A DNA stretch of 64,000 bases from the NCBI GenBank assembly GCA_027049035.1, contig JALTVI010000107.1:144889-208888 (forward strand), written 5' to 3'. Made by a program: the position numbers and the translations under genes. A model generated the notes under the pieces. It did no database searches. It saw only the letters and a list, made by a program, of their open reading frames with translations, and was not told the DNA's origin. Of this stretch, positions 1 through 64,000 are shown in pieces. Numbering within the stretch: the first letter of the stretch is position 1; the number at the start of each line of letters is the position of its first letter. The DNA is from Sulfurovum sp. Its GTDB lineage: Bacteria; Campylobacterota; Campylobacteria; Campylobacterales; Sulfurovaceae.

Positions 1-407
1 AAATGAAAATACTTGTTTGCAGCATGTACCCTGAAGACCCTTATGCGATAGAGTGTATCCATGAAGGGGCATCCGGATATTTACATAAAACGAATGTTTT
101 GCACTCATTTCAAGATGCAATTTCTACCATTATGCGGGGTGAAATATATATAAACCCCCAATATGTACAGTGTCTGGATTACGGTACTGCAATAGAGAAG
201 AAAGAAATTGCCTCTCTCAATTCATTGTCAAAAAGAGAATTTGAAATATGCCACTATATTGTTTCCGGACTGAGTTTCAAAGAGATTGCAGAGAAACTGG
301 ATATTTCTCCAAAAACAGTGTCGGCACATCATGCACATATACTTGATAAGCTTTCTCTTTCCAATACTTCCCAACTGATACACTTCGTCCTTCAACAAAA
401 AAACTAA
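1..407 (+). CDS. LuxR/NarL-family response regulator, 5' end outside window
   Basis: Two-component response regulator that would bind DNA. The gene runs in from before base 1. The first visible residues match the end of a receiver domain: SMYPEDPY, then GASGYLHKT with the conserved Lys. A LuxR-type helix-turn-helix follows at about residues 70-130 of the visible part (LSKREFEICHYIVSGLSFKEIAEKLDISPKTVSAH). The phospho-acceptor Asp lies outside the window. It sits 98 bp before a receiver-only protein and the phosphorelay genes, so it is a plausible output of that system (inference). The internal ATG at base 3 is not a credible start because it falls inside the receiver fold. Confidence 0.9.
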   Translation, partial: MKILVCSMYPEDPYAIECIHEGASGYLHKTNVLHSFQDAISTIMRGEIYINPQYVQCLDYGTAIEKKEIASLNSLSKREFEICHYIVSGLSFKEIAEKLDISPKTVSAHHAHILDKLSLSNTSQLIHFVLQQKN

Positions 408-505
408 ATTTTCCTCATTCTATTTTATTAAAGTCAGAAAAGTCCTATAGTTTTTGGATGATGATTGTTTTATCATATGAAACAACAGAAATTGGGAGGT
501 TGCAT

Positions 506-883
506 ATGTCCAAAAGAGTATTGATTGTAGATGACTTTAAATATAACCTGGAATTCGAAGAAAAAGTAATAGGGCTTCTGGTTAAAGAGTACAACATTTC
601 CATTGAAGTGGAAAGTGCGATGAATGTAGCGGAAGCAAGGAAGAAAATTGAAGAAAATCCGCCCTATGATATTGTCATTGTCGATATCAATCTGCCTGAC
701 GGCACCGGGGTGGATATTGCCAAAGAGGCAAATGAAAAAAGTGAACATACAAAGATAGCCGCATTGACGCTCTATCCTGATGAATATGAACAGGCTTCGG
801 ATCTTTTCGATCTTTTGCTTCGAAAACCGATTATGCCTACAACCTATAAACAGAAGTTTGAAAAACTGTTAGACATCGCCTGA
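506..883 (+). CDS. Single-domain response regulator (receiver only)
   Basis: A 125-residue CheY-like receiver without an output domain. The acidic pocket VDD is at residues 8-10, the phospho-acceptor is Asp60 in VIVDINLPDG, and the conserved Lys lies in LLRKPI near residue 109. I chose ATG 506 because GGGAGG lies a few bases upstream; an ATG 48 bp earlier in the same frame has no such site. With the HPt gene at 3858 and the kinase at 2009 it makes a complete relay set, and it could act as phosphate shuttle or sink. No partner can be proved from sequence. Confidence 0.9.
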   Translation: MSKRVLIVDDFKYNLEFEEKVIGLLVKEYNISIEVESAMNVAEARKKIEENPPYDIVIVDINLPDGTGVDIAKEANEKSEHTKIAALTLYPDEYEQASDLFDLLLRKPIMPTTYKQKFEKLLDIA

Positions 884-911
884 TGTATATTTCTGTTCAG
901 GTAGGTCAATA

Positions 912-2012
912 ATGCATTACAAAACGGTTTCAGATAATAATTTTAAACATATTGGTTTTGCTCCCACAATAATCATCGCATTTTACAGGGGCAGCCAAAA
1001 GAGAGCTTTTTTGAATGAATACGAACAGCTTCATGCCTGTTACCCTGATGCAGAGATCATTGGATGCAGCAGCAGTGTGAACATCGCTGATGAAATCCCT
1101 TATGTTGAAACAACAGAACAGTTTCCTGTCGTCTATTTTTGCTGTGACATGAAAAGAGATGCATTTGTGGTACATCTGTCTTCGGAAGAAGAGAATATTG
1201 AAGAAAAACAGCCATATGACCAGGTGATACTGTTAAGCAGTTTTGCTTCCCCGGCTCTTGAAGCACATCTTTCAGACTTTTCCAGATCAGAAAAGATCAC
1301 AAAAGTCTATGGTGCTGTGGCAGGAGTGGAACTGTGCAGTAACGAACATCCGTCTGTTTTTTATAATGGAAATTTTTATGAAAGGCATATCCTTTCATGG
1401 TGTATTGACAGTGAACAGTACGTACTTGAAGGGATGAGTATGCACCTGTTCCGTCCGGCAGGTATTCCGCTTGAAATTACAAAAGCAGAGCATAAGACAT
1501 TGTATGAGATCAACAGTTTACCTGCACTCGATGTGATAGAGGAGATTACAGGCAAAATAGATGAAAGGCTTGTGGGAAGATTCGGTTATCCCCTTTTCCT
1601 CCAAAAAAGTGCAGATATGGAGTGGTCGAATGCACCGTTGGCATCCATTGTTTCGGTGAATAGGGAACAGGGAAGTATCCAGTTGTATCGGGATATTCAT
1701 CCTAAAGAGTACGTCAAGGTCGGTATTATGCTGAGCAGACAGGATCAGCTAAGACGGCTTGGAAGGCTTTATGACATTGCTCCAAAGAAGAGTGCTGCAC
1801 TGATGTTCCACTGTATCGGTATTGCCGAAAATCTTAAAATGATGGAATATCTGTATTTGGAAGAGATCAAACAGCATATCGATGTCTCTTTTGCCGGATT
1901 TCATTCATTTGGTGAGATCGGCTCTCCGGCTTCACGAAAACCGGCTGACGATATTTTACTGCACAATCAGACCATTACTGTTGCATTGATTGCAAAAAAG
2001 GATAAGGGATGA
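912..2012 (+). CDS. FIST-domain sensor protein
   Basis: A 366-residue soluble protein with FIST N and FIST C regions. The N part carries ACYPDAEIIGCSSS near residue 50. The C part carries the family signature FAGFHSFGEIG near residue 330. FIST domains are predicted small-ligand (possibly amino acid) sensors, commonly encoded beside histidine kinases and c-di-GMP enzymes. No signal peptide or membrane segment is seen, so it is cytoplasmic. Its stop overlaps the start of the next gene, a hybrid kinase, by 4 bp (ATGA), which suggests coupled translation and that it feeds its signal to that kinase (inference). Confidence 0.85.
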   Translation: MHYKTVSDNNFKHIGFAPTIIIAFYRGSQKRAFLNEYEQLHACYPDAEIIGCSSSVNIADEIPYVETTEQFPVVYFCCDMKRDAFVVHLSSEEENIEEKQPYDQVILLSSFASPALEAHLSDFSRSEKITKVYGAVAGVELCSNEHPSVFYNGNFYERHILSWCIDSEQYVLEGMSMHLFRPAGIPLEITKAEHKTLYEINSLPALDVIEEITGKIDERLVGRFGYPLFLQKSADMEWSNAPLASIVSVNREQGSIQLYRDIHPKEYVKVGIMLSRQDQLRRLGRLYDIAPKKSAALMFHCIGIAENLKMMEYLYLEEIKQHIDVSFAGFHSFGEIGSPASRKPADDILLHNQTITVALIAKKDKG

Positions 2013-3874
2013 AGTTAAGTACCGAGCAAGAGCAGTTTTTCATAGAAAGGATTAAAAAGGAGTTTGGCCGACCTGAAGAGGAAGCCGCTGCAACCGTAGA
2101 AAGTTTGCAAAAAATGCTTTATGAAGGGGATATGCAAATTGTTTACTATCTTCAGTATCGTGTTTTTAAAGAAAATGATCCGGCCTATACACAAAAATTA
2201 TTGAACTTCCTTTTTGAAGGATATACTTATTTGTATGACCAGACGGACAATCAAGAAGAAAAAGAGAAACTTGGTGTCGGGATACAGCAATTGTTCTATT
2301 TCCTTTTTATTGAACGCTGTGGCTACGCCAAGGAGATGGAAGAACAGTCTCTGGTATCGCAGCATATTTTGAAAAGTGTCAGTGACCGTCTTAATAGTGT
2401 TTTGAAGACACAGGAGAGTATGATCGCAAATCTTTCGCATGAAATGCGTACATCCCTCAATACCATTCATGGCTATTTGAGTATTATTGATGAAAGTAAA
2501 GTACTGAGGGGTGAACAGAAGTTTCAGCTTAAAAAAGCGATACATGGAGCGGTCAGTCTCCAGTCCCTGGTAAAAGACATTTTAAATATTACCAAGATCA
2601 ACAGTGGTCAACTGGAGATACAGAAATCCTTTTTCGACATGGAAGAGATGCTGCTGCAGTGCATTGACCATCTTTCCATTGAGATTAAAAACAGACAGAG
2701 AATTACATTTGAGTACGAGAGTATGTTCGCACCGTTTCTGGTTTACGGTGATCAGATGCATATGATGGAGATCATTATCAATTTTTTGACCAATGCCTTC
2801 AAATATACAGAAGAAGGTTTTGTCAGGCTTAAAATGACATACAAAAAAGAAACAAAGGGTATAAGAGCTGTTTTCAGTGTATCGGACAGCGGTGTCGGTA
2901 TGACCCCTGATCAGGTACAGGATGTGTTTAACCCCTATAGCCGATACCAGAAGAAAAAACAGGGCTTGGGACTGGGTATGCACATTACCAAGCAGCTTTC
3001 AGACCGGCTTGGCGGCCAGCTTGAAGTAGAGAGCGAACCGGGTGCAGGAACAACTTTTTCATTTTCTTATCTGTTTGAAAAAACCCAGGAACATCAACCG
3101 GGTGTCCAAGGAAAGAAAATTTACTTCTACATTGAAAAAAGTATGCAGGAACGTACATATGTAAAAGAGAAGATACATTTTCTAAAACAGCATGGTGCTA
3201 CGGTAAAAACGTTCAAAAGTGAAAATTCACTGATCAACTTTCTTTTGAATGCGCACAAAAATATACCCGATATTCTTTCCGTGCTGTCAGAACCGCAAAA
3301 CTATACAAAAATAGATGCCCTTATCTATTATCTGCGAAGCGGGAAGCGCTTTGAAAAAACAATATTTATTGCGGAAAATATGCGTCAACATCTTTCTTTA
3401 AAGTATTTCGATGACCTTTATGAATATTGTGCACCGGTAAAAATTTATGAAAAGCTTTTGAAAAAAGAGACTGCCAATAAAAAGACAAGTGGTGTAGGAC
3501 TCTCTGTCCTTGTGGTGGATGATACAGAGACAAATCTCGATATTTTCAGGCTTTTTATCGGCAAAGATTACCCCAATGCCAAAGTAGATCTTGCCGGAGG
3601 GGGCTATGAGGGGGTGGGGATGTGTAAGGTCAAACAGTATGATGTTATTTTCCTCGATCTTAAAATGCCGGGGATGAATGGATTTGAAGTGATGCGGAAG
3701 CTTAAAGAGCTCAATATGACGCTGCCTCCCATCTATGCGTTTACCGCAGATGTCTATAAATCGACATATGACAAAATATTTGAATACGGCTTTGAGGGGA
3801 TATTGGAAAAACCTCTTCAGCCAGAACACCTCAATGAAATTTTACAAAGGATTACCAATGCAGAAACTGCTTAA
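2009..3874 (+). CDS. Soluble hybrid histidine kinase with C-terminal receiver
   Basis: A 621-residue kinase. An unassigned helical N part (1-125) is followed by HisKA with His144 in SHEMRT, then HATPase_c with N box NFLTNAFKYT, and G boxes SDSGVGM and GLGLGM. A receiver-like stretch without its Asp spans about 365-480, and a true receiver spans about 495-615 (VVDD, acceptor Asp550 in FLDLKMPG, Lys in EKPLQP). There is no membrane segment, so the signal must come from a partner, most simply the overlapping FIST protein. It overlaps the HPt gene by 17 bp. FIST to kinase to HPt to regulator is inferred from order and overlaps. Confidence 0.93.
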   Translation: MKLSTEQEQFFIERIKKEFGRPEEEAAATVESLQKMLYEGDMQIVYYLQYRVFKENDPAYTQKLLNFLFEGYTYLYDQTDNQEEKEKLGVGIQQLFYFLFIERCGYAKEMEEQSLVSQHILKSVSDRLNSVLKTQESMIANLSHEMRTSLNTIHGYLSIIDESKVLRGEQKFQLKKAIHGAVSLQSLVKDILNITKINSGQLEIQKSFFDMEEMLLQCIDHLSIEIKNRQRITFEYESMFAPFLVYGDQMHMMEIIINFLTNAFKYTEEGFVRLKMTYKKETKGIRAVFSVSDSGVGMTPDQVQDVFNPYSRYQKKKQGLGLGMHITKQLSDRLGGQLEVESEPGAGTTFSFSYLFEKTQEHQPGVQGKKIYFYIEKSMQERTYVKEKIHFLKQHGATVKTFKSENSLINFLLNAHKNIPDILSVLSEPQNYTKIDALIYYLRSGKRFEKTIFIAENMRQHLSLKYFDDLYEYCAPVKIYEKLLKKETANKKTSGVGLSVLVVDDTETNLDIFRLFIGKDYPNAKVDLAGGGYEGVGMCKVKQYDVIFLDLKMPGMNGFEVMRKLKELNMTLPPIYAFTADVYKSTYDKIFEYGFEGILEKPLQPEHLNEILQRITNAETA

Positions 3875-4160
3875 CGAAACGAAAGAGAAAGCGTATCTTT
3901 TTTTACGTGAGTTTGGTTTTGAAGAAGATGAACTCGAACCGGTCATTACGAAAGGGCTACTCGATCTTGAGAGTGCGATCAATCACCTTTCAGAAGTGTT
4001 GGAGAAAGAAAAACCGGACAACGAAGAGCTGGATGGGGTTTTGCATGGTCTCAAAGGCTTGCTGTTCCAACTTGGCAATCATGATGCCGCCAACAGGGCA
4101 GAGAGGTTGAGATATACGGATAATTTGGATGAAATACGGATGTGGCTTGCCTCTTTTTAG
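3858..4160 (+). CDS. HPt phosphotransfer protein
   Basis: A 100-residue, all-helical stand-alone Hpt domain. The phospho-accepting His63 lies in the signature HGLKGLLFQLG. The chosen ATG overlaps the end of the kinase by 17 bp; a longer in-frame reading would start deep inside the kinase gene. HPt proteins carry phosphate from the receiver of a hybrid kinase to a final regulator. Candidates here are the receiver-only protein at 506 and the LuxR-type regulator at base 1, while both hybrid kinases (2009 and 7487) could be donors. The role is secure; the partners are inference. Confidence 0.9.
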   Translation: MQKLLNETKEKAYLFLREFGFEEDELEPVITKGLLDLESAINHLSEVLEKEKPDNEELDGVLHGLKGLLFQLGNHDAANRAERLRYTDNLDEIRMWLASF

Positions 4161-4244
4161 ATAAAAATATGCCAATTGAGAAAAGTCTTATTGTTTGTAG
4201 TGTGAAGTAAATGTAAACTAACCTATATACAAAAGGGAGATGCG

Positions 4245-5027
4245 ATGAAACAAAACAGTTTTAAATGGTTTGCTGGAATCTGGATTGTGCTCATAGGGTG
4301 TATTCAGTTTGCATACGCACTGGAAATAGCCAACCTGTCACAGGCAGTGGATGTGGCAGGGAAACAACGGATGTACACACAGCGGATGCTCAAAGACTAT
4401 GCGATGATCGGACTTCAGAACCGGTTTGGAGATCCGCAAAAAGATCTCGATACAACCATGCATAACTTTGAAGACCATCTCGATGCGCTGATTGCCTTCA
4501 ACAAAGACCCCCAAACAGCTAAAAGCCTGCAAAAAGTAAAACAGATGTGGGAACCGATCAAAAAAGCACTTAAAGCACCGCCGAGCAAAACCAAAGCAGG
4601 CAAAATGCAAGAAGACCTCGAAGCACTGCTCAAACAGGCCAACGAAGCGGTAGGGCTGTTTGCCAAACAGACAGGAAAAGAGTCCGGAGAGATCATCAAT
4701 ATATCCGGACGCCAGCGTATGCTCTCACAAAGAATGGCAAGTTTGTATATGCTGAAAGTATGGGGCGTGAATGATCCAAAGTTCCAGGAGAAAATGGCTA
4801 AAACGATGGATCTGTTCAAAACATCTTTGGAGCGATTGAAACATTCCAAGATGAATACCCCCAAGATCAACACACTGCTTCAGCGCGCGGAACGCTCTTT
4901 CAAATTCTTTGAAATTATGAACCGGTCCAAATCAAAGTTCATTCCGGCACTGATCTATAAAAAATCGAATGATATCCTCAAAGATATGAATACAGTTACC
5001 GGACTGTATGCGGCACAGGAGAAATAA
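4245..5027 (+). CDS. Secreted PilJ/NarX-like sensory-domain protein, copy 1
   Basis: A 260-residue protein with a signal peptide (cleavage expected near AYA, residue 25) and no further membrane segment, so it is probably periplasmic. It holds two copies of the PilJ/NarX N-terminal motif: AGKQRMYTQRMLKDYAM near residue 37 and SGRQRMLSQRMAS near 155. In NarX and PilJ this motif sits in the periplasmic part of a transmembrane receptor; here the domain stands alone. GGGAGATGCG precedes the ATG. Very similar to the next gene. Probably a binding protein that reports to a membrane kinase (inference). Confidence 0.85.
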   Translation: MKQNSFKWFAGIWIVLIGCIQFAYALEIANLSQAVDVAGKQRMYTQRMLKDYAMIGLQNRFGDPQKDLDTTMHNFEDHLDALIAFNKDPQTAKSLQKVKQMWEPIKKALKAPPSKTKAGKMQEDLEALLKQANEAVGLFAKQTGKESGEIINISGRQRMLSQRMASLYMLKVWGVNDPKFQEKMAKTMDLFKTSLERLKHSKMNTPKINTLLQRAERSFKFFEIMNRSKSKFIPALIYKKSNDILKDMNTVTGLYAAQEK

Positions 5028-5812
5028 TGATGCAAAAAAAGAGACATAAACTACTCAAAGGGATGGTGGTATCTTCCCTGTTTTTAGGCAGCCTTTGGGC
5101 CGTCGAAATCCCCAACGATGCAGCTGCGATCAATATTGCAGGCAAACAGCGGATGTACACGCAGCGTATCCTCAAAGATTATGCCATGGTGGGCATGGGC
5201 AATACCTTTGGTGATCCCAAAAAGGATCTGGCATCCACGGTAAGTGCATTTGATGATCATCTGAAATCACTACAGGCATATGCAAAAGACAGTGCGACCA
5301 AAGAGGCGCTTTCCGAAGTGGAAAAAGAGTGGAAGCCACTTAAAACGATGCTTCAGGAGACGCCCAGTGTGGAAGAAGCAGGTACACTGCAACAAAAACT
5401 TGAAGCACTGCTGAAAGCCTCTGACACAGCAACAAAGATGTTCGCAAAAGCATCAGGCAAATCCTCTGGCAAGCTTGTCAATATGGCAGGGCGGCAGCGT
5501 ATGCTCTCGCAGAGGATGGCAAGTCTGTATATGCTGAAAGTATGGGGTGTGAACGATCCGGAGTTTAAACAGAAACTGGATGATGCACTCACACTGTTCA
5601 AGCAGTCCCAGGAGACACTTGAAAAAGCGGATATCAACACCGATGAGACAAAGAAACTGTTGGCAAAAGTCAAACGTGCGTTCATGTTCTTTGAGATGAT
5701 GAACCGCTCCAAATCGAAGTTTGTGCCAAGCCTGATTTACAAAAAGTCTGATGACATACTCAAAAATATGAATCAGGTTACAGAACTGTATGTTGCAGAA
5801 GAATCAAAATAA
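5027..5812 (+). CDS. Secreted PilJ/NarX-like sensory-domain protein, copy 2
   Basis: A 261-residue close paralogue of copy 1 with the same layout: signal peptide ending near LWA, motif 1 AGKQRMYTQRILKDYAM near residue 38, motif 2 AGRQRMLSQRMAS near 156, and a shared MNRSKSKF segment near the C-terminus. It overlaps the stop of copy 1 (TAATG), so the two are co-translated. The second motif region is nearly identical between copies 1 and 2, which points to recent duplication. Either of two adjacent ATGs (5027 or 5030) could be the start; the predicted mature protein is the same. Confidence 0.85.
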   Translation: MMQKKRHKLLKGMVVSSLFLGSLWAVEIPNDAAAINIAGKQRMYTQRILKDYAMVGMGNTFGDPKKDLASTVSAFDDHLKSLQAYAKDSATKEALSEVEKEWKPLKTMLQETPSVEEAGTLQQKLEALLKASDTATKMFAKASGKSSGKLVNMAGRQRMLSQRMASLYMLKVWGVNDPEFKQKLDDALTLFKQSQETLEKADINTDETKKLLAKVKRAFMFFEMMNRSKSKFVPSLIYKKSDDILKNMNQVTELYVAEESK

Positions 5813-5824
5813 AGGAGAGAGAAG

Positions 5825-6652
5825 ATGAAAAATGTATGGATGAAAAATATGAGTTTGGCAGTTGCTGCGGCAGTGATGATGGGTGCGGGCAGTGTTGAAG
5901 TGTATGCAGCGCCGGCAGAGACTGGAACGGCAATGAGTAAAGCGGCTGTAGCCGATATGGTAGAACTGATCGATGTAGCCGGGAAACAGCGTATGCTCTC
6001 CCAGAGAATAGCCAAAGACTACCTCTATGCAGGAGAGAAAGTAGCCGTCTCCAAAGCGAAAAAGCAGATGAAAGCATCGATGGAAGAGATGGTGAAGATC
6101 CATAAACGTCTGGTAGATTCGATAAACGATCCGGAAATTCAGAACCTGCTGGCATTCGTACAGCTGAGTATAGAAGACTTCAAATCGACAGCAAATGAAC
6201 CCTACAGCCTGGACAATGCCCAGCTGATCATCGACTTGAGTGAATCGATGCTCGAAGGTAGCCAGTATGTGGTCAATTCACTGAAAGACAAAGTCAAAGT
6301 CAAAGAGTCGGCTATTGTCGGAAAAGCAGGGAAACAGCGTATGCTGGCACAGCGTATCGCCAAGTATTACATTGCCTACCAGGCAGGGATTAAAGACAAA
6401 AACACTGTTGATCAGATGAAAGCGGCAGTCAAAGCTTTCAGTGAGGCACACAAAGCATTGATGGCAAACCCAAAAAATACACCGGAGATCAACCGTAAAC
6501 TGCATGATATCGACAGATTGTGGAAGATCGTTTACAAGTTCTATCTCAATATCGAAAAGGGCGGACTGCCACTGATCGTATTTAACACGACCGATGATAT
6601 TACCAAGAAGATGAACCAGATCACGGCAATGTATGTTGATCTCTATAAATAA
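5825..6652 (+). CDS. Secreted PilJ/NarX-like sensory-domain protein, copy 3
   Basis: A 275-residue secreted protein with signal peptide (cleavage expected around VYA-AP) and two PilJ-type motifs: AGKQRMLSQRIAKDYLYAG near residue 53 and AGKQRMLAQRIAKYYIAYQAG near 167. It is clearly related to copies 1 and 2 but belongs to another subgroup that shares the segment LIIDLSESMLEGSQ with copy 4. AGGAGAGAAG lies before the ATG. It lies 12 bp after copy 2 in the same run of genes. Likely a periplasmic ligand-binding or signalling accessory; the ligand cannot be read from the sequence. Confidence 0.83.
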   Translation: MKNVWMKNMSLAVAAAVMMGAGSVEVYAAPAETGTAMSKAAVADMVELIDVAGKQRMLSQRIAKDYLYAGEKVAVSKAKKQMKASMEEMVKIHKRLVDSINDPEIQNLLAFVQLSIEDFKSTANEPYSLDNAQLIIDLSESMLEGSQYVVNSLKDKVKVKESAIVGKAGKQRMLAQRIAKYYIAYQAGIKDKNTVDQMKAAVKAFSEAHKALMANPKNTPEINRKLHDIDRLWKIVYKFYLNIEKGGLPLIVFNTTDDITKKMNQITAMYVDLYK

Positions 6653-6661
6653 CAAGGAGCC

Positions 6662-7471
6662 ATGATGAAAAAGGTTCTATATTTTGTGCTGTTGTTTTCT
6701 ATGGGGTGTGCCAGTGTTGCGCAGGCATCACCGGCACACAGTTCAAAAAAGAGCAGTATGGAAAGTACCAAAGTGACACGGGGAAATGTGCAAATTATTG
6801 AAGCGACAGAAAACATACGTTATCTCAGTCAAAAGCTTGGGAAAGAGTATCTTTTCTTTTTCCTGAACCCTGAAAATGAAAAAACGCATAAAGATCTTTA
6901 TGCATCATTGGACATGCTGGGAAAGAGTTTACGGGATATTTCCATGGTGACAAAAGATGAAGATACGCAGGATGTTTTGGAGTTTCTGGCTTACAGCAAA
7001 GAGGAAATATCGGCTTTTCTTAAGAAAAAACCGACGAGAGATACCGCTGCGTTGATGCTTGACTACAGCGAAACACTCCTTGAAGGGGCAGATTCTATAG
7101 GAAAAACCTACGCCTATGACTTTTCCAAAGAGGAGAAGATGCTGGTTGCATCCAAAAATATCAAATATCTGCTGGAGCGTATGGGAAAATATTATATGGC
7201 ATTGCAACTGGGATTAGATACGGAAAATAACAAAGCAAATATGAAACAGGCTGTCCAAGATCTTGGAGTAGAGTTTACACGTTTCAATGAGTATCCTTAT
7301 CCGGAAACATTGAAAAAGACAGAACTGTTACTTGCCAATATCCTTTCATCGGATATCCGGGTTGTTCAGGAGGAAAACAGATATTTTATTCCGTCTTTAT
7401 TGCTTGACTCTATCTCCTTTTTTGAAGAAAAGGCAGACGTTTTGGCACTGTACCATAGTAAAAACCTGTAG
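6662..7471 (+). CDS. Secreted PilJ-like protein, degenerate copy 4
   Basis: A 269-residue secreted protein (signal peptide, cleavage near AQA). It aligns with copy 3: ATENIRYLSQKLGKEYLF and ASKNIKYLLERMGKYYMALQLG sit where copy 3 has its two motifs, and DYSETLLEGADS matches SESMLEGSQ. The Gln-Arg-Met and Gln-Arg residues that define the family are lost in both halves, while fold-level features persist. It may therefore be a partner or antagonist that no longer binds the original ligand (inference). It ends 15 bp before the membrane kinase, so the two are probably in one operon. Confidence 0.75.
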   Translation: MMKKVLYFVLLFSMGCASVAQASPAHSSKKSSMESTKVTRGNVQIIEATENIRYLSQKLGKEYLFFFLNPENEKTHKDLYASLDMLGKSLRDISMVTKDEDTQDVLEFLAYSKEEISAFLKKKPTRDTAALMLDYSETLLEGADSIGKTYAYDFSKEEKMLVASKNIKYLLERMGKYYMALQLGLDTENNKANMKQAVQDLGVEFTRFNEYPYPETLKKTELLLANILSSDIRVVQEENRYFIPSLLLDSISFFEEKADVLALYHSKNL

Positions 7472-7486
7472 AAGGAGTACAGTATA

Positions 7487-10400
7487 ATGAAAAGAATTTT
7501 TAATAACAAAACAATTTTTTATATTCTGTTTTTGGTTGTATTTATCGGGTTGGCTGTCTCATCATGGTATGCGTACAGAGCATACCGTGAATACCGTGCA
7601 GCACAGGCAAAAGAGAAAGAAGTTGTTTTTGTCAGGAACATTGCCAATCTTGAAAGTGGGCTGATTGATGAAGTAGTTGCAAGTGTGCAGATGATGGGGA
7701 GCAAAAACAGAACGGAAGCGAAGGAAAAACGGAATGTTGTGCTGGGACAGATTTCTGATTTTAGATCCTGGATTGAAAAAAACCGGAAATTTGAAGAAAA
7801 AAGTATCTATTTGGCCGATATGCGTAAAAACCTTGGTTTCCTGCATAGTAAAATTGATACTGTTGCCAACAATTATGCCGATATATTTTTCAATGAATAT
7901 GGTGAAAATATTTTTGAACCGTTAACAGAGATGTATGAAAATGCAACCATACCGATGAAGATCTTTCCCACTTTCGTACGTCTGGAAAAGTTGAGATACC
8001 GTCTTGCATTGGAAGAGGCGTTCTTGGAAGCAACTGTCCAAGACAGAATGCCTATGACAGCCAAATCACTCACTGCCTGGGACAGAATACATACCAAAAA
8101 CGTATTTCCTTTGTATGATGAGAAGAGTATTACGCTGCCATTCTCGGTTGATGCCTTTGACCGGCTGGGTGTGGATGACACAGCGATGATACTGATGGGG
8201 GCAAAAAATGGAAAATATGCTGTTAGCAGCGAAAATGTACATCAGGTTTTTGAAAAAAAGCGTACATTGCTTGAAGGTGTTTTAACAAATATGCTTTCGA
8301 AAATGCAGCGACAGTTTGCAGCACAGACAGAAGTGCAGCGGCAGAAGATGGAACAGTATCTGTATGTATCTCTTTTCTTTGCTGCCATTGCACTGTTCCT
8401 GCTTTATCTTTTCCGGATTATGTATAAAGAGAAAAAGCTGCTTGAAAACACGCTTAAGAGCATCGAGATTGGGCTTACCCCTGAAAAGAGCAAGGAGCTT
8501 AAACAGATCATTGCTTCAAGGGATACAGGAAAAATCTATGCTTTCCTCGCGCAGACGATTAACGAAGCAAATGAAGCGAACAAAGAGACTTTTCTTGCCA
8601 ATATGTCCCATGAGATTAGAACACCGCTTAACGGTATCATCGGCTTTACCGATCTGCTCAAAGAGACACCGCTGAATGTAGAGCAGAAAGAGTTTGTCGA
8701 TATTATCCATACCAGTTCCAATCACCTTGTCGGGATCATCAATGATATTCTGGACTACTCTAAAATGGGGTCGGGCAAATTTGAGATCGAGTCGATTCCA
8801 TTCAATGCTTATGAAGTCTTTGAAGCAGCGGTAGAGTCCTACGCGGCAAAAGCCTTCTCCAAAGATATTGAGCTGGGTATCTACATTGACCCTACCATCC
8901 CGCAAACCCTGGTCGGTGACCCTACCAAAGTGTCACAGGTGATCATCAACCTGATCAGCAATGCGACGAAGTTTACTGAAGTGCATGGTGCGATCAATGT
9001 CATTATCAGTAACGTAGGAGAGACTGAAGATGAGATAAAACTGCACTTTTCTATTTCCGATACGGGTATCGGGATTTCAGAAGAACAGAAAGCGAAAATT
9101 TTTGAAGCTTTCTCTCAGGCGGACAGTTCTACCAGCCGTAAATACGGCGGTACAGGGCTTGGGCTCTCCATCTCAAGCAGGATCGTCTCTTACATGGGCG
9201 GAAAACTGGATGTCGACAGTACGCCGGGAGAGGGGTCAACTTTCTTCTTTGATATCAGCTTCAAGAAAGCGAAAGATGTTGAACAGATCAATTACGCACA
9301 TCGTTTTAAAGGCTTGAGTGTAGGATTGGTCTTGCCGTCAGAAGATATTTACAGACAGGTTGACATTAACCTGATCGCATATTTTGATTACCTTGGTGTG
9401 TCGTTAACGGTCTATTATGATACTGAGATCTTTGAGGCTGATGAAGTATCCCTGCCGGATGTGATCTTCTTCTTCCAGTCCTATACACGCCATAAAGGTG
9501 AACTTGAACGTTACTTTACCCTGGGAAGAAAACTGGTACTGGTGACCACGGGTGAACTCCAGAGAGATTTCAATGTGCCTTCGGACAAAGTGACAAAGAT
9601 CATTTACAAACCGGTTAATTTTACCAAACTGGTGACAGCCCTGGAAGTGTGTGAAAAAGATGAGGAGCCGACAGAAGCAGAGGCAGTTGAAAAAGACTAC
9701 TACAGGTTTGAAGGCATTCATGCACTGGTTGCTGAAGATAATGTGATCAACCAAAAACTCATTAGAAGGGTGCTTGAAGGATTTGGCTTGACAATCACCG
9801 TTGCCAATAACGGAGAAGAAGCATTCAATCTGCGAAAACAGAATGACTATGATCTGATCTTTATGGATATTCAAATGCCGGTGATGGGAGGGATTGAAGC
9901 GACAGCTGAGATTTTACGTTATGAGAAGTTGAACCGTTTGAAACATATTCCCATTATTGCTTTGACTGCCAATGCCCTGCAGGGAGACAAAGAGAAGTAT
10001 CTTGAAGCAGGGATGGACAACTATCTTTCCAAACCGATTGATCTTGACCGGCTCAATACAGTGCTGTATGAGTACTTCCCCGCAAAAGCCCTTAAGAAGA
10101 ACAAAGAAGAGAATGTTGCCGAAAATGGGTCACAAGAGAAACATGTAAATGACTTGAACGCATCAAAAAATGTCGAAAAAGAGGCTAAGACCCAGAATGA
10201 CAGGGAAGATGGAAATAGGCAAAATGCTGAAACCGTTACAGAGCATGAAGCTGAAGTGTCAGATACTTCGAACGAGGAGAATGTCGTAGATAGTAAGCAG
10301 CCTTTGGAACAGGCTGAAGCCGATATCCTGCTGTACCACTCCTTGGGTATGATTGGCAATCTGTATGAGAAGATGCTGAACAATCTTGGCTATACGGTAG

Positions 10401-10642
10401 AGAAAGTCAATTCAGAAGATGCCTTGATGGATCAGATTGTTCAAAAGCAATACAGATATGTGTTGTTTGACGGACGCCCTTTTGTCAGGGTGGGATGTCT
10501 GATTTCCGATACCATCAAAGACAGCGGTGCCATACCGATCGTGATCCGCGCACCGCATCAGAAAATGGATTTTTGCTGTGAAGAGATCATTGAAGGCATA
10601 CATGTCTCTGAAGTGAAAGAAAAACTACAGAAGTATCAATAA
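7487..10642 (+). CDS. Membrane-bound hybrid histidine kinase
   Basis: A 1051-residue sensor kinase. A membrane segment (about 10-30), a periplasmic helical region (about 35-280, resembling NIT-type nitrate/nitrite-sensing domains) and a second membrane segment (about 287-307) precede HisKA with His375 in SHEIRTPLNG. HATPase_c follows (NLISNATKF, DTGIGIS, GGTGLGLS), a receiver-like stretch without Asp (about 605-720), a true receiver (about 745-865, Asp794 in FMDIQMP, Lys in SKPIDL), an acidic linker and a last degenerate receiver-like tail (about 945-1050). It follows four secreted PilJ-like proteins, which probably modulate its periplasmic domain (inference). Confidence 0.92.
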   Translation: MKRIFNNKTIFYILFLVVFIGLAVSSWYAYRAYREYRAAQAKEKEVVFVRNIANLESGLIDEVVASVQMMGSKNRTEAKEKRNVVLGQISDFRSWIEKNRKFEEKSIYLADMRKNLGFLHSKIDTVANNYADIFFNEYGENIFEPLTEMYENATIPMKIFPTFVRLEKLRYRLALEEAFLEATVQDRMPMTAKSLTAWDRIHTKNVFPLYDEKSITLPFSVDAFDRLGVDDTAMILMGAKNGKYAVSSENVHQVFEKKRTLLEGVLTNMLSKMQRQFAAQTEVQRQKMEQYLYVSLFFAAIALFLLYLFRIMYKEKKLLENTLKSIEIGLTPEKSKELKQIIASRDTGKIYAFLAQTINEANEANKETFLANMSHEIRTPLNGIIGFTDLLKETPLNVEQKEFVDIIHTSSNHLVGIINDILDYSKMGSGKFEIESIPFNAYEVFEAAVESYAAKAFSKDIELGIYIDPTIPQTLVGDPTKVSQVIINLISNATKFTEVHGAINVIISNVGETEDEIKLHFSISDTGIGISEEQKAKIFEAFSQADSSTSRKYGGTGLGLSISSRIVSYMGGKLDVDSTPGEGSTFFFDISFKKAKDVEQINYAHRFKGLSVGLVLPSEDIYRQVDINLIAYFDYLGVSLTVYYDTEIFEADEVSLPDVIFFFQSYTRHKGELERYFTLGRKLVLVTTGELQRDFNVPSDKVTKIIYKPVNFTKLVTALEVCEKDEEPTEAEAVEKDYYRFEGIHALVAEDNVINQKLIRRVLEGFGLTITVANNGEEAFNLRKQNDYDLIFMDIQMPVMGGIEATAEILRYEKLNRLKHIPIIALTANALQGDKEKYLEAGMDNYLSKPIDLDRLNTVLYEYFPAKALKKNKEENVAENGSQEKHVNDLNASKNVEKEAKTQNDREDGNRQNAETVTEHEAEVSDTSNEENVVDSKQPLEQAEADILLYHSLGMIGNLYEKMLNNLGYTVEKVNSEDALMDQIVQKQYRYVLFDGRPFVRVGCLISDTIKDSGAIPIVIRAPHQKMDFCCEEIIEGIHVSEVKEKLQKYQ

Positions 10643-11361
10643 GATATTTTTGCAAGATACAGCCCGGCAGGAGGTGCAAGCCTGGTGATGCTTTTGCATT
10701 CGCCGGAAAGTTGTTGCATCAGCGTTTCTTTGGAAAGCATACCGAGGGCATACTGCATACTGCTCTCCACCATCATTCTTACCTGTGATCTTAAAAAACC
10801 GTTTGCTTCAAAGGTGATGACATGAACATGCTGTCTTGTGTAGTGGCGGGCAGTAAAAAGGGTGCGTACTGTTGAGTGCGGCTCTGAGCCTGTCTTGTGA
10901 AAGTAACGAAAGTCATGCTCTCCTTCAAACAGGCAAAGCGCTTCATGAAGTTTATGTACGTCAAATCCGGCTGGATAATATGAAAGATATTTTCGTTCAA
11001 ATACAGTCGGAACCTGTGTTTTGAAAAGATAACGGTATAAACGTTTTTTTGCATCAAAGCGTGCATGAAAACTATCGGGTACTTTTTTCAGGGAGCGAAA
11101 CCGGATAGCATCAAGTCGTCTGTTGAAAATGCGTTGAAGTTTTTCAAGATCCTGCCAGTAGTCCGGCAGATCGAAATGGATCACCTGCCCGGTGGCATGG
11201 ACGCCTCGGTCAGTTCTTCCACTGCCGACAATTTGCGTTTCTATGTGCAGTTGTCTTAACACCGCTTCTATGTGCCCGGTAACGGTCTGTGGTGTGCTTG
11301 TCTGACGCTGAAAACCGTAAAAGGCGCTGCCGTCATAGGCGATGGTGGCCATGACACGCAT
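10636..11361 (-). CDS. truA: tRNA pseudouridine(38-40) synthase
   Basis: Makes pseudouridine in the anticodon stem-loop of tRNAs. The catalytic Asp lies in GSGRTDRGVHA, and the N-terminal MATIAYDGSAFYGFQRQ is typical of the family. I chose ATG 11361, giving 241 residues: it overlaps the stop of the upstream permease gene by one base (TGATG), whereas a start 93 bp further upstream would read through that gene. It is last in the minus-strand run from glmU and overlaps the tail of the convergent kinase gene by 7 bp. Confidence 0.95.
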   Translation of the reverse strand: MRVMATIAYDGSAFYGFQRQTSTPQTVTGHIEAVLRQLHIETQIVGSGRTDRGVHATGQVIHFDLPDYWQDLEKLQRIFNRRLDAIRFRSLKKVPDSFHARFDAKKRLYRYLFKTQVPTVFERKYLSYYPAGFDVHKLHEALCLFEGEHDFRYFHKTGSEPHSTVRTLFTARHYTRQHVHVITFEANGFLRSQVRMMVESSMQYALGMLSKETLMQQLSGECKSITRLAPPAGLYLAKISY

Positions 11362-12383
11362 CAGAAGTACCTTGCTACCCGTTTTTGGAAGAGCAGGTAT
11401 CCTGCCGTAACGGTAAGTATGACGGCAGCGGCAAGCAGTAGTGGATTCCCCCACTTCTCAAGAGAAGAGGCGGTAAGGTAGAGCAGCAGTGTCGTGCCAA
11501 ATATCACCGTAAAGGTATGGTTGGACTGATAACGCGGATTGATCATGGAAAAGGCGGCGACCAGATAGAGGGCAAGCAGCGGGATGAGGCTGACATAAAG
11601 AAAAAAGAAGAGCCGGTGCATGATATGTCTGTCGGTAGCGGCTTTTTCCCAGTAGGTAATGATATCCTCAAAATGAAAAGAGTGTTTCTTCGCCGTATCG
11701 AAGGCTTCGAGTGTTTTGTATTCCGCCTGCTGCAGATGGTCTTTGCTGTAGGTGTAGCCAAATCCGTCCATAAGCAGCAGGGAAGTTTGACCGTTATGTT
11801 TGTTCATCTTTCCCTCTTTTGCCGCAAAAAACTGTTCGTTTGTCATATCGGTACGGTTGTAGATGACCAGATCCTTAAAGAGTCCGTTTTCCTTTTTTTC
11901 CTTGACATAGACATAGAAGTCACCGAACTTCTGTCCCAGTTTTCCAGGAACAATGTTGAGTTTGGCTTCCGCTTTCTTCTCATCTTTGAACGACTTGTAG
12001 AGCTGTTTGCTCATCGGCATTGCCAGAAAGGAGATAGTCAGCAGCAGCAGTGAAAAGAGCAGGGCGATAAGCCAGATGCCGCGCAGTATCTTTCCTGCAT
12101 TCATACCAAGTGCGTAGAGGGCGATGAGTTCATTGTCTGTAGAGAGGCGCAGCAGCGTATTGGCCAGTGCAGCGATAAAAGAGAGCGGCAGGGTGTAGAA
12201 GATGATATCGGGTACCGAGTAGCTGAAGAGCTGCAGCAGTTCGCCGAAACTGATCTGTATCTGGGCAGTCAGTGCGGAGATCTTGACAAGATAGATCAGT
12301 GCAATAATGAAAAAGAAGGGCAGAAAGATCGTCATGAACGACTTGGTGAAGTTCGTCGAGATGTAGCCCCTGATGCTAACCAT
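11361..12383 (-). CDS. LptF/LptG-family permease of the LPS export system
   Basis: A 340-residue inner-membrane protein of the YjgP/YjgQ family. About six membrane segments, three at each end (roughly 15-38, 48-72, 95-120, 268-288, 298-315, 320-337), surround a periplasmic beta-rich domain (about 130-250). With LptB and LptC it moves lipopolysaccharide from the inner membrane to the Lpt bridge. Whether it is the F or the G member cannot be told without comparison. It overlaps the prepilin peptidase gene by 8 bp and truA by one base, so it is part of a coupled operon. Confidence 0.88.
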   Translation of the reverse strand: MVSIRGYISTNFTKSFMTIFLPFFFIIALIYLVKISALTAQIQISFGELLQLFSYSVPDIIFYTLPLSFIAALANTLLRLSTDNELIALYALGMNAGKILRGIWLIALLFSLLLLTISFLAMPMSKQLYKSFKDEKKAEAKLNIVPGKLGQKFGDFYVYVKEKKENGLFKDLVIYNRTDMTNEQFFAAKEGKMNKHNGQTSLLLMDGFGYTYSKDHLQQAEYKTLEAFDTAKKHSFHFEDIITYWEKAATDRHIMHRLFFFLYVSLIPLLALYLVAAFSMINPRYQSNHTFTVIFGTTLLLYLTASSLEKWGNPLLLAAAVILTVTAGYLLFQKRVARYF

Positions 12384-13116
12384 AGATCAGCTTCTCCAGC
12401 AGTTGTGTCGCCTCTGTGTCATAGATGTAGACAATGAAGGTGGCCATTGCAAGGAAAGGAACGAACGGTACACCGCTGTCTCGCTTGATGAGTGCAGGGA
12501 GCATCGCCAAAATCGCCGAAAGAAAGATAGCCACGAAGAAATTGGGGAAGCCAAGCAATGCCCCCATCGTGCCCGCGACGATGACATCGGCACCGCCCAT
12601 CGCTTCGCGACGTGCGATCAGCGATGATAGCAGGCCGATGAGGTAAAGCCCGCCCGCCGCAATGGCTGCATACATCGCAGCATGCAGGAAGTCCGGCTGT
12701 ATCAGAGCGAATGCGAGTGCGGCGAAGTTGATATTGTCAGGTACAGCCATATATTTGAAGTCTATCATCACCAGCGCAAAGAGTGCGGCAAAAGCGCCTG
12801 CTACAAAGGGGAGGTACCAGACCAGTCCTAGTTTGAAGTAGAGTGCGACGAAGATGAGGCCTGTGACAAATTCCACCATAGGGTACTGTTTGGCAATCGG
12901 CTCGCCGCAGAAGGCACACTTTCCTCTCAGGAAGAGCCAGGAAAGGATGGGAATGTTGTGGTACCACTTCAGCGGTGTCTGGCAGCTCTGGCATTTGGAA
13001 GCGGGAAAGACGATGCTCTCCCCTTTTGGAATGCGGTAGATCACAACGTTTAAAAACGAGCCGATCATCGTGCCAAAAACAAATACGGCCAGTGCAATCA
13101 ATAGTGTCATTGTCAT
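12376..13116 (-). CDS. pilD: Type IV prepilin peptidase / N-methyltransferase
   Basis: A 246-residue polytopic membrane protease that cuts and N-methylates type IV pilin-like precursors. Diagnostic parts are GSFLNVVIYRIP at the N-terminus, a zinc-binding pair of CxxC motifs (CQSC near residue 42 and CAFC near 68), and the two catalytic Asp motifs MIDFKYM and GGADVI. Two ATGs lie close together (13116 and 13110). It overlaps uppS by a few bases. No pilin genes are in the window, so its substrates are elsewhere. Confidence 0.92.
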   Translation of the reverse strand: MTMTLLIALAVFVFGTMIGSFLNVVIYRIPKGESIVFPASKCQSCQTPLKWYHNIPILSWLFLRGKCAFCGEPIAKQYPMVEFVTGLIFVALYFKLGLVWYLPFVAGAFAALFALVMIDFKYMAVPDNINFAALAFALIQPDFLHAAMYAAIAAGGLYLIGLLSSLIARREAMGGADVIVAGTMGALLGFPNFFVAIFLSAILAMLPALIKRDSGVPFVPFLAMATFIVYIYDTEATQLLEKLIYG

Positions 13117-13802
13117 TTCAATCCTCCAAAGCGCCGGCTGCGCTGTTCGTAGTCAGTGACGATCTCATCGAGCTCCTGAGTGGTAAAATCGGGCCAGAGT
13201 GTCTCGGTAAAGTAGAACTCTGCATAGGATATCTGCCAGAGCAGAAAGTTGGAGACACGCTCTTCGCCGCTGGTGCGGATGAGCAGGTCGATGTCGCTGT
13301 AGGGTGTTTGCAGGGCCGAAGAGATATCCGTTTCGGTAATTTCCCTTTTCCCCTCTGCAAGCAGTCTGTTTGCTGCACTCACGATCTCTGCACGGCCGCC
13401 GTAGTTGAGTGCAAGCACATGGGTAAGATCTTGGTTGTTTTTGGTTGCCTCTTCGGTAGTGCGGATGCGCTCCTGCAGTTTTTTTGAAAAAGCACTGATA
13501 TCACCGATGGCAAGAAAGCGGACATTGTTCTTCTGGTAGGTCTCCAGCTCTTTTTGGAGGTAGCGGTCGAGCAGTCGTATCAGAAAGTCCACTTCGAGCT
13601 TGGGGCGTTTCCAGTTTTCTGTACTGAAAGCGTAGAAGGTGACTGTCTCTATCGTAGGATGTTTGGCACAGTAGGTGGTGACGTCACGGATGATCTCAGC
13701 TCCCTTTTCATGCCCTTTGGTACGGTTGAGCCCATGCTGTGCAGCCCAGCGCCCGTTGCCGTCCATAATGATGGCAAGGTTCCTTAATGGCGTGTCAGTC
13801 AT
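13113..13802 (-). CDS. uppS: Undecaprenyl diphosphate synthase
   Basis: A cis-prenyltransferase making the C55 lipid carrier for peptidoglycan and O-antigen. The signature IIMDGNGRWA with the catalytic Asp is near the N-terminus, and the C-terminal LIRTSGEERVSNFLLWQ motif is present. I prefer ATG 13802 (229 residues), which overlaps the coaBC stop as ATGACTGA; an ATG at 13823 would add seven residues (MKRKSLP) inside coaBC. It lies between coaBC and pilD and is co-transcribed on the minus strand. Confidence 0.93.
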   Translation of the reverse strand: MTDTPLRNLAIIMDGNGRWAAQHGLNRTKGHEKGAEIIRDVTTYCAKHPTIETVTFYAFSTENWKRPKLEVDFLIRLLDRYLQKELETYQKNNVRFLAIGDISAFSKKLQERIRTTEEATKNNQDLTHVLALNYGGRAEIVSAANRLLAEGKREITETDISSALQTPYSDIDLLIRTSGEERVSNFLLWQISYAEFYFTETLWPDFTTQELDEIVTDYEQRSRRFGGLK

Positions 13803-15063
13803 CGGCAAGGACTTTCGCTTCATCGAGAATTTTCTGTGCCAGTGTCAGCTTGTCGGCCTTGCCCAGCGGCACTGCTTTCTCTTTGGTGATGAAGGTGATC
13901 TCGTTCTCGTCGCTGCCGAAGCTGCTGCTGTCCTGAAGCAGGTTATAGCAGACGGCATCGACCTCTTTTTTATCCAGCAGCGCTCTGGCATTCTCAAATC
14001 CGTTTTGGGCATCCATCTCCGCTTTGAAAGCGACGGTGCTGATGCCGTCTTTGTTCAAAGATACCAGAATATCGGGTGTTTCGGTCAGTTCAAGGCTCCA
14101 CTCTTTGCCAAGCGCCCCTTTTTTGAGTTTGCCTTTTTGCGGGAACTTCGGTTTGTAGTCGCTCACTGCAGCGGCCATGAAGAGAAAAGGGCGCTTCTGG
14201 ATGAGCATGCGGGGGTCAGAAGAGTTCATACTCGCTTTGCTCATAACCCCTTTTTTCGCCACACGTACGGCATCCTGCGTGTAGTCAAGCATCTCTTCGG
14301 CATCTTCGACCGCTATGGTGTAGATCGACTGCGGAAGCGCATCGGTGTCGGCCGTGGTCAGGTAGCAGACATCCGCACCGCGCAGGTAGAGTGCGGTAGC
14401 CATCGCTTTGGCCATTTTGCCGGAGGAGTAGTTGCTTAAGAAACGTACTTCATCGATTTTCTCACGGGTACCGCCGCCAGTGACGACGACACGTCTGTCG
14501 GTCCAGAAGGGTTCGCGCAGCAGGGCACGCGCGGTTTGAAAGAATATCTCTTCCGGTTCTGCCAGCGCGCCGTTTCCTGTGTCACCGCAGGCAAGGAGTT
14601 TGCTTTGGGGTTCAATGATCTCGATGTCGTTGACCTTGAGCATCTTGATCGACCCTTCGGTGTAGTGGTTTTTCAGCATCTGTGTGTTGGCTGCAGGTGC
14701 GACCAGCAGCGGTCCCTTGAAGGCCAGCGCGGTCTGCAGCAGAATGTTGTCGGCAATTCCTTTGGAGAGCTTGTTGATGCTGTTCGCCGTTGCAGGGGCG
14801 ATGACGAAGACTTCACACTGTTTGCCAAGGTCGATGTGGTTGAGCGTACCGCTCCAGCTTTCACTCTTTTCGGTCAGCACGGGGTTGCGGGTAAGCGCTT
14901 CGAAGGTCAGTGCCGAGACGAAACGTTCCGCAGAGGGGGTCATAACCACATGGACATCGGCTCCCGCCTTGACAAAGAGGCGCGCCGCATCACACGCTTT
15001 GTAGGCGGAGATACTGCCTGTGACACCAAGAAGGACTTTTCTGCCTGTAAGATCGATCTGCAT
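13795..15063 (-). CDS. coaBC: Phosphopantothenoylcysteine decarboxylase / phosphopantothenate-cysteine ligase
   Basis: A 422-residue bifunctional coenzyme A biosynthesis enzyme. The N-terminal flavin-dependent CoaC half starts GVTGSISAYKACDAARL and carries APATANSINKLSKGIADN. The C-terminal CoaB half carries VVTGGGTREKIDEVRFLSN and AAAVSDYKPKFP. The length fits the fused form. Its stop overlaps the uppS start, and its start overlaps the glmU stop by one base, so it is translationally coupled on both sides. Confidence 0.95.
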   Translation of the reverse strand: MQIDLTGRKVLLGVTGSISAYKACDAARLFVKAGADVHVVMTPSAERFVSALTFEALTRNPVLTEKSESWSGTLNHIDLGKQCEVFVIAPATANSINKLSKGIADNILLQTALAFKGPLLVAPAANTQMLKNHYTEGSIKMLKVNDIEIIEPQSKLLACGDTGNGALAEPEEIFFQTARALLREPFWTDRRVVVTGGGTREKIDEVRFLSNYSSGKMAKAMATALYLRGADVCYLTTADTDALPQSIYTIAVEDAEEMLDYTQDAVRVAKKGVMSKASMNSSDPRMLIQKRPFLFMAAAVSDYKPKFPQKGKLKKGALGKEWSLELTETPDILVSLNKDGISTVAFKAEMDAQNGFENARALLDKKEVDAVCYNLLQDSSSFGSDENEITFITKEKAVPLGKADKLTLAQKILDEAKVLADD

Positions 15064-16355
15064 TATTTCGCTCCGAAGAATTTGTAGAAGAACCCTGCAA
15101 CAGTTTTGAGCGGGCTTCTTGAGATGGCAAGTGCGCCTTGCTGGACATCTTTGTTTACGGTCGTTCCCGCGGCGATGATGACATCGTCTTCAACGGTTAC
15201 GGGAGCGACAAGCTGGGTGTCAGAGCCCACAAAGACATTTTTGCCGATGCGGGTAGGGTATTTCTTTTTTCCGTCGTAGTTGCAGGTGATGACCCCGGCA
15301 CCGATGTTGCTTCCCTCATCGACGGTCGCATCGCCAAGGTAGGCAAGATGCCCGGCCTTGACTCCGGTAAGGGTCGATTTTTTCACTTCCACGAAGTTGC
15401 CGATGTGGGTATTTTTAAGTACGGAGCCCGGTCTGATACGTCCCATAGGACCCACATCTGAGTGTTCTATGTGTGAATCATCCACAATCGAACCAGCTTT
15501 GATGTGCGCTTCGACGAGGGTGCTTTTGCCAATGATACTTACCCCGTTTTCAAGGATACACTCTCCCTCGAATATCGCACGGCAATCGATATAGATGGTC
15601 TCCGGCAGCCGCATGATGACGCCTTGCATCATCAGGTTTTCTTTGATGCGCCGCTGCATGATCTCTTCGGCACGGGCAAGATCGAGCTTGGAGTTGACCC
15701 CTTTGAATTCCTCTTCGGCAACAAAGACAGGGTGTACATGTTTTCCCTCCTCCACGGCCATCTTGACAATGTCGGTAAGGTAGTACTCCTTCTGTGCATT
15801 GTTGTTGTCAAGCTGCGGGATGTAGCGCTCCAGCAGGTCTGTATTGACCGCGTAGATACCGGCATTGACTGTTTTTACCTCAAGTTGCTGCGGGGTGCAG
15901 TCTTTCTGCTCGACGATCTCTTTGACTTCGCCATTTTCGATGATGACCCTGCCGTAGCCGCTTGGGTCGTCCAGTTCGATCACGGACATGTTGATGTCGG
16001 CATTTCCATCGGTCAGTGCATGCAGCGAGGCTTCGGTAATAAGCGGCATGTCACCGTTGAGGATGAGGGTACGGCTGTGTTTGGGGTGTACCCCTTTCAT
16101 TGCACCGCCGGTACCAGGAAACTGCGCCGCATCCTGAAGATGGAAACGGATGTTGTCGTAGTGGGCGTTGATCTCCGCTTCGATGCGCTCTGCCTGGTGG
16201 TGCAGCACGACCGTGATGTCGTCAGAGACGGCAACGGCGGCATCGATGGCATGAAAGAGCATCGGTTTGCCGCTGATTTCGTGGAGGACTTTGGGTTTGG
16301 AGGATTTCATTCTCGTTCCCTGCCCCGCGGCAAGGATTACAACAGATATGGACAT
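15063..16355 (-). CDS. glmU: Bifunctional GlmU: UDP-GlcNAc pyrophosphorylase / GlcN-1-P acetyltransferase
   Basis: A 430-residue enzyme that makes UDP-GlcNAc for peptidoglycan and LPS. The N-terminal uridylyltransferase carries LAAGQGTRMKSSKPKVL. The C-terminal left-handed beta-helix has hexapeptide repeats and the catalytic region around GAGVITCNYDG. It is first of the run glmU-coaBC-uppS-pilD-lptG/F-truA, an envelope-biased operon. About 100 bp separate it from the convergently oriented side of the next gene cluster. Confidence 0.95.
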   Translation of the reverse strand: MSISVVILAAGQGTRMKSSKPKVLHEISGKPMLFHAIDAAVAVSDDITVVLHHQAERIEAEINAHYDNIRFHLQDAAQFPGTGGAMKGVHPKHSRTLILNGDMPLITEASLHALTDGNADINMSVIELDDPSGYGRVIIENGEVKEIVEQKDCTPQQLEVKTVNAGIYAVNTDLLERYIPQLDNNNAQKEYYLTDIVKMAVEEGKHVHPVFVAEEEFKGVNSKLDLARAEEIMQRRIKENLMMQGVIMRLPETIYIDCRAIFEGECILENGVSIIGKSTLVEAHIKAGSIVDDSHIEHSDVGPMGRIRPGSVLKNTHIGNFVEVKKSTLTGVKAGHLAYLGDATVDEGSNIGAGVITCNYDGKKKYPTRIGKNVFVGSDTQLVAPVTVEDDVIIAAGTTVNKDVQQGALAISRSPLKTVAGFFYKFFGAK

Positions 16356-16454
16356 GGATAGAGGGTCCCCTTTTATAGATGTAAATAAAGATAATATGCG
16401 ATTATACCCAATCGGCTTTAAAGGTGCAGAAAAGAGGCGCCAAAGGTATTATAT

Positions 16455-17312
16455 TTAGAAATGATAGCTCTGTATTTGTTGGTGTAAGGTGCGCAACTCT
16501 TGCAGCGCTTTCTGTTTGTCATCCCGGCTTGCCGGGGTAGCCAAGCGTGTACGCTCTTTTGCGGCAGCAGTCTCGTATTTCTCTCTTGATTCTGCAGGTA
16601 TGGTCACGCTGATCTCTCCAGAGATAAATGCTTTCCACAAAAACTTTTTATACGCATCAAGACAGCCTTCAATATCTTTTTTGTACATCGCGTGCTGAAT
16701 GCATTGGCTCTCTTTTTGGATGTAGTAACGCGTAATCGGTTGAATGGCGTGAATGATTTTCTGTTTATATGTTTGTGTCAATTGGTCCCATAAATCAACA
16801 TCAGACCCTTTTATTTCGGTATGTATTTGAAGCAGACGTTTCATAGCATTTGGAAATTTCTTATAGTAGAAGCATTGAAAATCCTCTATATCACTGCGGT
16901 AACGCATTGGAATGGCTTTGGCAGATGGACACTTGTGTAGAAACGGGTTTCTATCGACTTTGCAGAGACTTTCAAGTTTGTGAAGATCGGCAGACTTGTG
17001 CAGCTTTTTAAGTGTTGTATAGTAGTACGGAAGCATCTCGCTTTCGCAAGTTTTATAGCTGTTTAGGTCAATGTGGGAATAGACTTCCTCATAGTACTGT
17101 TTTGCCTGCTGCCAATTTTTTGGTGTACCAATGCCCTGCTCGTAAAACTGGCCCAAATTGTAAGCGGCTTTGATGCTGGTTGACTCTTTGTAGAGTCTAA
17201 AAGCCTTTTCGTACTGGCCTTTTTTATATGCCTGAAATGCCAATTTGTCTGGTGCTATATTGAAAGCAGAAACGGCAGTGTATGTCATGAGCAGCAGTAT
17301 AAAAAACTTCAC
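16455..17312 (-). CDS. Secreted TPR/Sel1-like protein, function unknown
   Basis: A 285-residue protein with a signal peptide (LLLMTYTAVSAFN) and at least one Sel1/TPR-like helical unit near residues 28-75 (AFQAYKKGQYEKAFRLYKE, then AAYNLGQFYEQGIGTPKNWQQAKQYYEE). Several Cys residues (in SYKTCES, LCKVD, HKCPS, DFQCF) suit a disulfide-bonded periplasmic protein. The rest matches nothing I recognise. It has its own spacing from both neighbours and is probably a single-gene unit. A scaffold-type role is possible but not shown. Confidence 0.7.
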   Translation of the reverse strand: MKFFILLLMTYTAVSAFNIAPDKLAFQAYKKGQYEKAFRLYKESTSIKAAYNLGQFYEQGIGTPKNWQQAKQYYEEVYSHIDLNSYKTCESEMLPYYYTTLKKLHKSADLHKLESLCKVDRNPFLHKCPSAKAIPMRYRSDIEDFQCFYYKKFPNAMKRLLQIHTEIKGSDVDLWDQLTQTYKQKIIHAIQPITRYYIQKESQCIQHAMYKKDIEGCLDAYKKFLWKAFISGEISVTIPAESREKYETAAAKERTRLATPASRDDKQKALQELRTLHQQIQSYHF

Positions 17313-17485
17313 GCACTCCCTCCTTTTTTCAAGTTACTGTAGTTTTATTGTAGCAAAGAATTGTTGCATTTAAATTTCAAAAATCGTAAACTTGGATGGA
17401 TGAAAGCATGAGATTCCTTTTCATACAGTTCCTATTCCACACAATTCTCGGAATGAGTGTATCTTTATCTTCTCCCAAAATTGGC

Positions 17486-17491
17486 TAAAAT
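17486..17491 (+). promoter_or_regulatory. -10 element for trmA
   Basis: GGCTAAAATACG is an extended -10 with GC just before TAAAAT, about 34 bp before the GTG start of trmA. It follows the gcTATAAT pattern of the other promoters in this window. No clear -35 is present. Confidence 0.5.
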
Positions 17492-17524
17492 ACGCCTAAA
17501 GATTTCATCAAACAGGAAACGATT

Positions 17525-18643
17525 GTGACATGTAAACATTTCGGAAGCTGCGGGTCGTGCAGTCTGTATGCTATGGACTATGCCGCACAGCTGGCACAGA
17601 AAGAGGAGAGGGTGGTAACACTGCTTGCGCCGTTTTACAAAGGTGCACTTGCGGTGTTCGATTCTCCGGACTCGCACTACAGGGCACGGGCGGAGTTTCG
17701 TATCTGGCATGAGGGTGAGGTGTGCCATTATGCCATGGGCAACATCACCAAAAACGGGGCGGTCAACATAGAGGAGTGTCCCAAGGTCATCGAGCCCATC
17801 GAAAAGCGGATGTGGAAACTGCTTGATGCTGTCAACGCTTCGCAGGAGGTACTCAAGAGGAAGCTCTTTGCCGTGGAGTTTCTGGCGACCACGACAGATG
17901 AGTGTCTTGTGACGATGCTCTACCACCGAAAGCTTGATGAAGCGTGGAGTGAAGCGGCCAGAGAAGTTGAGACGCAACTGGAGTGCAGTGTCATGGGGCG
18001 GAGTCGAAAACAGAAAGTGGTGCTCTCCAAAGAGTCTGTCACCGAATCGCTCCATATCGACGGTACAGATTACCGCTACTTGGAGTATGAGAGCGGTTTT
18101 ACGCAGCCAAACCCCTATGTCAATGTCAAGATGATCGAGTGGGCGATCGCGCGGGCCAAAAAGGTACAGGGCGGAGACCTGCTTGAAGCCTACTGCGGAC
18201 TGGGTAACTTCACGCTGCCGCTTTCACGCCACTTTGAAAAAGTGCTGGCAACAGAGATCAGCAAACGTTCCATTCAGGCGGCACTGGAGAACTGTGCACT
18301 CAACGGCATCGACAACATCACCTTCGTGCGTCTGGCTTCCGAAGAGCTGACCGAAGCGTTGAGCGGCAAGCGGGAGTTCAACCGCCTCAAGGGGATTGAT
18401 CTGGCGGCCTACGATTTTTCGACGGTACTGGTCGATCCGCCAAGAGCGGGGCTGGATGCAGGTACAGCCACGCTTATTGGCGATATCGAACACATTATCT
18501 ACATCTCCTGCAATCCGGAGACCCTTGCGCGTGACCTGGAGACGTTGACACAGACACATGATGTGACGGAAGCGGCGATCTTCGACCAGTTTCCGCATAC
18601 AGAGCACATCGAGAGCGGTGTCTTTCTCAAGCGTCGTACGTAA
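17525..18643 (+). CDS. trmA: tRNA (uracil-5-)-methyltransferase
   Basis: A 372-residue SAM-dependent enzyme making 5-methyluridine at tRNA position 54. The substrate-binding motif is FTQPNPYVNVKM, the SAM site is LEAYCGLGNFTLPL, and the catalytic Cys329 lies in ISCNPETLARDL. It starts with GTG and its next codons read TCKHFGSCGSC, a Cys-rich start usual for this subgroup. It converges with the following transporter gene, whose stop is 3 bp away on the other strand. Confidence 0.95.
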   Translation: MTCKHFGSCGSCSLYAMDYAAQLAQKEERVVTLLAPFYKGALAVFDSPDSHYRARAEFRIWHEGEVCHYAMGNITKNGAVNIEECPKVIEPIEKRMWKLLDAVNASQEVLKRKLFAVEFLATTTDECLVTMLYHRKLDEAWSEAAREVETQLECSVMGRSRKQKVVLSKESVTESLHIDGTDYRYLEYESGFTQPNPYVNVKMIEWAIARAKKVQGGDLLEAYCGLGNFTLPLSRHFEKVLATEISKRSIQAALENCALNGIDNITFVRLASEELTEALSGKREFNRLKGIDLAAYDFSTVLVDPPRAGLDAGTATLIGDIEHIIYISCNPETLARDLETLTQTHDVTEAAIFDQFPHTEHIESGVFLKRRT

Positions 18644-18646
18644 CAC

Positions 18647-20110
18647 TTAGGTAATCAGCAATATCCATGCAGTACCGACGGTGAGGAAAACAATCGTGTT
18701 GAGCAGCGTAATGAACCCGCCCACACGATAGATCTCTCCGGCTTCAAGGTAGCCGCTTCCAACATAGATGACGTTTGCCGAAGAGCCCTGCGGGGTGATG
18801 ACGGCATTGAAGTTGGTGGCAAAGAGAAGCATAAGTGCCATCAGTTCTGTCGGTACGCCCGCCTTGACGGCAACTCCAAGGAAAACAGAGAAGAGTGCAA
18901 GCATCTGTGCCGTTTGCGAGACGAAGAAGTAGTGAATGAGTACATAGGCGACAATGAGTGTCACATACGCTATCGGCCAGCTCATCCCCTCTATCGCCTC
19001 CGAAACATTCATACCAATCCACCCCATAAAGCCAAACTTGTTCAAAAAGAGCGACATCGCATAGAGAATGGAGAACCATACCAGTGTCTCAAGTGCTTTT
19101 CCCTCTTTCTCAAGGTCGGTGATAGTGAAGATGTTGGCAATCATCAATACGCCCAGTCCGAGAAATGCAACGGCGGTTTTGTTGATCTGCGGTACGAACG
19201 ATGAAGCGATCCAGAGTGTGACCATCCCGATAAAGACCACTGCCATGATCTTTTCATTGCGGTGTACAGGTCCCATATGTTTCAGTGCCTCTTCTGCGAT
19301 CTGCGGGGCATCAGGGGTCTCCTTGATCTCCGGTGGATAGATCTTCATCAAGACCCTCGGAATGAGGAAATAGAGCACCATGACCGGTACGACTGCCGCC
19401 AGCGCCCAGGAGGTATAGGTGATCTCCACGCCAAACTCCTTTGCCATCTTTGCACCGGCCGGGTTGGCAGCCATCGCCGTCAGCCAGAGTGCAGAAGAGA
19501 TGGTAAGCCCCGCCATCGAGGACATCATCAGGTAGGCGCCAAGCTTTTTTCGTGTACCGTCAGCAACTTTCGAACCGCTGTCTGCCGCAAGCGCATTGAC
19601 GATGGGAAAGAGCACGCCCGAGCGTGCCGTGTTGCTAGGAAAGGCGGGTGCGATGAACATATCCGCAGCCATTACGGAGTAGGAGAGACCGAGGCTGGTT
19701 TTGCCAAAACGTTTGATGATCAAAAAGGCGATGCGTTTTCCAAGCCCTGATTTGATGACCCCTCTTGCGATGAGAAAAGCAACGATAATAAGGAGAATCC
19801 AATCTTCGCTGAAACCGGTGAAGGCCTGCTTGGCTGTCAGTGTTCCCGTCAGTACCGCAGCCGAGACGCCAAGAATCGATGCGGTGAAAATGGGGGTGGC
19901 ATTGAGGATGACGGCCAGAATGGCGGCAGAGAAAATGGTAAAAAGATGCCAGGCTGTCTGTGCGGTAAAGCTTATATCCCCATGCGGTATTTTGGCAACA
20001 TACGCTTCGAGGCTCTCGGGCACAGGCAGGAACCACATCAGCAGAGCGACAAGCAGAACGATTGCCTGCAGAATATGCTGTTTGCGCTTTTGGTAGGGAC
20101 GGTGGGACAT
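18647..20110 (-). CDS. DASS/SLC13-family anion transporter (dicarboxylate type)
   Basis: A 487-residue inner-membrane carrier with about 12 membrane segments. The paired substrate/sodium motifs of the divalent anion:Na+ symporter family are visible as PAFPSNTARSG in the first half and VITPQGSSANVI in the second. Relatives carry oxoglutarate, malate, succinate or sulfate; the substrate cannot be assigned. It is transcribed divergently from a second family member whose start is 127 bp away, so the two may share a control region. Confidence 0.88.
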   Translation of the reverse strand: MSHRPYQKRKQHILQAIVLLVALLMWFLPVPESLEAYVAKIPHGDISFTAQTAWHLFTIFSAAILAVILNATPIFTASILGVSAAVLTGTLTAKQAFTGFSEDWILLIIVAFLIARGVIKSGLGKRIAFLIIKRFGKTSLGLSYSVMAADMFIAPAFPSNTARSGVLFPIVNALAADSGSKVADGTRKKLGAYLMMSSMAGLTISSALWLTAMAANPAGAKMAKEFGVEITYTSWALAAVVPVMVLYFLIPRVLMKIYPPEIKETPDAPQIAEEALKHMGPVHRNEKIMAVVFIGMVTLWIASSFVPQINKTAVAFLGLGVLMIANIFTITDLEKEGKALETLVWFSILYAMSLFLNKFGFMGWIGMNVSEAIEGMSWPIAYVTLIVAYVLIHYFFVSQTAQMLALFSVFLGVAVKAGVPTELMALMLLFATNFNAVITPQGSSANVIYVGSGYLEAGEIYRVGGFITLLNTIVFLTVGTAWILLIT

Positions 20111-20237
20111 ATCGCTTCCTTCTATCTATCATATTTGGTAAAAATGATACATCACTTTTGCATAGAAGCAGATTGTTAGTCATTTCTAAGTTGGATAAGG
20201 GCACAATTATTTGATAAGCAGAGATGGGAGGATAGGT

Positions 20238-21590
20238 ATGAATACGCAGGAGCAGGTAAAAAAGATAGCCTTGGCAGTGGTGTTGTCTGCCATTGCCTTT
20301 GGGCTTATGATGACATCGTTCACACTGCAGCAGTCAGGTCTCATCGCCGCCATCGTGCTGATGGTGACGCTTTGGAGCAACGAGGGGCTGCCGCTTGCGG
20401 TGGTCTCTTTGTTGCCTATTGTGATGTTCCCAGCGATGGGTATCTTGACGACAAAAGAGACGACAGTCAACTACGCCAACCCCATCATATACCTTTTTCT
20501 GGGGGGATTCCTCATCGCCATTGCCGTCGAGAAGACGGGCTTGCACAAGTGGATCGCCAACAAGATGCTGGGTATTTTTCCAAGCAGTGTGCGGGGGATC
20601 ATCTTCGCGCTCATTATTACCTCCGGACTGCTAAGCTCCGTACTCTCCAACACCACAACGACCCTGCTGCTGCTGCCCATAGCACTTTTTCTGACCGATG
20701 AGGTGAAGGTGAAGATGCGCCTGGCACTGGGGATTGCCTACGGCGCGAGTATCGGGGGCATCCTTACTCCCATCGGCACGCCGCCGAACCTCATTTTGAT
20801 GGGGCTGATGGATGAGTTCGGGATGAAAGCCATTCCCTTTATGCAGTGGATCATGCTGGTCGCGCCGCTGGTGTTCGTGATGTTTTTCATTGTCGGCTTT
20901 GTACTGAGTATCGGCCTCAAAGACCACCGCATCGAAGAGAATCTGGAAAAAAGAAAGCTGGACGGCAGCCAGAAGCGGGTACTTGGCATTCTTGGCGGAC
21001 TGGTACTGCTGCTGCTGATCAACGCGCCTATCAAACCCTACTACAGCGGGTTAGGACTCAGCGAGCCTGCCATTCTGCTGGGTGCGGGACTGCTGCTCTT
21101 CGTGCCGCCGTTCAATACCCTCAACTGGATGGAGGACAAGGAGAATATCCCCTACCGCATCATGTTCCTCTTTGGGGCGGGTTTTGCCATCGCCGCGGCG
21201 TTCACCAAGACAGGGATGGCCGGAGAGATAGCCAACTATCTCATCTCCTTTACCGGGCTTTCACTGCTGACATTTATCATCATTGTAGCGGCAATGATCA
21301 CCTTTACCACAGAGATCACAAGCAATACCGCACTCATCTCCATCATGCTGCCCATACTCTATGAGGTAGGCCAGAAGACCGGTGTGGATGCGACACTCAT
21401 CATGATGGTGGCAACGGTGTGTGCCTCCTATGCATTCATGCTGCCTATCGCGACACCGCCTAATGCCATTGCGATGAGCTCCGGTGTGGTCAATGTCAGA
21501 ACCATGGCAGCCTATGGCTTTGTCTTCAATATTGTGGGGATTATGCTGATCGTTACGATCGCCTATACCTACTGGCGGGGGATTCTGTAG
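20238..21590 (+). CDS. DASS/SLC13-family anion transporter
   Basis: A 450-residue polytopic carrier, distinct from the divergent neighbour. Family motifs are SNTTTTLLLLPIAL with TPIGTPPNLI in the first half, and TSNTALISIMLPI with ATPPNAIAMSSG in the second. I chose ATG 20238 because GGGAGGAT lies just upstream; a TTG 27 bp earlier has no such site. It may take up dicarboxylates or another divalent anion. The two divergent carriers could serve uptake and exchange of one substrate (inference). Confidence 0.88.
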   Translation: MNTQEQVKKIALAVVLSAIAFGLMMTSFTLQQSGLIAAIVLMVTLWSNEGLPLAVVSLLPIVMFPAMGILTTKETTVNYANPIIYLFLGGFLIAIAVEKTGLHKWIANKMLGIFPSSVRGIIFALIITSGLLSSVLSNTTTTLLLLPIALFLTDEVKVKMRLALGIAYGASIGGILTPIGTPPNLILMGLMDEFGMKAIPFMQWIMLVAPLVFVMFFIVGFVLSIGLKDHRIEENLEKRKLDGSQKRVLGILGGLVLLLLINAPIKPYYSGLGLSEPAILLGAGLLLFVPPFNTLNWMEDKENIPYRIMFLFGAGFAIAAAFTKTGMAGEIANYLISFTGLSLLTFIIIVAAMITFTTEITSNTALISIMLPILYEVGQKTGVDATLIMMVATVCASYAFMLPIATPPNAIAMSSGVVNVRTMAAYGFVFNIVGIMLIVTIAYTYWRGIL

Positions 21591-21638
21591 AAGCGGAAAG
21601 AGGCCGCTTTCCCGTCTTGTCAGACGGAAAAGGTCTCT

Positions 21639-22481
21639 TTATGGCTGAGGCGGAAGCCCGAGAGGGTCTCCGTTATTGTAGGGTTTTTTACGCTGCACTG
21701 CTGCAGGTTGTACCGAGGCTGCCTGCATAGTTCCGGATAGCTGTGCCGCCGGGGGTGGCGTATAGTTTCCGTCAAAGTCGATGACCCACTGGAATGTACG
21801 CTCCGTTTTTCCCTCCATGTTGAATGTATAGCTTTGCAGCTGACCATCCTGCATGGCCTTGACCGACGTATTGTTGTCCACATCGACAAGATACATCGCA
21901 TTGGTATAGGTGCTGTTTTCATCACGATGCTTGACATACCGCAGATTTCCGTCACTGTCCGGTTCCAGATCGAAAAGATAGGCGCCATCCCATGACAGGG
22001 TGACATCTCTGTTGGTATTGTCTGTTCGTATGACAAATGTCCAGCTGTCCTGAGAAACATTTTCCAGTCCATGATAGTCACTGGCATAGTTCTCCCCCTT
22101 TTCCCATCCCGGATGGGGGAAGAGGAGGGTCAGGTAGCTGCTGCTTCCCATCTGCGGTTTAAGTTCCCTGAGATCGTGACGGTCATAGCCTGCTGATCCA
22201 TCTGTGATGCGTCCGAGTACATTGACCTTGTCTGCAAGGTTTTCCGATGGGACTTCCGCACTGAGGCGAATGTACCATGTCTGTCTCTTCTGCGGTGCGG
22301 CAGACTGGGTGTTTGAACCCCCGTTGCCGCTACCGGAATTTCCCGATTGTGTGGATGCGCTCTCTGTACTATTGTCGCCAGATCCGCTGCTGCCTCCGCC
22401 GCTGCATCCTGTCAGGATGGCAAAAGAGAGCGGAAGTACGGTGAGCATCCAGAGTGTGCGTTGTAGTGTGTTACGTTTCAT
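21639..22481 (-). CDS. Putative lipoprotein with Ser/Gly-rich linker
   Basis: A 280-residue protein with a type II signal peptide: LPLSFAILTGCSGGG, lipobox Cys near residue 26. A Ser/Gly/Asn low-complexity linker (about 27-65), a globular beta-rich region and a Pro-rich tail ending GLPPQP follow. I do not recognise the family. It lies 11 bp after the repeat protein and probably belongs to the same RpoN-driven unit. Lipidation at the inner leaflet of the outer membrane is likely but inferred. Its acidic beta-rich body does not indicate an enzyme. Confidence 0.7.
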   Translation of the reverse strand: MKRNTLQRTLWMLTVLPLSFAILTGCSGGGSSGSGDNSTESASTQSGNSGSGNGGSNTQSAAPQKRQTWYIRLSAEVPSENLADKVNVLGRITDGSAGYDRHDLRELKPQMGSSSYLTLLFPHPGWEKGENYASDYHGLENVSQDSWTFVIRTDNTNRDVTLSWDGAYLFDLEPDSDGNLRYVKHRDENSTYTNAMYLVDVDNNTSVKAMQDGQLQSYTFNMEGKTERTFQWVIDFDGNYTPPPAAQLSGTMQAASVQPAAVQRKKPYNNGDPLGLPPQP

Positions 22482-22492
22482 TATGTGCCTCC

Positions 22493-25400
22493 TTACAGAC
22501 TTGGTGGTGCCGGCGGATCGCTAAGAACACTGTTTGCCGGAATAAGCAGTTTTGCACTCGTATTGAACGCTCCGGGGAGCAGTTCAACCCAGAATCCCTC
22601 ATGGGAGTTGAGCTCTCCCTCCATGCCCGGTGTGGTGTCGTCGAAGACATCGTAGGCGTTTCCGTTGTATTTCCAAATGTTCTTGGAGGCAAGGTTCGCA
22701 TTCTCTGCCCTGCTTGGCGAGTAGGCCACACCGTCAAAGACAAATCGCACTCCGCCCCAGTTGATGCTCAGGTTGCCCGGATGCCCGACAAGGTTGAACT
22801 TGCTGCTGTTGTCATCATCGGGAGTGGTCAGCGGGATCTCGTAACACCCCTGCGGGTCGGAACAGCCCGCAGCTCTGGTCACAGGGTATTGCGTCAGCGA
22901 ACCTGTGGCATCCCAGTAGCCGTTGTCAAGGCTCAGCACCCAGTACCCCTCTCCCTGCTCGATGGTATCACTCAGGTCGAGCCTGACATAGGCATCGTTT
23001 GCCTCATCCCGCTTGAAGACGACCCAGCGGTAATAGTAGTCGTTGGGGTCGAGCGTATCGCCGAAGAGCTTTTCGACCGTATTCGCATTGCTGTCGGGCT
23101 GGCACGGCACACCCACCATTGTCCAACGGTCGGCCACGAGGGCGCCGGCGAAGCTGCACTCGAAGCGTTTGAAGTAGGCCGAGCCGCTGTCGGTGCCGGC
23201 ATCGTCGTCATAGGGTGTGCCGATCAGCGCCGTGTCACCGTCGAGGGAGACATCATATCCGAAATAGTTACTTACTCCCGCGTCGGAGGCGGTTAGTTTC
23301 TTCTGCTCGTACCATTGGGTGCCCGAACGGACGAAGAGGTAGGCTGAGCCGCTGTCGGTGCCGTCGCCGTCGTCAGCGTACGCGCCGACGAGCGCCGTGT
23401 CGCCCGAGAGGGAGACGGCATAGCCGAAATTGTCGCCCGCTGCCGCGTCCGAGGCGGTGAGCTTCGCCTGCTGGCTCCAGCTTGAGCCCGAACGGGTGAA
23501 GACGTAGGCTGTGCCGCTGCTGGTGCCGCCGTCGTCGTCACCATTTGCGCCGATCAGTGCCGTATCGCCCGAGAGGGAGACGTCAGAGCCGAAATAGTCA
23601 CCTGCCGCCGCATCCGAGGCAGTCAGCTTTGCCTGCTGGCTCCACGATGTCCCCGAACGGGTGAAGACATAGGCCGAGCCGCTGTAGGTACCGCCGTCAT
23701 CGTCATTGACTGTGCCGATCAGCGCCGTGTCGCCCGAGAGAGCAACGGCAGAGCCGAAATGGTCACCCGCCGCCGCGTCCGAGGCGGCCAGCTTGGCCTG
23801 CTAGCTCCAGTTTGAGCCCGAACGGGTAAAGACGTAGGCCGAACCGCTGTCGGTGCCGCCGTCGTCGTCAGCGTACGCGCCGACGAGCGCCGTGTCGCCC
23901 GAGAGGGAGACGTCATGTCCGAAATAGTCACCCGCCGCCGCGTCCGAGGCAGTCAGTTTTGCCTGCTGGCTCCAAGTCGTGCCCGAACGGGTGAAGACGT
24001 AGGCTGAGCCGCTATCGGTAGCGCCGTCATCGTCTCTGTATGCGCCAATTAGCGCCGTATTGCCCGAAAGGGAGACGGCCCACCCGAAATAGTCATAGGA
24101 CGCTGCGTCCGAGGCAGTTAGTTTTGCCTGCTGGCTCCAGCTTGAGCCCGAACGGGTGAAGACGTAGGCCGAGCCGCTGCCGCTGCCGGCGTCATCGTCA
24201 CCGTGCGCGCTGATGAGCGCAGTATCGCCCGAGAGGGAGACAGCATTTCCAAAATAGTCATAGGACGCTGCGTCCGAGGCGGTCAGTTTTGCCTGCTGGC
24301 TCCAGCTTGAGCCCGAACGGGTGAAGACGTAGGCCGAGCCAGTGTCAGTGCTGTCGTTGTATGGAGAGCCAATCAGTGCGGTATCACCATCGAGTGAGAC
24401 GGCATTCCCAAATTGGTCACCTATTGCCGCGTCCGAGGCGGTCAGCTTGGCCTGCTGGCTCCATGATGTCCCCGAACGGGTGAAAACGTAGGCCGCGCCG
24501 CTGTCGGTGCCGCCGTCATTGTCTTTGTATGCGCCGATCAACGCCGTATCTTCGGAGAGGGAGACGGCATTCCCGAAGTGGTCATAGCCCGTCGCTGCAG
24601 GATCAGTGAGCTTTGCCTGCGTTACCCAACCCGCTGCGGTATGGACCAGAACATAGACTGATCCACTTTGGACGCTGGTATCGCCTTGATCATTTGGAGT
24701 ACCAATGAGTACAGTGTCACCGGAGACAGAAACGGATAGTCCGAAGCTGTCGCCTGCATCCGCATCCGAAGTAACCCCGACCACTTTCTGCTCTGTCGCA
24801 AAGATAGGGTCGACCGTTACGGGCCATGCGGCTTGGGATGCATCGATGACGATATGCAGCCGCCCGTTGTTGAGGGAGAGTTTCGCGTCGAGTTCTTTGT
24901 TCTTTGCATCGTAGGCTTTAAGCCCCTTGTAGTCGAATGCTTTGACATTCCCCTTGTAGAAAGCCACAGCCGTGTCGCTCACCTTTTTGGGTGTCAGCGC
25001 TCCCTCGTAGCGCAAAGAGAGGATGACCGGGCTTTTGCCGTCAAAGCCCTTGGGCTGATTGAGGGTGAAGCCCTGCTCCAGCCCCTTGGGGTCGTTGACG
25101 TACCATTCGCTTACGCTGCCGTGGTCAAACTCGACTCTGTTGTTTTGTACCACCGGGGCATTTTTGCCTACAGGAGAGAGTGCGTTCTCTGTACCGTAAG
25201 CGTAAAGCTGCATACCGAACTGCCACTGGCGATTGAGGAGTTTGAGGCCCTTTTTGCCATAGTGGATGCCGTAGCGCATTTTGGGGTTGTAGGCCCCATA
25301 GCTGTACCCCGACTCTTTTTTCTTCAGCGGCTCCACTTTGTGACGCGCTTCACTGAACGCCTGCCAGAGCCCTTTGGGGATGGCTTTGCCCTCTTTTGTC

Positions 25401-25501
25401 GTAGTTGGCGGTGCAGCCGAGGCGAAGAGGCTTGACGATACCATCATGCCCGCTGTCACAAGAGCAAGCAGCCATCGGCTCTTTTTTCTGTTTGGTTTCA
25501 T
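22493..25501 (-). pseudogene. FG-GAP-type repeat surface protein, interrupted by an in-frame TAG
   Basis: One frame of about 1003 codons stays open from ATG 25501 to 22493 except for a TAG at 23803-23801. It encodes a signal peptide (cleavage near FASA), an N-terminal domain (to about residue 230), ten beta-propeller-like repeats of the form [36 protein letters not shown], and a C-terminal domain of about 215 residues (DRWTMVGVP onward) ending DPPAPPSL. The TAG replaces CAG in the [13 protein letters not shown] linker after repeat 6; every other copy of this linker that has the second Gln codon keeps CAG. Without readthrough only 566 residues are made. Single-base decay, strain variation or sequencing error are all possible. 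Confidence 0.82.
23274..24460 (-). repeat. Tandem 165-bp DNA repeats within the FG-GAP gene
   Basis: The linker marker GCTCCA (plus strand) recurs at 23474, 23639, 23804, 23969, 24134 and 24299, always exactly 165 bp apart, with a diverged copy at 23309 and a shorter 159-bp step to 24458. Each unit encodes 55 residues. The units are highly similar at DNA level, so recombination between them should change copy number in steps of 55 codons without a frameshift. Confidence 0.9.
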
Positions 25502-25543
25502 TTTCTATCCTTTCTTTCATTCTGTTTTTCTGTTTGTCACGCT

Positions 25544-25762
25544 TCATTCCGAAAAGAGCCAGTCATTCTGCTGCGGCTTCCGGCTGGAAGGCGGTGGATC
25601 AGGAGGGTACCCCAGGACATTGGAGCCTGCCCCTTCGGCGGGCGGTGCAACGGTCATACTGCCAAGCAGCAGAAGCTTGGGTGTGTTGTAGAGTGCTTTT
25701 TTGATCAGAGAACGTTTGGAGTTGTCTATGCAGTTGTGTCTGCATGCACTTCTCTTTTGCAT
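25544..25762 (-). CDS. Small Pro-rich protein, first gene after an RpoN-type promoter
   Basis: A 72-residue protein that I do not recognise. It has a basic N-terminus with two Cys (MQKRSACRHNCID), a central LIKKALYNTPKLLLLGS, and a Pro-rich, acidic C-terminus (GYPPDPPPSS...). I chose ATG 25762 because AGGAGG lies 8 bp upstream. It is 42 bp before the repeat-protein gene on the same strand. The C-termini of all three genes in this unit are Pro-rich, which hints at a shared partner (inference). Confidence 0.6.
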   Translation of the reverse strand: MQKRSACRHNCIDNSKRSLIKKALYNTPKLLLLGSMTVAPPAEGAGSNVLGYPPDPPPSSRKPQQNDWLFSE

Positions 25763-25809
25763 TTTCACTTCCTCCTTTTGGCCCATTTCCTAATTATAAA
25801 AAAAAGATG

Positions 25810-25826
25810 TGCCAAAAATGTGCCAA
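25810..25826 (-). promoter_or_regulatory. Sigma-54 (RpoN) promoter
   Basis: On the minus strand TGGCAC-N5-TGGCAC places the invariant GG (-24) and GC (-12) exactly 12 bp apart, as RpoN promoters require. The predicted start is near 25800, giving a leader of about 38 nt with AGGAGG at the right distance from ATG 25762. No activator gene lies nearby. Only the -12 T-to-G change departs from the consensus. Confidence 0.72.
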
Positions 25827-25991
25827 AATGGAGAATTGGTGTATTTTTCTGTGAAAAAAAGCGTCTTTTTTTCTAAAATGGGCACAAATGTGTCATTTGA
25901 GACGGTACAACAGTATCTTTACAGTGTATAGATGGAAGAGAGGAAGGAATGACGTATAAACCGGAGGGTGAAGTCAGCAGGTCACCTGCGC

Positions 25992-26621
25992 CTACTGCAT
26001 CTTCATGACAATATCTTCAAGCGAATTGGCACACATGCGCATGCGCTTCCCGATATCTTTGAGCTGGTGAAGCATCTCTTTGTCCACGAAGACCTTTCGG
26101 GTATCATTGCAGTCGGCAAGCTGGGCCATCTTCTGAATATAGATCGTTACCAGTGCATCGTAGGTCTCTCTTACCTCCTGTGCCTGTGTCGCAATGGCCT
26201 GGGCATTCTCCTTTTTGAGATTTGCAAACCCCTCCTCGAGTACCGTTGCAGCGTGGGAGAGTTTGATGATAAGAGGGTGGTAGGTGTGGCTGAGATGGTC
26301 GACACCGTAGGCTTCCGCCTCGAGCAGGAAGTGGCGTACACTGATGGCGATCCAGTCAAGCTCGGTGATGACGCGGTAGATCGACTCTCTGTCAATAGGG
26401 GTAATGAAAGCATTGAGCAGTTCACTCATGTTCCTGTCACGGATCGCTTTAGCCTGCTGCTGATCGTGTTTGATCTTTTCACAGCGGCTGGAGTCTTTCT
26501 GTGTAAAGCAGTGGAGAAGATCATCGATGATGGTCTGGATGACACCTGCATGCTCATGCAGCCCTTTGATGAAATCTACCTCTTTGGGAAGAATATACTT
26601 TTTGATGAGTGAGTGGATCAT
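25992..26621 (-). CDS. DUF47-family PhoU-like protein
   Basis: A 209-residue all-helical cytoplasmic protein of the DUF47 family, usually paired with PiT phosphate carriers and thought to regulate them. It starts MIHSLIKKYILPKEVDF and has the long amphipathic helices typical of the family. I chose ATG 26621 because it overlaps the transporter stop by 4 bp; a start 111 bp upstream would lie inside that gene. Together with PiT, PPK2 (45977) and Ppx/GppA (32463) it belongs to phosphate and polyphosphate handling. Confidence 0.87.
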   Translation of the reverse strand: MIHSLIKKYILPKEVDFIKGLHEHAGVIQTIIDDLLHCFTQKDSSRCEKIKHDQQQAKAIRDRNMSELLNAFITPIDRESIYRVITELDWIAISVRHFLLEAEAYGVDHLSHTYHPLIIKLSHAATVLEEGFANLKKENAQAIATQAQEVRETYDALVTIYIQKMAQLADCNDTRKVFVDKEMLHQLKDIGKRMRMCANSLEDIVMKMQ

Positions 26622-27661
26622 ATGAACGCTCCTATGGTATGGATGAAGGCGTAGGCGTAGAGGGCACCCAGCAGTATGGAGACCGAGACATTCAGCAGCC
26701 ATCCCGCCACGATCTGCCCGGCACGCCCCCAAGCGACATGGGAGGGCTTTTCGGCCGCACCGTTACCAAGCAGGGTCGCCGTGACCACCTGGGTGGTGGA
26801 AGTGGGGGCACCTATGGCGGTTGCCAGTGTATTGACCAGTGCGGCGCCGAGCTGGTTGGCGACAGCATGGATAATGCGGATACGGTAGAGTTCGAAGCCC
26901 AGCGTCTTGATGATACTCCAGCCGCCGAACATCGTTCCGAGTGTAATGGCCGTCGTACACATCAGTATAACCCAGAGCGGGATTGTGAATTGCTGTGTCT
27001 CTCCGCTTGCCAGCAGCATCATTCCGATGATGGCCATCCCTTTCTGGGCATCGTTGGCGCCATGGGAGAAGCCAAGCCACGCGACACTGAAATATTGTGA
27101 AACGACAAAGAGGGGGCGGATTTTGACGGTGAATCGCCTAAAAACAAAAAAGATTGTTTTCATAAGGAGAAAACCGATAATGAAGCCAAAAAGCGGTGAG
27201 ACAAAGAGCCCCACCACCACCTTCATGAGCCCCTCGAGCCTGAAGTCCATCAGGGCATCGATACCCCAGTTGATATGGGAGGAGCCTACAATAAAGAGCC
27301 CGGCACCCACCAACCCTCCGGCAAGCGAGTTTGAAGAGGAGGAGGGAAGGCCCAGTTTCCAGGTAGCAAGGTTGTAGCTGATGGCTGCCAGCAGTGCGGC
27401 AATGACAACCGCCTGCGCATGGAGTGTATCGGCACCGGATATTTCGACAAAGGTTCCGACCGTGTCGGCAACGGCAAGTCCTGCGACAAGAGGACCGAGA
27501 AATGTAAAAACAGACACAATGGCAATGGCGACACTGCTTTTCATCGCACGTGAAGCGATGGCAGTGGCAACCATATCCGCTGCGTCATGAAAACCGTTTG
27601 TGAAGTCGTACGCAAAGACGGTAACAACAGTCAGGACAAGAAGAATCGATGTAATGTCCAT
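26618..27661 (-). CDS. pit: Low-affinity inorganic phosphate transporter, PiT family
   Basis: A 347-residue inner-membrane phosphate symporter. Family signatures occur in both halves: YDFTNGFHDAADMVATAI near residue 20 and GFSHGANDAQKGMAII near 200, plus SSSSNSLAGGLVGAG and GAPTSTTQVVTATLLGNG. About ten membrane segments. It is followed directly by its DUF47 partner (ATGA overlap), the common bacterial arrangement. The specific symbol pitA/pitB cannot be decided. Confidence 0.92.
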   Translation of the reverse strand: MDITSILLVLTVVTVFAYDFTNGFHDAADMVATAIASRAMKSSVAIAIVSVFTFLGPLVAGLAVADTVGTFVEISGADTLHAQAVVIAALLAAISYNLATWKLGLPSSSSNSLAGGLVGAGLFIVGSSHINWGIDALMDFRLEGLMKVVVGLFVSPLFGFIIGFLLMKTIFFVFRRFTVKIRPLFVVSQYFSVAWLGFSHGANDAQKGMAIIGMMLLASGETQQFTIPLWVILMCTTAITLGTMFGGWSIIKTLGFELYRIRIIHAVANQLGAALVNTLATAIGAPTSTTQVVTATLLGNGAAEKPSHVAWGRAGQIVAGWLLNVSVSILLGALYAYAFIHTIGAFI

Positions 27662-27690
27662 ATACTGTTATATGCCTTTATGCGTGAAAA

Positions 27691-28119
27691 TTACATCAAA
27701 TTTCTGTGCTCGACCATCGCGCAGAGGTTCTGTACCACTTTCATACCGGCATTTTTCGCCTTCTCTGCCGCTTCGTTGTTGACCAGCCCCTGCTGTCCCC
27801 AGAATACTTTGATATCACCACGTTCTATCGCCGCATCTGCGATGGCATCGAAGGCATCGGGTTTTCTGAAGATATCGACCATATCGACCTCAAACGGGAT
27901 TTCCTTTAAAGAACGGTAGACCTTTTCACCGAGAATGGTATCTTCCTTGGGGTAGACAGGCACGATCTTGTAGCCCGCCTCCTGCAGATACTTCGCGACA
28001 CGGTGGCTCGGTTTGCTCGGATCCGGAGAGAGCCCCAGAACGGCAATGGTCTTGACACTGTCGAAGATCTCCTTGATCTCCTCTTTGTTGCTGTTTACAG
28101 TAGGAAATTCACATTCCAT
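27691..28119 (-). CDS. CoA-binding (YccU-type) protein
   Basis: A 142-residue Rossmann-fold CoA-binding domain protein. The nucleotide loop is VLGLSPDPSKPSHRVAKYL, and the later PVYPKEDTILG, VDIFRKPDA and FWGQQGLVNNEA segments match the family. These small proteins bind CoA, and their cellular role is not settled. It starts at ATG 28119 after AAAGGATTG and is the lone gene between PiT and a structured intergenic element. Cytoplasmic. Confidence 0.85.
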   Translation of the reverse strand: MECEFPTVNSNKEEIKEIFDSVKTIAVLGLSPDPSKPSHRVAKYLQEAGYKIVPVYPKEDTILGEKVYRSLKEIPFEVDMVDIFRKPDAFDAIADAAIERGDIKVFWGQQGLVNNEAAEKAKNAGMKVVQNLCAMVEHRNLM

Positions 28120-28191
28120 TTACAATCCTTTTTTGGTGTTATCTATTACTGTATATGGTATTTGGCTGATATCTATGAATTTTCGCTCTAA

Positions 28192-28354
28192 GGTTTCACT
28201 CGATGGCGACAAAGGAGCACTCAACCCGTAGGGCGGCGCCTCCATGGCTGCGCTTTGCTCCGACCATTTCGGTTCCGAAGCTACAAAAGACAAGCAGTTG
28301 TCTTTTGCTTAACGCTTCTCATGTTTGCGACTGCCAGAGCTATCGAGTGAAACC
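28192..28354. repeat. Structured intergenic element with 13-bp terminal inverted repeats
   Basis: A perfect 13-bp inverted repeat (GGTTTCACTCGAT at 28192-28204 and its complement at 28342-28354) bounds a 163-bp segment. Inside are a perfect 9-bp hairpin (28285-28306, AAAAGACAA / TTGTCTTTT, loop GCAG) and a shorter GGAGC/GCTCC pair. No protein is encoded. It occupies most of the 297-bp gap between the CoA-binding and HAD genes and could be a small non-autonomous mobile element. Confidence 0.6.
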
Positions 28355-28416
28355 GATGGTTATCACAGAACTCAATTCAATAATCGAATAAAATACCGTA
28401 CTCAATACTCTAGCTT

Positions 28417-28881
28417 TTATTTTCTTAAGGTTGCCACAAGCCGTTTGGGGTGCAAAAAGAGGCTCAGCGCATCGGTTACCTCTTTGCACACCAGCGTGGA
28501 GGCGAGCATCGTAGGGGTTGCACACCCCTCTTCACCCAAAACCGCGATGCCAAGCGCCGCACATTCAAGCATCGCCACATCGTTGTTGCCGTTGCCAACC
28601 GATACACACTTATCCGCCCCAAGCGAAGCGATGTAGTCGGCTTTCTCCTGCGTATGGTTGCTGCTTGAGAGTACCTTGATAGTCACAGGACTCTCTGCAA
28701 GCTGTGCCGCCACACTGCCGAAGGTATCGGCGGTGATGACATGAATCGTATAGCTTTTGGAAAGCGTTTCGAAAAGCACCTTGACTTCGGGGTAGACCAT
28801 GCCGTCTTTGGCAATGGTACCGTTGTAGTCACAGACAAGATGGGTGATATCGAGCGTTTTGAAGTTTGGTATTTCTGTCAT
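28417..28881 (-). CDS. HAD-superfamily protein, soluble P-type-ATPase-like
   Basis: A 154-residue HAD protein. Motif I reads VCDYNGTIAKDG, with nucleophile Asp18 but Asn20 where phosphatases keep a second Asp. Motif III/IV reads SVGNGNNDVAMLECAALGIAV. Both patterns match the COG4087-type 'soluble P-type ATPase' group, in which the second Asp is regularly absent. Substrate unknown. It is transcribed divergently from selD, about 90 bp away. Cytoplasmic, no cap domain seen. Confidence 0.82.
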   Translation of the reverse strand: MTEIPNFKTLDITHLVCDYNGTIAKDGMVYPEVKVLFETLSKSYTIHVITADTFGSVAAQLAESPVTIKVLSSSNHTQEKADYIASLGADKCVSVGNGNNDVAMLECAALGIAVLGEEGCATPTMLASTLVCKEVTDALSLFLHPKRLVATLRK

Positions 28882-28898
28882 TATTAATATCCCGGTGA

Positions 28899-28904
28899 TA
28901 TAAT
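28899..28904 (+). promoter_or_regulatory. -10 element for selD-mnmH
   Basis: GATATAATTT gives a perfect TATAAT with predicted start near 28911, about 60 bp before selD. Confidence 0.6.
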
Positions 28905-28916
28905 TTCCAATCGTTT

Positions 28917-28936
28917 CTGCACAGGCTTGTGTGCAG
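28917..28936 (+). promoter_or_regulatory. Hairpin in the selD leader
   Basis: CTGCACA and TGTGCAG form a perfect 7-bp stem with a six-base loop, a few bases after the predicted transcription start. No U-run follows, so it is not a simple terminator. It may stabilise the mRNA or serve as a protein-binding site. Confidence 0.45.
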
Positions 28937-28972
28937 TGATTTGAAACATTATATCAGAGAAAAGGTTGTTTT

Positions 28973-30007
28973 ATGGAATCTGTCAAACTTACCGAATACA
29001 GTCACGGCGCGGGGTGCGGGTGCAAAATTTCACCGATGCTGCTTGAGGAGATCCTCTGCACCACACAGGAGGTCAGCGACTTCCCCCAGCTGCTTGTAGG
29101 CAACAGCAACAAGGACGATGCTGCGGCATTTGATCTTGGCAACGGCACTTCGGTGCTTTCGACAACAGACTTCTTTATGCCTATTGTCGATGATCCGTTC
29201 ACGTTTGGCAAGATTGCGGCAACCAACGCACTCAGCGACATTTACGCTATGGGCGGCAAGCCGCTGATGGCCATTTCGATTTTCGGATGGCCCATCGACA
29301 AACTCTCTGCCGATGTAGGGCGGGAAGTGATCGACGGCGGACGTGCCATCTGTGAAGAGGCGGGCATTCCTTTGGCAGGCGGGCACTCCATCGACTCTCC
29401 CGAACCCATCTTCGGTTTGGCAGCTACAGGACTGGTGGACAATGCCAACCTGATGCAAAACGACAGCGCCGAGGAAGGGTGCTACATCTTCCTTACCAAA
29501 CCTATCGGTATAGGCATCCTCTCTACTGCGCAGAAGCAGAAGAAGATTGAAGAGGGGCACATTGATCCGGCGATCGAAGCGATGACGACACTCAACAAAG
29601 TCGGAGCCGACCTTGCGCCGCTTGAGGATGTGGTGGCGATGACCGATGTGACCGGCTTCGGGCTTCTGGGACACCTGAGCGAGATCTGTGAAGCCAGTAA
29701 CATCGGTGCGAAAGTGTGGTTTGACAAAGTGCCGCTGCTGCCCAATGTGGAGCGCTACCGCCAGGAGGGGTGCATTGCGGGCGGATCACGCAAGAACTTC
29801 GCCAGTTACGGCGACAAGATCAGTGAAATGACGCAGCAGCAGCGCGAACTGCTCTGCGATCCGCAAACTTCCGGCGGCCTTTTGGTCATTGTCAAAAAAG
29901 AGGGGCTTGAGGCGTTCCACGATGTCTGTAACAAAGCGGGTCTCTCTCTGGAGCCCATCGGTGAGACAACGGCACAAAACGGTGCGCACCTGATTGAGGT
30001 TCTCTGA
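28973..30007 (+). CDS. selD: Selenide, water dikinase
   Basis: A 344-residue enzyme making selenophosphate from selenide and ATP. The catalytic N-terminal motif reads HGAGCGCK with Cys codons (no UGA), and NKDDAAAFDLG and STTDFFMPIVDDP form the ATP site. Its stop touches the mnmH start, so the two are one transcript. In this window selenophosphate is used for tRNA selenation; genes for selenocysteine insertion are not present here and may lie elsewhere. Length is typical. Confidence 0.96.
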   Translation: MESVKLTEYSHGAGCGCKISPMLLEEILCTTQEVSDFPQLLVGNSNKDDAAAFDLGNGTSVLSTTDFFMPIVDDPFTFGKIAATNALSDIYAMGGKPLMAISIFGWPIDKLSADVGREVIDGGRAICEEAGIPLAGGHSIDSPEPIFGLAATGLVDNANLMQNDSAEEGCYIFLTKPIGIGILSTAQKQKKIEEGHIDPAIEAMTTLNKVGADLAPLEDVVAMTDVTGFGLLGHLSEICEASNIGAKVWFDKVPLLPNVERYRQEGCIAGGSRKNFASYGDKISEMTQQQRELLCDPQTSGGLLVIVKKEGLEAFHDVCNKAGLSLEPIGETTAQNGAHLIEVL

Positions 30008-31101
30008 TGATGCAACTTCCCCTCAGCGACGATTTCCGCTCTGTCGTACTTGAGAATACGCCGCTTATCGATGTGCGCGCACCGGTAGAGTTTGAAAAGG
30101 GTGCCTTCCCCGGTGCTGTCAACCTGCCGCTGATGACAGATGAAGAGCGTCACCTGGTGGGCATCAAGTACAAAGAGAAGGGCAATGCCGAAGCGGTGAA
30201 GCTCGGGCACCAGCTGGTCGGAGGGGATGTCAAAGAGGCACGCATTGCAGCGTGGAGGGACTTTATCGATGCAAACCCCAACGTAAAACTCTACTGTTTC
30301 AGGGGAGGACAGCGTTCTGAAATTGCCCAGCAGTGGCTCCATGATGCAGGTCGTGACATCGTTCGCCTGAAAGGGGGCTACAAAGCGTTCCGCAACTACC
30401 TGATGGAGGAGACGGAGCGTTCGACAGAAACGTTCTCTCCGATCATTCTGGGCGGCAGAACGGGGTCGGGAAAGACGATATTGCTGCAAGAGATCGTCAA
30501 TGCCGTCGACCTGGAGGGGCTTGCCAACCACCGCGGCTCCTCCTTTGGACGCAAGGTGACCCCGCAGCCCTCTGCGATCAACTTTGAAAATGCGCTTGCC
30601 TACGACCTGATCCAAAAACTGGACAGGGGCTTCAAACACCTTGTCTTCGAAGATGAGGGCAAAAGCGTAGGGAGGCTCTACCTGCCCAAAAGCCTTTGGG
30701 AACACCTGGCTCCCGCACCGCTGGTGATACTGGAGACGCCTGATGAAGAGAGGGTGGCCATTACAGTGGATGAGTATGTCACACAGGCGCAGCAGATGTA
30801 CCAAAAGGCTTTCGGTGAAGAGGGACTAACGCTCTGGGCAGAGGATATCCGTGCGGCGATGGCGCGCATTCAGAAGCGTCTTGGCGGAGTGCGTTACCAG
30901 GAGGTAAGCAGACTGTTCGAAGAGGCGTTGGCCAGACAGAAAGCGGGAAGTACCGTTAGTGTCTATGATGACTGGGCAGCCTATCTGCTCACAGAGTATT
31001 ACGATCCGATGTACGACTACCAGATCGAAAAGAACAGCGAGCGCATCGTATTCAAGGGCAGTGCCGATGCGGTACGGGAGTATCTCTCACAGTACCGTTA
31101 G
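30007..31101 (+). CDS. mnmH: tRNA 2-selenouridine synthase
   Basis: A 364-residue enzyme (also called SelU or YbbB) replacing sulfur of 2-thiouridine at the wobble base with selenium via geranylation. The N-terminal rhodanese domain (about 15-130) carries the active-site Cys in YCFRGGQRS. The C-terminal part has a P-loop, GGRTGSGKTILLQ. It starts within the selD stop. The target would be tRNAs for Lys, Glu and Gln with UUN-type anticodons; Lys(UUU) and Glu(UUC) genes lie at 53880-54340. Confidence 0.95.
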   Translation: MMQLPLSDDFRSVVLENTPLIDVRAPVEFEKGAFPGAVNLPLMTDEERHLVGIKYKEKGNAEAVKLGHQLVGGDVKEARIAAWRDFIDANPNVKLYCFRGGQRSEIAQQWLHDAGRDIVRLKGGYKAFRNYLMEETERSTETFSPIILGGRTGSGKTILLQEIVNAVDLEGLANHRGSSFGRKVTPQPSAINFENALAYDLIQKLDRGFKHLVFEDEGKSVGRLYLPKSLWEHLAPAPLVILETPDEERVAITVDEYVTQAQQMYQKAFGEEGLTLWAEDIRAAMARIQKRLGGVRYQEVSRLFEEALARQKAGSTVSVYDDWAAYLLTEYYDPMYDYQIEKNSERIVFKGSADAVREYLSQYR

Positions 31102-31133
31102 TGCCCTGCAGGAATCTGGCACCTCTTTTTCGC

Positions 31134-31139
31134 TATAAT
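31134..31139 (+). promoter_or_regulatory. -10 element for ilvA
   Basis: TTTTTCGCTATAATTTCC, an extended -10 (gcTATAAT) 28 bp before the ilvA ATG. The same CGCTATAAT occurs before ilvB. Confidence 0.65.
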
Positions 31140-31166
31140 TTCCCCAATCTATTTTCAGGAAGAAGT

Positions 31167-32378
31167 ATGTTAAGTCTGGAACAGGTCAAAGAGGCCTATG
31201 CACGTCTGGAGGGAGTGGTACACCATACCCCGTTCTCCTATGCGCCGATACTGAGTGAAATGAGCGGCTATGAGGTCTACCTCAAAAAAGAGAACCTGCA
31301 GCGCACAGGGGCGTTCAAACTGCGCGGTGCCTTCAACAAGATCGCTACGCTGGTAGAAGCGGGCAGAAGGGGCGGTGTGGTTGCCGCAAGTGCAGGCAAC
31401 CACGCACAGGGGGTTGCATTTGCGGCCAACCACTTTGGCATCGATGCGACCATCGTCATGCCCGAATCGACACCGCTTACCAAAGTGCAGGGGGTCAAAG
31501 CCTTCGGTGCGAATGTCATACTGGAAGGCGCTAACTACGATGAAGCCTATGCCTATGCGGTGAAGTTTGGCGAAGAGAAAGGCTTTGATTTCGTGCACCC
31601 TTTTACCGATGAGGAGGTGATGGCGGGGCAGGGGACTGTGGCGCTTGAAATGCTCGAAACTCAGCCCGACCTCGATGCGATGGTTGTTCCTGTCGGCGGC
31701 GGCGGGCTGATTGCCGGTATGGCGACAGCGGCAAAGGCGCTCAAAAGTGACATAGAAATCGTTGGAGTCTCAGCCGAAGGCGCACCGGCGATGCGACAGT
31801 CCTACGAAGCGAAGAGACCCATTGATACCACTTCGGTACGTACCATTGCAGACGGGATTGCCGTACGCGACACATCACCCATTACACTGGAGTATATCCT
31901 CAAGTATGTCGATCGTTTCGAAGGGGTGGGTGAAGATGAGATTGCTTCGGCTATTCTCTTTCTGCTCGAGCGCCAGAAGGTGCTGGTAGAAGGTGCGGGT
32001 TCCGTCGGTGTGGCAGCGCTGATGCACGGCAAACTGGACTTCCCCAAAGGCAGTAAGATAGGCATTGTGCTTAGCGGCGGAAATATCGATGTCACGATGC
32101 TCTCGCTCATCATTGAAAAGGGGCTGATGAAATCTGCACGCAAGATGAAGCTGATGGTGACACTGGTGGACAAACCGGGTGCGCTGCAGAGCTTTACGCA
32201 GATCCTGACCGAAGTGGGTGCGAATATTGTGCAGATAGGATACGACAGAACCTCCATTGATCTGGAGTTTGGTGACGCGAATGTTTCGGTGGCACTGGAG
32301 ACCAAAGGCATGGAGCATCAGGAACTGATACGGAAAAAGCTTAAAGAGGGCGGGTTTGCGTTTAAAGAAGAACATTAA
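31167..32378 (+). CDS. ilvA: Threonine ammonia-lyase (threonine deaminase)
   Basis: A 403-residue PLP enzyme making 2-oxobutanoate, the first isoleucine step. The PLP Lys lies in TGAFKLRGAFNK, the phosphate loop in PVGGGGLIAGM, and a single C-terminal ACT domain (about 330-400, LVDKPGALQSFTQIL) gives the short form. ATG 31167 follows AGGAAGAAGT and lies after the promoter; a start 66 bp earlier would precede the -10. The next isoleucine/valine enzymes, ilvB and ilvN, follow 1.1 kb downstream under their own promoter. Confidence 0.95.
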   Translation: MLSLEQVKEAYARLEGVVHHTPFSYAPILSEMSGYEVYLKKENLQRTGAFKLRGAFNKIATLVEAGRRGGVVAASAGNHAQGVAFAANHFGIDATIVMPESTPLTKVQGVKAFGANVILEGANYDEAYAYAVKFGEEKGFDFVHPFTDEEVMAGQGTVALEMLETQPDLDAMVVPVGGGGLIAGMATAAKALKSDIEIVGVSAEGAPAMRQSYEAKRPIDTTSVRTIADGIAVRDTSPITLEYILKYVDRFEGVGEDEIASAILFLLERQKVLVEGAGSVGVAALMHGKLDFPKGSKIGIVLSGGNIDVTMLSLIIEKGLMKSARKMKLMVTLVDKPGALQSFTQILTEVGANIVQIGYDRTSIDLEFGDANVSVALETKGMEHQELIRKKLKEGGFAFKEEH

Positions 32379-32388
32379 AAGATTTTTT

Positions 32389-32413
32389 AGTGAGGAGTGA
32401 GGAGTGAGGAGTG
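32389..32413. repeat. Heptamer tandem repeat (GTGAGGA)n
   Basis: About three and a half copies of GTGAGGA in a row, directly after ilvA. One of several period-7 tracts in this window. Confidence 0.8.
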
Positions 32414-32420
32414 TCGGTTT

Positions 32421-32445
32421 GCACTGCATTGCAGTGCTTTTTTTT
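32421..32445 (+). terminator. Rho-independent terminator after ilvA
   Basis: GCACTGC-ATT-GCAGTGC is a perfect 7-bp GC-rich stem followed by a run of eight T. It ends only 18 bp before the ATG of the next gene, so it may also limit read-through into that gene. Confidence 0.85.
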
Positions 32446-32462
32446 AAGTTTGGGGTTGCCGT

Positions 32463-33368
32463 ATGATCGCGATCGATTTGGGGTCCAATACGGTTCGGGT
32501 GCTGGAGTTCGACTGCCGCCATATGCGTGCGACGGCTGCCTTTGAGAAGATCGTCAAAACCGCAGACAAACTGGGTGCTACGGGGGTGATAGACCATGAG
32601 GCTGTCGACCGTGTCATCTATGCGCTCAAAGAGGCGCAGAATCAGATCGACTTTGCGGGGCAGGAGGTACGTGCCGTAACGACAGAAGCGGTGCGGCGTG
32701 CCGAAAATGCCGATGCGGTGCTGGCACGTATCGAAAAAGAGACGGGTGTGCGTTTTGAGATCATCGACGGACAGAAAGAGGCGGCCTTGACACTCAAAGC
32801 GGTGCGGTTCCGGCTGAATAAACTCTGCCGTGCTTCGGAAAACTTCGTACTGGTAGACATTGGCGGTGGATCGACGGAGATCATCTTTGTCCATGGCAGT
32901 AAAGTGGTGATGAAGAGTTTCCCCTTAGGGATTGTCACTATCGCGCAGCAGTATGGGAACCTCGATGCGATCGAAGCGGCACTGCCGCAGGAGATGCTCT
33001 CTATGCAGATGTTCGCTGCGGAGATTTACGCCACACGCGGCAGTGTAGAGAGCTTTGTCGCAACAGCGGGGACACCGACAACGGTGGCAGCGATGAAGCT
33101 GGGACAGACCTATGCCACCTACGATGCCAACCGTATCAACGGGACCATTCTGGAAAAAATGGAGCTCGATTTCTATCTCAAAAAATTACTTGAAATGCCT
33201 TTCGAGAAGCGGGAAGAAACAGTGGGTACGGGCCGCAGCGACCTGATTGCGGCAGGTATTCTCATCTTCAAACATCTCTACACGATACTGGAGCAGGAAC
33301 GGTGCATTGTCGTCGATGACGGATTGCGTGAGGGCGTAGCAATCAATGCGTGTGAAAATGCGCAGTAG
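32463..33368 (+). CDS. Ppx/GppA-family phosphatase, single-module
   Basis: A 301-residue ASKHA-fold phosphatase of the exopolyphosphatase/pppGpp phosphohydrolase family. The phosphate loops are AIDLGSNTVRVLEF at the N-terminus and VDIGGGSTEI near residue 143. It lacks the C-terminal HD region of the ~500-residue members, as is common in Campylobacterota. Whether polyphosphate or pppGpp is the substrate cannot be told. The start ATG is 18 bp after a strong terminator, so its own promoter is not obvious. Confidence 0.88.
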   Translation: MIAIDLGSNTVRVLEFDCRHMRATAAFEKIVKTADKLGATGVIDHEAVDRVIYALKEAQNQIDFAGQEVRAVTTEAVRRAENADAVLARIEKETGVRFEIIDGQKEAALTLKAVRFRLNKLCRASENFVLVDIGGGSTEIIFVHGSKVVMKSFPLGIVTIAQQYGNLDAIEAALPQEMLSMQMFAAEIYATRGSVESFVATAGTPTTVAAMKLGQTYATYDANRINGTILEKMELDFYLKKLLEMPFEKREETVGTGRSDLIAAGILIFKHLYTILEQERCIVVDDGLREGVAINACENAQ

Positions 33369-33392
33369 TGTCACCTTTTTACGCTTGGGGCC

Positions 33393-33419
33393 TAAATAAG
33401 ACTAAAAAACTCTTATTTA
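33393..33419 (+). terminator. Possible terminator after ppx/gppA
   Basis: TAAATAAGA / TCTTATTTA form a 9-bp AT-rich stem with a nine-base loop. The low GC makes it a weak candidate. Confidence 0.35.
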
Positions 33420-33453
33420 AAGCGGCTGCCCGTCACTTCTAATCTTATTTCGC

Positions 33454-33459
33454 TATAAT
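33454..33459 (+). promoter_or_regulatory. -10 element for ilvBN
   Basis: TTTCGCTATAATCGGGG, an extended -10 ending 36 bp before the ilvB ATG. No leader peptide with a run of branched-chain codons is seen in the short leader. Confidence 0.65.
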
Positions 33460-33495
33460 CGGGGATTAAAAAACTACAACAATGGAGTGTCGACC

Positions 33496-35202
33496 ATGCA
33501 GATGAGTGGTGCACAGATGGTGTGTGAGGCGATCATCGCCGAGGGTGTCAAGACCGTATTCGGTTACCCCGGCGGAGCGATCATGCACGTTTATGACGAG
33601 ATTTACAAGCAGGACGGGTTCGAACACATTCTCACCCGTCACGAGCAGGCGGCAGTACATGCTGCAGACGGATATGCAAGAGCCACAGGCGAAGTGGGTG
33701 TGGCGATGGTTACCTCCGGTCCTGGCTTTACTAATGCGGTCACCGGACTTGCAACCGCCTATATGGACTCCATTCCCCTGGTCGTCATCTCCGGGCAGGT
33801 ACCGCTCTCTCTTATCGGGACCGACGGCTTTCAGGAGATCGATGCGGTAGGTATCTCAAGACCCTGTACCAAGCATAACTTTTTGGTACGCTCCCTTGAA
33901 GAGCTGCCGCGTATTCTCAAAGAGGCATTCTACCTTGCGCGCAGCGGAAGACCCGGACCGATTCTGGTGGATATCCCAAAAGACATCACTGTCGACATCG
34001 GGGAGTTCAAGTATCCCGATTCGGTACATATCCCAAGCTACAAGCCGACCTACAAAGGGAACAACCGCCAGATCGAAAAGGCGGTAGAGGCGATCAAAAA
34101 AGCCAAGAAGCCGCTGCTTTACATCGGTGGGGGTGTTGTACTCTCAAATGCCTACAAGCTGGTACGCGAGCTGGCAGAGAAGACACAGATTCCTGCGGTC
34201 GAGACTCTGATGGCGCGCGGTGTCATGGGAGCGAAGAACCCGCTGCTTCTGGGGATGCTGGGTATGCACGGAAACTACGCTTCGAACATGGCGATGAGTG
34301 AGACCGATCTGGTCATCTCTCTTGGTGCGCGTTTCGATGACCGTGTTACGGGAAAACTCTCCGAGTTTGCCAAGTATGCAGACATCATTCACGTCGATAT
34401 CGACCCTGCGAACATCGCCAAACTGGTCGACGTGGACTACCCCATTGTCGGGGATGTGGCACAGGTGGTACAGAAGATGCTGCCGCTGCTTGACGATGTC
34501 AACACTGACCGCTACCAGGCGTGGCGTGAGATCCTCAAGCGTTACGACGAGCTGCACCCGCAGTCCTATGTCGACAGCGATGAAGTCATCAAGCCGCAGT
34601 GGGCCATCGAGCGCCTGGGCGAGCTGGTAGGCGAGCAGGCGATCATCACCTCCGATGTCGGCCAGCACCAGATGTGGGCGGCACAGCACTATCCGTTCGA
34701 CCGTCCGAGACAGTGGATCAACTCAGGCGGTCTGGGAACGATGGGCTTCGGGCTGCCTGCAGCCATCGGTGCAAAGCGTGCACACCCTGAAAAGACGGTT
34801 ATCAACATCACCGGCGACGGTTCGATTCTGATGAACGTACAGGAGCTGGTAACTGCAGCCGAGTACAAGATACCGGTCATCAACGTCATCTTGAACAACC
34901 ACTTCCTGGGAATGGTACGCCAGTGGCAGACCTTCTTCTACGAGAAGCGCTACTCCGAGACCGATCTGACCTTCCAGCCAAACTGGGTGCAGCTGGTCGA
35001 AGCGTGCGGGGGTATCGGTTATGACGTTACCACCAAAGAGGAGTTCGATGCGGCACTTAAAGATGCCATCGAACAGGACAAGGTCTGCTTTATGAACGTA
35101 GCGGTCAACCGCTTCGAGAACGTACTGCCAATGGTACCGGCAGGCGGAGCGCTCTTTAACATGATGCTGCCGCCGAAGATTGAAAAAGAGGGGGAGAAGT
35201 AA
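33496..35202 (+). CDS. ilvB: Acetolactate synthase, large (catalytic) subunit
   Basis: A 568-residue thiamine-diphosphate and FAD enzyme for the first common valine/leucine and second isoleucine step. The catalytic Glu region is LTRHEQAAVHAADGYAR, and the ThDP site is ITGDGSILMNVQEL with the closing Asn in ILNNHF. I chose ATG 33496 (MQMSGAQMVCEA) because TGGAG lies 8 bp before it; a GTG nine bases earlier would fall on that Shine-Dalgarno site. Its stop overlaps the ilvN start by one base. Confidence 0.95.
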   Translation: MQMSGAQMVCEAIIAEGVKTVFGYPGGAIMHVYDEIYKQDGFEHILTRHEQAAVHAADGYARATGEVGVAMVTSGPGFTNAVTGLATAYMDSIPLVVISGQVPLSLIGTDGFQEIDAVGISRPCTKHNFLVRSLEELPRILKEAFYLARSGRPGPILVDIPKDITVDIGEFKYPDSVHIPSYKPTYKGNNRQIEKAVEAIKKAKKPLLYIGGGVVLSNAYKLVRELAEKTQIPAVETLMARGVMGAKNPLLLGMLGMHGNYASNMAMSETDLVISLGARFDDRVTGKLSEFAKYADIIHVDIDPANIAKLVDVDYPIVGDVAQVVQKMLPLLDDVNTDRYQAWREILKRYDELHPQSYVDSDEVIKPQWAIERLGELVGEQAIITSDVGQHQMWAAQHYPFDRPRQWINSGGLGTMGFGLPAAIGAKRAHPEKTVINITGDGSILMNVQELVTAAEYKIPVINVILNNHFLGMVRQWQTFFYEKRYSETDLTFQPNWVQLVEACGGIGYDVTTKEEFDAALKDAIEQDKVCFMNVAVNRFENVLPMVPAGGALFNMMLPPKIEKEGEK

Positions 35203-35681
35203 TGGCAAACAGTAACAATGAAAGACGTGTCATCTCCGTTGTCGTGATGAACGAGAGTTCGGTGCTTGCGCGCGTTACCGCACTCTTTGCCGGACGCGGA
35301 TACAACATCGAGTCGCTGACGGTCGCACCCATCCCCCATACCGATATGTCGCATATCACCATCGAGACAAAAGGGAATGCCCGTGTGATGGAGCAGATCA
35401 CCAAACAGCTGCATAAGCTTGTGCCTGTCTACAAGGTCATTGAGCACGAAGAGATGGTTGAAAAAGAGATGGTACTGGTGAAGTTCCCCATTGCCGAAAA
35501 TCTCAGTGACATTGCGGCACTTGCAGCTGCCTACAACGGCGGCATCGTCAATGTTGGCAAAGAGATGGTCGTCGCGCAGGTGGCCGATGAACCAAAGCGC
35601 GTCAAGCACTTCATCGAAGCTGCCGAACGCTACAACCCCTGCGAGATTGTACGCGGCGGTGTCGTGGCTATCGAGCGGTAA
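35202..35681 (+). CDS. ilvN: Acetolactate synthase, small regulatory subunit
   Basis: A 159-residue subunit with an N-terminal ACT domain (ISVVVMNESSVLARVTALFAGRGYNIESL) that binds valine for feedback control, and a C-terminal region that contacts the large subunit. Length is as in the IlvH type. It is coupled to ilvB by a one-base overlap. A palindromic repeat follows in the intergenic region, which may serve as transcript end. Confidence 0.95.
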   Translation: MANSNNERRVISVVVMNESSVLARVTALFAGRGYNIESLTVAPIPHTDMSHITIETKGNARVMEQITKQLHKLVPVYKVIEHEEMVEKEMVLVKFPIAENLSDIAALAAAYNGGIVNVGKEMVVAQVADEPKRVKHFIEAAERYNPCEIVRGGVVAIER

Positions 35682-35731
35682 TCTTTTCCGGCAACCATCA
35701 TTTGGGTTGTCTGTATAAACGTATCAACTCG

Positions 35732-35752
35732 TTCCCATGCTCTGCGTGGGAA
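35732..35752. repeat. Palindromic repeat of the GTTCCCAYGC-type
   Basis: TTCCCATGC-TCT-GCGTGGGAA forms a 9-bp stem (one G-T pair) with a three-base loop, flanked by CTCG and TG. I recall nearly the same sequence as a dispersed intergenic repeat in many bacterial genomes. It lies between ilvN and lpxD and has no U-run. Confidence 0.6.
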
Positions 35753-35796
35753 TGAATTTGGACGAGAGAAACAATACCTTTTACAGAAGGATAATC

Positions 35797-36753
35797 ATGA
35801 CCTACACACTCTCCCAAATCGCACAAAACCTCCAGATAGATTTTCAAGGTAACGATGTAGAGATTGACGGTATCCATACCCTTGCAGAAGCGACGCCTAC
35901 CCAAATAAGCTTTTTTAACGACAGCAAGTATGCTGCTTTGCTGCCAAAAACAAAAGCTGCAGCAGTACTCATCTCTTCCGAATACGCATCACAGCTGCCT
36001 GAAGGCACGGTTGCGCTGATCACAGATGAACCCTACCTGAAGCTTGCGGAGGCTTCAAAGCTTTTCGCACCCCCTGTCAGCACGCTGACCGAGATGCCGC
36101 ATATGGGTGAGGGGTGCGATATTGACGATACGGCAAGGTTCGGTAGAGGGGTGAAGCTTGGCAGGAATGTCACCGTTATGGCAGGCTGCTACCTTGGTGA
36201 CAATGTCACAGTAGGAGACAACACGCTGCTCTATCCCAATGTCACGCTCTATCACAAAACGGAGATTGGCAGTAACTGCATTGTCCACAGCGGTACGGTC
36301 ATCGGGTGTGACGGCTACGGTTTTGCCCATACCAAAACGGGTGAGCACGTCAAAATATACCAAAACGGAAACGTCATTGTCGAGGATGAGGTGGAGATAG
36401 GGGCTAACTGTGCCATCGACCGGGCAGTCTTCGGTGCGACGCGTATCAAGAGAGGCACGAAGCTGGATAATCTCATTCAGATTGCACACAATTGTGAAGT
36501 GGGTGAACATAGCCTGATGGCAGCACAGGTGGGATTGGCAGGTTCGACGACACTGGGACGTAATGTCGTCATGGGCGGCCAGAGTGCTACGGCAGGACAT
36601 CTGAAAGTGGGTGATTTTGCCACGATCGCGGGCAAAGGCGGTGTGACCAAGTCATTGGAGGGCGGAAAGACATATGCCGGGTTCCCTGCTATTGAGATAC
36701 ACCTCTGGCGACGGATGCAGGCGGCCCTGATGCGGATCGTTAAGAATCGTTAA
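35797..36753 (+). CDS. lpxD: UDP-3-O-acyl-glucosamine N-acyltransferase
   Basis: A 318-residue lipid A enzyme adding the N-linked hydroxyacyl chain. An N-terminal uridine-binding part (EATPTQISFFNDSKYAALL) is followed by a left-handed beta-helix of hexapeptide repeats. The catalytic His region is IQIAHNCEVGEHSL. ATG 35797 follows AGAAGGATAATC; a start 60 bp upstream overlaps the palindromic repeat and lacks a binding site. Supports an LPS-bearing Gram-negative cell. Confidence 0.94.
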   Translation: MTYTLSQIAQNLQIDFQGNDVEIDGIHTLAEATPTQISFFNDSKYAALLPKTKAAAVLISSEYASQLPEGTVALITDEPYLKLAEASKLFAPPVSTLTEMPHMGEGCDIDDTARFGRGVKLGRNVTVMAGCYLGDNVTVGDNTLLYPNVTLYHKTEIGSNCIVHSGTVIGCDGYGFAHTKTGEHVKIYQNGNVIVEDEVEIGANCAIDRAVFGATRIKRGTKLDNLIQIAHNCEVGEHSLMAAQVGLAGSTTLGRNVVMGGQSATAGHLKVGDFATIAGKGGVTKSLEGGKTYAGFPAIEIHLWRRMQAALMRIVKNR

Positions 36754-36764
36754 CCTTTTGAGCC

Positions 36765-36770
36765 TATAAT
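36765..36770 (+). promoter_or_regulatory. -10 element for the 76-residue gene
   Basis: GAGCCTATAATCAAC, a perfect TATAAT directly after lpxD and 37 bp before ATG 36808. Confidence 0.6.
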
Positions 36771-36807
36771 CAACTATTCAAAAATTTAATTCAAAAAGGA
36801 GTTGATT

Positions 36808-37038
36808 ATGAGCGGAAAAGTGACAGAGATTGCCCAGATGAATCTCAGCGGAACAAATGACGGAAAGATCACGGTAACGACGATAGAAGAGCCTTACGGC
36901 ACAGGGAGTGAAAGTGTAGCCAGCATCGGTATTGCGCTTCAGGCGAAGGCCAAAGAGCCGGACTGGAAAGTACACATTCCCAAAGCGAACATCGATGCAG
37001 TTATTGATGCATTGCAGAAAGCCAAAGAGGCACTGTAG
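36808..37038 (+). CDS. Small conserved-looking protein, function unknown
   Basis: A 76-residue cytoplasmic protein starting MSGKVTEIAQMNLSG. A predicted beta-rich first half is followed by an amphipathic helix (IPKANIDAVIDALQKAKEAL). Codon use is like its neighbours, and it has its own -10 and a strong AAAAAGGAG site, so it is a real gene. The layout (beta sheet plus C-terminal helix) recalls PC4-like nucleic-acid binders, but I see no diagnostic residues. It converges with the PAS gene, 6 bp away. Confidence 0.7.
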   Translation: MSGKVTEIAQMNLSGTNDGKITVTTIEEPYGTGSESVASIGIALQAKAKEPDWKVHIPKANIDAVIDALQKAKEAL

Positions 37039-37044
37039 GAGGGC

Positions 37045-37500
37045 TTACGCTTCCTCCTGTGCTTTCATGGCCTTGTACTGTTTGAGTGCAGCCTGCATAG
37101 AGTCGGGGTCGGGTATCTTACGCCCGGCAATGTAGCCGATAATATTTCCCTCTTCATCGAATTTCGGTTTGATCCATACAACGACCAGGTAGTATTTCCC
37201 TTCTGATGTCATATTCTTGACATAGCCTTCCCAGTAGTTTCCGCCTTTGATCGTGTCCCACATGCCTTTGAAAGCCGCTTTTGGCATATCAGGATGTCGG
37301 TTGATATTGTGCGGTGAGCCGATAAGCTCCTCTTTGCTGTAGCCTGTCAGTTCACGGAACTTTCTGTTGGCATAGGTGATAATACCGGCAGGATCGGTTT
37401 CGGTAATCATGACACCGCCGTCAAAGGGTACCTCTTCATCGACCGGATCCGGCTTGGTGATCTCTTTGCCTGTAATGATATTTTTAATGGTTCGGCCCAT
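37045..37500 (-). CDS. Aer/CetB-type single PAS-domain protein
   Basis: A 151-residue PAS protein. The Aer-like signature is clear: ANRKFRELTGYSKEELIG, then NRHPDMPKAAFKGMWDTIK and WEGYVKNMTSEGKYYLVVV. Such PAS domains usually bind FAD and sense redox state. In Campylobacter the homologous CetB works with a separate membrane CetA for energy taxis. No HAMP or signalling domain is attached and no CetA partner is next to it. A GEMM-I riboswitch lies in its leader, linking it to cyclic dinucleotide level. Confidence 0.87.
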   Translation of the reverse strand: MGRTIKNIITGKEITKPDPVDEEVPFDGGVMITETDPAGIITYANRKFRELTGYSKEELIGSPHNINRHPDMPKAAFKGMWDTIKGGNYWEGYVKNMTSEGKYYLVVVWIKPKFDEEGNIIGYIAGRKIPDPDSMQAALKQYKAMKAQEEA

Positions 37501-37550
37501 CGTTTTATCCTTTATAGTTAGGTAATGATGAAAAAGAGAACCAAAGAAAG

Positions 37551-37635
37551 CAGCATGGTATCGGTAACCTGGCGATCCCTTGCAGGACCCATGGCTTTCC
37601 GTCCCCGCCTCTCGACAGGTTTGGCTTTTCTATTT
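37551..37635 (-). ncRNA. GEMM-I riboswitch (c-di-GMP type)
   Basis: Minus strand, 5' to 3': AGCCAAACC, then a hairpin closed by the GNRA tetraloop GAGA, then GGGACGGAAAGCC, a second arm, and finally GCCAGGTTACCGAT. This matches the GEMM-I aptamer core in order and spacing (AAACC, GNRA hairpin, GGACG-AAAGCC, GGTTACCG), as in the Vibrio Vc2 RNA. The 3' end is about 50 nt before the PAS ATG. Most members bind c-di-GMP; a subgroup binds cGAMP, and I cannot decide from one sequence. Confidence 0.85.
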
Positions 37636-37655
37636 CATTATGATAACTTCTTATA

Positions 37656-37661
37656 ATTATA
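37656..37661 (-). promoter_or_regulatory. -10 element for the riboswitch-PAS transcript
   Basis: Minus strand GATGCTATAATTATAAG, extended -10 with predicted start near 37649, about a dozen bases before the aptamer core begins. Confidence 0.65.
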
Positions 37662-37783
37662 GCATCTTTCTCTTGATAATACCACCGAAAAACCACAAAA
37701 TGCAACACGATGGGATTTAACCATACTTTGATACAATTGCATATCATTCCGTATGCGCTGCATACGACAACAAAAGGAAAACT

Positions 37784-40700
37784 GTGTCTGTCAAAGAAAC
37801 GATCAAACGGCTCATCTCGGAGCGCATGCTTGTCATCGACGGTGCCATGGGAACACAGATCCAGGATCTTGAAGTCCCCAAAGAGGCGTGGATTGATCAT
37901 AAAGGGCGTGATCAGGAGGGGTGCAACGAACTGCTCAACGACACTGCACCCGAACTGATTGGCCGTATCCACAAGCGCTACGCGATGGCCGGAGCGGACC
38001 TGATCAAAACCAATACGTTCGGTACGATGCCGTGGGTACTGGATGAGTACGATCTTGCCGACCGCGCTTACGAACTCTCCAAAAAGGGCGCACAGCTTGT
38101 CAAGCAGATCTGCGAAGCGTACAGCACCGATGAACAGCCGCGTTTCGTGTTGGGCTCCATAGGGCCCGGAACCAAGCTGCCGTCACTGGGACATATTCAC
38201 TACGATGAGATGTATGCGGGCTACAAGATTGTCGCCGAAGGGCTCATCGACGGTGGATGTGACATCTTTTTGCTGGAGACTTGTCAGGATCCGCTGCAGA
38301 TCAAAGCGGCACTCCATGCCTGTCAGGATGCCAATGCTGCCAAGGGAGCTGACCTGCCGATTATGGTCTCTGTCACCATCGAGCTGAGCGGTTCGATGCT
38401 CATCGGTACCGATGCGGCAACAATTGTCACCATTATGGAACCATTTGACATTCTCTCACTGGGGCTCAACTGCGGTACCGGACCGGAGCAGGCAAAGAAG
38501 CACCTCAAGGTACTCAGCGAACTGTGCGATATACCGCTTTCCATCCATGCCAACGCCGGACTGCCCCAAAACCGCGGGGGATACACCTACTATCCAATGG
38601 GACCGGACGAGTTTACCGCCAAACAGCTGGAGTTTACCGAGTTTGATGGGGTGAGTTTCCTTGGGGGCTGCTGCGGTACGACGCCACAACATATTCAGGC
38701 ACTCAAAAAAGCGGTAGGAGCGCTCAAGCCAAAGACACCGTCGGGTTCCATCAAGCCAAGCATCGCTTCACTCTTCAATACGGTGGAACTCTTTCAGGAG
38801 CCGGCCCCGCTGCTTATTGGAGAGCGTAGCAATGCAACGGGCTCCAAAGCCTTTCGTGAGCTGATACTGGCGGGTGACTACGAGGGGACCCTAACGGTCG
38901 GACAGGCGCAGGTGCGTGACGGCGCGCACTGTCTTGATGTCAACGTTGAGTTCGCCGGGCGCGACGGTGCAAAAGATATGCGTGCGGTCATGGAGCTTTA
39001 CAACCAGAAGATACCGCTGCCGCTGATGCCCGATGCGACCCGCGTCAATACGATGGAGGAGGGGCTTAAGTGTATCGGCGGCAAGCCCATCATCAACTCT
39101 GTTAACCTTGAAGACGGTGAAGAGAAGCTCGATGCCATCTGTGGCCTGGCCAAAAAGTACGGTACCGCACTGGTCTGTCTGACCATTGACGAGAAGGGAA
39201 TGGCGAAGACCAAAGAGGAGAAGCTTGCTGTTGCAGAGCGGCTTTACGACCTCTGTGTCAACCGTCACGGCATCGCACCGCACAACCTCATTTTCGATGT
39301 GCTCACCTTTACGGTGGGTTCGGGTGATGAAGAGTACCGCGATGCAGCCATCCATACGCTTGAGGCGATACGCGAACTGCACAAGCGCCATCCCGAAGTG
39401 GGCTCGACACTGGGGCTTAGCAACATTTCGTTCGGTCTGGACAAGAATGCCCGTATGTACCTCAACTCCGTCTTTTTGCACCACTGTATCGAAGCGGGGT
39501 TGACGTCGGTCATCATCAATGTCAAGCATATTATTCCTCTAAACAAGATGAGCCAAGAGGATATCGATGTGTGTGAAGAGTTGCTCTTCCATCCCGATGA
39601 TCAGTCACTTTTCAGGTTCATCGAGCACTTTTCAGACAAAGTGGTCGACAATGATGCCAATGATGAAGCGTACGAAGCGATGAACACCGAAGAGAAGATT
39701 GCAAAGCTTCTGATGGACGGTGACAAGGAGCGGATGATCCCGCTGGTCGAAGAGGCGCGCCATGAGATCCACCCAGACCGTATTGTCAACGAGATACTCA
39801 TCGATGCGATGAAGGTGGTTGGTGAGCTCTTTGGAAGCGGACAGATGCAGCTGCCTTTCGTGCTTCAGAGTGCGGAGACGATGAAAGCGACAGTCGATTA
39901 CCTCAACCCCTACCTGACCAAACAGGAGAAAGAGACAGACACCACACTTGTCATCGGTACGGTCAAGGGGGATGTGCACGATGTGGGCAAGAACCTGGTC
40001 GATATCATCCTCTCCAACAACGGTTACAAAGTGATCAACGTCGGTATCAAAACCGAGCTTGAGACCTACCTGGATGTGATGAAAGAGAAAGAGATTCAGG
40101 CCATCGGTATGAGCGGGCTGCTGGTTAAATCCACCGCTGTGATGAAAGACAACCTTGAAACGATGGCACAGATGGGGCTGACAATCCCTGTACTCCTTGG
40201 CGGTGCGGCACTGACGCGCTCCTTTGTGGACGACTTCTGCCGGCCAATATACAAGGGCCCCATCTTCTACTGCCGCGACGCCTTTGACGGGGTAGTGGCG
40301 ATGAGCCGTATCGAGAAGTACAACGAAGAGATCAAAACCAATCCCGATGCGGTACTTGACACACGCCTTGCAGGCGATATGGTAGAACGTGCCGAAAAGA
40401 GAGAGAAGAAAGAGGTGGTCATTCCACCTTTTGAAGAGATTCAGATGCCGGAACCTGTCGATATTCCCACACCGCCGTTCTGGGGACGCCGCGTGCTGCA
40501 AAAAGCAGACCTTGACCTTGAAACGGTCTTTGAGTGGGTCAACAAAAAGACGGTCATCAAGATGCATTGGGGCTACAAAAAGGGCAAAATGGACAAAGCC
40601 GAGTATGAAAAGATGCTCGAAGAGAAGGTCTATCCCGCCTATGAACGCCTCAAACGCGAATTCATCGAAAAAGATCTCTTCGATCCGACAATCATCTACG

Positions 40701-41305
40701 GCTACTATCCGGTACGTAGCAACGATCAGGAGCTGCTGGTCTTCCCGGAAGTAGAGGGGTGGAATGTCGACGCCAACGCCAACCGAGAGCCTTTCAAGGA
40801 GGTTGTCGGGCGTGCGGAATATGCGTTCAGTTTTCCAAGACAGCGCAGAAAGCCTTACCGTGCGCTCAGTGACTTCTTCAGACACGAGCGGCACGATGTA
40901 TTGGCGATCACCTGTGTGAGTGCAGGCTCGAAGTTCTCTGCTTATGAAAAAGAGCTCTACGATGCCGGGAAGTACCTCGAGTACAACATGGTGCACGGCT
41001 TCTCCGTCGAGCTTGCCGAAGCGCTGGCGGAGGTGGCGCACAAGCAGATACGTATTGATCTTGACAGACTGGGCAAGGATGAAAAAGCCAATCTTCGTGA
41101 TGTACGGATGAACCGCTACCCCGGTGCGCGCTACTCCTTTGGTTACCCTGCCTGTCCGGACCTGGAGCAAAGCCGCATCATCTTTGACCTGTTGAAGCCG
41201 GAAGAGTTTGGCATTGAACTGAGTGAAACGTTCCAGATTCACCCGGAACAGAGTACCACTGCGCTGGTGGTCCACCATCCAAAGGCGACCTATTATGCCG
41301 TGTAA
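37784..41305 (+). CDS. metH: Cobalamin-dependent methionine synthase
   Basis: An 1173-residue four-module enzyme. Homocysteine domain: DGAMGTQIQDLE and zinc ligands in LGGCCGTTPQHI. Folate domain: from about residue 345, NATGSKAFRELI and DVNVEFAGRDG. Cobalamin domain: DVHDVGKNLVDIILSNNGY with the cobalt-ligand His. C-terminal AdoMet reactivation domain: VHGFSVELAEALAE and RYSFGYPACPDLEQ. It starts with GTG after AAAGGAAAACT. The leader shows a short GTATGC/GCATAC hairpin but no cobalamin riboswitch. Confidence 0.97.
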   Translation: MSVKETIKRLISERMLVIDGAMGTQIQDLEVPKEAWIDHKGRDQEGCNELLNDTAPELIGRIHKRYAMAGADLIKTNTFGTMPWVLDEYDLADRAYELSKKGAQLVKQICEAYSTDEQPRFVLGSIGPGTKLPSLGHIHYDEMYAGYKIVAEGLIDGGCDIFLLETCQDPLQIKAALHACQDANAAKGADLPIMVSVTIELSGSMLIGTDAATIVTIMEPFDILSLGLNCGTGPEQAKKHLKVLSELCDIPLSIHANAGLPQNRGGYTYYPMGPDEFTAKQLEFTEFDGVSFLGGCCGTTPQHIQALKKAVGALKPKTPSGSIKPSIASLFNTVELFQEPAPLLIGERSNATGSKAFRELILAGDYEGTLTVGQAQVRDGAHCLDVNVEFAGRDGAKDMRAVMELYNQKIPLPLMPDATRVNTMEEGLKCIGGKPIINSVNLEDGEEKLDAICGLAKKYGTALVCLTIDEKGMAKTKEEKLAVAERLYDLCVNRHGIAPHNLIFDVLTFTVGSGDEEYRDAAIHTLEAIRELHKRHPEVGSTLGLSNISFGLDKNARMYLNSVFLHHCIEAGLTSVIINVKHIIPLNKMSQEDIDVCEELLFHPDDQSLFRFIEHFSDKVVDNDANDEAYEAMNTEEKIAKLLMDGDKERMIPLVEEARHEIHPDRIVNEILIDAMKVVGELFGSGQMQLPFVLQSAETMKATVDYLNPYLTKQEKETDTTLVIGTVKGDVHDVGKNLVDIILSNNGYKVINVGIKTELETYLDVMKEKEIQAIGMSGLLVKSTAVMKDNLETMAQMGLTIPVLLGGAALTRSFVDDFCRPIYKGPIFYCRDAFDGVVAMSRIEKYNEEIKTNPDAVLDTRLAGDMVERAEKREKKEVVIPPFEEIQMPEPVDIPTPPFWGRRVLQKADLDLETVFEWVNKKTVIKMHWGYKKGKMDKAEYEKMLEEKVYPAYERLKREFIEKDLFDPTIIYGYYPVRSNDQELLVFPEVEGWNVDANANREPFKEVVGRAEYAFSFPRQRRKPYRALSDFFRHERHDVLAITCVSAGSKFSAYEKELYDAGKYLEYNMVHGFSVELAEALAEVAHKQIRIDLDRLGKDEKANLRDVRMNRYPGARYSFGYPACPDLEQSRIIFDLLKPEEFGIELSETFQIHPEQSTTALVVHHPKATYYAV

Positions 41306-41332
41306 TCGTGATATTACAAAGAAGGATATATA

Positions 41333-41521
41333 GTGTCTGAAACGAAAAAAACGGTTCCCTGCCGCTACTGCAAACACGAAGTGGAAAAGGGGATACGCCG
41401 CTGTCCCTACTGTGGGACGCACAACCCCTCCATGAATGTTAAACAGGCGTTTGTCTGGACGGTTTCGGCCATCCTCTTTCTCTACCTGCTGGCCTTTGTG
41501 CTTCAGGCAGTCAAAGGGTAG
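41333..41521 (+). CDS. Small zinc-ribbon membrane protein
   Basis: A 62-residue protein with a double CxxC zinc ribbon (CRYC at about 10, CPYC at about 24) and one C-terminal membrane helix (AFVWTVSAILFLYLLAFVLQAV). It starts with GTG after GAAGGATATA, 27 bp after metH, and is probably on the metH transcript. No function is known to me. The ribbon would face the cytoplasm if the N-terminus is inside. Confidence 0.72.
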   Translation: MSETKKTVPCRYCKHEVEKGIRRCPYCGTHNPSMNVKQAFVWTVSAILFLYLLAFVLQAVKG

Positions 41522-41545
41522 GCAGCAGAAACGTCCGGCACGCGG

Positions 41546-42124
41546 CTATCTCTCTCCGCCGTTGATCATATCGGAGACGATACACTTCTCATTCGTCATA
41601 TCGGCAATGACGACACCTGCAATGTGCAGCGGTACGAAGATGAGAATGACGTTATATGCCAGCTCATGTACCTCTTTGATGTCGTGTGCGGTCTCCTTGG
41701 CAAGCCCCAGCAGCTCGTAGAAGTGGATGATAAGCCCGCTTGCGGCCATAAAGGCGATGACACCATAGAGTACAAGATAGCCTGCTTTGACTGCCTTTTT
41801 GTGCAGGTTCTCCTCTTTCAGTGCAGAGTAGTTTCGTCTGCCGCTTTGGGTGAAGAAGAGCAGCACACGCCAGACTACAAGGGCTACCAGTACGTACCCC
41901 AGCCAGATGTGCCACTCCCACATCGGTGCACGAACCGCTTTGGCAAGCGCCTTGGCCTGTTCAGCTGTGATGTCGATACCAAAGCCGGAGAGTTTCTGTA
42001 TCAGAATTTCACTGTTAGTCCGCCAGCTCAGAAAGGTTTTGCGCAGGAAAACCGTACCGAGCAGCCCCAGGATCACCGCTGCGTGCAGCCAGTGCCAGGC
42101 CCTGAAGTTTGCCGACCACTTCAT
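41546..42124 (-). CDS. Membrane cytochrome b (b561/hydrogenase-b type)
   Basis: A 192-residue four-helix cytochrome b. Candidate haem ligands are His in [21 protein letters not shown], and in EVHELAYN with [10 protein letters not shown]. Such proteins carry electrons between quinones and a partner dehydrogenase or reductase. No partner gene is beside it. Its ATG overlaps the trpB stop by 4 bp (ATGA), so it is translated with a tryptophan enzyme, an arrangement with no clear functional sense. Confidence 0.82.
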
Positions 42125-43341
42125 GAGGGAATACCGTATTTTTCACCATAGTTTTCGACGACAAAGTCGATGTCTTTGTCACCGCGTCCTGAGAGGTTGA
42201 TCAGAATGGTACCGACATCGGGCTCTTTTGCCAGTTTGAGCGCGTAGGCGACGGCATGGGCCGATTCGATGGCGGGGATGATCCCCTCTTCTCTGGAGAG
42301 TTCGAAAAAGGCATCGATTGCTTCATGGTCGTAGATGTAGTGGTAGTTGACCCGTCCGATATCCTTGAGATAGGCGTGCTGCGGTCCGACGGAGGGGTAG
42401 TCAAGTCCGCTGGCAACGGAGTAGACCTCCTGGGGTTCACCTTGCTCATCCTGAAGCATGTAGGATTTGAAGCCGTGCATGACGCCGGGTTTTCCAAGGG
42501 TGATGGTCGCGGCATTCTCTCCGGGGTTTTCAAGGCTTCGCCCTGCTGGCTCTACCCCGTGCATAGCCACATCGGCATCGTCGATGAATGCGGTAAAGAG
42601 CCCCATTGCATTTGAGCCGCCGCCCACGCTGGCAACGAGGTTGTCAGGCAGCTTGCCTGTCATTGCCTGAAACTGCTCCTTGGCTTCGACACCGACGATG
42701 GACTGGAAGTCGCGTACCATTTTAGGAAAGGGGTGCGGTCCCACGACCGAACCGATAGCGTAGAACTGGTTTACCGGATCTTTGAGATAATTTTCAAAAG
42801 CGGTATCGACTGCCTCTTTGAGGGTGCGTCTTCCATGCGTGGCGGGAATGACATTGGCACCCAGAATGTGCATACGTACGACGTTGGGCTTCTCCTTTTG
42901 CATATCGACTTCACCCATGTAGATGTCGCACTCCAGTCCCACCAGTGCCGCAGCGGTCGCCAGTGCCACACCGTGCTGTCCCGCACCTGTTTCGGCGATG
43001 AGCTTCTTTTTGCCCATCTTCTTTGCAAGCAGCGCTTCACCAAGACAGTGGTTGATCTTGTGCGCACCGGTGTGGTTGAGGTCCTCACGCTTGAGATAGA
43101 TATCGGTGCCGTACTTCTTTGAAAGATGCTTGGCGTGGAAAACGGGGCTTGGGCGTCCTACATAGTGCTGGTAGAGGTCGGCAAGTTCGTTCAAAAACTC
43201 CGGGTCCTTGCGTATCTCATCGTAGGATGCGCTGATTTCATCCATAATGGTCTGCAGTTCGGGCGGGATGAACGATCCGCCATATTCACCGAAAAAGCCC
43301 TTCTCATCGGGCAGCGGACAGTCGAAGATGTTGTGTGCCAT
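42121..43341 (-). CDS. trpB: Tryptophan synthase beta chain
   Basis: A 406-residue PLP enzyme joining indole and serine. The PLP Lys lies in [22 protein letters not shown] and [10 protein letters not shown] are family hallmarks. I chose ATG 43341 because AAAGGAGCAACT precedes it and it lies after the -10 at 43372; a start 42 bp upstream would lie too close to the promoter. The usual partner trpA is not adjacent. It is first of a two-gene unit with a cytochrome b. Confidence 0.94.
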
Positions 43342-43371
43342 AGTTGCTCCTTTAATATGCTGATAGGAATA

Positions 43372-43377
43372 ATTGTA
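43372..43377 (-). promoter_or_regulatory. -10 element for trpB-cytochrome b
   Basis: Minus strand GGAGTACAATTATTCC, 31 bp before the trpB ATG. Confidence 0.5.
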
Positions 43378-43416
43378 CTCCAAAAGCCTTTGGGAACGAC
43401 TGAATGGGTTTTATGC

Positions 43417-43422
43417 TAAAAT
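43417..43422 (+). promoter_or_regulatory. -10 element for the DUF1653 gene
   Basis: TTATGCTAAAATGGGC, extended -10. The predicted start near 43429 favours ATG 43446 over two earlier in-frame ATGs. Confidence 0.5.
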
Positions 43423-43445
43423 GGGCTAAAAAAGCGGGTCAAGTC

Positions 43446-43658
43446 ATGGAGATACAAAAAGGGATATACAAACACTACAAGGGCAATGAGTATGAAGTAC
43501 TGATGGTCGCACGACATTCCGAAACGGAGGAGCCGATGGTGGTCTACCGTGCGCTATACGGTGATTACGGCGTATGGGTACGGCCCTATGAGATGTTTAT
43601 CGAAAAGGTGGAAGTGAACGGAGAGCTGGTGGATAGGTTTGCATTTTTGTATGCGTAA
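43446..43658 (+). CDS. DUF1653 family protein
   Basis: A 70-residue cytoplasmic protein starting MEIQKGIYKHYKGNEYEVL. The pattern of Tyr, Trp and Arg (VYRALYGDYGVWVRPYEMF) is the DUF1653 signature. The family is widespread, and its biochemical role is not established to my knowledge. The start is placed by the upstream -10 element; in-frame ATGs at 43404 and 43413 would begin before transcription does. A repeat-rich gap follows. Confidence 0.82.
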   Translation: MEIQKGIYKHYKGNEYEVLMVARHSETEEPMVVYRALYGDYGVWVRPYEMFIEKVEVNGELVDRFAFLYA

Positions 43659-43686
43659 GTGTGTGTTATCATGAGTTTTGGAAGCG

Positions 43687-43866
43687 AGGATTATCCTTGC
43701 TAAACTGAGAATTGGTGAGTCTCGGAAGCGAAAATTTATTTTCGCCCTTTCAAATGGAGACGTATGTTGCAGCGAATGAACTTTACACTTTCTTTCAGCT
43801 TTGGCCGGGAATTAATTCCCGGTTCCAAGTCGGTAACCAATAACCAATACACCAGTTACCAATAAC
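43687..43866. repeat. Intergenic block of hairpins, an 18-bp palindrome and heptamers
   Basis: Holds an imperfect hairpin (GCGAGGATTATCCTTGC), a perfect 8-bp hairpin (43728-43745, GCGAAAAT / ATTTTCGC), a perfect 18-bp palindrome (43805-43822, CCGGGAATTAATTCCCGG) and a period-7 tract (43834-43866, TAACCAA units). The two hairpins follow the same GGAAGCGA lead. No gene is seen in this 220-bp gap. Confidence 0.65.
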
Positions 43867-43880
43867 TCTGCAGGCTTATA

Positions 43881-44063
43881 CTATATCCCCTCCATCCTCC
43901 GCGCTTCAAAACGCACCAGTCTCTCCTCCGAAAATCGGAACGATATCTCAATAGGCCGGCAGCAGACTTCGCAGTCTTCGATATAGTCGCTCTCCTCTTC
44001 ACTTGGGTCAAGTACCATCGAGATGGTCTCCCAGCAGTAGGGGCAGGTAAAAAAGTGTTCCAC
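43881..44063 (-). CDS. CPXCG-motif Cys-rich protein
   Basis: A 60-residue protein with CPYC near residue 8 and CEVC near residue 31, the CPXCG-family layout, here with CW and CR after the second Cys instead of Gly. It probably binds one zinc ion. The family has no established role to my knowledge. It stands alone on the minus strand between two repeat-rich gaps. Confidence 0.82.
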   Translation of the reverse strand: MEHFFTCPYCWETISMVLDPSEEESDYIEDCEVCCRPIEISFRFSEERLVRFEARRMEGI

Positions 44064-44108
44064 TGAAAACTCTCCTTTGAAATTTTATCATTCTTGTCTT
44101 GACCAGGA

Positions 44109-44142
44109 ATCTTGACGTCAATTATTCAGAGAGTGTCAAGAT
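44109..44142. repeat. Inverted repeat between two small genes
   Basis: ATCTTGAC (44109-44116) and GTCAAGAT (44135-44142) are perfect complements 18 bp apart, followed by CCCGGATGACGGG. It resembles REP-type intergenic repeats. Confidence 0.45.
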
Positions 44143-44176
44143 CCCGGATGACGGGAAAAAACTATCTTCTCTTACT

Positions 44177-44395
44177 TTATTTCCGTTCTTTGCTAAACCA
44201 TTTCGTCAGCCACTCCGGAAAGGTACATCCGCTGCAGTTGCCGGTACGTTCACACCGCGTCATCTGAATGTTGCGCCATAGCATGAAGGCAAAGCCGGCA
44301 GCAATGATAAGCTGCAACGTTGCCATGTTGTAGTAGCCCTCTATGAGATTTTGGATGCCCATGACGAGGAAGAGGATGGTGATGATGAGGCACAT
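44177..44395 (-). CDS. Small two-helix membrane protein, function unknown
   Basis: A 72-residue protein with two membrane helices (about 2-19 and 25-42) and a Cys-bearing cytoplasmic tail (RCERTGNCSGCTFPEW). The three Cys could bind a metal. I do not recognise the family. GGAGAGCC lies just before the ATG. It is a single-gene unit on the minus strand. Confidence 0.62.
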   Translation of the reverse strand: MCLIITILFLVMGIQNLIEGYYNMATLQLIIAAGFAFMLWRNIQMTRCERTGNCSGCTFPEWLTKWFSKERK

Positions 44396-44474
44396 GAGGC
44401 TCTCCTGATTTTTATGTGATTGTATTATACTTCTTCTGTTTATATCAGAGCTTCTCTTAGTTTATTGCTCTTTT

Positions 44475-44499
44475 GATACTTTTTTTAGAAAAAAGTATC
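44475..44499. terminator. AT-rich 11-bp hairpin, possible terminator
   Basis: GATACTTTTTT-TAG-AAAAAAGTATC is a perfect 11-bp stem with a 3-base loop, with T-runs on both strands. It lies in the gap before the dipeptidase gene. Confidence 0.5.
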
Positions 44500-44508
44500 G
44501 CAAAAAAG

Positions 44509-44610
44509 CGTCACTCCGCAAGTGCACGGGCGATGCTTATGTCGCCGTGCTTCGCACATATGGGCGACAACGCATCTGTGCACCCGGTATGAAGTGACAG
44601 ATATTGATAA
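44509..44610. repeat. About 100-bp imperfect palindrome
   Basis: The two arms match in blocks: GTCACT / AGTGAC, GTGCAC / GTGCAC, GATGC / GCATC and GTCGCC / GGCGAC, around a central GTGC-TTC-GCAC hairpin. It ends 18 bp before the dipeptidase ATG and holds no gene. A palindromic chromosomal repeat is the simplest reading. Confidence 0.55.
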
Positions 44611-44628
44611 CTGTTTTTAAGGAATGAA

Positions 44629-45900
44629 ATGTCAAAAATTATTGAGTATTTTAAAAGGTTGACGCAGATACCGCACTGTTCGAAAGAGGCTGATGGACTG
44701 TGTGACTTTTTGGTAGCGTTTGCGAAGGAGAGAGGCTATGAGGTAGAGGTGGATGAGGCGAAGAATATCTACGCTTACAAAGGAACACCCCGACTCTGTC
44801 TGCAGGCGCACTACGATATGGTCTGTATGGGCAAGGCACCGCAGATAGAAACCTATGTCGAAGAGGGGTGGATGAAAGCCAAAGAGGCATCTTTGGGAGC
44901 GGATAACGGTATGGCGGTGGCGATGATGATGCAGCTGATGGAGGAGGGGAAGGTACTTGAGTTTCTCTTTACATCTGATGAGGAGATCGGGCTCATCGGT
45001 GCCAACGAGCTGGCGTTCGATCTGAAAGCAGAGTATATGCTAAATCTCGACAGCGAAGATGAAGCTGAAGTGTACATCGGGTGTGCCGGAGGAGCGGATA
45101 TTACGGCATTCAAGCAGGATGACTACGTTGAGGGAAGCGGTACCTGTTATGAGGTTGCCGTCAACGGGCTTCCGGGCGGACATTCGGGGGTGGATATCGA
45201 CAAAGGTATCCCCTCTGCCATCAAAGTGCTTGGCAGCTATCTGAAAGAAGCAGGGGTGACACAGCTTGTGAGTATGTATGCGGGGGAGCGGCGCAATGCC
45301 ATCCCTGCCAATGCAGTGGCCATAGTGCGAAACCAAACGCCGCTTGAGGCCACAGGAGATGTGACGGTACGGGTCTTGAACGAATCTCCCGACATTCTCA
45401 AAGAGGGAGAAAAGGTCATCGAGCTCATTAATGCCTTCAAACATGGTGTACATGAGATGAATGAGGAACTCGGTATTCCCCACACCAGTATCAACCTTGC
45501 CATTATCACGGCAGATGAAAAGGGCGGATTGACCATAGAGACCAGTGCCAGGGCGATGGATATGGAAGCACTTGACACACTGACCCAAGAGACGGTTACA
45601 CTGTTTGAACAGTACGGCTTTTCCACGAAAGTCGAAGACAAATACCCCGCCTGGAAACCCGATGTGACCGACTTTACCAAACTGGTCGATACCAAGATGC
45701 GTGAAGTATTCGGCCAAAGCAGGCTTATGGCGATCCACGCAGGGCTTGAGTGCGGTGTGATCGCCGAGAAGTATCCGCAGATGAAGTTCGCCTCTATCGG
45801 TCCTACCATCCGTTATCCGCATTCGACACGGGAGATGGTGAAGCTCGATTCGGTGGAGAAGACATTTGATGTGCTCAATCGAGTGATTGAATCAATCTAA
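44629..45900 (+). CDS. pepD: M20-family aminoacyl-histidine dipeptidase-like peptidase
   Basis: A 423-residue zinc peptidase of the PepD/M20C type. Metal-site segments are LQAHYDMVCMGK, LGADNGMAVAMMM, TSDEEIGLIGANEL and the C-terminal AIHAGLECGVIAEKYP. The lid domain has LPGGHSGVDIDKGIPSAIKV. Relatives cut Xaa-His and other dipeptides. About 60 residues shorter than the E. coli enzyme. AAGGAATGAA precedes the ATG. Cytoplasmic, single-gene unit. Confidence 0.88.
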   Translation: MSKIIEYFKRLTQIPHCSKEADGLCDFLVAFAKERGYEVEVDEAKNIYAYKGTPRLCLQAHYDMVCMGKAPQIETYVEEGWMKAKEASLGADNGMAVAMMMQLMEEGKVLEFLFTSDEEIGLIGANELAFDLKAEYMLNLDSEDEAEVYIGCAGGADITAFKQDDYVEGSGTCYEVAVNGLPGGHSGVDIDKGIPSAIKVLGSYLKEAGVTQLVSMYAGERRNAIPANAVAIVRNQTPLEATGDVTVRVLNESPDILKEGEKVIELINAFKHGVHEMNEELGIPHTSINLAIITADEKGGLTIETSARAMDMEALDTLTQETVTLFEQYGFSTKVEDKYPAWKPDVTDFTKLVDTKMREVFGQSRLMAIHAGLECGVIAEKYPQMKFASIGPTIRYPHSTREMVKLDSVEKTFDVLNRVIESI

Positions 45901-45976
45901 GTAATGAATTTTATCAAAACTACTTAAGAGAAAGAGGAGTAAAATAGAGGGATATACTTATTTCCAAGGAGACCAA

Positions 45977-46885
45977 ATGACCCTGTTCGAAGATGTCGAA
46001 TACATCAAAAAGAGAGTGGCAGACGACAAGGAGACACTCAAGGCAGTCAAAGCGCTTGAAAAGAACCTTCATTTGCTGAAAACCAAAGAGGGGCTTTCAC
46101 AGCTTATGAAGAAAAAGAAGATGGCAAAGATCATCCGAAACGTTGAGTATGAGGAGGAGCTCAAAGCGCTGCAGGTGGAGCTGATCAAGCTGCAAAACTG
46201 GGTCTATGAGAATAACAAGCGGGTTATGATCATTTTCGAGGGGCGTGATGCCGCAGGAAAGGGCGGGGCGATCAAGCGCTTCACCCAGTATCTCAATCCA
46301 AGGAAGTTCAGGGTTGTCGCCTTGCAGAAACCGACAGAAGTGGAGACGGGGCAGTTCTATTTTCAGCGCTATTTTCAGCATCTTCCAAACCCCGGCGAGA
46401 TCACCTTTTTTGACAGAAGTTGGTACAACCGCGCGATTGTCGAGCCTGTCTTTGATTTCTGTACGCCTGAGCAGTATGAAAAGTTTATGAAAGAGGTACC
46501 CGAAATCGAGCATGCGCTGATCGATGACGGTATTATTATGATCAAGTTCTGGTTCTCCATCACCAAAGAGAATCAGCAGAAGCGCTTCAAGGAGCGCATG
46601 ACCAATCCGCTCAAGCACTGGAAGCTGAGTCCGGTTGATGAGAAAGCGCAGGAGATGTGGGACAAGGTTACTTATTACAAAGAGGAGATGTTCAGCCGTA
46701 CCCATACCGGATTTGCACCTTGGATCATTGTAGACAGCAACGATAAAAAGCGTGCCAGGTTGGAGTCGATCCGTTTTGTACTCTCATCGATCGATTATGA
46801 CGGGAAACGCGATGCAAAGATCAACTTGCACCATGACCCTGAAGTAGTTGAGCGCTACCACAGAAGGTCACATAGCGAGAATTAA
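45977..46885 (+). CDS. ppk2: Polyphosphate kinase 2
   Basis: A 302-residue PPK2-family kinase exchanging phosphate between polyphosphate and nucleotides. Walker A is FEGRDAAGKGGAIKRF, Walker B is FFDRSWYNRAIVEPV, and the lid basic segment is QKRFKERMTNPLKHWK. A basic N-terminal helical part (1-75) suits the single-domain class I type. The direction of reaction cannot be read from sequence. It converges with nth (4-bp overlap of stops). Confidence 0.93.
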   Translation: MTLFEDVEYIKKRVADDKETLKAVKALEKNLHLLKTKEGLSQLMKKKKMAKIIRNVEYEEELKALQVELIKLQNWVYENNKRVMIIFEGRDAAGKGGAIKRFTQYLNPRKFRVVALQKPTEVETGQFYFQRYFQHLPNPGEITFFDRSWYNRAIVEPVFDFCTPEQYEKFMKEVPEIEHALIDDGIIMIKFWFSITKENQQKRFKERMTNPLKHWKLSPVDEKAQEMWDKVTYYKEEMFSRTHTGFAPWIIVDSNDKKRARLESIRFVLSSIDYDGKRDAKINLHHDPEVVERYHRRSHSEN

Positions 46886-47535
46886 ACCTTGAAGCTCTCC
46901 GTAGTTTTGCAGTAAGGTTTCATGAAGCAATCGTCACATTCGGGTTTGACTGCCTTACAGCGATATCGCCCGAAGAGTACCATCGCCTGATGGAGGCGGT
47001 GCAGGTCAGTTTTGAACTTTTTTGTCAGCTCCTCTTCGCACTTGAGGGCTGTGGGAGCATCGCAGAGTCCAAGACGATGTGCGACACGGTAGACATGGGT
47101 ATCGACCGCCATCAGATTGGCACCGGTGTATTCTATCATTACGACATTGGCGGTCTTCTGTCCCACACCTGCAAGCTTGACAAGCTCGTCCCTCTCAAGC
47201 GGTATCTCGCCACCGTAATTTTCGACGACACTCTGCGCCATCTTGATGAGGTTCTTGGCCTTGTTGTTGAAAAATGAACAGGTATTAATATAGGATTTCA
47301 CCTCTTCAAGGTCGGCATTGGCAAGTGAAACAGGATCGGGGTAGCGTTTAAACAGAGCCGGGGTAATGATGTTGACCCGTTTGTCGGTACATTGTGCTGA
47401 GAGCATCACTGCAACGAGCAGTTCGTAGATGTTGCGGTAGTTCAACTCCGTAACAGAATCGGGATAGTGCTCAAGAAAGAGATGCTTGATCTCCTCAATC
47501 TCTTTTTTTGTCGCTTTTTTTACCTTTTTAGCCAT
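46882..47535 (-). CDS. nth: Endonuclease III
   Basis: A 217-residue DNA glycosylase/AP lyase for oxidised pyrimidines. Catalytic Lys lies in LSAQCTDKRVN, catalytic Asp in AVDTHVYRVAHRLGL, the helix-hairpin-helix is LAGVGQKTANVV, and the 4Fe-4S ligands follow the C-X6-C-X2-C-X5-C pattern near the C-terminus (CKAVKPECDDCFMKPYC). Length is typical. Starts with GAGTTGAG-type site before the ATG and stands divergent from the PpiC gene. Confidence 0.95.
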   Translation of the reverse strand: MAKKVKKATKKEIEEIKHLFLEHYPDSVTELNYRNIYELLVAVMLSAQCTDKRVNIITPALFKRYPDPVSLANADLEEVKSYINTCSFFNNKAKNLIKMAQSVVENYGGEIPLERDELVKLAGVGQKTANVVMIEYTGANLMAVDTHVYRVAHRLGLCDAPTALKCEEELTKKFKTDLHRLHQAMVLFGRYRCKAVKPECDDCFMKPYCKTTESFKV

Positions 47536-47650
47536 AGTGACTCAACTCCTTAAAAAAATCTTAGCATAACGCGTAATTGTTAATGAATTGTTTAACTATA
47601 ACGGATATACTATTAGCACTTATAATTTTAAATCAAAAGGACAAGAGTAT

Positions 47651-48496
47651 ATGTTAAAACTTGCAAAAACTTCACTGATCGCAGTCGCGGTTATGGCGAC
47701 ATCGGTTGTCGCTTCGGATATTCTGGTTACAGTCAACGGGCACAACATCACCAAAAAAGATGCTGAGGCATTTGTAAGTGCGACATCGCCAAATGTACAC
47801 TATGAGCAGCTGACACCGCAGCAGAAAGCACTGGTGAAAAAGACACTGGTTGAAAAAGCACTCTTTGCCGAACTGGCGAAAAAAGAGGGGATCGACAAGA
47901 CACCGGAATTCAAGCGTAACATGGAGAAGATCGGCAACGAGCTTGCCGTCAATATGTGGATGAAGAAGCAGATGGACAATGCCGTTGTCAGTGATAGCGA
48001 AGCGAAAGCTTTCTATGAAAAGAACAAAGAGAAGTTCAAGATGCCTGAACTCGTTCATGCACGACATATTCTTGTTAAAGACGAAAAAACAGCCAACGAT
48101 ATCATCAAGCAGCTTAAAGGCCTCAAAGGCGACAAACTCAAAGCAAAGTTTATCGAACTGGCAAAAGCGAAATCGACAGGCCCTTCAGGACCAAAGGGCG
48201 GCGATCTCGGCAAGTTTAAAAAGGGGCAGATGGTGCCTGAGTTCTCCAAAGCGGTCTGGGCACTCAAACCGGGTGAAATCACTACCAAGCCTGTCAAAAC
48301 GCAGTTTGGCTACCATGTAATCTATCTTGAGAGCAAAGAGGCTCCAAAAACAGTTCCTTACGATGCGGTCAAAGAGAAGATCATCGCTTCGCTCAAGCAG
48401 CAGGAGTTTGCCAAAAAGATTTCTGAGATGGCAAAAGAGCTTAGAAGCAAAGCAAAAATTGTCGATATGGAAAAAGACGCAAGCGCTAAGAAGTAA
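47651..48496 (+). CDS. Periplasmic parvulin-type peptidyl-prolyl isomerase (PEB4-like)
   Basis: A 281-residue secreted chaperone/isomerase. A signal peptide (VMATSVVAS) precedes a SurA-like N-terminal helical chaperone part (VNGHNITKKDAEAF, then LTPQQKALVKKTLVEKALF). The parvulin domain (about 130-230) reads ARHILVK, GPKGGDLGKF and FGYHVIYLE. The closest known type is Campylobacter PEB4/Cbf2, which helps outer-membrane proteins fold. ATG 47651 begins the signal peptide. The next gene is a relative without the isomerase domain. Confidence 0.92.
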   Translation: MLKLAKTSLIAVAVMATSVVASDILVTVNGHNITKKDAEAFVSATSPNVHYEQLTPQQKALVKKTLVEKALFAELAKKEGIDKTPEFKRNMEKIGNELAVNMWMKKQMDNAVVSDSEAKAFYEKNKEKFKMPELVHARHILVKDEKTANDIIKQLKGLKGDKLKAKFIELAKAKSTGPSGPKGGDLGKFKKGQMVPEFSKAVWALKPGEITTKPVKTQFGYHVIYLESKEAPKTVPYDAVKEKIIASLKQQEFAKKISEMAKELRSKAKIVDMEKDASAKK

Positions 48497-48523
48497 CGTA
48501 TAGTGCTTAAGGGGGGAGGACAA

Positions 48524-49558
48524 ATGAAACGACCGATCGCAGCGCTTGGCGTTGTCTGTATGCTTGGTATGTCATCGCTGATGGCTGACCATTTGAAAGA
48601 CAGATTGAGCGGTATGCTCAACGAGAAAGATGATATGCCGGCAATGGTAAATCTCAATGGCCTTGGGATGGGTACCGGAAGACCTGCTAAACCTGTCAGC
48701 CGGCCGGCCAAGGCAGTTGTTGCCACCGTAAATGGAAAAAAAGTACTTAAAAAAGAGGCTGATGCCTACCTTTCCGAACGTACCAAAGGCAAGGTGAATA
48801 ACTTCGACCTCCTTCCAAAAAAGCAACGTCTTGCACTTATAAAAGAGATGTTTCTGCCGCTTGTGCTGGCGAACGAAGCAAAAAAAGGTCTCTCCAAGGG
48901 TGAGGCGGATACTGTCCTCTCCCGTTTGTGGATGCAGAAAAAATCTGCCGATATGAATGTCAGCGACGAAGCGATTGCCCAGGTCTATGAAAAGATCAAA
49001 GCCCAGGCGAAAGCACAGAGTGCGCTTGCGCAGGTACCTCCCCTTGAAAAGATCAAAGAGCGTATTAAAATGCAGATTGCAGAACAGAAGATCGTTAAAG
49101 ATCTGATGCGCGGTGTGCAGATTCGTGTGGAACCAAACTCAGACTCTGTAGCCGGTTATGCCGGTATGATGGCCATAAGTGTCGATGATGTGAACAAGGC
49201 GCTTCAGATTATGACAAAAGGGAAAGCAACCTGGGCGACACTGCCAGAAAAAGACAAAGCCCGTGTGCTCGAGATGGTTGCACCGCGTCAGATGATCACC
49301 CTTGCAGCCAACAACGAGTTGACCAAAGAGCAGAAAGAGAATGCACTGACCAACTACTGGATGCAGAAGCAGCTTGTCAATGTGACAGTTAGTGACGATG
49401 ATGTCAAGAAGCGTTATGCCAAGATCAAGAAGCGCCTTGCAAAATCGAAAAAGGAACTTCCGCCTTTCGAAAAGCTGGCACCTGCGCTGAAGCTGGAGCT
49501 TGCCAAAGAGAAGCTGGTAAGCGACCTGATGAAGCATGCGAAAATAAAACTCAAATAA
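48524..49558 (+). CDS. SurA-N-like secreted protein without isomerase domain
   Basis: A 344-residue secreted protein (signal peptide ending SSLMAD). It has two SurA-N-like modules: VNGKKVLKKEADAYLSE with LPKKQRLALIKEMFLP (about 68-105), and ISVDDVNKALQIM with LPEKDKARVLEMVAPRQMI (about 220-260). Each is followed by a similar YWMQK / LWMQK and PP(L/F)EK(I/L) helical segment. No parvulin domain lies between or after. GGGGGGAGGACAA precedes the ATG. It lies 27 bp after the PEB4-like gene, so the two are one unit and likely partners. Confidence 0.8.
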   Translation: MKRPIAALGVVCMLGMSSLMADHLKDRLSGMLNEKDDMPAMVNLNGLGMGTGRPAKPVSRPAKAVVATVNGKKVLKKEADAYLSERTKGKVNNFDLLPKKQRLALIKEMFLPLVLANEAKKGLSKGEADTVLSRLWMQKKSADMNVSDEAIAQVYEKIKAQAKAQSALAQVPPLEKIKERIKMQIAEQKIVKDLMRGVQIRVEPNSDSVAGYAGMMAISVDDVNKALQIMTKGKATWATLPEKDKARVLEMVAPRQMITLAANNELTKEQKENALTNYWMQKQLVNVTVSDDDVKKRYAKIKKRLAKSKKELPPFEKLAPALKLELAKEKLVSDLMKHAKIKLK

Positions 49559-49580
49559 ATCAACAAAGGAACGTGTAACG

Positions 49581-50654
49581 ATGTCTACAAAAGTGATGGA
49601 TGCCATTTCGGCAGGTGTCGTGACAGGCGATGACCTGCAGACACTTTTTGCGATTGCAAAAGCGAACGAGTTTGCCATTCCGGCGGTCAATGTGGTCAGC
49701 ACCCCTTCGGTCAATGCGGTGATGGAAGCGGCAAAAAAGGTCAACTCTCCTGTGATCGTACAGTTCAGTAACGGCGGTGCGGCCTACTATGGCGGCAAGG
49801 GTATCGACTCTAAAATAGGGGCAGTACTGGGTGCCATTTCGGGTGCACAGCATGTCCATACGCTTGCCGAAGCGTACGGCGTGCCTGTGGTACTGCACAC
49901 CGACCACGCGGCACGAAAACTCCTGCCGTGGATCGATGCACTGCTCGATGCGAGTGAAGCACACTTTGAAAAGACGGGCAAACCGCTTTTCTCTTCCCAT
50001 ATGATCGACCTCTCCGAAGAGCCGATAGAGGAGAATATCGAAACCTGTAAACGCTATCTTGAGCGTATGAGCAAAATGGGCATGACACTTGAGATTGAGC
50101 TTGGTATCACCGGCGGTGAAGAGGATGGGGTCGACAATACCGAAGTGGACAATAAACTGCTTTACACACAGCCCGAAGAGGTGGCCTATGCGTATGAAGA
50201 GCTGATGAAGGTCTCCGATAAATTCACCGTTGCAGCCTCCTTTGGAAATGTACACGGTGTCTACAAACCGGGTAATGTTATTCTACGTCCGGAAATTCTC
50301 GACAACTCCCAGAAGTACATCGAGGAGAAGTTCAACACAGGGCCAAAGCCTGTTAACTTCGTCTTTCATGGCGGATCTGGAAGCGAGCTCAAGGATATCC
50401 GTGAAGCGATCAGCTACGGTGTAATCAAGATGAATATCGATACCGATACGCAGTGGGCATTCTGGGACGGTGTGCGTCAGTATGAAAAGTACTACCATGA
50501 CTACCTACAGTCACAGATTGGCAACCCTGAGGGGGAAGATAAGCCGAACAAGAGCTATTACGATCCGCGCAAGTGGCTCCGTGCCGGTGAGGAGTCAATG
50601 GTCAAACGTCTCGAGCAGGCGTACGAAGATCTCAACTGTATCGGACGAAACTAA
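49581..50654 (+). CDS. fbaA: Class II fructose-bisphosphate aldolase
   Basis: A 357-residue zinc aldolase of glycolysis/gluconeogenesis. Metal and catalytic segments are VVLHTDHAARKL (Asp and zinc His), ELGITGGEEDG, SFGNVHGVYKPG (zinc His), FHGGSGSELKDI (zinc His) and KMNIDTDTQWAFW. The length and insertions fit the class IIA, E. coli-like type. CAAAGGAACGTG precedes the ATG. It follows the SurA-like gene by 22 bp. Confidence 0.96.
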   Translation: MSTKVMDAISAGVVTGDDLQTLFAIAKANEFAIPAVNVVSTPSVNAVMEAAKKVNSPVIVQFSNGGAAYYGGKGIDSKIGAVLGAISGAQHVHTLAEAYGVPVVLHTDHAARKLLPWIDALLDASEAHFEKTGKPLFSSHMIDLSEEPIEENIETCKRYLERMSKMGMTLEIELGITGGEEDGVDNTEVDNKLLYTQPEEVAYAYEELMKVSDKFTVAASFGNVHGVYKPGNVILRPEILDNSQKYIEEKFNTGPKPVNFVFHGGSGSELKDIREAISYGVIKMNIDTDTQWAFWDGVRQYEKYYHDYLQSQIGNPEGEDKPNKSYYDPRKWLRAGEESMVKRLEQAYEDLNCIGRN

Positions 50655-50685
50655 AGCGTTCAGTGCGTAGCGTTCAGTGTTCAGT
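50655..50685. repeat. Heptamer repeat (GTTCAGT) at the start of the PLP gene
   Basis: AGC then GTTCAGT-GCGTAGC-GTTCAGT-GTTCAGT, a period-7 tract that contains the likely GTG start codon of the following gene. Confidence 0.75.
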
Positions 50686-51607
50686 AGAGACGGGTTTTCC
50701 GTCTCTCAATCTTCCCTCTCCAGTCCAAACTATTTCATTTGAAAACCATACCTTCTATCTCAAACGTGACGATCTTATTCACCCAGACTTTTCCGGCAAC
50801 AAAGCACGTAAACTCTACTATTTCCTGCAAAACGATTTTCCTCATATAGACACAGTTGTTTCCTATGGGTCGGTACAGTCCAATGCGATGTATTCGCTCT
50901 CTGTTCTGGCGAAGATGAAAGGATGGCGGTTCGAGTACTATGTCGATCATATTGCAAGTTATCTCAAAGATAATCCGCATGGAAACTACAAAGCGGCATT
51001 TGAAAACGGAATGGTAATCAGGGAGCGGGGAGCAGGGAGTAGGGAGCAGTTTGGTGATAATGTTTTGTTTATTGAGGAGGGGGGATGGCAGAAGGAGGCT
51101 GAGTATGGTATCAGACTTTTGGCAGAGGAAATTCTTGACTGGCAAAAAGAGAACAATATCAAAGAGCTCAATGTGTTTCTCCCCTCCGGTACCGGCACAA
51201 CAGCTCTCTACCTCCAAAAATCATTCTCCATTATCAATCATCAATCATCAATCAATGTATTTACAACGCCTTGTGTCGGAGACAGTGACTATTTGAAAAA
51301 GCAGTTTACTATGCTTGAATCCGATGAAACATACCATCCAACCATACTTTCATTACCCAAAAAACACCATTTTGGCAAACTCTATAGAGAAAATTACGAA
51401 ATTTGGCTAAAATTACGACAACAAACGGGTGTGGAGTTTGACCTGCTTTACGATCCGCTGGGATGGCGTACGTTGCTTGCTCATAGAGAGCTTTTGTGTA
51501 AGCCGCTACTATACATCCATCAAGGCGGCCTGTTGGGAAACGAAAGTATGCTGCGGCGTTACCAGCGGAAGTTTCCACTGATAACGAGTGAAGCGTTAAT
51601 AGTGTAG
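50663..51607 (+). CDS. ACC deaminase / D-cysteine desulfhydrase-family PLP enzyme
   Basis: A 314-residue fold-type II PLP protein. YLKRDDLIHPDFSGNKARKLYY holds the PLP Lys, SYGSVQSNAMYSLSVLA follows, and LPSGTGTTALYL binds phosphate. It is close to ACC deaminase and D-cysteine desulfhydrase; substrate not assigned. The only usable start is GTG 50663, inside a heptamer repeat and without a ribosome site. Two further period-7 tracts lie in the coding sequence (encoding RERGAGSREQF and SIINHQSSIN), where the family has surface loops, and a fourth covers the stop. Confidence 0.8.
   Translation: MRSVQCSVETGFPSLNLPSPVQTISFENHTFYLKRDDLIHPDFSGNKARKLYYFLQNDFPHIDTVVSYGSVQSNAMYSLSVLAKMKGWRFEYYVDHIASYLKDNPHGNYKAAFENGMVIRERGAGSREQFGDNVLFIEEGGWQKEAEYGIRLLAEEILDWQKENNIKELNVFLPSGTGTTALYLQKSFSIINHQSSINVFTTPCVGDSDYLKKQFTMLESDETYHPTILSLPKKHHFGKLYRENYEIWLKLRQQTGVEFDLLYDPLGWRTLLAHRELLCKPLLYIHQGGLLGNESMLRRYQRKFPLITSEALIV
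51021..51049. repeat. Heptamer repeat (GGGAGCA)n inside the PLP gene
   Basis: GGGAGCG-GGGAGCA-GGGAGTA-GGGAGCA-G, four units of period 7 within the coding sequence. A change of one unit would shift the frame. Confidence 0.85.
51233..51257. repeat. Heptamer repeat (ATCAATC)n inside the PLP gene
   Basis: ATCAATC three times followed by AATG, period 7, within the coding sequence. Confidence 0.85.
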
Positions 51608-51616
51608 AGTGAATAG
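51588..51616. repeat. Degenerate heptamer repeat over the PLP gene stop
   Basis: GTGAAGC-GTTAATA-GTGTAGA-GTGAATA-G keeps period 7 with the pattern GTNNANN and spans the TAG stop. Confidence 0.55.
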
Positions 51617-51687
51617 TTTTGGTATGATTTCTTTCAGAAATCTTTTATGAATGCAGGGTGCGTAACCTCGTGCCAAAAAGGGTAACA

Positions 51688-52983
51688 ATGAAAATATTTT
51701 ACAGCAGTGATGAGACATTCGAAGCCAATTTCAACGAGCTTCTTGAGCGCGGGAAGATGGATATTGAAGGGGTGACGGGCATTGTGTCAGGGCTCCTTAA
51801 AGAGATCCAGACAGAGGGCAACAGCGCGTTGCGTGCGCAGATTGCGCGTTTTGACCGGTGGGAGCCTCAGAGTGACGAGGAGCTGATGGTATCGACCGAT
51901 GCGATGGCAAAGGCGTATGAGAACATCGACAGTGAACTCAGGGATGCCCTCAAGCTTGCCTACGACCGTATCGAAGCTTATCACCAGAAGTTGATGCCAA
52001 AGACGTGGATGGACAAAGAAGCAAGCGGTACGGTACTGGGACAGAAGGTGACCGCAGTCGACAGAGCCGGGCTTTACATTCCGGGAGGCAAGGCGGCCTA
52101 TCCGAGTTCACTACTGATGAATGTCATTCCTGCACAGGTAGCGGGGGTTAAGGAGATCGTGGTCTGTACGCCGGCACCGGACAATGAACTCAACGAACTG
52201 CTGCTTGCAGCCTGCCACCTCTGTGGAGTGAAGAAAGTCTTCAAAGTAGGTGGGGCGTCGGCCATCGGTGCGATGGCGTACGGTACGGAGACGATTCCAA
52301 AGGTTGATGTGATCACAGGACCGGGAAACATCTTTGTCGCAACAGCCAAGAAGTTGGTCTACGGTGAAGTGAACATCGATATGATCGCAGGGCCAAGCGA
52401 GATCGGTATTCTTGCCGATAGCAGTGCAAGAGAGGATTACCTGGCTATCGATCTGTTGTCACAGGCAGAGCATGATGAGATGGCAAGCTCCATCCTCATC
52501 ACGACCGATGCTGAGCTTGCCAACAGGGTAAGCGACAAGGTAGAAGCGTTCCTGGGGACGCTAAGCCGTGAAGAGATCGCCCGCAAGTCTATTGAGGAGC
52601 GTGGCGCCATCATTGTCACAGACGATATGGATGAAGCGATCGATCTGATGAACGAGATCGCGCCGGAGCATCTCGAAGTGGTGACCGAAGATCCGATGGC
52701 GCTGTTAGACAAGATCAAACACGCCGGTGCGATCTTCCTTGGGGAGAATACCCCCGAGCCTATCGGTGACTATATCGCAGGCCCCAACCATACTTTGCCA
52801 ACAGGCGGTACGGCGAAGTTCTATTCACCGTTAAGCGTAGAGAATTTCCTCAAAAAGTCCTCTATCATTATGATGAGCAAGCAGGGGATGAGCGAGATCG
52901 GTGAGCAGTGCGCGATGATTGCCCATACCGAAGGGCTAACAGCACATGAGGAGAGTGTGCGTATCCGATTGAGAGATCAATAG
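51688..52983 (+). CDS. hisD: Histidinol dehydrogenase
   Basis: A 431-residue NAD-dependent enzyme for the last two histidine steps. Signature segments are DRAGLYIPGGKAAYPSS, KVGGASAIGAMAYGTETI, ITGPGNIFVATAKK, AGPSEIGILAD, SQAEHDEMASS (zinc Gln/His) and the C-terminal catalytic ENTPEPIGDYIAGPNHTLPT. ATG 51688 follows AAAAGGGTAACA; an upstream in-frame start is less well placed. No other his genes are adjacent. Confidence 0.95.
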   Translation: MKIFYSSDETFEANFNELLERGKMDIEGVTGIVSGLLKEIQTEGNSALRAQIARFDRWEPQSDEELMVSTDAMAKAYENIDSELRDALKLAYDRIEAYHQKLMPKTWMDKEASGTVLGQKVTAVDRAGLYIPGGKAAYPSSLLMNVIPAQVAGVKEIVVCTPAPDNELNELLLAACHLCGVKKVFKVGGASAIGAMAYGTETIPKVDVITGPGNIFVATAKKLVYGEVNIDMIAGPSEIGILADSSAREDYLAIDLLSQAEHDEMASSILITTDAELANRVSDKVEAFLGTLSREEIARKSIEERGAIIVTDDMDEAIDLMNEIAPEHLEVVTEDPMALLDKIKHAGAIFLGENTPEPIGDYIAGPNHTLPTGGTAKFYSPLSVENFLKKSSIIMMSKQGMSEIGEQCAMIAHTEGLTAHEESVRIRLRDQ

Positions 52984-53237
52984 CTCTCTTTGCGGTGTTT
53001 GATCTTGATGACTTCGACGGTGACGATTGATTCTTCAATGGCATAGATGACCCTGTAGTCTCCTACACGCAGGCGCCAAAAAGGAGAGAGGTTACCCACC
53101 AGTTTCTTCCCGCTGTATGGGTCGTTAGCCAGTAGAGTTTTTATTTTCTCAATAATGTGTTTTTGCCAGACTCTGTCTATCTTCTTCAGATCCTTGATCA
53201 CTTTGTCATCAATGACTATCTTGTACATCGAGGGCAC
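52977..53237 (-). CDS. RelE/ParE-family toxin
   Basis: An 86-residue type II toxin of the RelE/ParE fold. It shows YKIVIDDKVIKDLKKIDRVWQ, then NPFWRLR-like SPFWRLRVGDYRVIYAIEE and a basic C-terminus (KIKHRKESY). RelE-like members cut mRNA on the ribosome, and the Arg-rich C-terminal half fits this, but ParE-like action is not excluded. It overlaps the antitoxin by 29 bp, or by 20 bp if MYKIV at 53228 is the start. It overlaps the hisD end by 7 bp. Confidence 0.87.
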   Translation of the reverse strand: MPSMYKIVIDDKVIKDLKKIDRVWQKHIIEKIKTLLANDPYSGKKLVGNLSPFWRLRVGDYRVIYAIEESIVTVEVIKIKHRKESY

Positions 53238-53430
53238 GCTCCAGCTCTTCGAGAGTGATCAAGTTTCTGTTTGGATCGTTTCTGCGCTTGAGCACTTCAT
53301 AATACTCTTCCATGTCCTCCAAATAGTTGTTCAGTGCCTCTTTGACAAAAAAGCTTTTGGGGCGCTGTGTACTCTTTGCAAGTCTGTCGATGCGTTTTTC
53401 CATCTCTTTGGTAAGGCGAACTGAAAGCAC
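53209..53430 (-). CDS. Ribbon-helix-helix antitoxin
   Basis: A 73-residue antitoxin. The N-terminal RHH DNA-binding part is LSVRLTKEMEKRIDRLAK followed by RPKSFFVKEALNNYLED. The acidic C-terminus (ITLEELERALDVQDSH) would wrap the toxin. I chose GTG 53430 because AAGGAG lies 5 bp upstream; earlier in-frame ATGs lie at or before the operator. It precedes the toxin, as usual for RelBE-type pairs, and most likely represses its own operon through the adjacent palindrome. Confidence 0.87.
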   Translation of the reverse strand: MLSVRLTKEMEKRIDRLAKSTQRPKSFFVKEALNNYLEDMEEYYEVLKRRNDPNRNLITLEELERALDVQDSH

Positions 53431-53442
53431 AATAGCTCCTTT

Positions 53443-53460
53443 TGTATGATATGTCATACA
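53443..53460. promoter_or_regulatory. Palindromic operator of the toxin-antitoxin operon
   Basis: TGTATGA-N4-TCATACA is a perfect 7-bp inverted repeat between the -10 (TATACT, minus strand, 53466-53461) and the ribosome site (53441-53436). RHH antitoxins bind such sites. Confidence 0.7.
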
Positions 53461-53466
53461 AGTATA
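53461..53466 (-). promoter_or_regulatory. -10 element of the toxin-antitoxin operon
   Basis: Minus strand TTGTTATACTTG. The predicted start falls inside the palindromic operator. Confidence 0.5.
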
Positions 53467-53560
53467 ACAAAAAGCATTTCCGAATGCAAGAGGCAATCTT
53501 CATCAAGCAGGTTGTGATTGTGCGCGCTGTCTGTAGTGAGTGATGAAAGTTTTTGGAGAA

Positions 53561-53647
53561 TGGTGCGGATGAGAGGACTCGAACCTCCACGGGATTGCTC
53601 CCACTAGAACCTGAATCTAGCGCGTCTACCAATTCCGCCACATCCGC
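53561..53647 (-). tRNA. tRNA-Leu (CAG)
   Basis: Acceptor GCGGATG/CATCCGC, anticodon arm CTAGA-TTCAGGT-TCTAG, long variable arm typical of Leu, T loop GTTCGAGTC, CCA encoded. Last in the array by transcription. Confidence 0.95.
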
Positions 53648-53667
53648 ATAACAATAAGAGAAAAAAG

Positions 53668-53744
53668 TGGCGCGGCGGACGAGACTCGAACTCGCGACCC
53701 CCTGCGTGACAGGCAGGTATTCTAACCAACTGAACTACCGCCGC
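53668..53744 (-). tRNA. tRNA-Asp (GTC), copy 1
   Basis: Acceptor GCGGCGG, anticodon arm CCTGC-CTGTCAC-GCAGG, discriminator G, CCA encoded. Same sequence as the copy at 54175. Confidence 0.95.
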
Positions 53745-53798
53745 ACCGTAACCTTGAAAGGTTGAAAAGAATTGTATCTAAAAAAAATAAAGATACGA

Positions 53799-53874
53799 TG
53801 GTGGTCGCTACAAGACTCGAACTTGTGACATCTACCTTGTAAGGGTAGCGCTCTACCAACTGAGCTAAGCGACC
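53799..53874 (-). tRNA. tRNA-Val (TAC), copy 1
   Basis: Acceptor GGTCGCT, anticodon arm CTACC-CTTACAA-GGTAG, CCA encoded. Same sequence as the copy at 53984. Confidence 0.95.
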
Positions 53875-53879
53875 GAAAA

Positions 53880-53955
53880 TGGCGACCCCTAGAGGATTTG
53901 AACCTCTGTGACTACGATGAAAACGTAGCATCCTTGGCCACTAGATGAAAGGGTC
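53880..53955 (-). tRNA. tRNA-Glu (TTC)
   Basis: Acceptor GACCCTT/AGGGGTC, anticodon arm CTACG-TTTTCAT-CGTAG, CCA encoded. A plausible substrate of MnmH (30007). Confidence 0.95.
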
Positions 53956-53983
53956 ATCTAGATCCAAACAGTCACACAAAATA

Positions 53984-54059
53984 TGGTGGTCGCTACAAGA
54001 CTCGAACTTGTGACATCTACCTTGTAAGGGTAGCGCTCTACCAACTGAGCTAAGCGACC
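53984..54059 (-). tRNA. tRNA-Val (TAC), copy 2
   Basis: Same sequence as copy 1, CCA encoded. Confidence 0.95.
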
Positions 54060-54078
54060 AACGGAGTGATTGTTTTGG

Positions 54079-54154
54079 TGGTGACCCGTCTAGGATTCGA
54101 ACCTAGGGCCCACTCCTTAAAAGGGAGTTGCTCTACCGACTGAGCTAACGGGTC
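54079..54154 (-). tRNA. tRNA-Lys (TTT), copy 1
   Basis: Acceptor GACCCGT/ACGGGTC, anticodon arm ACTCC-CTTTTAA-GGAGT, CCA encoded. A plausible substrate of MnmH. Confidence 0.95.
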
Positions 54155-54174
54155 ACGGTAAAAAAGTGTTGTAA

Positions 54175-54251
54175 TGGCGCGGCGGACGAGACTCGAACTC
54201 GCGACCCCCTGCGTGACAGGCAGGTATTCTAACCAACTGAACTACCGCCGC
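54175..54251 (-). tRNA. tRNA-Asp (GTC), copy 2
   Basis: Same sequence as copy 1, CCA encoded. Confidence 0.95.
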
Positions 54252-54264
54252 ACATTACGAATGG

Positions 54265-54340
54265 TGGTGACCCGTCTAGGATTCGAACCTAGGGCCCACT
54301 CCTTAAAAGGGAGTTGCTCTACCGACTGAGCTAACGGGTC
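54265..54340 (-). tRNA. tRNA-Lys (TTT), copy 2
   Basis: Same sequence as copy 1, CCA encoded. First in the array by transcription. Confidence 0.95.
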
Positions 54341-54434
54341 ACACGTCTTATGCAGATTTTCTGAATAAGTGGACGGAATTATAGCCAAGAGTCCCTTTAT
54401 TGTCAAGGAAAAAAATGAAAAATGAAAAAATTTT

Positions 54435-54917
54435 TCAAATTCCCAGTTTGGAGGCCAGTTTTTCGATGGCAAACGCAACCGACTGCTGCTGTATCGCTTC
54501 ACGGTTTCCTTTAAAGAGACAGTGGTAAACCTCTTTGCTTTCCGATGTCAATACACCGATGTAGACGGTGCCTACAGGTTTGAGCGGTGTGCCGCCGGTA
54601 GGACCGGCAATGCCCGAGACAGCAAGGGCGTAGTCGGCTTCTGCCATTTTGATGATGCCCTCAAGCATCTGTGACACGCACTCTTCGCTTACAGCGCCAT
54701 ACTTCTCCAGTATCTCCTGCTCCACGCCAAGCCAGCGGTGTTTGATCTCGTTGGAGTAGGTGACACAGGAGCCGTTCAGTACGGCCGATGCACCCGATAT
54801 GGCAGTAAATGCGGCAGCAATGCGCCCGCCGGTACAGCTTTCGGCGAAGGTGACGCTTTTGTTTTCCTCTGCCAGTTTATGTATGATTTTTTCTGTCAAA
54901 CTTTTTGTCTTTTCCAT
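54435..54917 (-). CDS. pncC: Nicotinamide-nucleotide amidohydrolase (CinA C-terminal type)
   Basis: A 160-residue stand-alone CinA-C domain that deamidates NMN to nicotinic acid mononucleotide in pyridine-nucleotide recycling. The family signature is VTFAESCTGGRIAAAFT with the catalytic Ser, followed by ALAVSGIAGPTGGTPLKPVGTVYIG. ATG 54917 is preferred over 54953 because the family normally starts close to this point; the ribosome site is weak in both cases. It is divergent from ileS and close upstream of the tRNA array. Confidence 0.9.
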   Translation of the reverse strand: MEKTKSLTEKIIHKLAEENKSVTFAESCTGGRIAAAFTAISGASAVLNGSCVTYSNEIKHRWLGVEQEILEKYGAVSEECVSQMLEGIIKMAEADYALAVSGIAGPTGGTPLKPVGTVYIGVLTSESKEVYHCLFKGNREAIQQQSVAFAIEKLASKLGI

Positions 54918-54958
54918 AGGGAAATTGTAGCGAAAGTAGCCTCTAATGGACATTTGGA

Positions 54959-54964
54959 TATAAT
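54959..54964 (+). promoter_or_regulatory. -10 element for ileS
   Basis: TTTGGATATAATCCCC, predicted start near 54971. This supports ATG 55002 for ileS, with GAAGG in between. Confidence 0.6.
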
Positions 54965-55001
54965 CCCCCGATAATATAACCCTATGAAGGTATTATCGAC
55001 C

Positions 55002-57755
55002 ATGGATTACAAAGAGACCCTCCTCCTGCCCAAAACAGACTTCCCGATGCGCGGAAATCTCCCCACGAACGAACCCAAACGCTACAGTGCCTGGTTTGAT
55101 GCCGATGTATACGGTCAGATGAAAGCCAAACGCGAAGGTGCCGAACTCTTTACGCTGCACGACGGACCGCCGTACGCCAACGGTGATATCCACATCGGGC
55201 ACGCGCTCAACAAGATCCTTAAAGATATCATTCTCAAATACAACTACTTTCAGGGCAAAGCGGTACGCATGACGCCGGGCTGGGACTGCCACGGTCTGCC
55301 CATCGAGCAGAAGGTCGAAGAGAAGCTTGGCAAGGCGAAGAAAGAGGCGATGCCCACAGAGCAGTTCAGAGCGCTTTGCCGTGAGCACGCTGCGAAGTTC
55401 ATCGACATCCAGCGTGACGGATTCAAGTCGCTTGGTGTCATCGCCGACTGGGAGAACCCCTATGTAACGATGGATTTCAAGTTTGAGGCGAACATCTACC
55501 GTACACTGTGCGAAGTGGCGAAGAAGGGCCTGCTGGTAGAGCGCCACAAGCCTATCTTCTGGTCCTGGGCGGCTCAGACGGCGCTTGCGGATGCGGAAGT
55601 GGAGTATGAGGACAAAGAGGACTACTCCATCTATGTTCACTTCGAACTCTCCGATGCGGCCAAGGAGAAGCTCGACATCCACGGCAAGGCCGGACTGGTC
55701 ATCTGGACGACAACACCGTGGACACTGCCGGCAAACAGCGGTATCTCCATCAACCCCGACGAGATGTATGTGCTGACCGATGACGGGCACATCGTTGCCG
55801 AAGCGCGCTACGATGCGATGATCGAAGAGGGCGTTGTAAGCGGCCATGCGTCACGTAAGATCGCCGCAACGGAGCTTGAAGGGCTGCTGGCGATCAACCC
55901 GCTCAACGGCCGGCCTTCCAAAGTGGTACTTGGCGACCATGTCCTGATGGACGGCGGTACGGGGTGTGTCCATACCGCACCGGGACACGGTGAAGATGAC
56001 TACAAGGTAGGGCTCAAATACGGGCTTGAAGTGATCATGCCGGTGAATGAAAAGGGGCTTTATGACGAATCGGTTGTCGGACTGAACCTGCTGCCCGAAC
56101 CTGAAAAGTTTGTCGGTATGCACATCTTCAAAGCGAACGAGCCTATTTTGGAACTGCTAGGTGAGAACCTGCTGAAAGTGAGTAAATTCACCCACTCCTA
56201 CCCGCACTGCTGGCGAACGAAGAAACCGCTTATCTACAGAGCGACCAACCAGTGGTTCATCTCTATCGACGACAAGCCCAAAGGCTCTGAGGATACACTC
56301 AGAGAGAGTGCGCTTAAAGCGATAGAGACGGTCAAGTTTTACCCTGAAACGGCGAAGAACCGTCTCAAGCCGATGATCGAGGGAAGACCCGACTGGTGTA
56401 TCTCCCGTCAGCGAAGCTGGGGTGTACCTATTGCTTTCTTTAGAAGCAAGAGCACCAAAGCGGTCATTTTGGATGATGAGGTGCTTGAGCACATCGCGGC
56501 ACTCTTTGACGAGCACGGTGCGGATGCATGGTACTCTATGAGCATTGCGGAGCTGCTGCCCGAAAACAGCAAGTATGACCCGGATGATCTGGAGAAGATC
56601 GAAGATATCCTCGATGTCTGGTTCGACAGCGGTTCGACGTGGAATTCCGTACTGCTCTCAGGCAACTACGATGCGGGTAACTACCCAGCGTCACTCTACC
56701 TTGAGGGAAGCGACCAGCACAGAGGGTGGTTCCAGTCATCACTGCTGCTAAGCAGTGCGATCAACCACATCTCTCCGTACGAGACACTCATTACTCACGG
56801 CTTTACGGTCGATGAGAAGGGTGAGAAGATGTCCAAGTCCAAAGGCAACGTTGTTGCTCCGGACAAGGTCATTAAACAGTACGGTTCGGAGATTCTGCGT
56901 CTGTGGGTGGCACTCAGTGACTACCAGAGCGACCTGAAGATCAGTGATGGCATTTTGAAACAGACTGCAGAGCAGTACCGAAAGATCCGTAACACGTTCC
57001 GCTTCTTGCTGGCAAACGTCAACGACCTTGAGAGACCGGTCTCCGAGGAAGCGTTCGGTGAGCTTGACAGATGGATTCTGAAAAAAGCGGGCGACGTCTT
57101 CGCTTCGGTCAAGGCAAGTTTCGATGCCAATGACTTCCTCAAGGGCTTTGCGACACTGAACCACTTCATCACCAACGAGCTCAGCGGTATCTATATGGAT
57201 ATCACCAAAGACAGGCTCTACTGTGAAGCGAAGGACTCTGACGTGAGACGCGCGACACAGACAGCGATGCTACATATTGCCAAGGCGATGATGGGGCTGG
57301 TTGCACCGGTACTTACCTATACCAGTGACGAGATTTTGGACTATGCACCGGCGGTATTCAAGGGTGAGATGGAGAGTGTCTTCGACCTGCTGTATGAAGC
57401 GGTACCGGAAGTTGCCGAAAGCTTTGACGATACGCTGCTGATGGAAGCGCGTGAGAAGTTCTCCGAAGCGATCGATTCACTCAAAAAAGAGAAAGTCATC
57501 AAAGCAACGCTGGAGCTTGAGATAGCAGGAGCGAGAAACCTCTTCCCAATCAGCGATGACAAAGACCTTGAAGACTGGTTCGTCGTCTCCGCCATCAAGG
57601 CACAGAGCGATGGAGAACAGCTTGCCTCTTTTGAAGTGGAGGGCAAAACCTTTACCGTACACAAGGCGACCGCACACAAGTGTCCGCGCTGCTGGCGCTA
57701 CACTGCCCCGGCAGAAGAGACGCTGTGTGAACGCTGCAGCAAGGTTGTGGCGTAA
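55002..57755 (+). CDS. ileS: Isoleucyl-tRNA synthetase
   Basis: A 917-residue class I synthetase. The HIGH motif is DIHIGHAL (His64), the editing domain lies at about 180-400 (WTTTPWTLPANSG), KMSKS is at residues 609-613, and the C-terminal zinc finger reads CPRCWRY with CERC. Start at ATG 55002 (MDYKETLLLPKTDFPMRGN) agrees with the family; an ATG 18 bp upstream overlaps the Shine-Dalgarno site. The next small gene overlaps its stop by one base. Confidence 0.97.
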   Translation: MDYKETLLLPKTDFPMRGNLPTNEPKRYSAWFDADVYGQMKAKREGAELFTLHDGPPYANGDIHIGHALNKILKDIILKYNYFQGKAVRMTPGWDCHGLPIEQKVEEKLGKAKKEAMPTEQFRALCREHAAKFIDIQRDGFKSLGVIADWENPYVTMDFKFEANIYRTLCEVAKKGLLVERHKPIFWSWAAQTALADAEVEYEDKEDYSIYVHFELSDAAKEKLDIHGKAGLVIWTTTPWTLPANSGISINPDEMYVLTDDGHIVAEARYDAMIEEGVVSGHASRKIAATELEGLLAINPLNGRPSKVVLGDHVLMDGGTGCVHTAPGHGEDDYKVGLKYGLEVIMPVNEKGLYDESVVGLNLLPEPEKFVGMHIFKANEPILELLGENLLKVSKFTHSYPHCWRTKKPLIYRATNQWFISIDDKPKGSEDTLRESALKAIETVKFYPETAKNRLKPMIEGRPDWCISRQRSWGVPIAFFRSKSTKAVILDDEVLEHIAALFDEHGADAWYSMSIAELLPENSKYDPDDLEKIEDILDVWFDSGSTWNSVLLSGNYDAGNYPASLYLEGSDQHRGWFQSSLLLSSAINHISPYETLITHGFTVDEKGEKMSKSKGNVVAPDKVIKQYGSEILRLWVALSDYQSDLKISDGILKQTAEQYRKIRNTFRFLLANVNDLERPVSEEAFGELDRWILKKAGDVFASVKASFDANDFLKGFATLNHFITNELSGIYMDITKDRLYCEAKDSDVRRATQTAMLHIAKAMMGLVAPVLTYTSDEILDYAPAVFKGEMESVFDLLYEAVPEVAESFDDTLLMEAREKFSEAIDSLKKEKVIKATLELEIAGARNLFPISDDKDLEDWFVVSAIKAQSDGEQLASFEVEGKTFTVHKATAHKCPRCWRYTAPAEETLCERCSKVVA

Positions 57756-57880
57756 TGTTCGACCTCTCCCAGCCCGTTTCGATGAGTGTCATTATCGGAT
57801 CGATCGTTTTCATTCTGGGACTGGTCGGCATCGGGTTGGCGGTTGTGGCATACTACAAGAAGAAGTTCGACATCAAGTAA
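57755..57880 (+). CDS. 41-residue single-helix membrane protein
   Basis: A very short gene: N-terminal [12 protein letters not shown], one membrane helix ([22 protein letters not shown]) and a basic tail (KKKFDIK). It starts in the ileS stop (TAATG) and ends 10 bp before gatA, so it is translated within the ileS-gatA unit. The helix and tail are clean, with no stop or low-complexity signs, which supports a real gene. Family not recognised; small-protein membrane subunits have this look. Confidence 0.65.
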
Positions 57881-57890
57881 GGAAATATAC

Positions 57891-60697
<2,807 letters not shown>

Positions 60698-60705
60698 CCA
60701 TCTTC

Positions 60706-60728
60706 GCACTGCATCTTTGGTGTAGTGC
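60706..60728 (+). terminator. Possible terminator after guaB
   Basis: GCACTGCA / TGTAGTGC form an 8-bp stem (one G-T pair) with a 7-base loop. No clean U-run follows, so confidence is low. Confidence 0.35.
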
Positions 60729-60826
60729 ACACTCCTTCTTCATTTTCACCTTCATAAAACTTTACATATAACGACATATGTGCTATATTCTATCTTTGAG
60801 CTATTATCATTGAAAAAGGAATGACG

Positions 60827-61123
60827 ATGAAGGAAATAGCACCTGTGCATGCGGGAGAGATACTTCTTGAAGAGTTTATACAGCCTTTGGGACTGAGCCA
60901 GAATGCTTTGGCCAAAGCACTGCATGTGACTCCAAGACGTATCAACGAGATTGTAAATGGAAAAAGATCGATCACTGCCGATACGGCATTGAGACTTGCA
61001 AAGTTTTTTGGCAACAGTGCCGAGTTCTGGATGAATCTGCAAAATCGTTATGATTTAGAGACGGCCAGGGAACTTCTGGAACAGAAGATTGACCAGGAAG
61101 TTGAGCTGTATCACGCCTCTTAG
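60827..61123 (+). CDS. HigA/VapI-family helix-turn-helix antitoxin, no toxin beside it
   Basis: A 98-residue HigA-type antidote. It starts MKEIAPVHAGEILLEEFIQPLGLSQNALAKAL and has the XRE-family helix-turn-helix VTPRRINEIVNGKRSIT followed by ALRLAKFFGNSAEFWMNLQN. ATG 60827 follows AAAAGGA; an ATG at 60821 is too close to it. HigB normally precedes HigA, but the 129 bp before this gene hold no open frame for a toxin. It begins the AT-rich accessory stretch. Confidence 0.88.
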   Translation: MKEIAPVHAGEILLEEFIQPLGLSQNALAKALHVTPRRINEIVNGKRSITADTALRLAKFFGNSAEFWMNLQNRYDLETARELLEQKIDQEVELYHAS

Positions 61124-61145
61124 GTTAATAGAACAAGGATAATCA

Positions 61146-61901
61146 ATGAAAGATGCTGAAAGTGCGCCTCATGAGTCATGGGCAGAAGTTTATGATATTG
61201 CATATGAAGAAGCATTTGGAACTTTTTATACTGATTTATCAAAGCGAACGATAGAGATCATTACTAACAATTTTACAAATGGTATCAAGATTATTGATTA
61301 TGGTGCAGGAACTGGTCGCCTTTCTATTCCTTTGACAGAATTGGGTTTTAATGTTACAGCAGTAGAACCGAGTGCATCAATGATTAAGAAACTTTTAGAA
61401 AAGAGTGAAGCCTTATCAATTCAAACAGTCAATGCAAAAATGGAAGATGTGGATATACATGAAGAATTTGATTTGGCATTATGTGTTTTTACTGTTTTAC
61501 TATATCTATTGGATGAAAATACACTCCATAAATCTTTTACCGCAGTCTATAATAGTTTGAAACAAGATGCTTTTTTAATACTGGATATACCAACAAAAGA
61601 TTTGTTTCAAGGGTATAGTTTTTCTAACAATATGATCAATCGTACTGTAAATATTAAAGAAATGGGTGATGATCTTTATGAATATAAGGAAGATTTGACT
61701 GTATTCCGTCAAAACCAAACATCAAAAAACTATTCAGATACTTTTTCTATAAAATATTGGTCTGCAGAAAAAGTGCTGTCTGTATTGGAAAATATAGGGT
61801 TTGTTGTGGTAGAAGATCTCTCAATACATTTTTTGGGGAGTGGCTCTAAATACTTCTTATTACAAAAACAAGAAGTCAAGGAGACCAATGATAGACTTTA
61901 A
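61146..61901 (+). CDS. Class I SAM-dependent methyltransferase
   Basis: A 251-residue Rossmann-fold methyltransferase. SAM motif I is IIDYGAGTGRLSIPL, then AVEPSASMIKKL (motif II acidic) and FDLALCVFTVLLYLL (motif IV region). The substrate is unknown; the architecture is like small-molecule methylases, not DNA methylases. Marked AT-rich codon use compared with guaB suggests acquisition. It overlaps the next gene by 14 bp, whose ribosome site lies inside it, so the two are co-expressed. Confidence 0.85.
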   Translation: MKDAESAPHESWAEVYDIAYEEAFGTFYTDLSKRTIEIITNNFTNGIKIIDYGAGTGRLSIPLTELGFNVTAVEPSASMIKKLLEKSEALSIQTVNAKMEDVDIHEEFDLALCVFTVLLYLLDENTLHKSFTAVYNSLKQDAFLILDIPTKDLFQGYSFSNNMINRTVNIKEMGDDLYEYKEDLTVFRQNQTSKNYSDTFSIKYWSAEKVLSVLENIGFVVVEDLSIHFLGSGSKYFLLQKQEVKETNDRL

Positions 61902-62373
61902 TAGTAAAGAAAGCTTATTTGAGAATGGTTTTCGAGGGTTCAAAAGTGTTAAAGAGTTAAGAAAGGATATCTCCACTATTCCTAATGAAAAGGGCGTGTA
62001 TTTGGTTTTAAACTTCAATTTGAATGATACAGATTTTATTGAAAAAGGAACAGGTGGGTTTTTTAAAAATAAAGATCCGAATGTGAGTAAAGAAGAGTTA
62101 CGTAAAAACTTTGTAGATGACTCTTTAGTAGTATATATTGGAAAGGCCAGTTCTTTAAGACGAAGAATAAAGCAATATTTAGATTTTGGAGAGGGTAAAA
62201 AGGTAGGTCATCAGGGTGGTCGATATATATGGCAAATCAAGCATAACAGTGAATTGGTTTTTTGTTGGAAGGTGATACAAAGTCAAGATCCAAGAGAAGT
62301 TGAGAAAGATTTGATAAGTGTGTACAAGAAACAATTTGGAAGACAACGTCCATTTGCTAATTTACGGGATTAA
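61888..62373 (+). CDS. GIY-YIG nuclease-family protein
   Basis: A 161-residue protein. The GIY element is GVYLVLNF and the YIG element is VVYIGKASSLRRRIKQYL, separated by about 55 residues rather than the usual 10-20. A catalytic Glu candidate lies in REVEKDLISVYKKQFGRQRPFANLRD, which ends the protein. ATG 61888 has AAGGAG upstream inside the methyltransferase gene. No DNA-binding extension is present. AT-rich like its partner; a paired function with the methylase is possible. Confidence 0.75.
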   Translation: MIDFNSKESLFENGFRGFKSVKELRKDISTIPNEKGVYLVLNFNLNDTDFIEKGTGGFFKNKDPNVSKEELRKNFVDDSLVVYIGKASSLRRRIKQYLDFGEGKKVGHQGGRYIWQIKHNSELVFCWKVIQSQDPREVEKDLISVYKKQFGRQRPFANLRD

Positions 62374-62398
62374 AATAAATGCGACAATCAAAGTATGC

Positions 62399-62404
62399 TA
62401 TAAT
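62399..62404 (+). promoter_or_regulatory. -10 element for the 59-residue antitoxin gene
   Basis: AGTATGCTATAATATTTTC. Nearly repeated before the next antitoxin at 62628. Confidence 0.6.
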
Positions 62405-62433
62405 ATTTTCACTACAAAATTGCAAGATGTTCT

Positions 62434-62613
62434 ATGACTGTGCCTAAGGATGAAGCCAAGAGAATTATAGATACATTGCCTGAAGATTCGACATATGAAG
62501 AGATAGTCAGAGAGTTGGCATTTGATATGATGATACAGCGTGGGTTTGATGATGTCGAAGCCGGCAAAGTGATTTCAAATAAAGAGATGGAAAACGAAAT
62601 AGCCAAGTGGTGA
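62434..62613 (+). CDS. Small antitoxin-like protein (59 residues)
   Basis: Reads MTVPKDEAKRIIDTLPEDSTYEEI, then VRELAFDMMIQRGFDDVEAGKVISNKEMENEI and ends AKW. This is the layout of short antitoxins that precede ParE/RelE toxins (a DEA...LPEDATW-type start and ...GRVIS-type end). No toxin follows; the next gene is another antitoxin with its own promoter. An antisense frame over the same bases has no support. Confidence 0.7.
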   Translation: MTVPKDEAKRIIDTLPEDSTYEEIVRELAFDMMIQRGFDDVEAGKVISNKEMENEIAKW

Positions 62614-62627
62614 TAACTGGAGTATGT

Positions 62628-62633
62628 TATAAT
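62628..62633 (+). promoter_or_regulatory. -10 element for the 67-residue antitoxin gene
   Basis: AGTATGTTATAATATTTC, 28 bp before ATG 62661. Confidence 0.6.
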
Positions 62634-62660
62634 ATTTCAAATGCAATAGAAGGACATACT

Positions 62661-62864
62661 ATGAGCATAAATGATATTATTGAGGAAGCGCTTACGTTGT
62701 CACCGAAAGACCGATATCTGATAATTGAGAAGCTTCATGAGAGTCTCAATGTTTCGAATCCCGAAGTAGAGAAAGCTTGGATTGAAGAAAGTATACGTCG
62801 TTCCAAGGCTTATGAAAGAGGTGAACTGGAAACAGTAACCTACGAAGAAGTTTTTGGAAAATGA
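62661..62864 (+). CDS. Addiction-module antitoxin component
   Basis: A 67-residue protein: MSINDIIEEALTLSPKDRYLIIEKLHESL, then NPEVEKAWIEESIRRSKAYERGE and a C-terminal VTYEEVFGK. This is the 'putative addiction module component' family that pairs with ParE/RelE toxins. AAGGACATACT precedes ATG 62661. Its stop overlaps an ATG (ATGA at 62861), the usual junction to the toxin, but the toxin is broken (next entry). Confidence 0.85.
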   Translation: MSINDIIEEALTLSPKDRYLIIEKLHESLNVSNPEVEKAWIEESIRRSKAYERGELETVTYEEVFGK

Positions 62865-62978
62865 AACATGTTCTTTCCAAACTGCTTTCCCTATAACATT
62901 TTTTATTGCGTAGATGATGACGCAATCGTGATACTCTCTACAGCACAGCAGAATAGAAAACCATTTTATACAAATTAA
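62861..62978 (+). pseudogene. Deletion remnant of a ParE/RelE toxin
   Basis: From 62871 one frame reads FPNCFPYNIFYCVDDDAIVI, then LSTAQQNRKPFYTN and stop. This matches the last third of ParE/RelE toxins (FPYxIxYxVEDDxIxVLAxxHxxRxP). The first two thirds are absent: the start expected at ATG 62861, overlapping the antitoxin stop, gives MKHVLSK and is out of frame with the fragment. A deletion within the toxin gene explains it. A 36-residue frame from ATG 62868 is open but cannot form the fold. Confidence 0.75.
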
Positions 62979-62991
62979 ATAAGGAAGAACA

Positions 62992-64000
62992 ATGCACGAA
63001 CAGACCATAGCGATACATGCAGGATACGAAAAAGATGCGCAGGGGACGATGGCGGTACCGATTTATCAGAGTACGGCGTATGAGTTTCGAGATACCGAAC
63101 ACGCGGCAAATCTCTTTGCACTCAAAGAGCTTGGAAACATCTACACCCGTCTGATGAACCCCACTACCGATGTCTTCGAAAAGCGCTTTGCCGCACTTGA
63201 GGGTGGTGTAGCGGCCATCGGTACGGCTTCTGGAATGGCGGCGATCTTCTATGCCATCGCCAATGTGGCCGAAGCGGGGGAGAATGTGGTTGTCGCCAAG
63301 CAGGTCTATGGCGGAACGACGACACTGACGGGGCATACCATCAAACGCTTTGGCATCGAGACGCGATATTTTGACGTAACAACCCCGGGTGAGATAGAAG
63401 CACTCATCGACGAGAAGACTAAACTGATCATCTTCGAGAGCATCACCAACCCGAGTATCGATGTGGCAGACATCGAAGCTATCGTCGCCATTGCCGACAG
63501 ACACGGGGTGCTTACCTGTGTGGACAATACTGTGGCAACACCGGTTCTTTGTAAACCGCTCTCTTACGGTGTCGACCTGACAGTCCACTCGACAAGCAAG
63601 TACACCACGGGACAGGGGCTTGCGCTTGGAGGCATCATTGTCGAGCGTGAAAATCTGGTTGAGAAGATCAAAGGCAATGCGCGCTACTACCACTTCAACG
63701 AGCCTGATGCAAGTTACCACGGACTTGTTTACAGCGACCTGCCGCTGCCGCTCTTTACACTGCGTGTACGACTGGCACTGCTGCGTGATCTTGGTGGTGC
63801 ACCAAGCCCGTTCAACTCTTGGCTGCATATTCAGGGGCTTGAAACCCTGCCGCTTCGGATGAAGCAGCACTCCGCTTCGGCACTGGCTATTGCAGAGTTC
63901 CTTGAAGCGCATCCGAAGGTTAAACGTGTCAACTACCCCGGACTCAAGAGTTCACCTCAGCATGCGCTTATAGAGAAGTATTTCAAAGAGGGTATGGCAA
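62992..64000 (+). CDS. metY: O-acetylhomoserine sulfhydrylase, 3' end outside window
   Basis: The first 336 residues of a PLP enzyme that makes homocysteine (or methionine) from O-acetylhomoserine and sulfide. It starts MHEQTIAIHAGYEKDAQGT. PLP-binding parts are YTRLMNPTTDVFE, GTASGMAAIFY, VDNTVATPVLCKP and the Lys motif VHSTSKYTTGQGLALGG. AAGGAAGAACA precedes the ATG. No stop occurs before base 64000. With metH (37784) it gives a full route from O-acetylhomoserine to methionine. Confidence 0.94.
   Translation, partial: MHEQTIAIHAGYEKDAQGTMAVPIYQSTAYEFRDTEHAANLFALKELGNIYTRLMNPTTDVFEKRFAALEGGVAAIGTASGMAAIFYAIANVAEAGENVVVAKQVYGGTTTLTGHTIKRFGIETRYFDVTTPGEIEALIDEKTKLIIFESITNPSIDVADIEAIVAIADRHGVLTCVDNTVATPVLCKPLSYGVDLTVHSTSKYTTGQGLALGGIIVERENLVEKIKGNARYYHFNEPDASYHGLVYSDLPLPLFTLRVRLALLRDLGGAPSPFNSWLHIQGLETLPLRMKQHSASALAIAEFLEAHPKVKRVNYPGLKSSPQHALIEKYFKEGMA

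Follow-up and report, generated by a model that had tools for sequence, protein, structure and literature searches.

A c-di-GMP-I riboswitch in the leader of an orphan Aer-type PAS gene in non-flagellated Sulfurovum

A stretch of 64,000 nucleotides of Sulfurovum sp. DNA, hereafter the window, carries a leader in which a first-pass annotation had recognized a GEMM-I riboswitch in front of an Aer/CetB-type PAS gene. That arrangement was taken to place an energy-taxis sensor under direct control of a cyclic dinucleotide and to link motility choice to the level of a second messenger. The locus raises the question of whether the element is a genuine riboswitch, which ligand it would sense, in which direction it would act, and what a taxis-type sensor would report to in this genus. 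The reading that we favor, and hold to be reasonably probable as a whole, is that a standalone Aer-type (FAD-binding) PAS protein of a non-flagellated Sulfurovum is encoded by a monocistronic gene under a c-di-GMP-I riboswitch that lies in its 5′ leader and acts as an ON switch, and that the protein signals to c-di-GMP or phosphorelay proteins, which would form a feedback loop. The features of the locus are listed in Table 1.

Table 1. Features of the riboswitch leader and PAS gene (window coordinates).
Feature	Position	Strand	Basis
Extended -10 promoter element TGCTATAAT, containing TATAAT (37661-37656)	37664-37656	-	Sequence
GEMM-I/c-di-GMP-I riboswitch aptamer	37634-37559	-	Rfam covariance models
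Aptamer core, part 1 GCCAAACC	37625-37618	-	Sequence
Vc2 G20 equivalent (ligand-class base), G	37625	-	Alignments to Rfam consensus and own aptamers
Hairpin with GAGA (GNRA) tetraloop (37613-37610)	37619-37604	-	Sequence and covariation
Aptamer core, part 2 GGACGGAAAGCC	37604-37593	-	Sequence
Vc2 A47 equivalent (base between two guanines), A	37598	-	Alignments
Aptamer core, part 3 GGTTACCGAT	37569-37560	-	Sequence
Vc2 C92 equivalent, C	37564	-	Rfam consensus alignment
Anti-aptamer arm GCTTTCTTTGGTT	37551-37539	-	ViennaRNA folding
U-tract TCTTTTTC 3′ of the anti-aptamer arm (candidate intrinsic terminator)	37537-37530	-	Sequence and layout of relatives
Ribosome binding site (RBS) AAAGGA	37513-37508	-	Sequence
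Standalone Aer-type PAS protein (151 aa), predicted FAD-binding redox/energy sensor	37500-37045	-	PF08447/PF00989, 8dik

Covariance searches of the minus strand recovered the aptamer above the curated thresholds of two Rfam families, with 63.7 bits for RF01051 (gathering threshold of 35; E value of 3.7e-12, genome-wide) and 61.9 bits for RF03167 (cut-off of 59; E value of 3.3e-12, whole window), while no GEMM-I match was obtained in 14 control genomes. All elements named in the first-pass annotation are present on this strand, including the perfect TATAAT upstream of the aptamer, which is part of an extended -10 element. Our own covariance model, R1, gave 83.8 bits, a score that is high by construction. 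In an alignment of 37 Campylobacterota aptamers taken from the same genome and related ones, 11 of the 19 pairs showed double compensatory changes, which backs the two helices and GNRA tetraloop that characterize RF01051. This covariation of the fold, together with the recurrence of the aptamer before 24 PAS-ortholog genes, excludes a chance origin. The element shares with Vibrio cholerae Vc2/Vc1 (RF01051) the fold, the GNRA tetraloop, the G20/A47/C92 triad, and the position in a 5′ leader, but differs from them in a C21-G46 pair in place of G21-C46, a four-A junction, a very weak P1, and its target, a standalone Aer-type PAS gene. As a riboswitch, the element is an ordinary representative of a described class, one that any Rfam scan would pick up, whereas an orphan Aer-type PAS is an unusual target for that class.

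The link between riboswitch and PAS gene recurs in related genomes. With a covariance model built from the 37 aptamers, an aptamer was found 56 to 185 nt upstream of the PAS gene in 23 of 78 PAS-encoding loci, in addition to the window. When loci that end too near the gene and five distant paralogs are left out, GEMM-I lies just upstream of 24 of the 72 testable PAS orthologs, window included; an aptamer at L118, 741 nt upstream, and a match at L074, which scored 20 bits and lay on the wrong strand, were excluded from this linked set. The riboswitch is absent upstream of the other 48, and the link is therefore not essential. On the PAS tree, nearly all riboswitch-bearing orthologs fall within its Sulfurovum portion, and none of the Hydrogenimonas and Nitratiruptor orthologs has a GEMM-I aptamer upstream, although metH flanks the PAS gene there too. 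A search with filters off returned no degenerate aptamer remnants at the riboswitch-less orthologs. A decayed aptamer was recognized before one ortholog (L061, 2355-2431; 37 bits), with the core GAATGCAAAG and a broken 21-46 pair. Given this patchy presence, the lack of remnants, and the decayed copy, the riboswitch was therefore gained or lost several times at one place.

Transcription of the window leader probably starts near position 37649, about 7 nt downstream of the extended -10 element. The same element occurs in seven other leaders (L046, L047, L048, L049, L050, L057, and L061), and close relatives have kept both promoter and spacing; a consensus promoter scan that requires a -35 box missed the window element. 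The aptamer is separated from the ATG at 37500 by a 58-nt spacer, in which the GCTTTC of the anti-aptamer arm can pair with GGAAAGC of the core (37600-37594) and TTTGGTT with the 5′ AGCCAAA. In the ligand-free ViennaRNA fold, the GGAAAGC-GCUUUC pairing has a probability of about 0.86 and is also present in the minimum free energy structure, and the AGCCAAA-UUUGGUU pairing stands directly 5′ of UCUUUUUC. A simple terminator scan made no call in this leader, and the candidate terminator is based on folding and on relatives: the competing stem of L048 reaches -34.5 kcal/mol and ends right at UUUUUC, and the same stem/U-tract layout is found with other sequences in L050 and L046, more clearly than in the window. 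Over 20 PAS leaders, spacer-aptamer pairing went beyond that of dinucleotide shuffles (mean z of -1.66), with the window by itself weakly beyond chance (z of -1.5; 9% of shuffles equally good) and several leaders, mostly those with long spacers, showing no excess. Expression platforms vary among orthologs, and the U-tract is absent in several. Since the aptamer and the competing fold are mutually exclusive, the simplest model would be that c-di-GMP prevents termination. Without c-di-GMP, the spacer would pair with the aptamer core next to the U-tract and transcription would stop early; bound c-di-GMP would hold the core, block the anti-aptamer/terminator fold, and allow read-through. The PAS gene would then be switched on together with the adhesin and secretion genes that belong to its regulon.

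The PAS gene is monocistronic, and its product matches PF08447 (6e-14) and PF00989, with E. coli Aer (8dik) as the closest solved structure (E value of 7.8e-25). The residues that contact or bind FAD in Aer, i.e., H53, R57, H58, D60, W70, N85, and R115 (PMC9668731, PMC2628428), all have conserved equivalents in the window protein according to the 8dik alignment. The protein thus carries the FAD-type PAS residues of an Aer/CetB sensor and is predicted to be a flavin-binding redox sensor. Five further standalone Aer-type PAS proteins are encoded in the same genome, along with a 686-aa protein (L155, 859-2919, contig C15) in which an Aer-type PAS is fused to a C-terminal region where HD-GYP motifs (HD...HHE..DG.GYP) were recognized by eye rather than by Pfam, a possible direct tie of this type of PAS to c-di-GMP breakdown. 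Other Aer-type PAS genes of the genome have as neighbors a gene for an Hpt-like protein and a kinase/REC cluster. In another Sulfurovum (L035, 1501-2615), a GEMM-I aptamer lies 69 nt upstream of a different Aer-type PAS gene, whose operon continues with a roadblock-like gene and a SixA-like gene. The paralog fusion, these neighbors, and the L035 operon point, circumstantially, to c-di-GMP or phosphorelay (two-component) proteins as the partners of the PAS, which may report redox or respiratory state to them rather than to flagella and so close a feedback loop.

Several other explanations of the locus have to be weighed. The bases G20, A47, and C92, which contact the ligand in c-di-GMP-I riboswitches and whose importance is documented (PMC4744006), are all retained in the window aptamer. 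Within the binding region, a single change is present, C21-G46 for G21-C46, which preserves the pair and is invariant in the 37 aptamers. In cGAMP-sensing GEMM-Ib riboswitches, Vc2 position 20 is an A; the equivalent base, singled out in the first-pass annotation as the mark of ligand class, is a G here and in all 37 aptamers, and the G20-A47-C92 triad therefore predicts c-di-GMP over cGAMP. Of 19 GGDEF domains in the genome, the 14 with a readable motif all carry Asp, none having the Ser of Hypr enzymes, and five were not resolved. As a separate observation, one GGDEF frame (L131, C43:28281-28760) is broken by a single in-frame TAG and may be a pseudogene or an assembly error. We regard a variant ligand class, either cGAMP or an unassigned "GGC" variant, as very unlikely and rejected it on positions 47 and 20 and the GGDEF motifs. 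The swapped 21-46 pair speaks for such a variant, as does the family label, shown as RF03167 (c-di-GMP-I-GGC) because the clan overlap is settled by E value; by bit score, however, RF01051 ranks above RF03167, whose cut-off is just exceeded, and the RF03167 consensus has a G where the window has a mismatched A at position 47, a criterion that we infer from the family name. The "GGC" label is, as judged from this alignment, model overlap. That the aptamer is a decaying or non-functional relic is highly improbable: P1 is almost without pairing (two mismatches marked in the Rfam alignment) and decay has occurred at L061, but a short P1 is common among the aptamers of the set, all core bases and helices of the window copy are intact, and its promoter and spacing have been kept in close relatives.

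The direction and mode of the switch (transcription or translation) are inferred from modeled folds, and an OFF switch or translational control, in which the bound aptamer would lower PAS expression through the RBS or through a terminator formed in the bound state only, is a serious though rather unlikely alternative. It draws on C. difficile Cd1, a GEMM-I OFF switch cited in PMC4744006. In addition, three other aptamers of the genome (L004, L006, and L007) lie merely 22 to 33 nt before their genes, spacers too short for a terminator, and the RBS is predicted to be less open with a locked aptamer in 12 of 20 folded PAS leaders, window included (0.59 to 0.41). Accessibility of the RBS showed no consistent direction of change across the 20 leaders, and RBS sequestration was rejected as a general mechanism, although the P2 region had looked complementary to the RBS by eye. 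Against an OFF switch, the mutually exclusive partner of the aptamer precedes a U-tract in the window clade, and expression of co-regulated surface and adhesin genes is expected to go up with c-di-GMP. The ON switch remains our preferred model. As for its product, the proposed energy-taxis (Aer/CetB) sensor under c-di-GMP control finds some footing in the Aer-like PAS with its FAD residues and in Campylobacter jejuni CetB, likewise a standalone PAS (PMC2628428). However, the genome, which is 99.8% complete, contains no MCP-signaling domain, in cis with HAMP or in a CetA-like partner, and no FlhA. Among 24 sampled congeners, no FlhA match exceeded the cut-off and a single MCP match was found, in one 75%-complete genome, in line with a published account that Sulfurovum and Nitratifractor have lost flagella and chemosensory genes (PMC9321776). 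With no detectable chemoreceptor or FlhA genes, the PAS is therefore not an energy-taxis sensor for motility, and the link to motility choice falls with it. The Aer-like part of the original description stands, but a CetB-type function is unsupported because it needs the chemoreceptor CetA, which was not found. The taxis reading, rejected after these searches, is scarcely credible.

The PAS gene is one of the genes behind the eight GEMM-I aptamers of this genome, the others encoding an Ig/P-domain surface protein, a LysM-NlpC/P60 enzyme, an outer-membrane barrel, a ShlB/FhaC transporter, a rhodanese-like protein, and two secreted proteins that matched no Pfam family above the cut-off; a weak match of the L006 product to a centromere protein was below the cut-off and was disregarded. 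Judged by their predicted products, the targets are mostly adhesin, secretion, wall, and outer-membrane genes, and the PAS sensor more likely belongs to a surface-attachment regulon. GEMM-I was detected in 22 of 24 sampled Sulfurovum congeners, with up to 18 aptamers per genome (2 to 18 in most), and in 43 of the 397 Campylobacterota genomes sampled, spread over 13 of 68 genera; these phylum-wide counts are lower bounds owing to strict filters. The statement that such riboswitches have seldom been described in Campylobacterota holds for the open papers searched, none of which was found to connect Sulfurovum, riboswitches, and c-di-GMP, but it does not reflect this spread or the very high density in Sulfurovum.

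A taxis-type gene under a c-di-GMP-I riboswitch is already known from Bc1-mcpE of the Bacillus cereus group (PMC11218506), which likewise precedes a taxis-type sensory gene and has a terminator-based expression platform comparable to the candidate platform in the window; its target is a real chemoreceptor, whereas no chemotaxis system was detected in the Sulfurovum genome. The window PAS resembles C. jejuni CetB (PMC2628428) and E. coli Aer (8dik) in its Aer-type fold and FAD-contact residues and CetB in being standalone, but its genome lacks a CetA/HAMP/MCP partner and detectable flagellar genes. What is new is how large the regulon is in a vent genus without flagella, and that the linkage of the riboswitch to an orphan Aer-type PAS gene has been conserved. 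Sulfurovum is a dominant genus of vent biofilms in which c-di-GMP cannot work through stopping flagella, and its dense regulon yields a set of attachment genes that can be tested and couples a predicted redox sensor with the second messenger. We put forward tentatively, as a rather doubtful scenario, that an energy-sensing PAS predating the loss of chemotaxis, at its old place beside metH, was recruited into the c-di-GMP riboswitch regulon of sessile Sulfurovum, where it would close a feedback loop between redox state and c-di-GMP that serves attachment. Should the PAS indeed act back on c-di-GMP enzymes, a taxis-type sensor would have been reused in a lineage that lost taxis.

Tandem GEMM-I aptamers about 10 to 80 nt apart were seen in several congeners (L019 1364-1578, G013:C56:83229-83471, G001:C74:9245-9465, G003:C1:792094-792319, and G015:C1:356375-356583), those of L019 preceding a lipoprotein-like gene with a Golvesin domain. 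Elsewhere in the window, positions 53561-54340 hold a cluster of eight tRNA genes in which Val-TAC, Asp-GTC, and Lys-TTT are duplicated.
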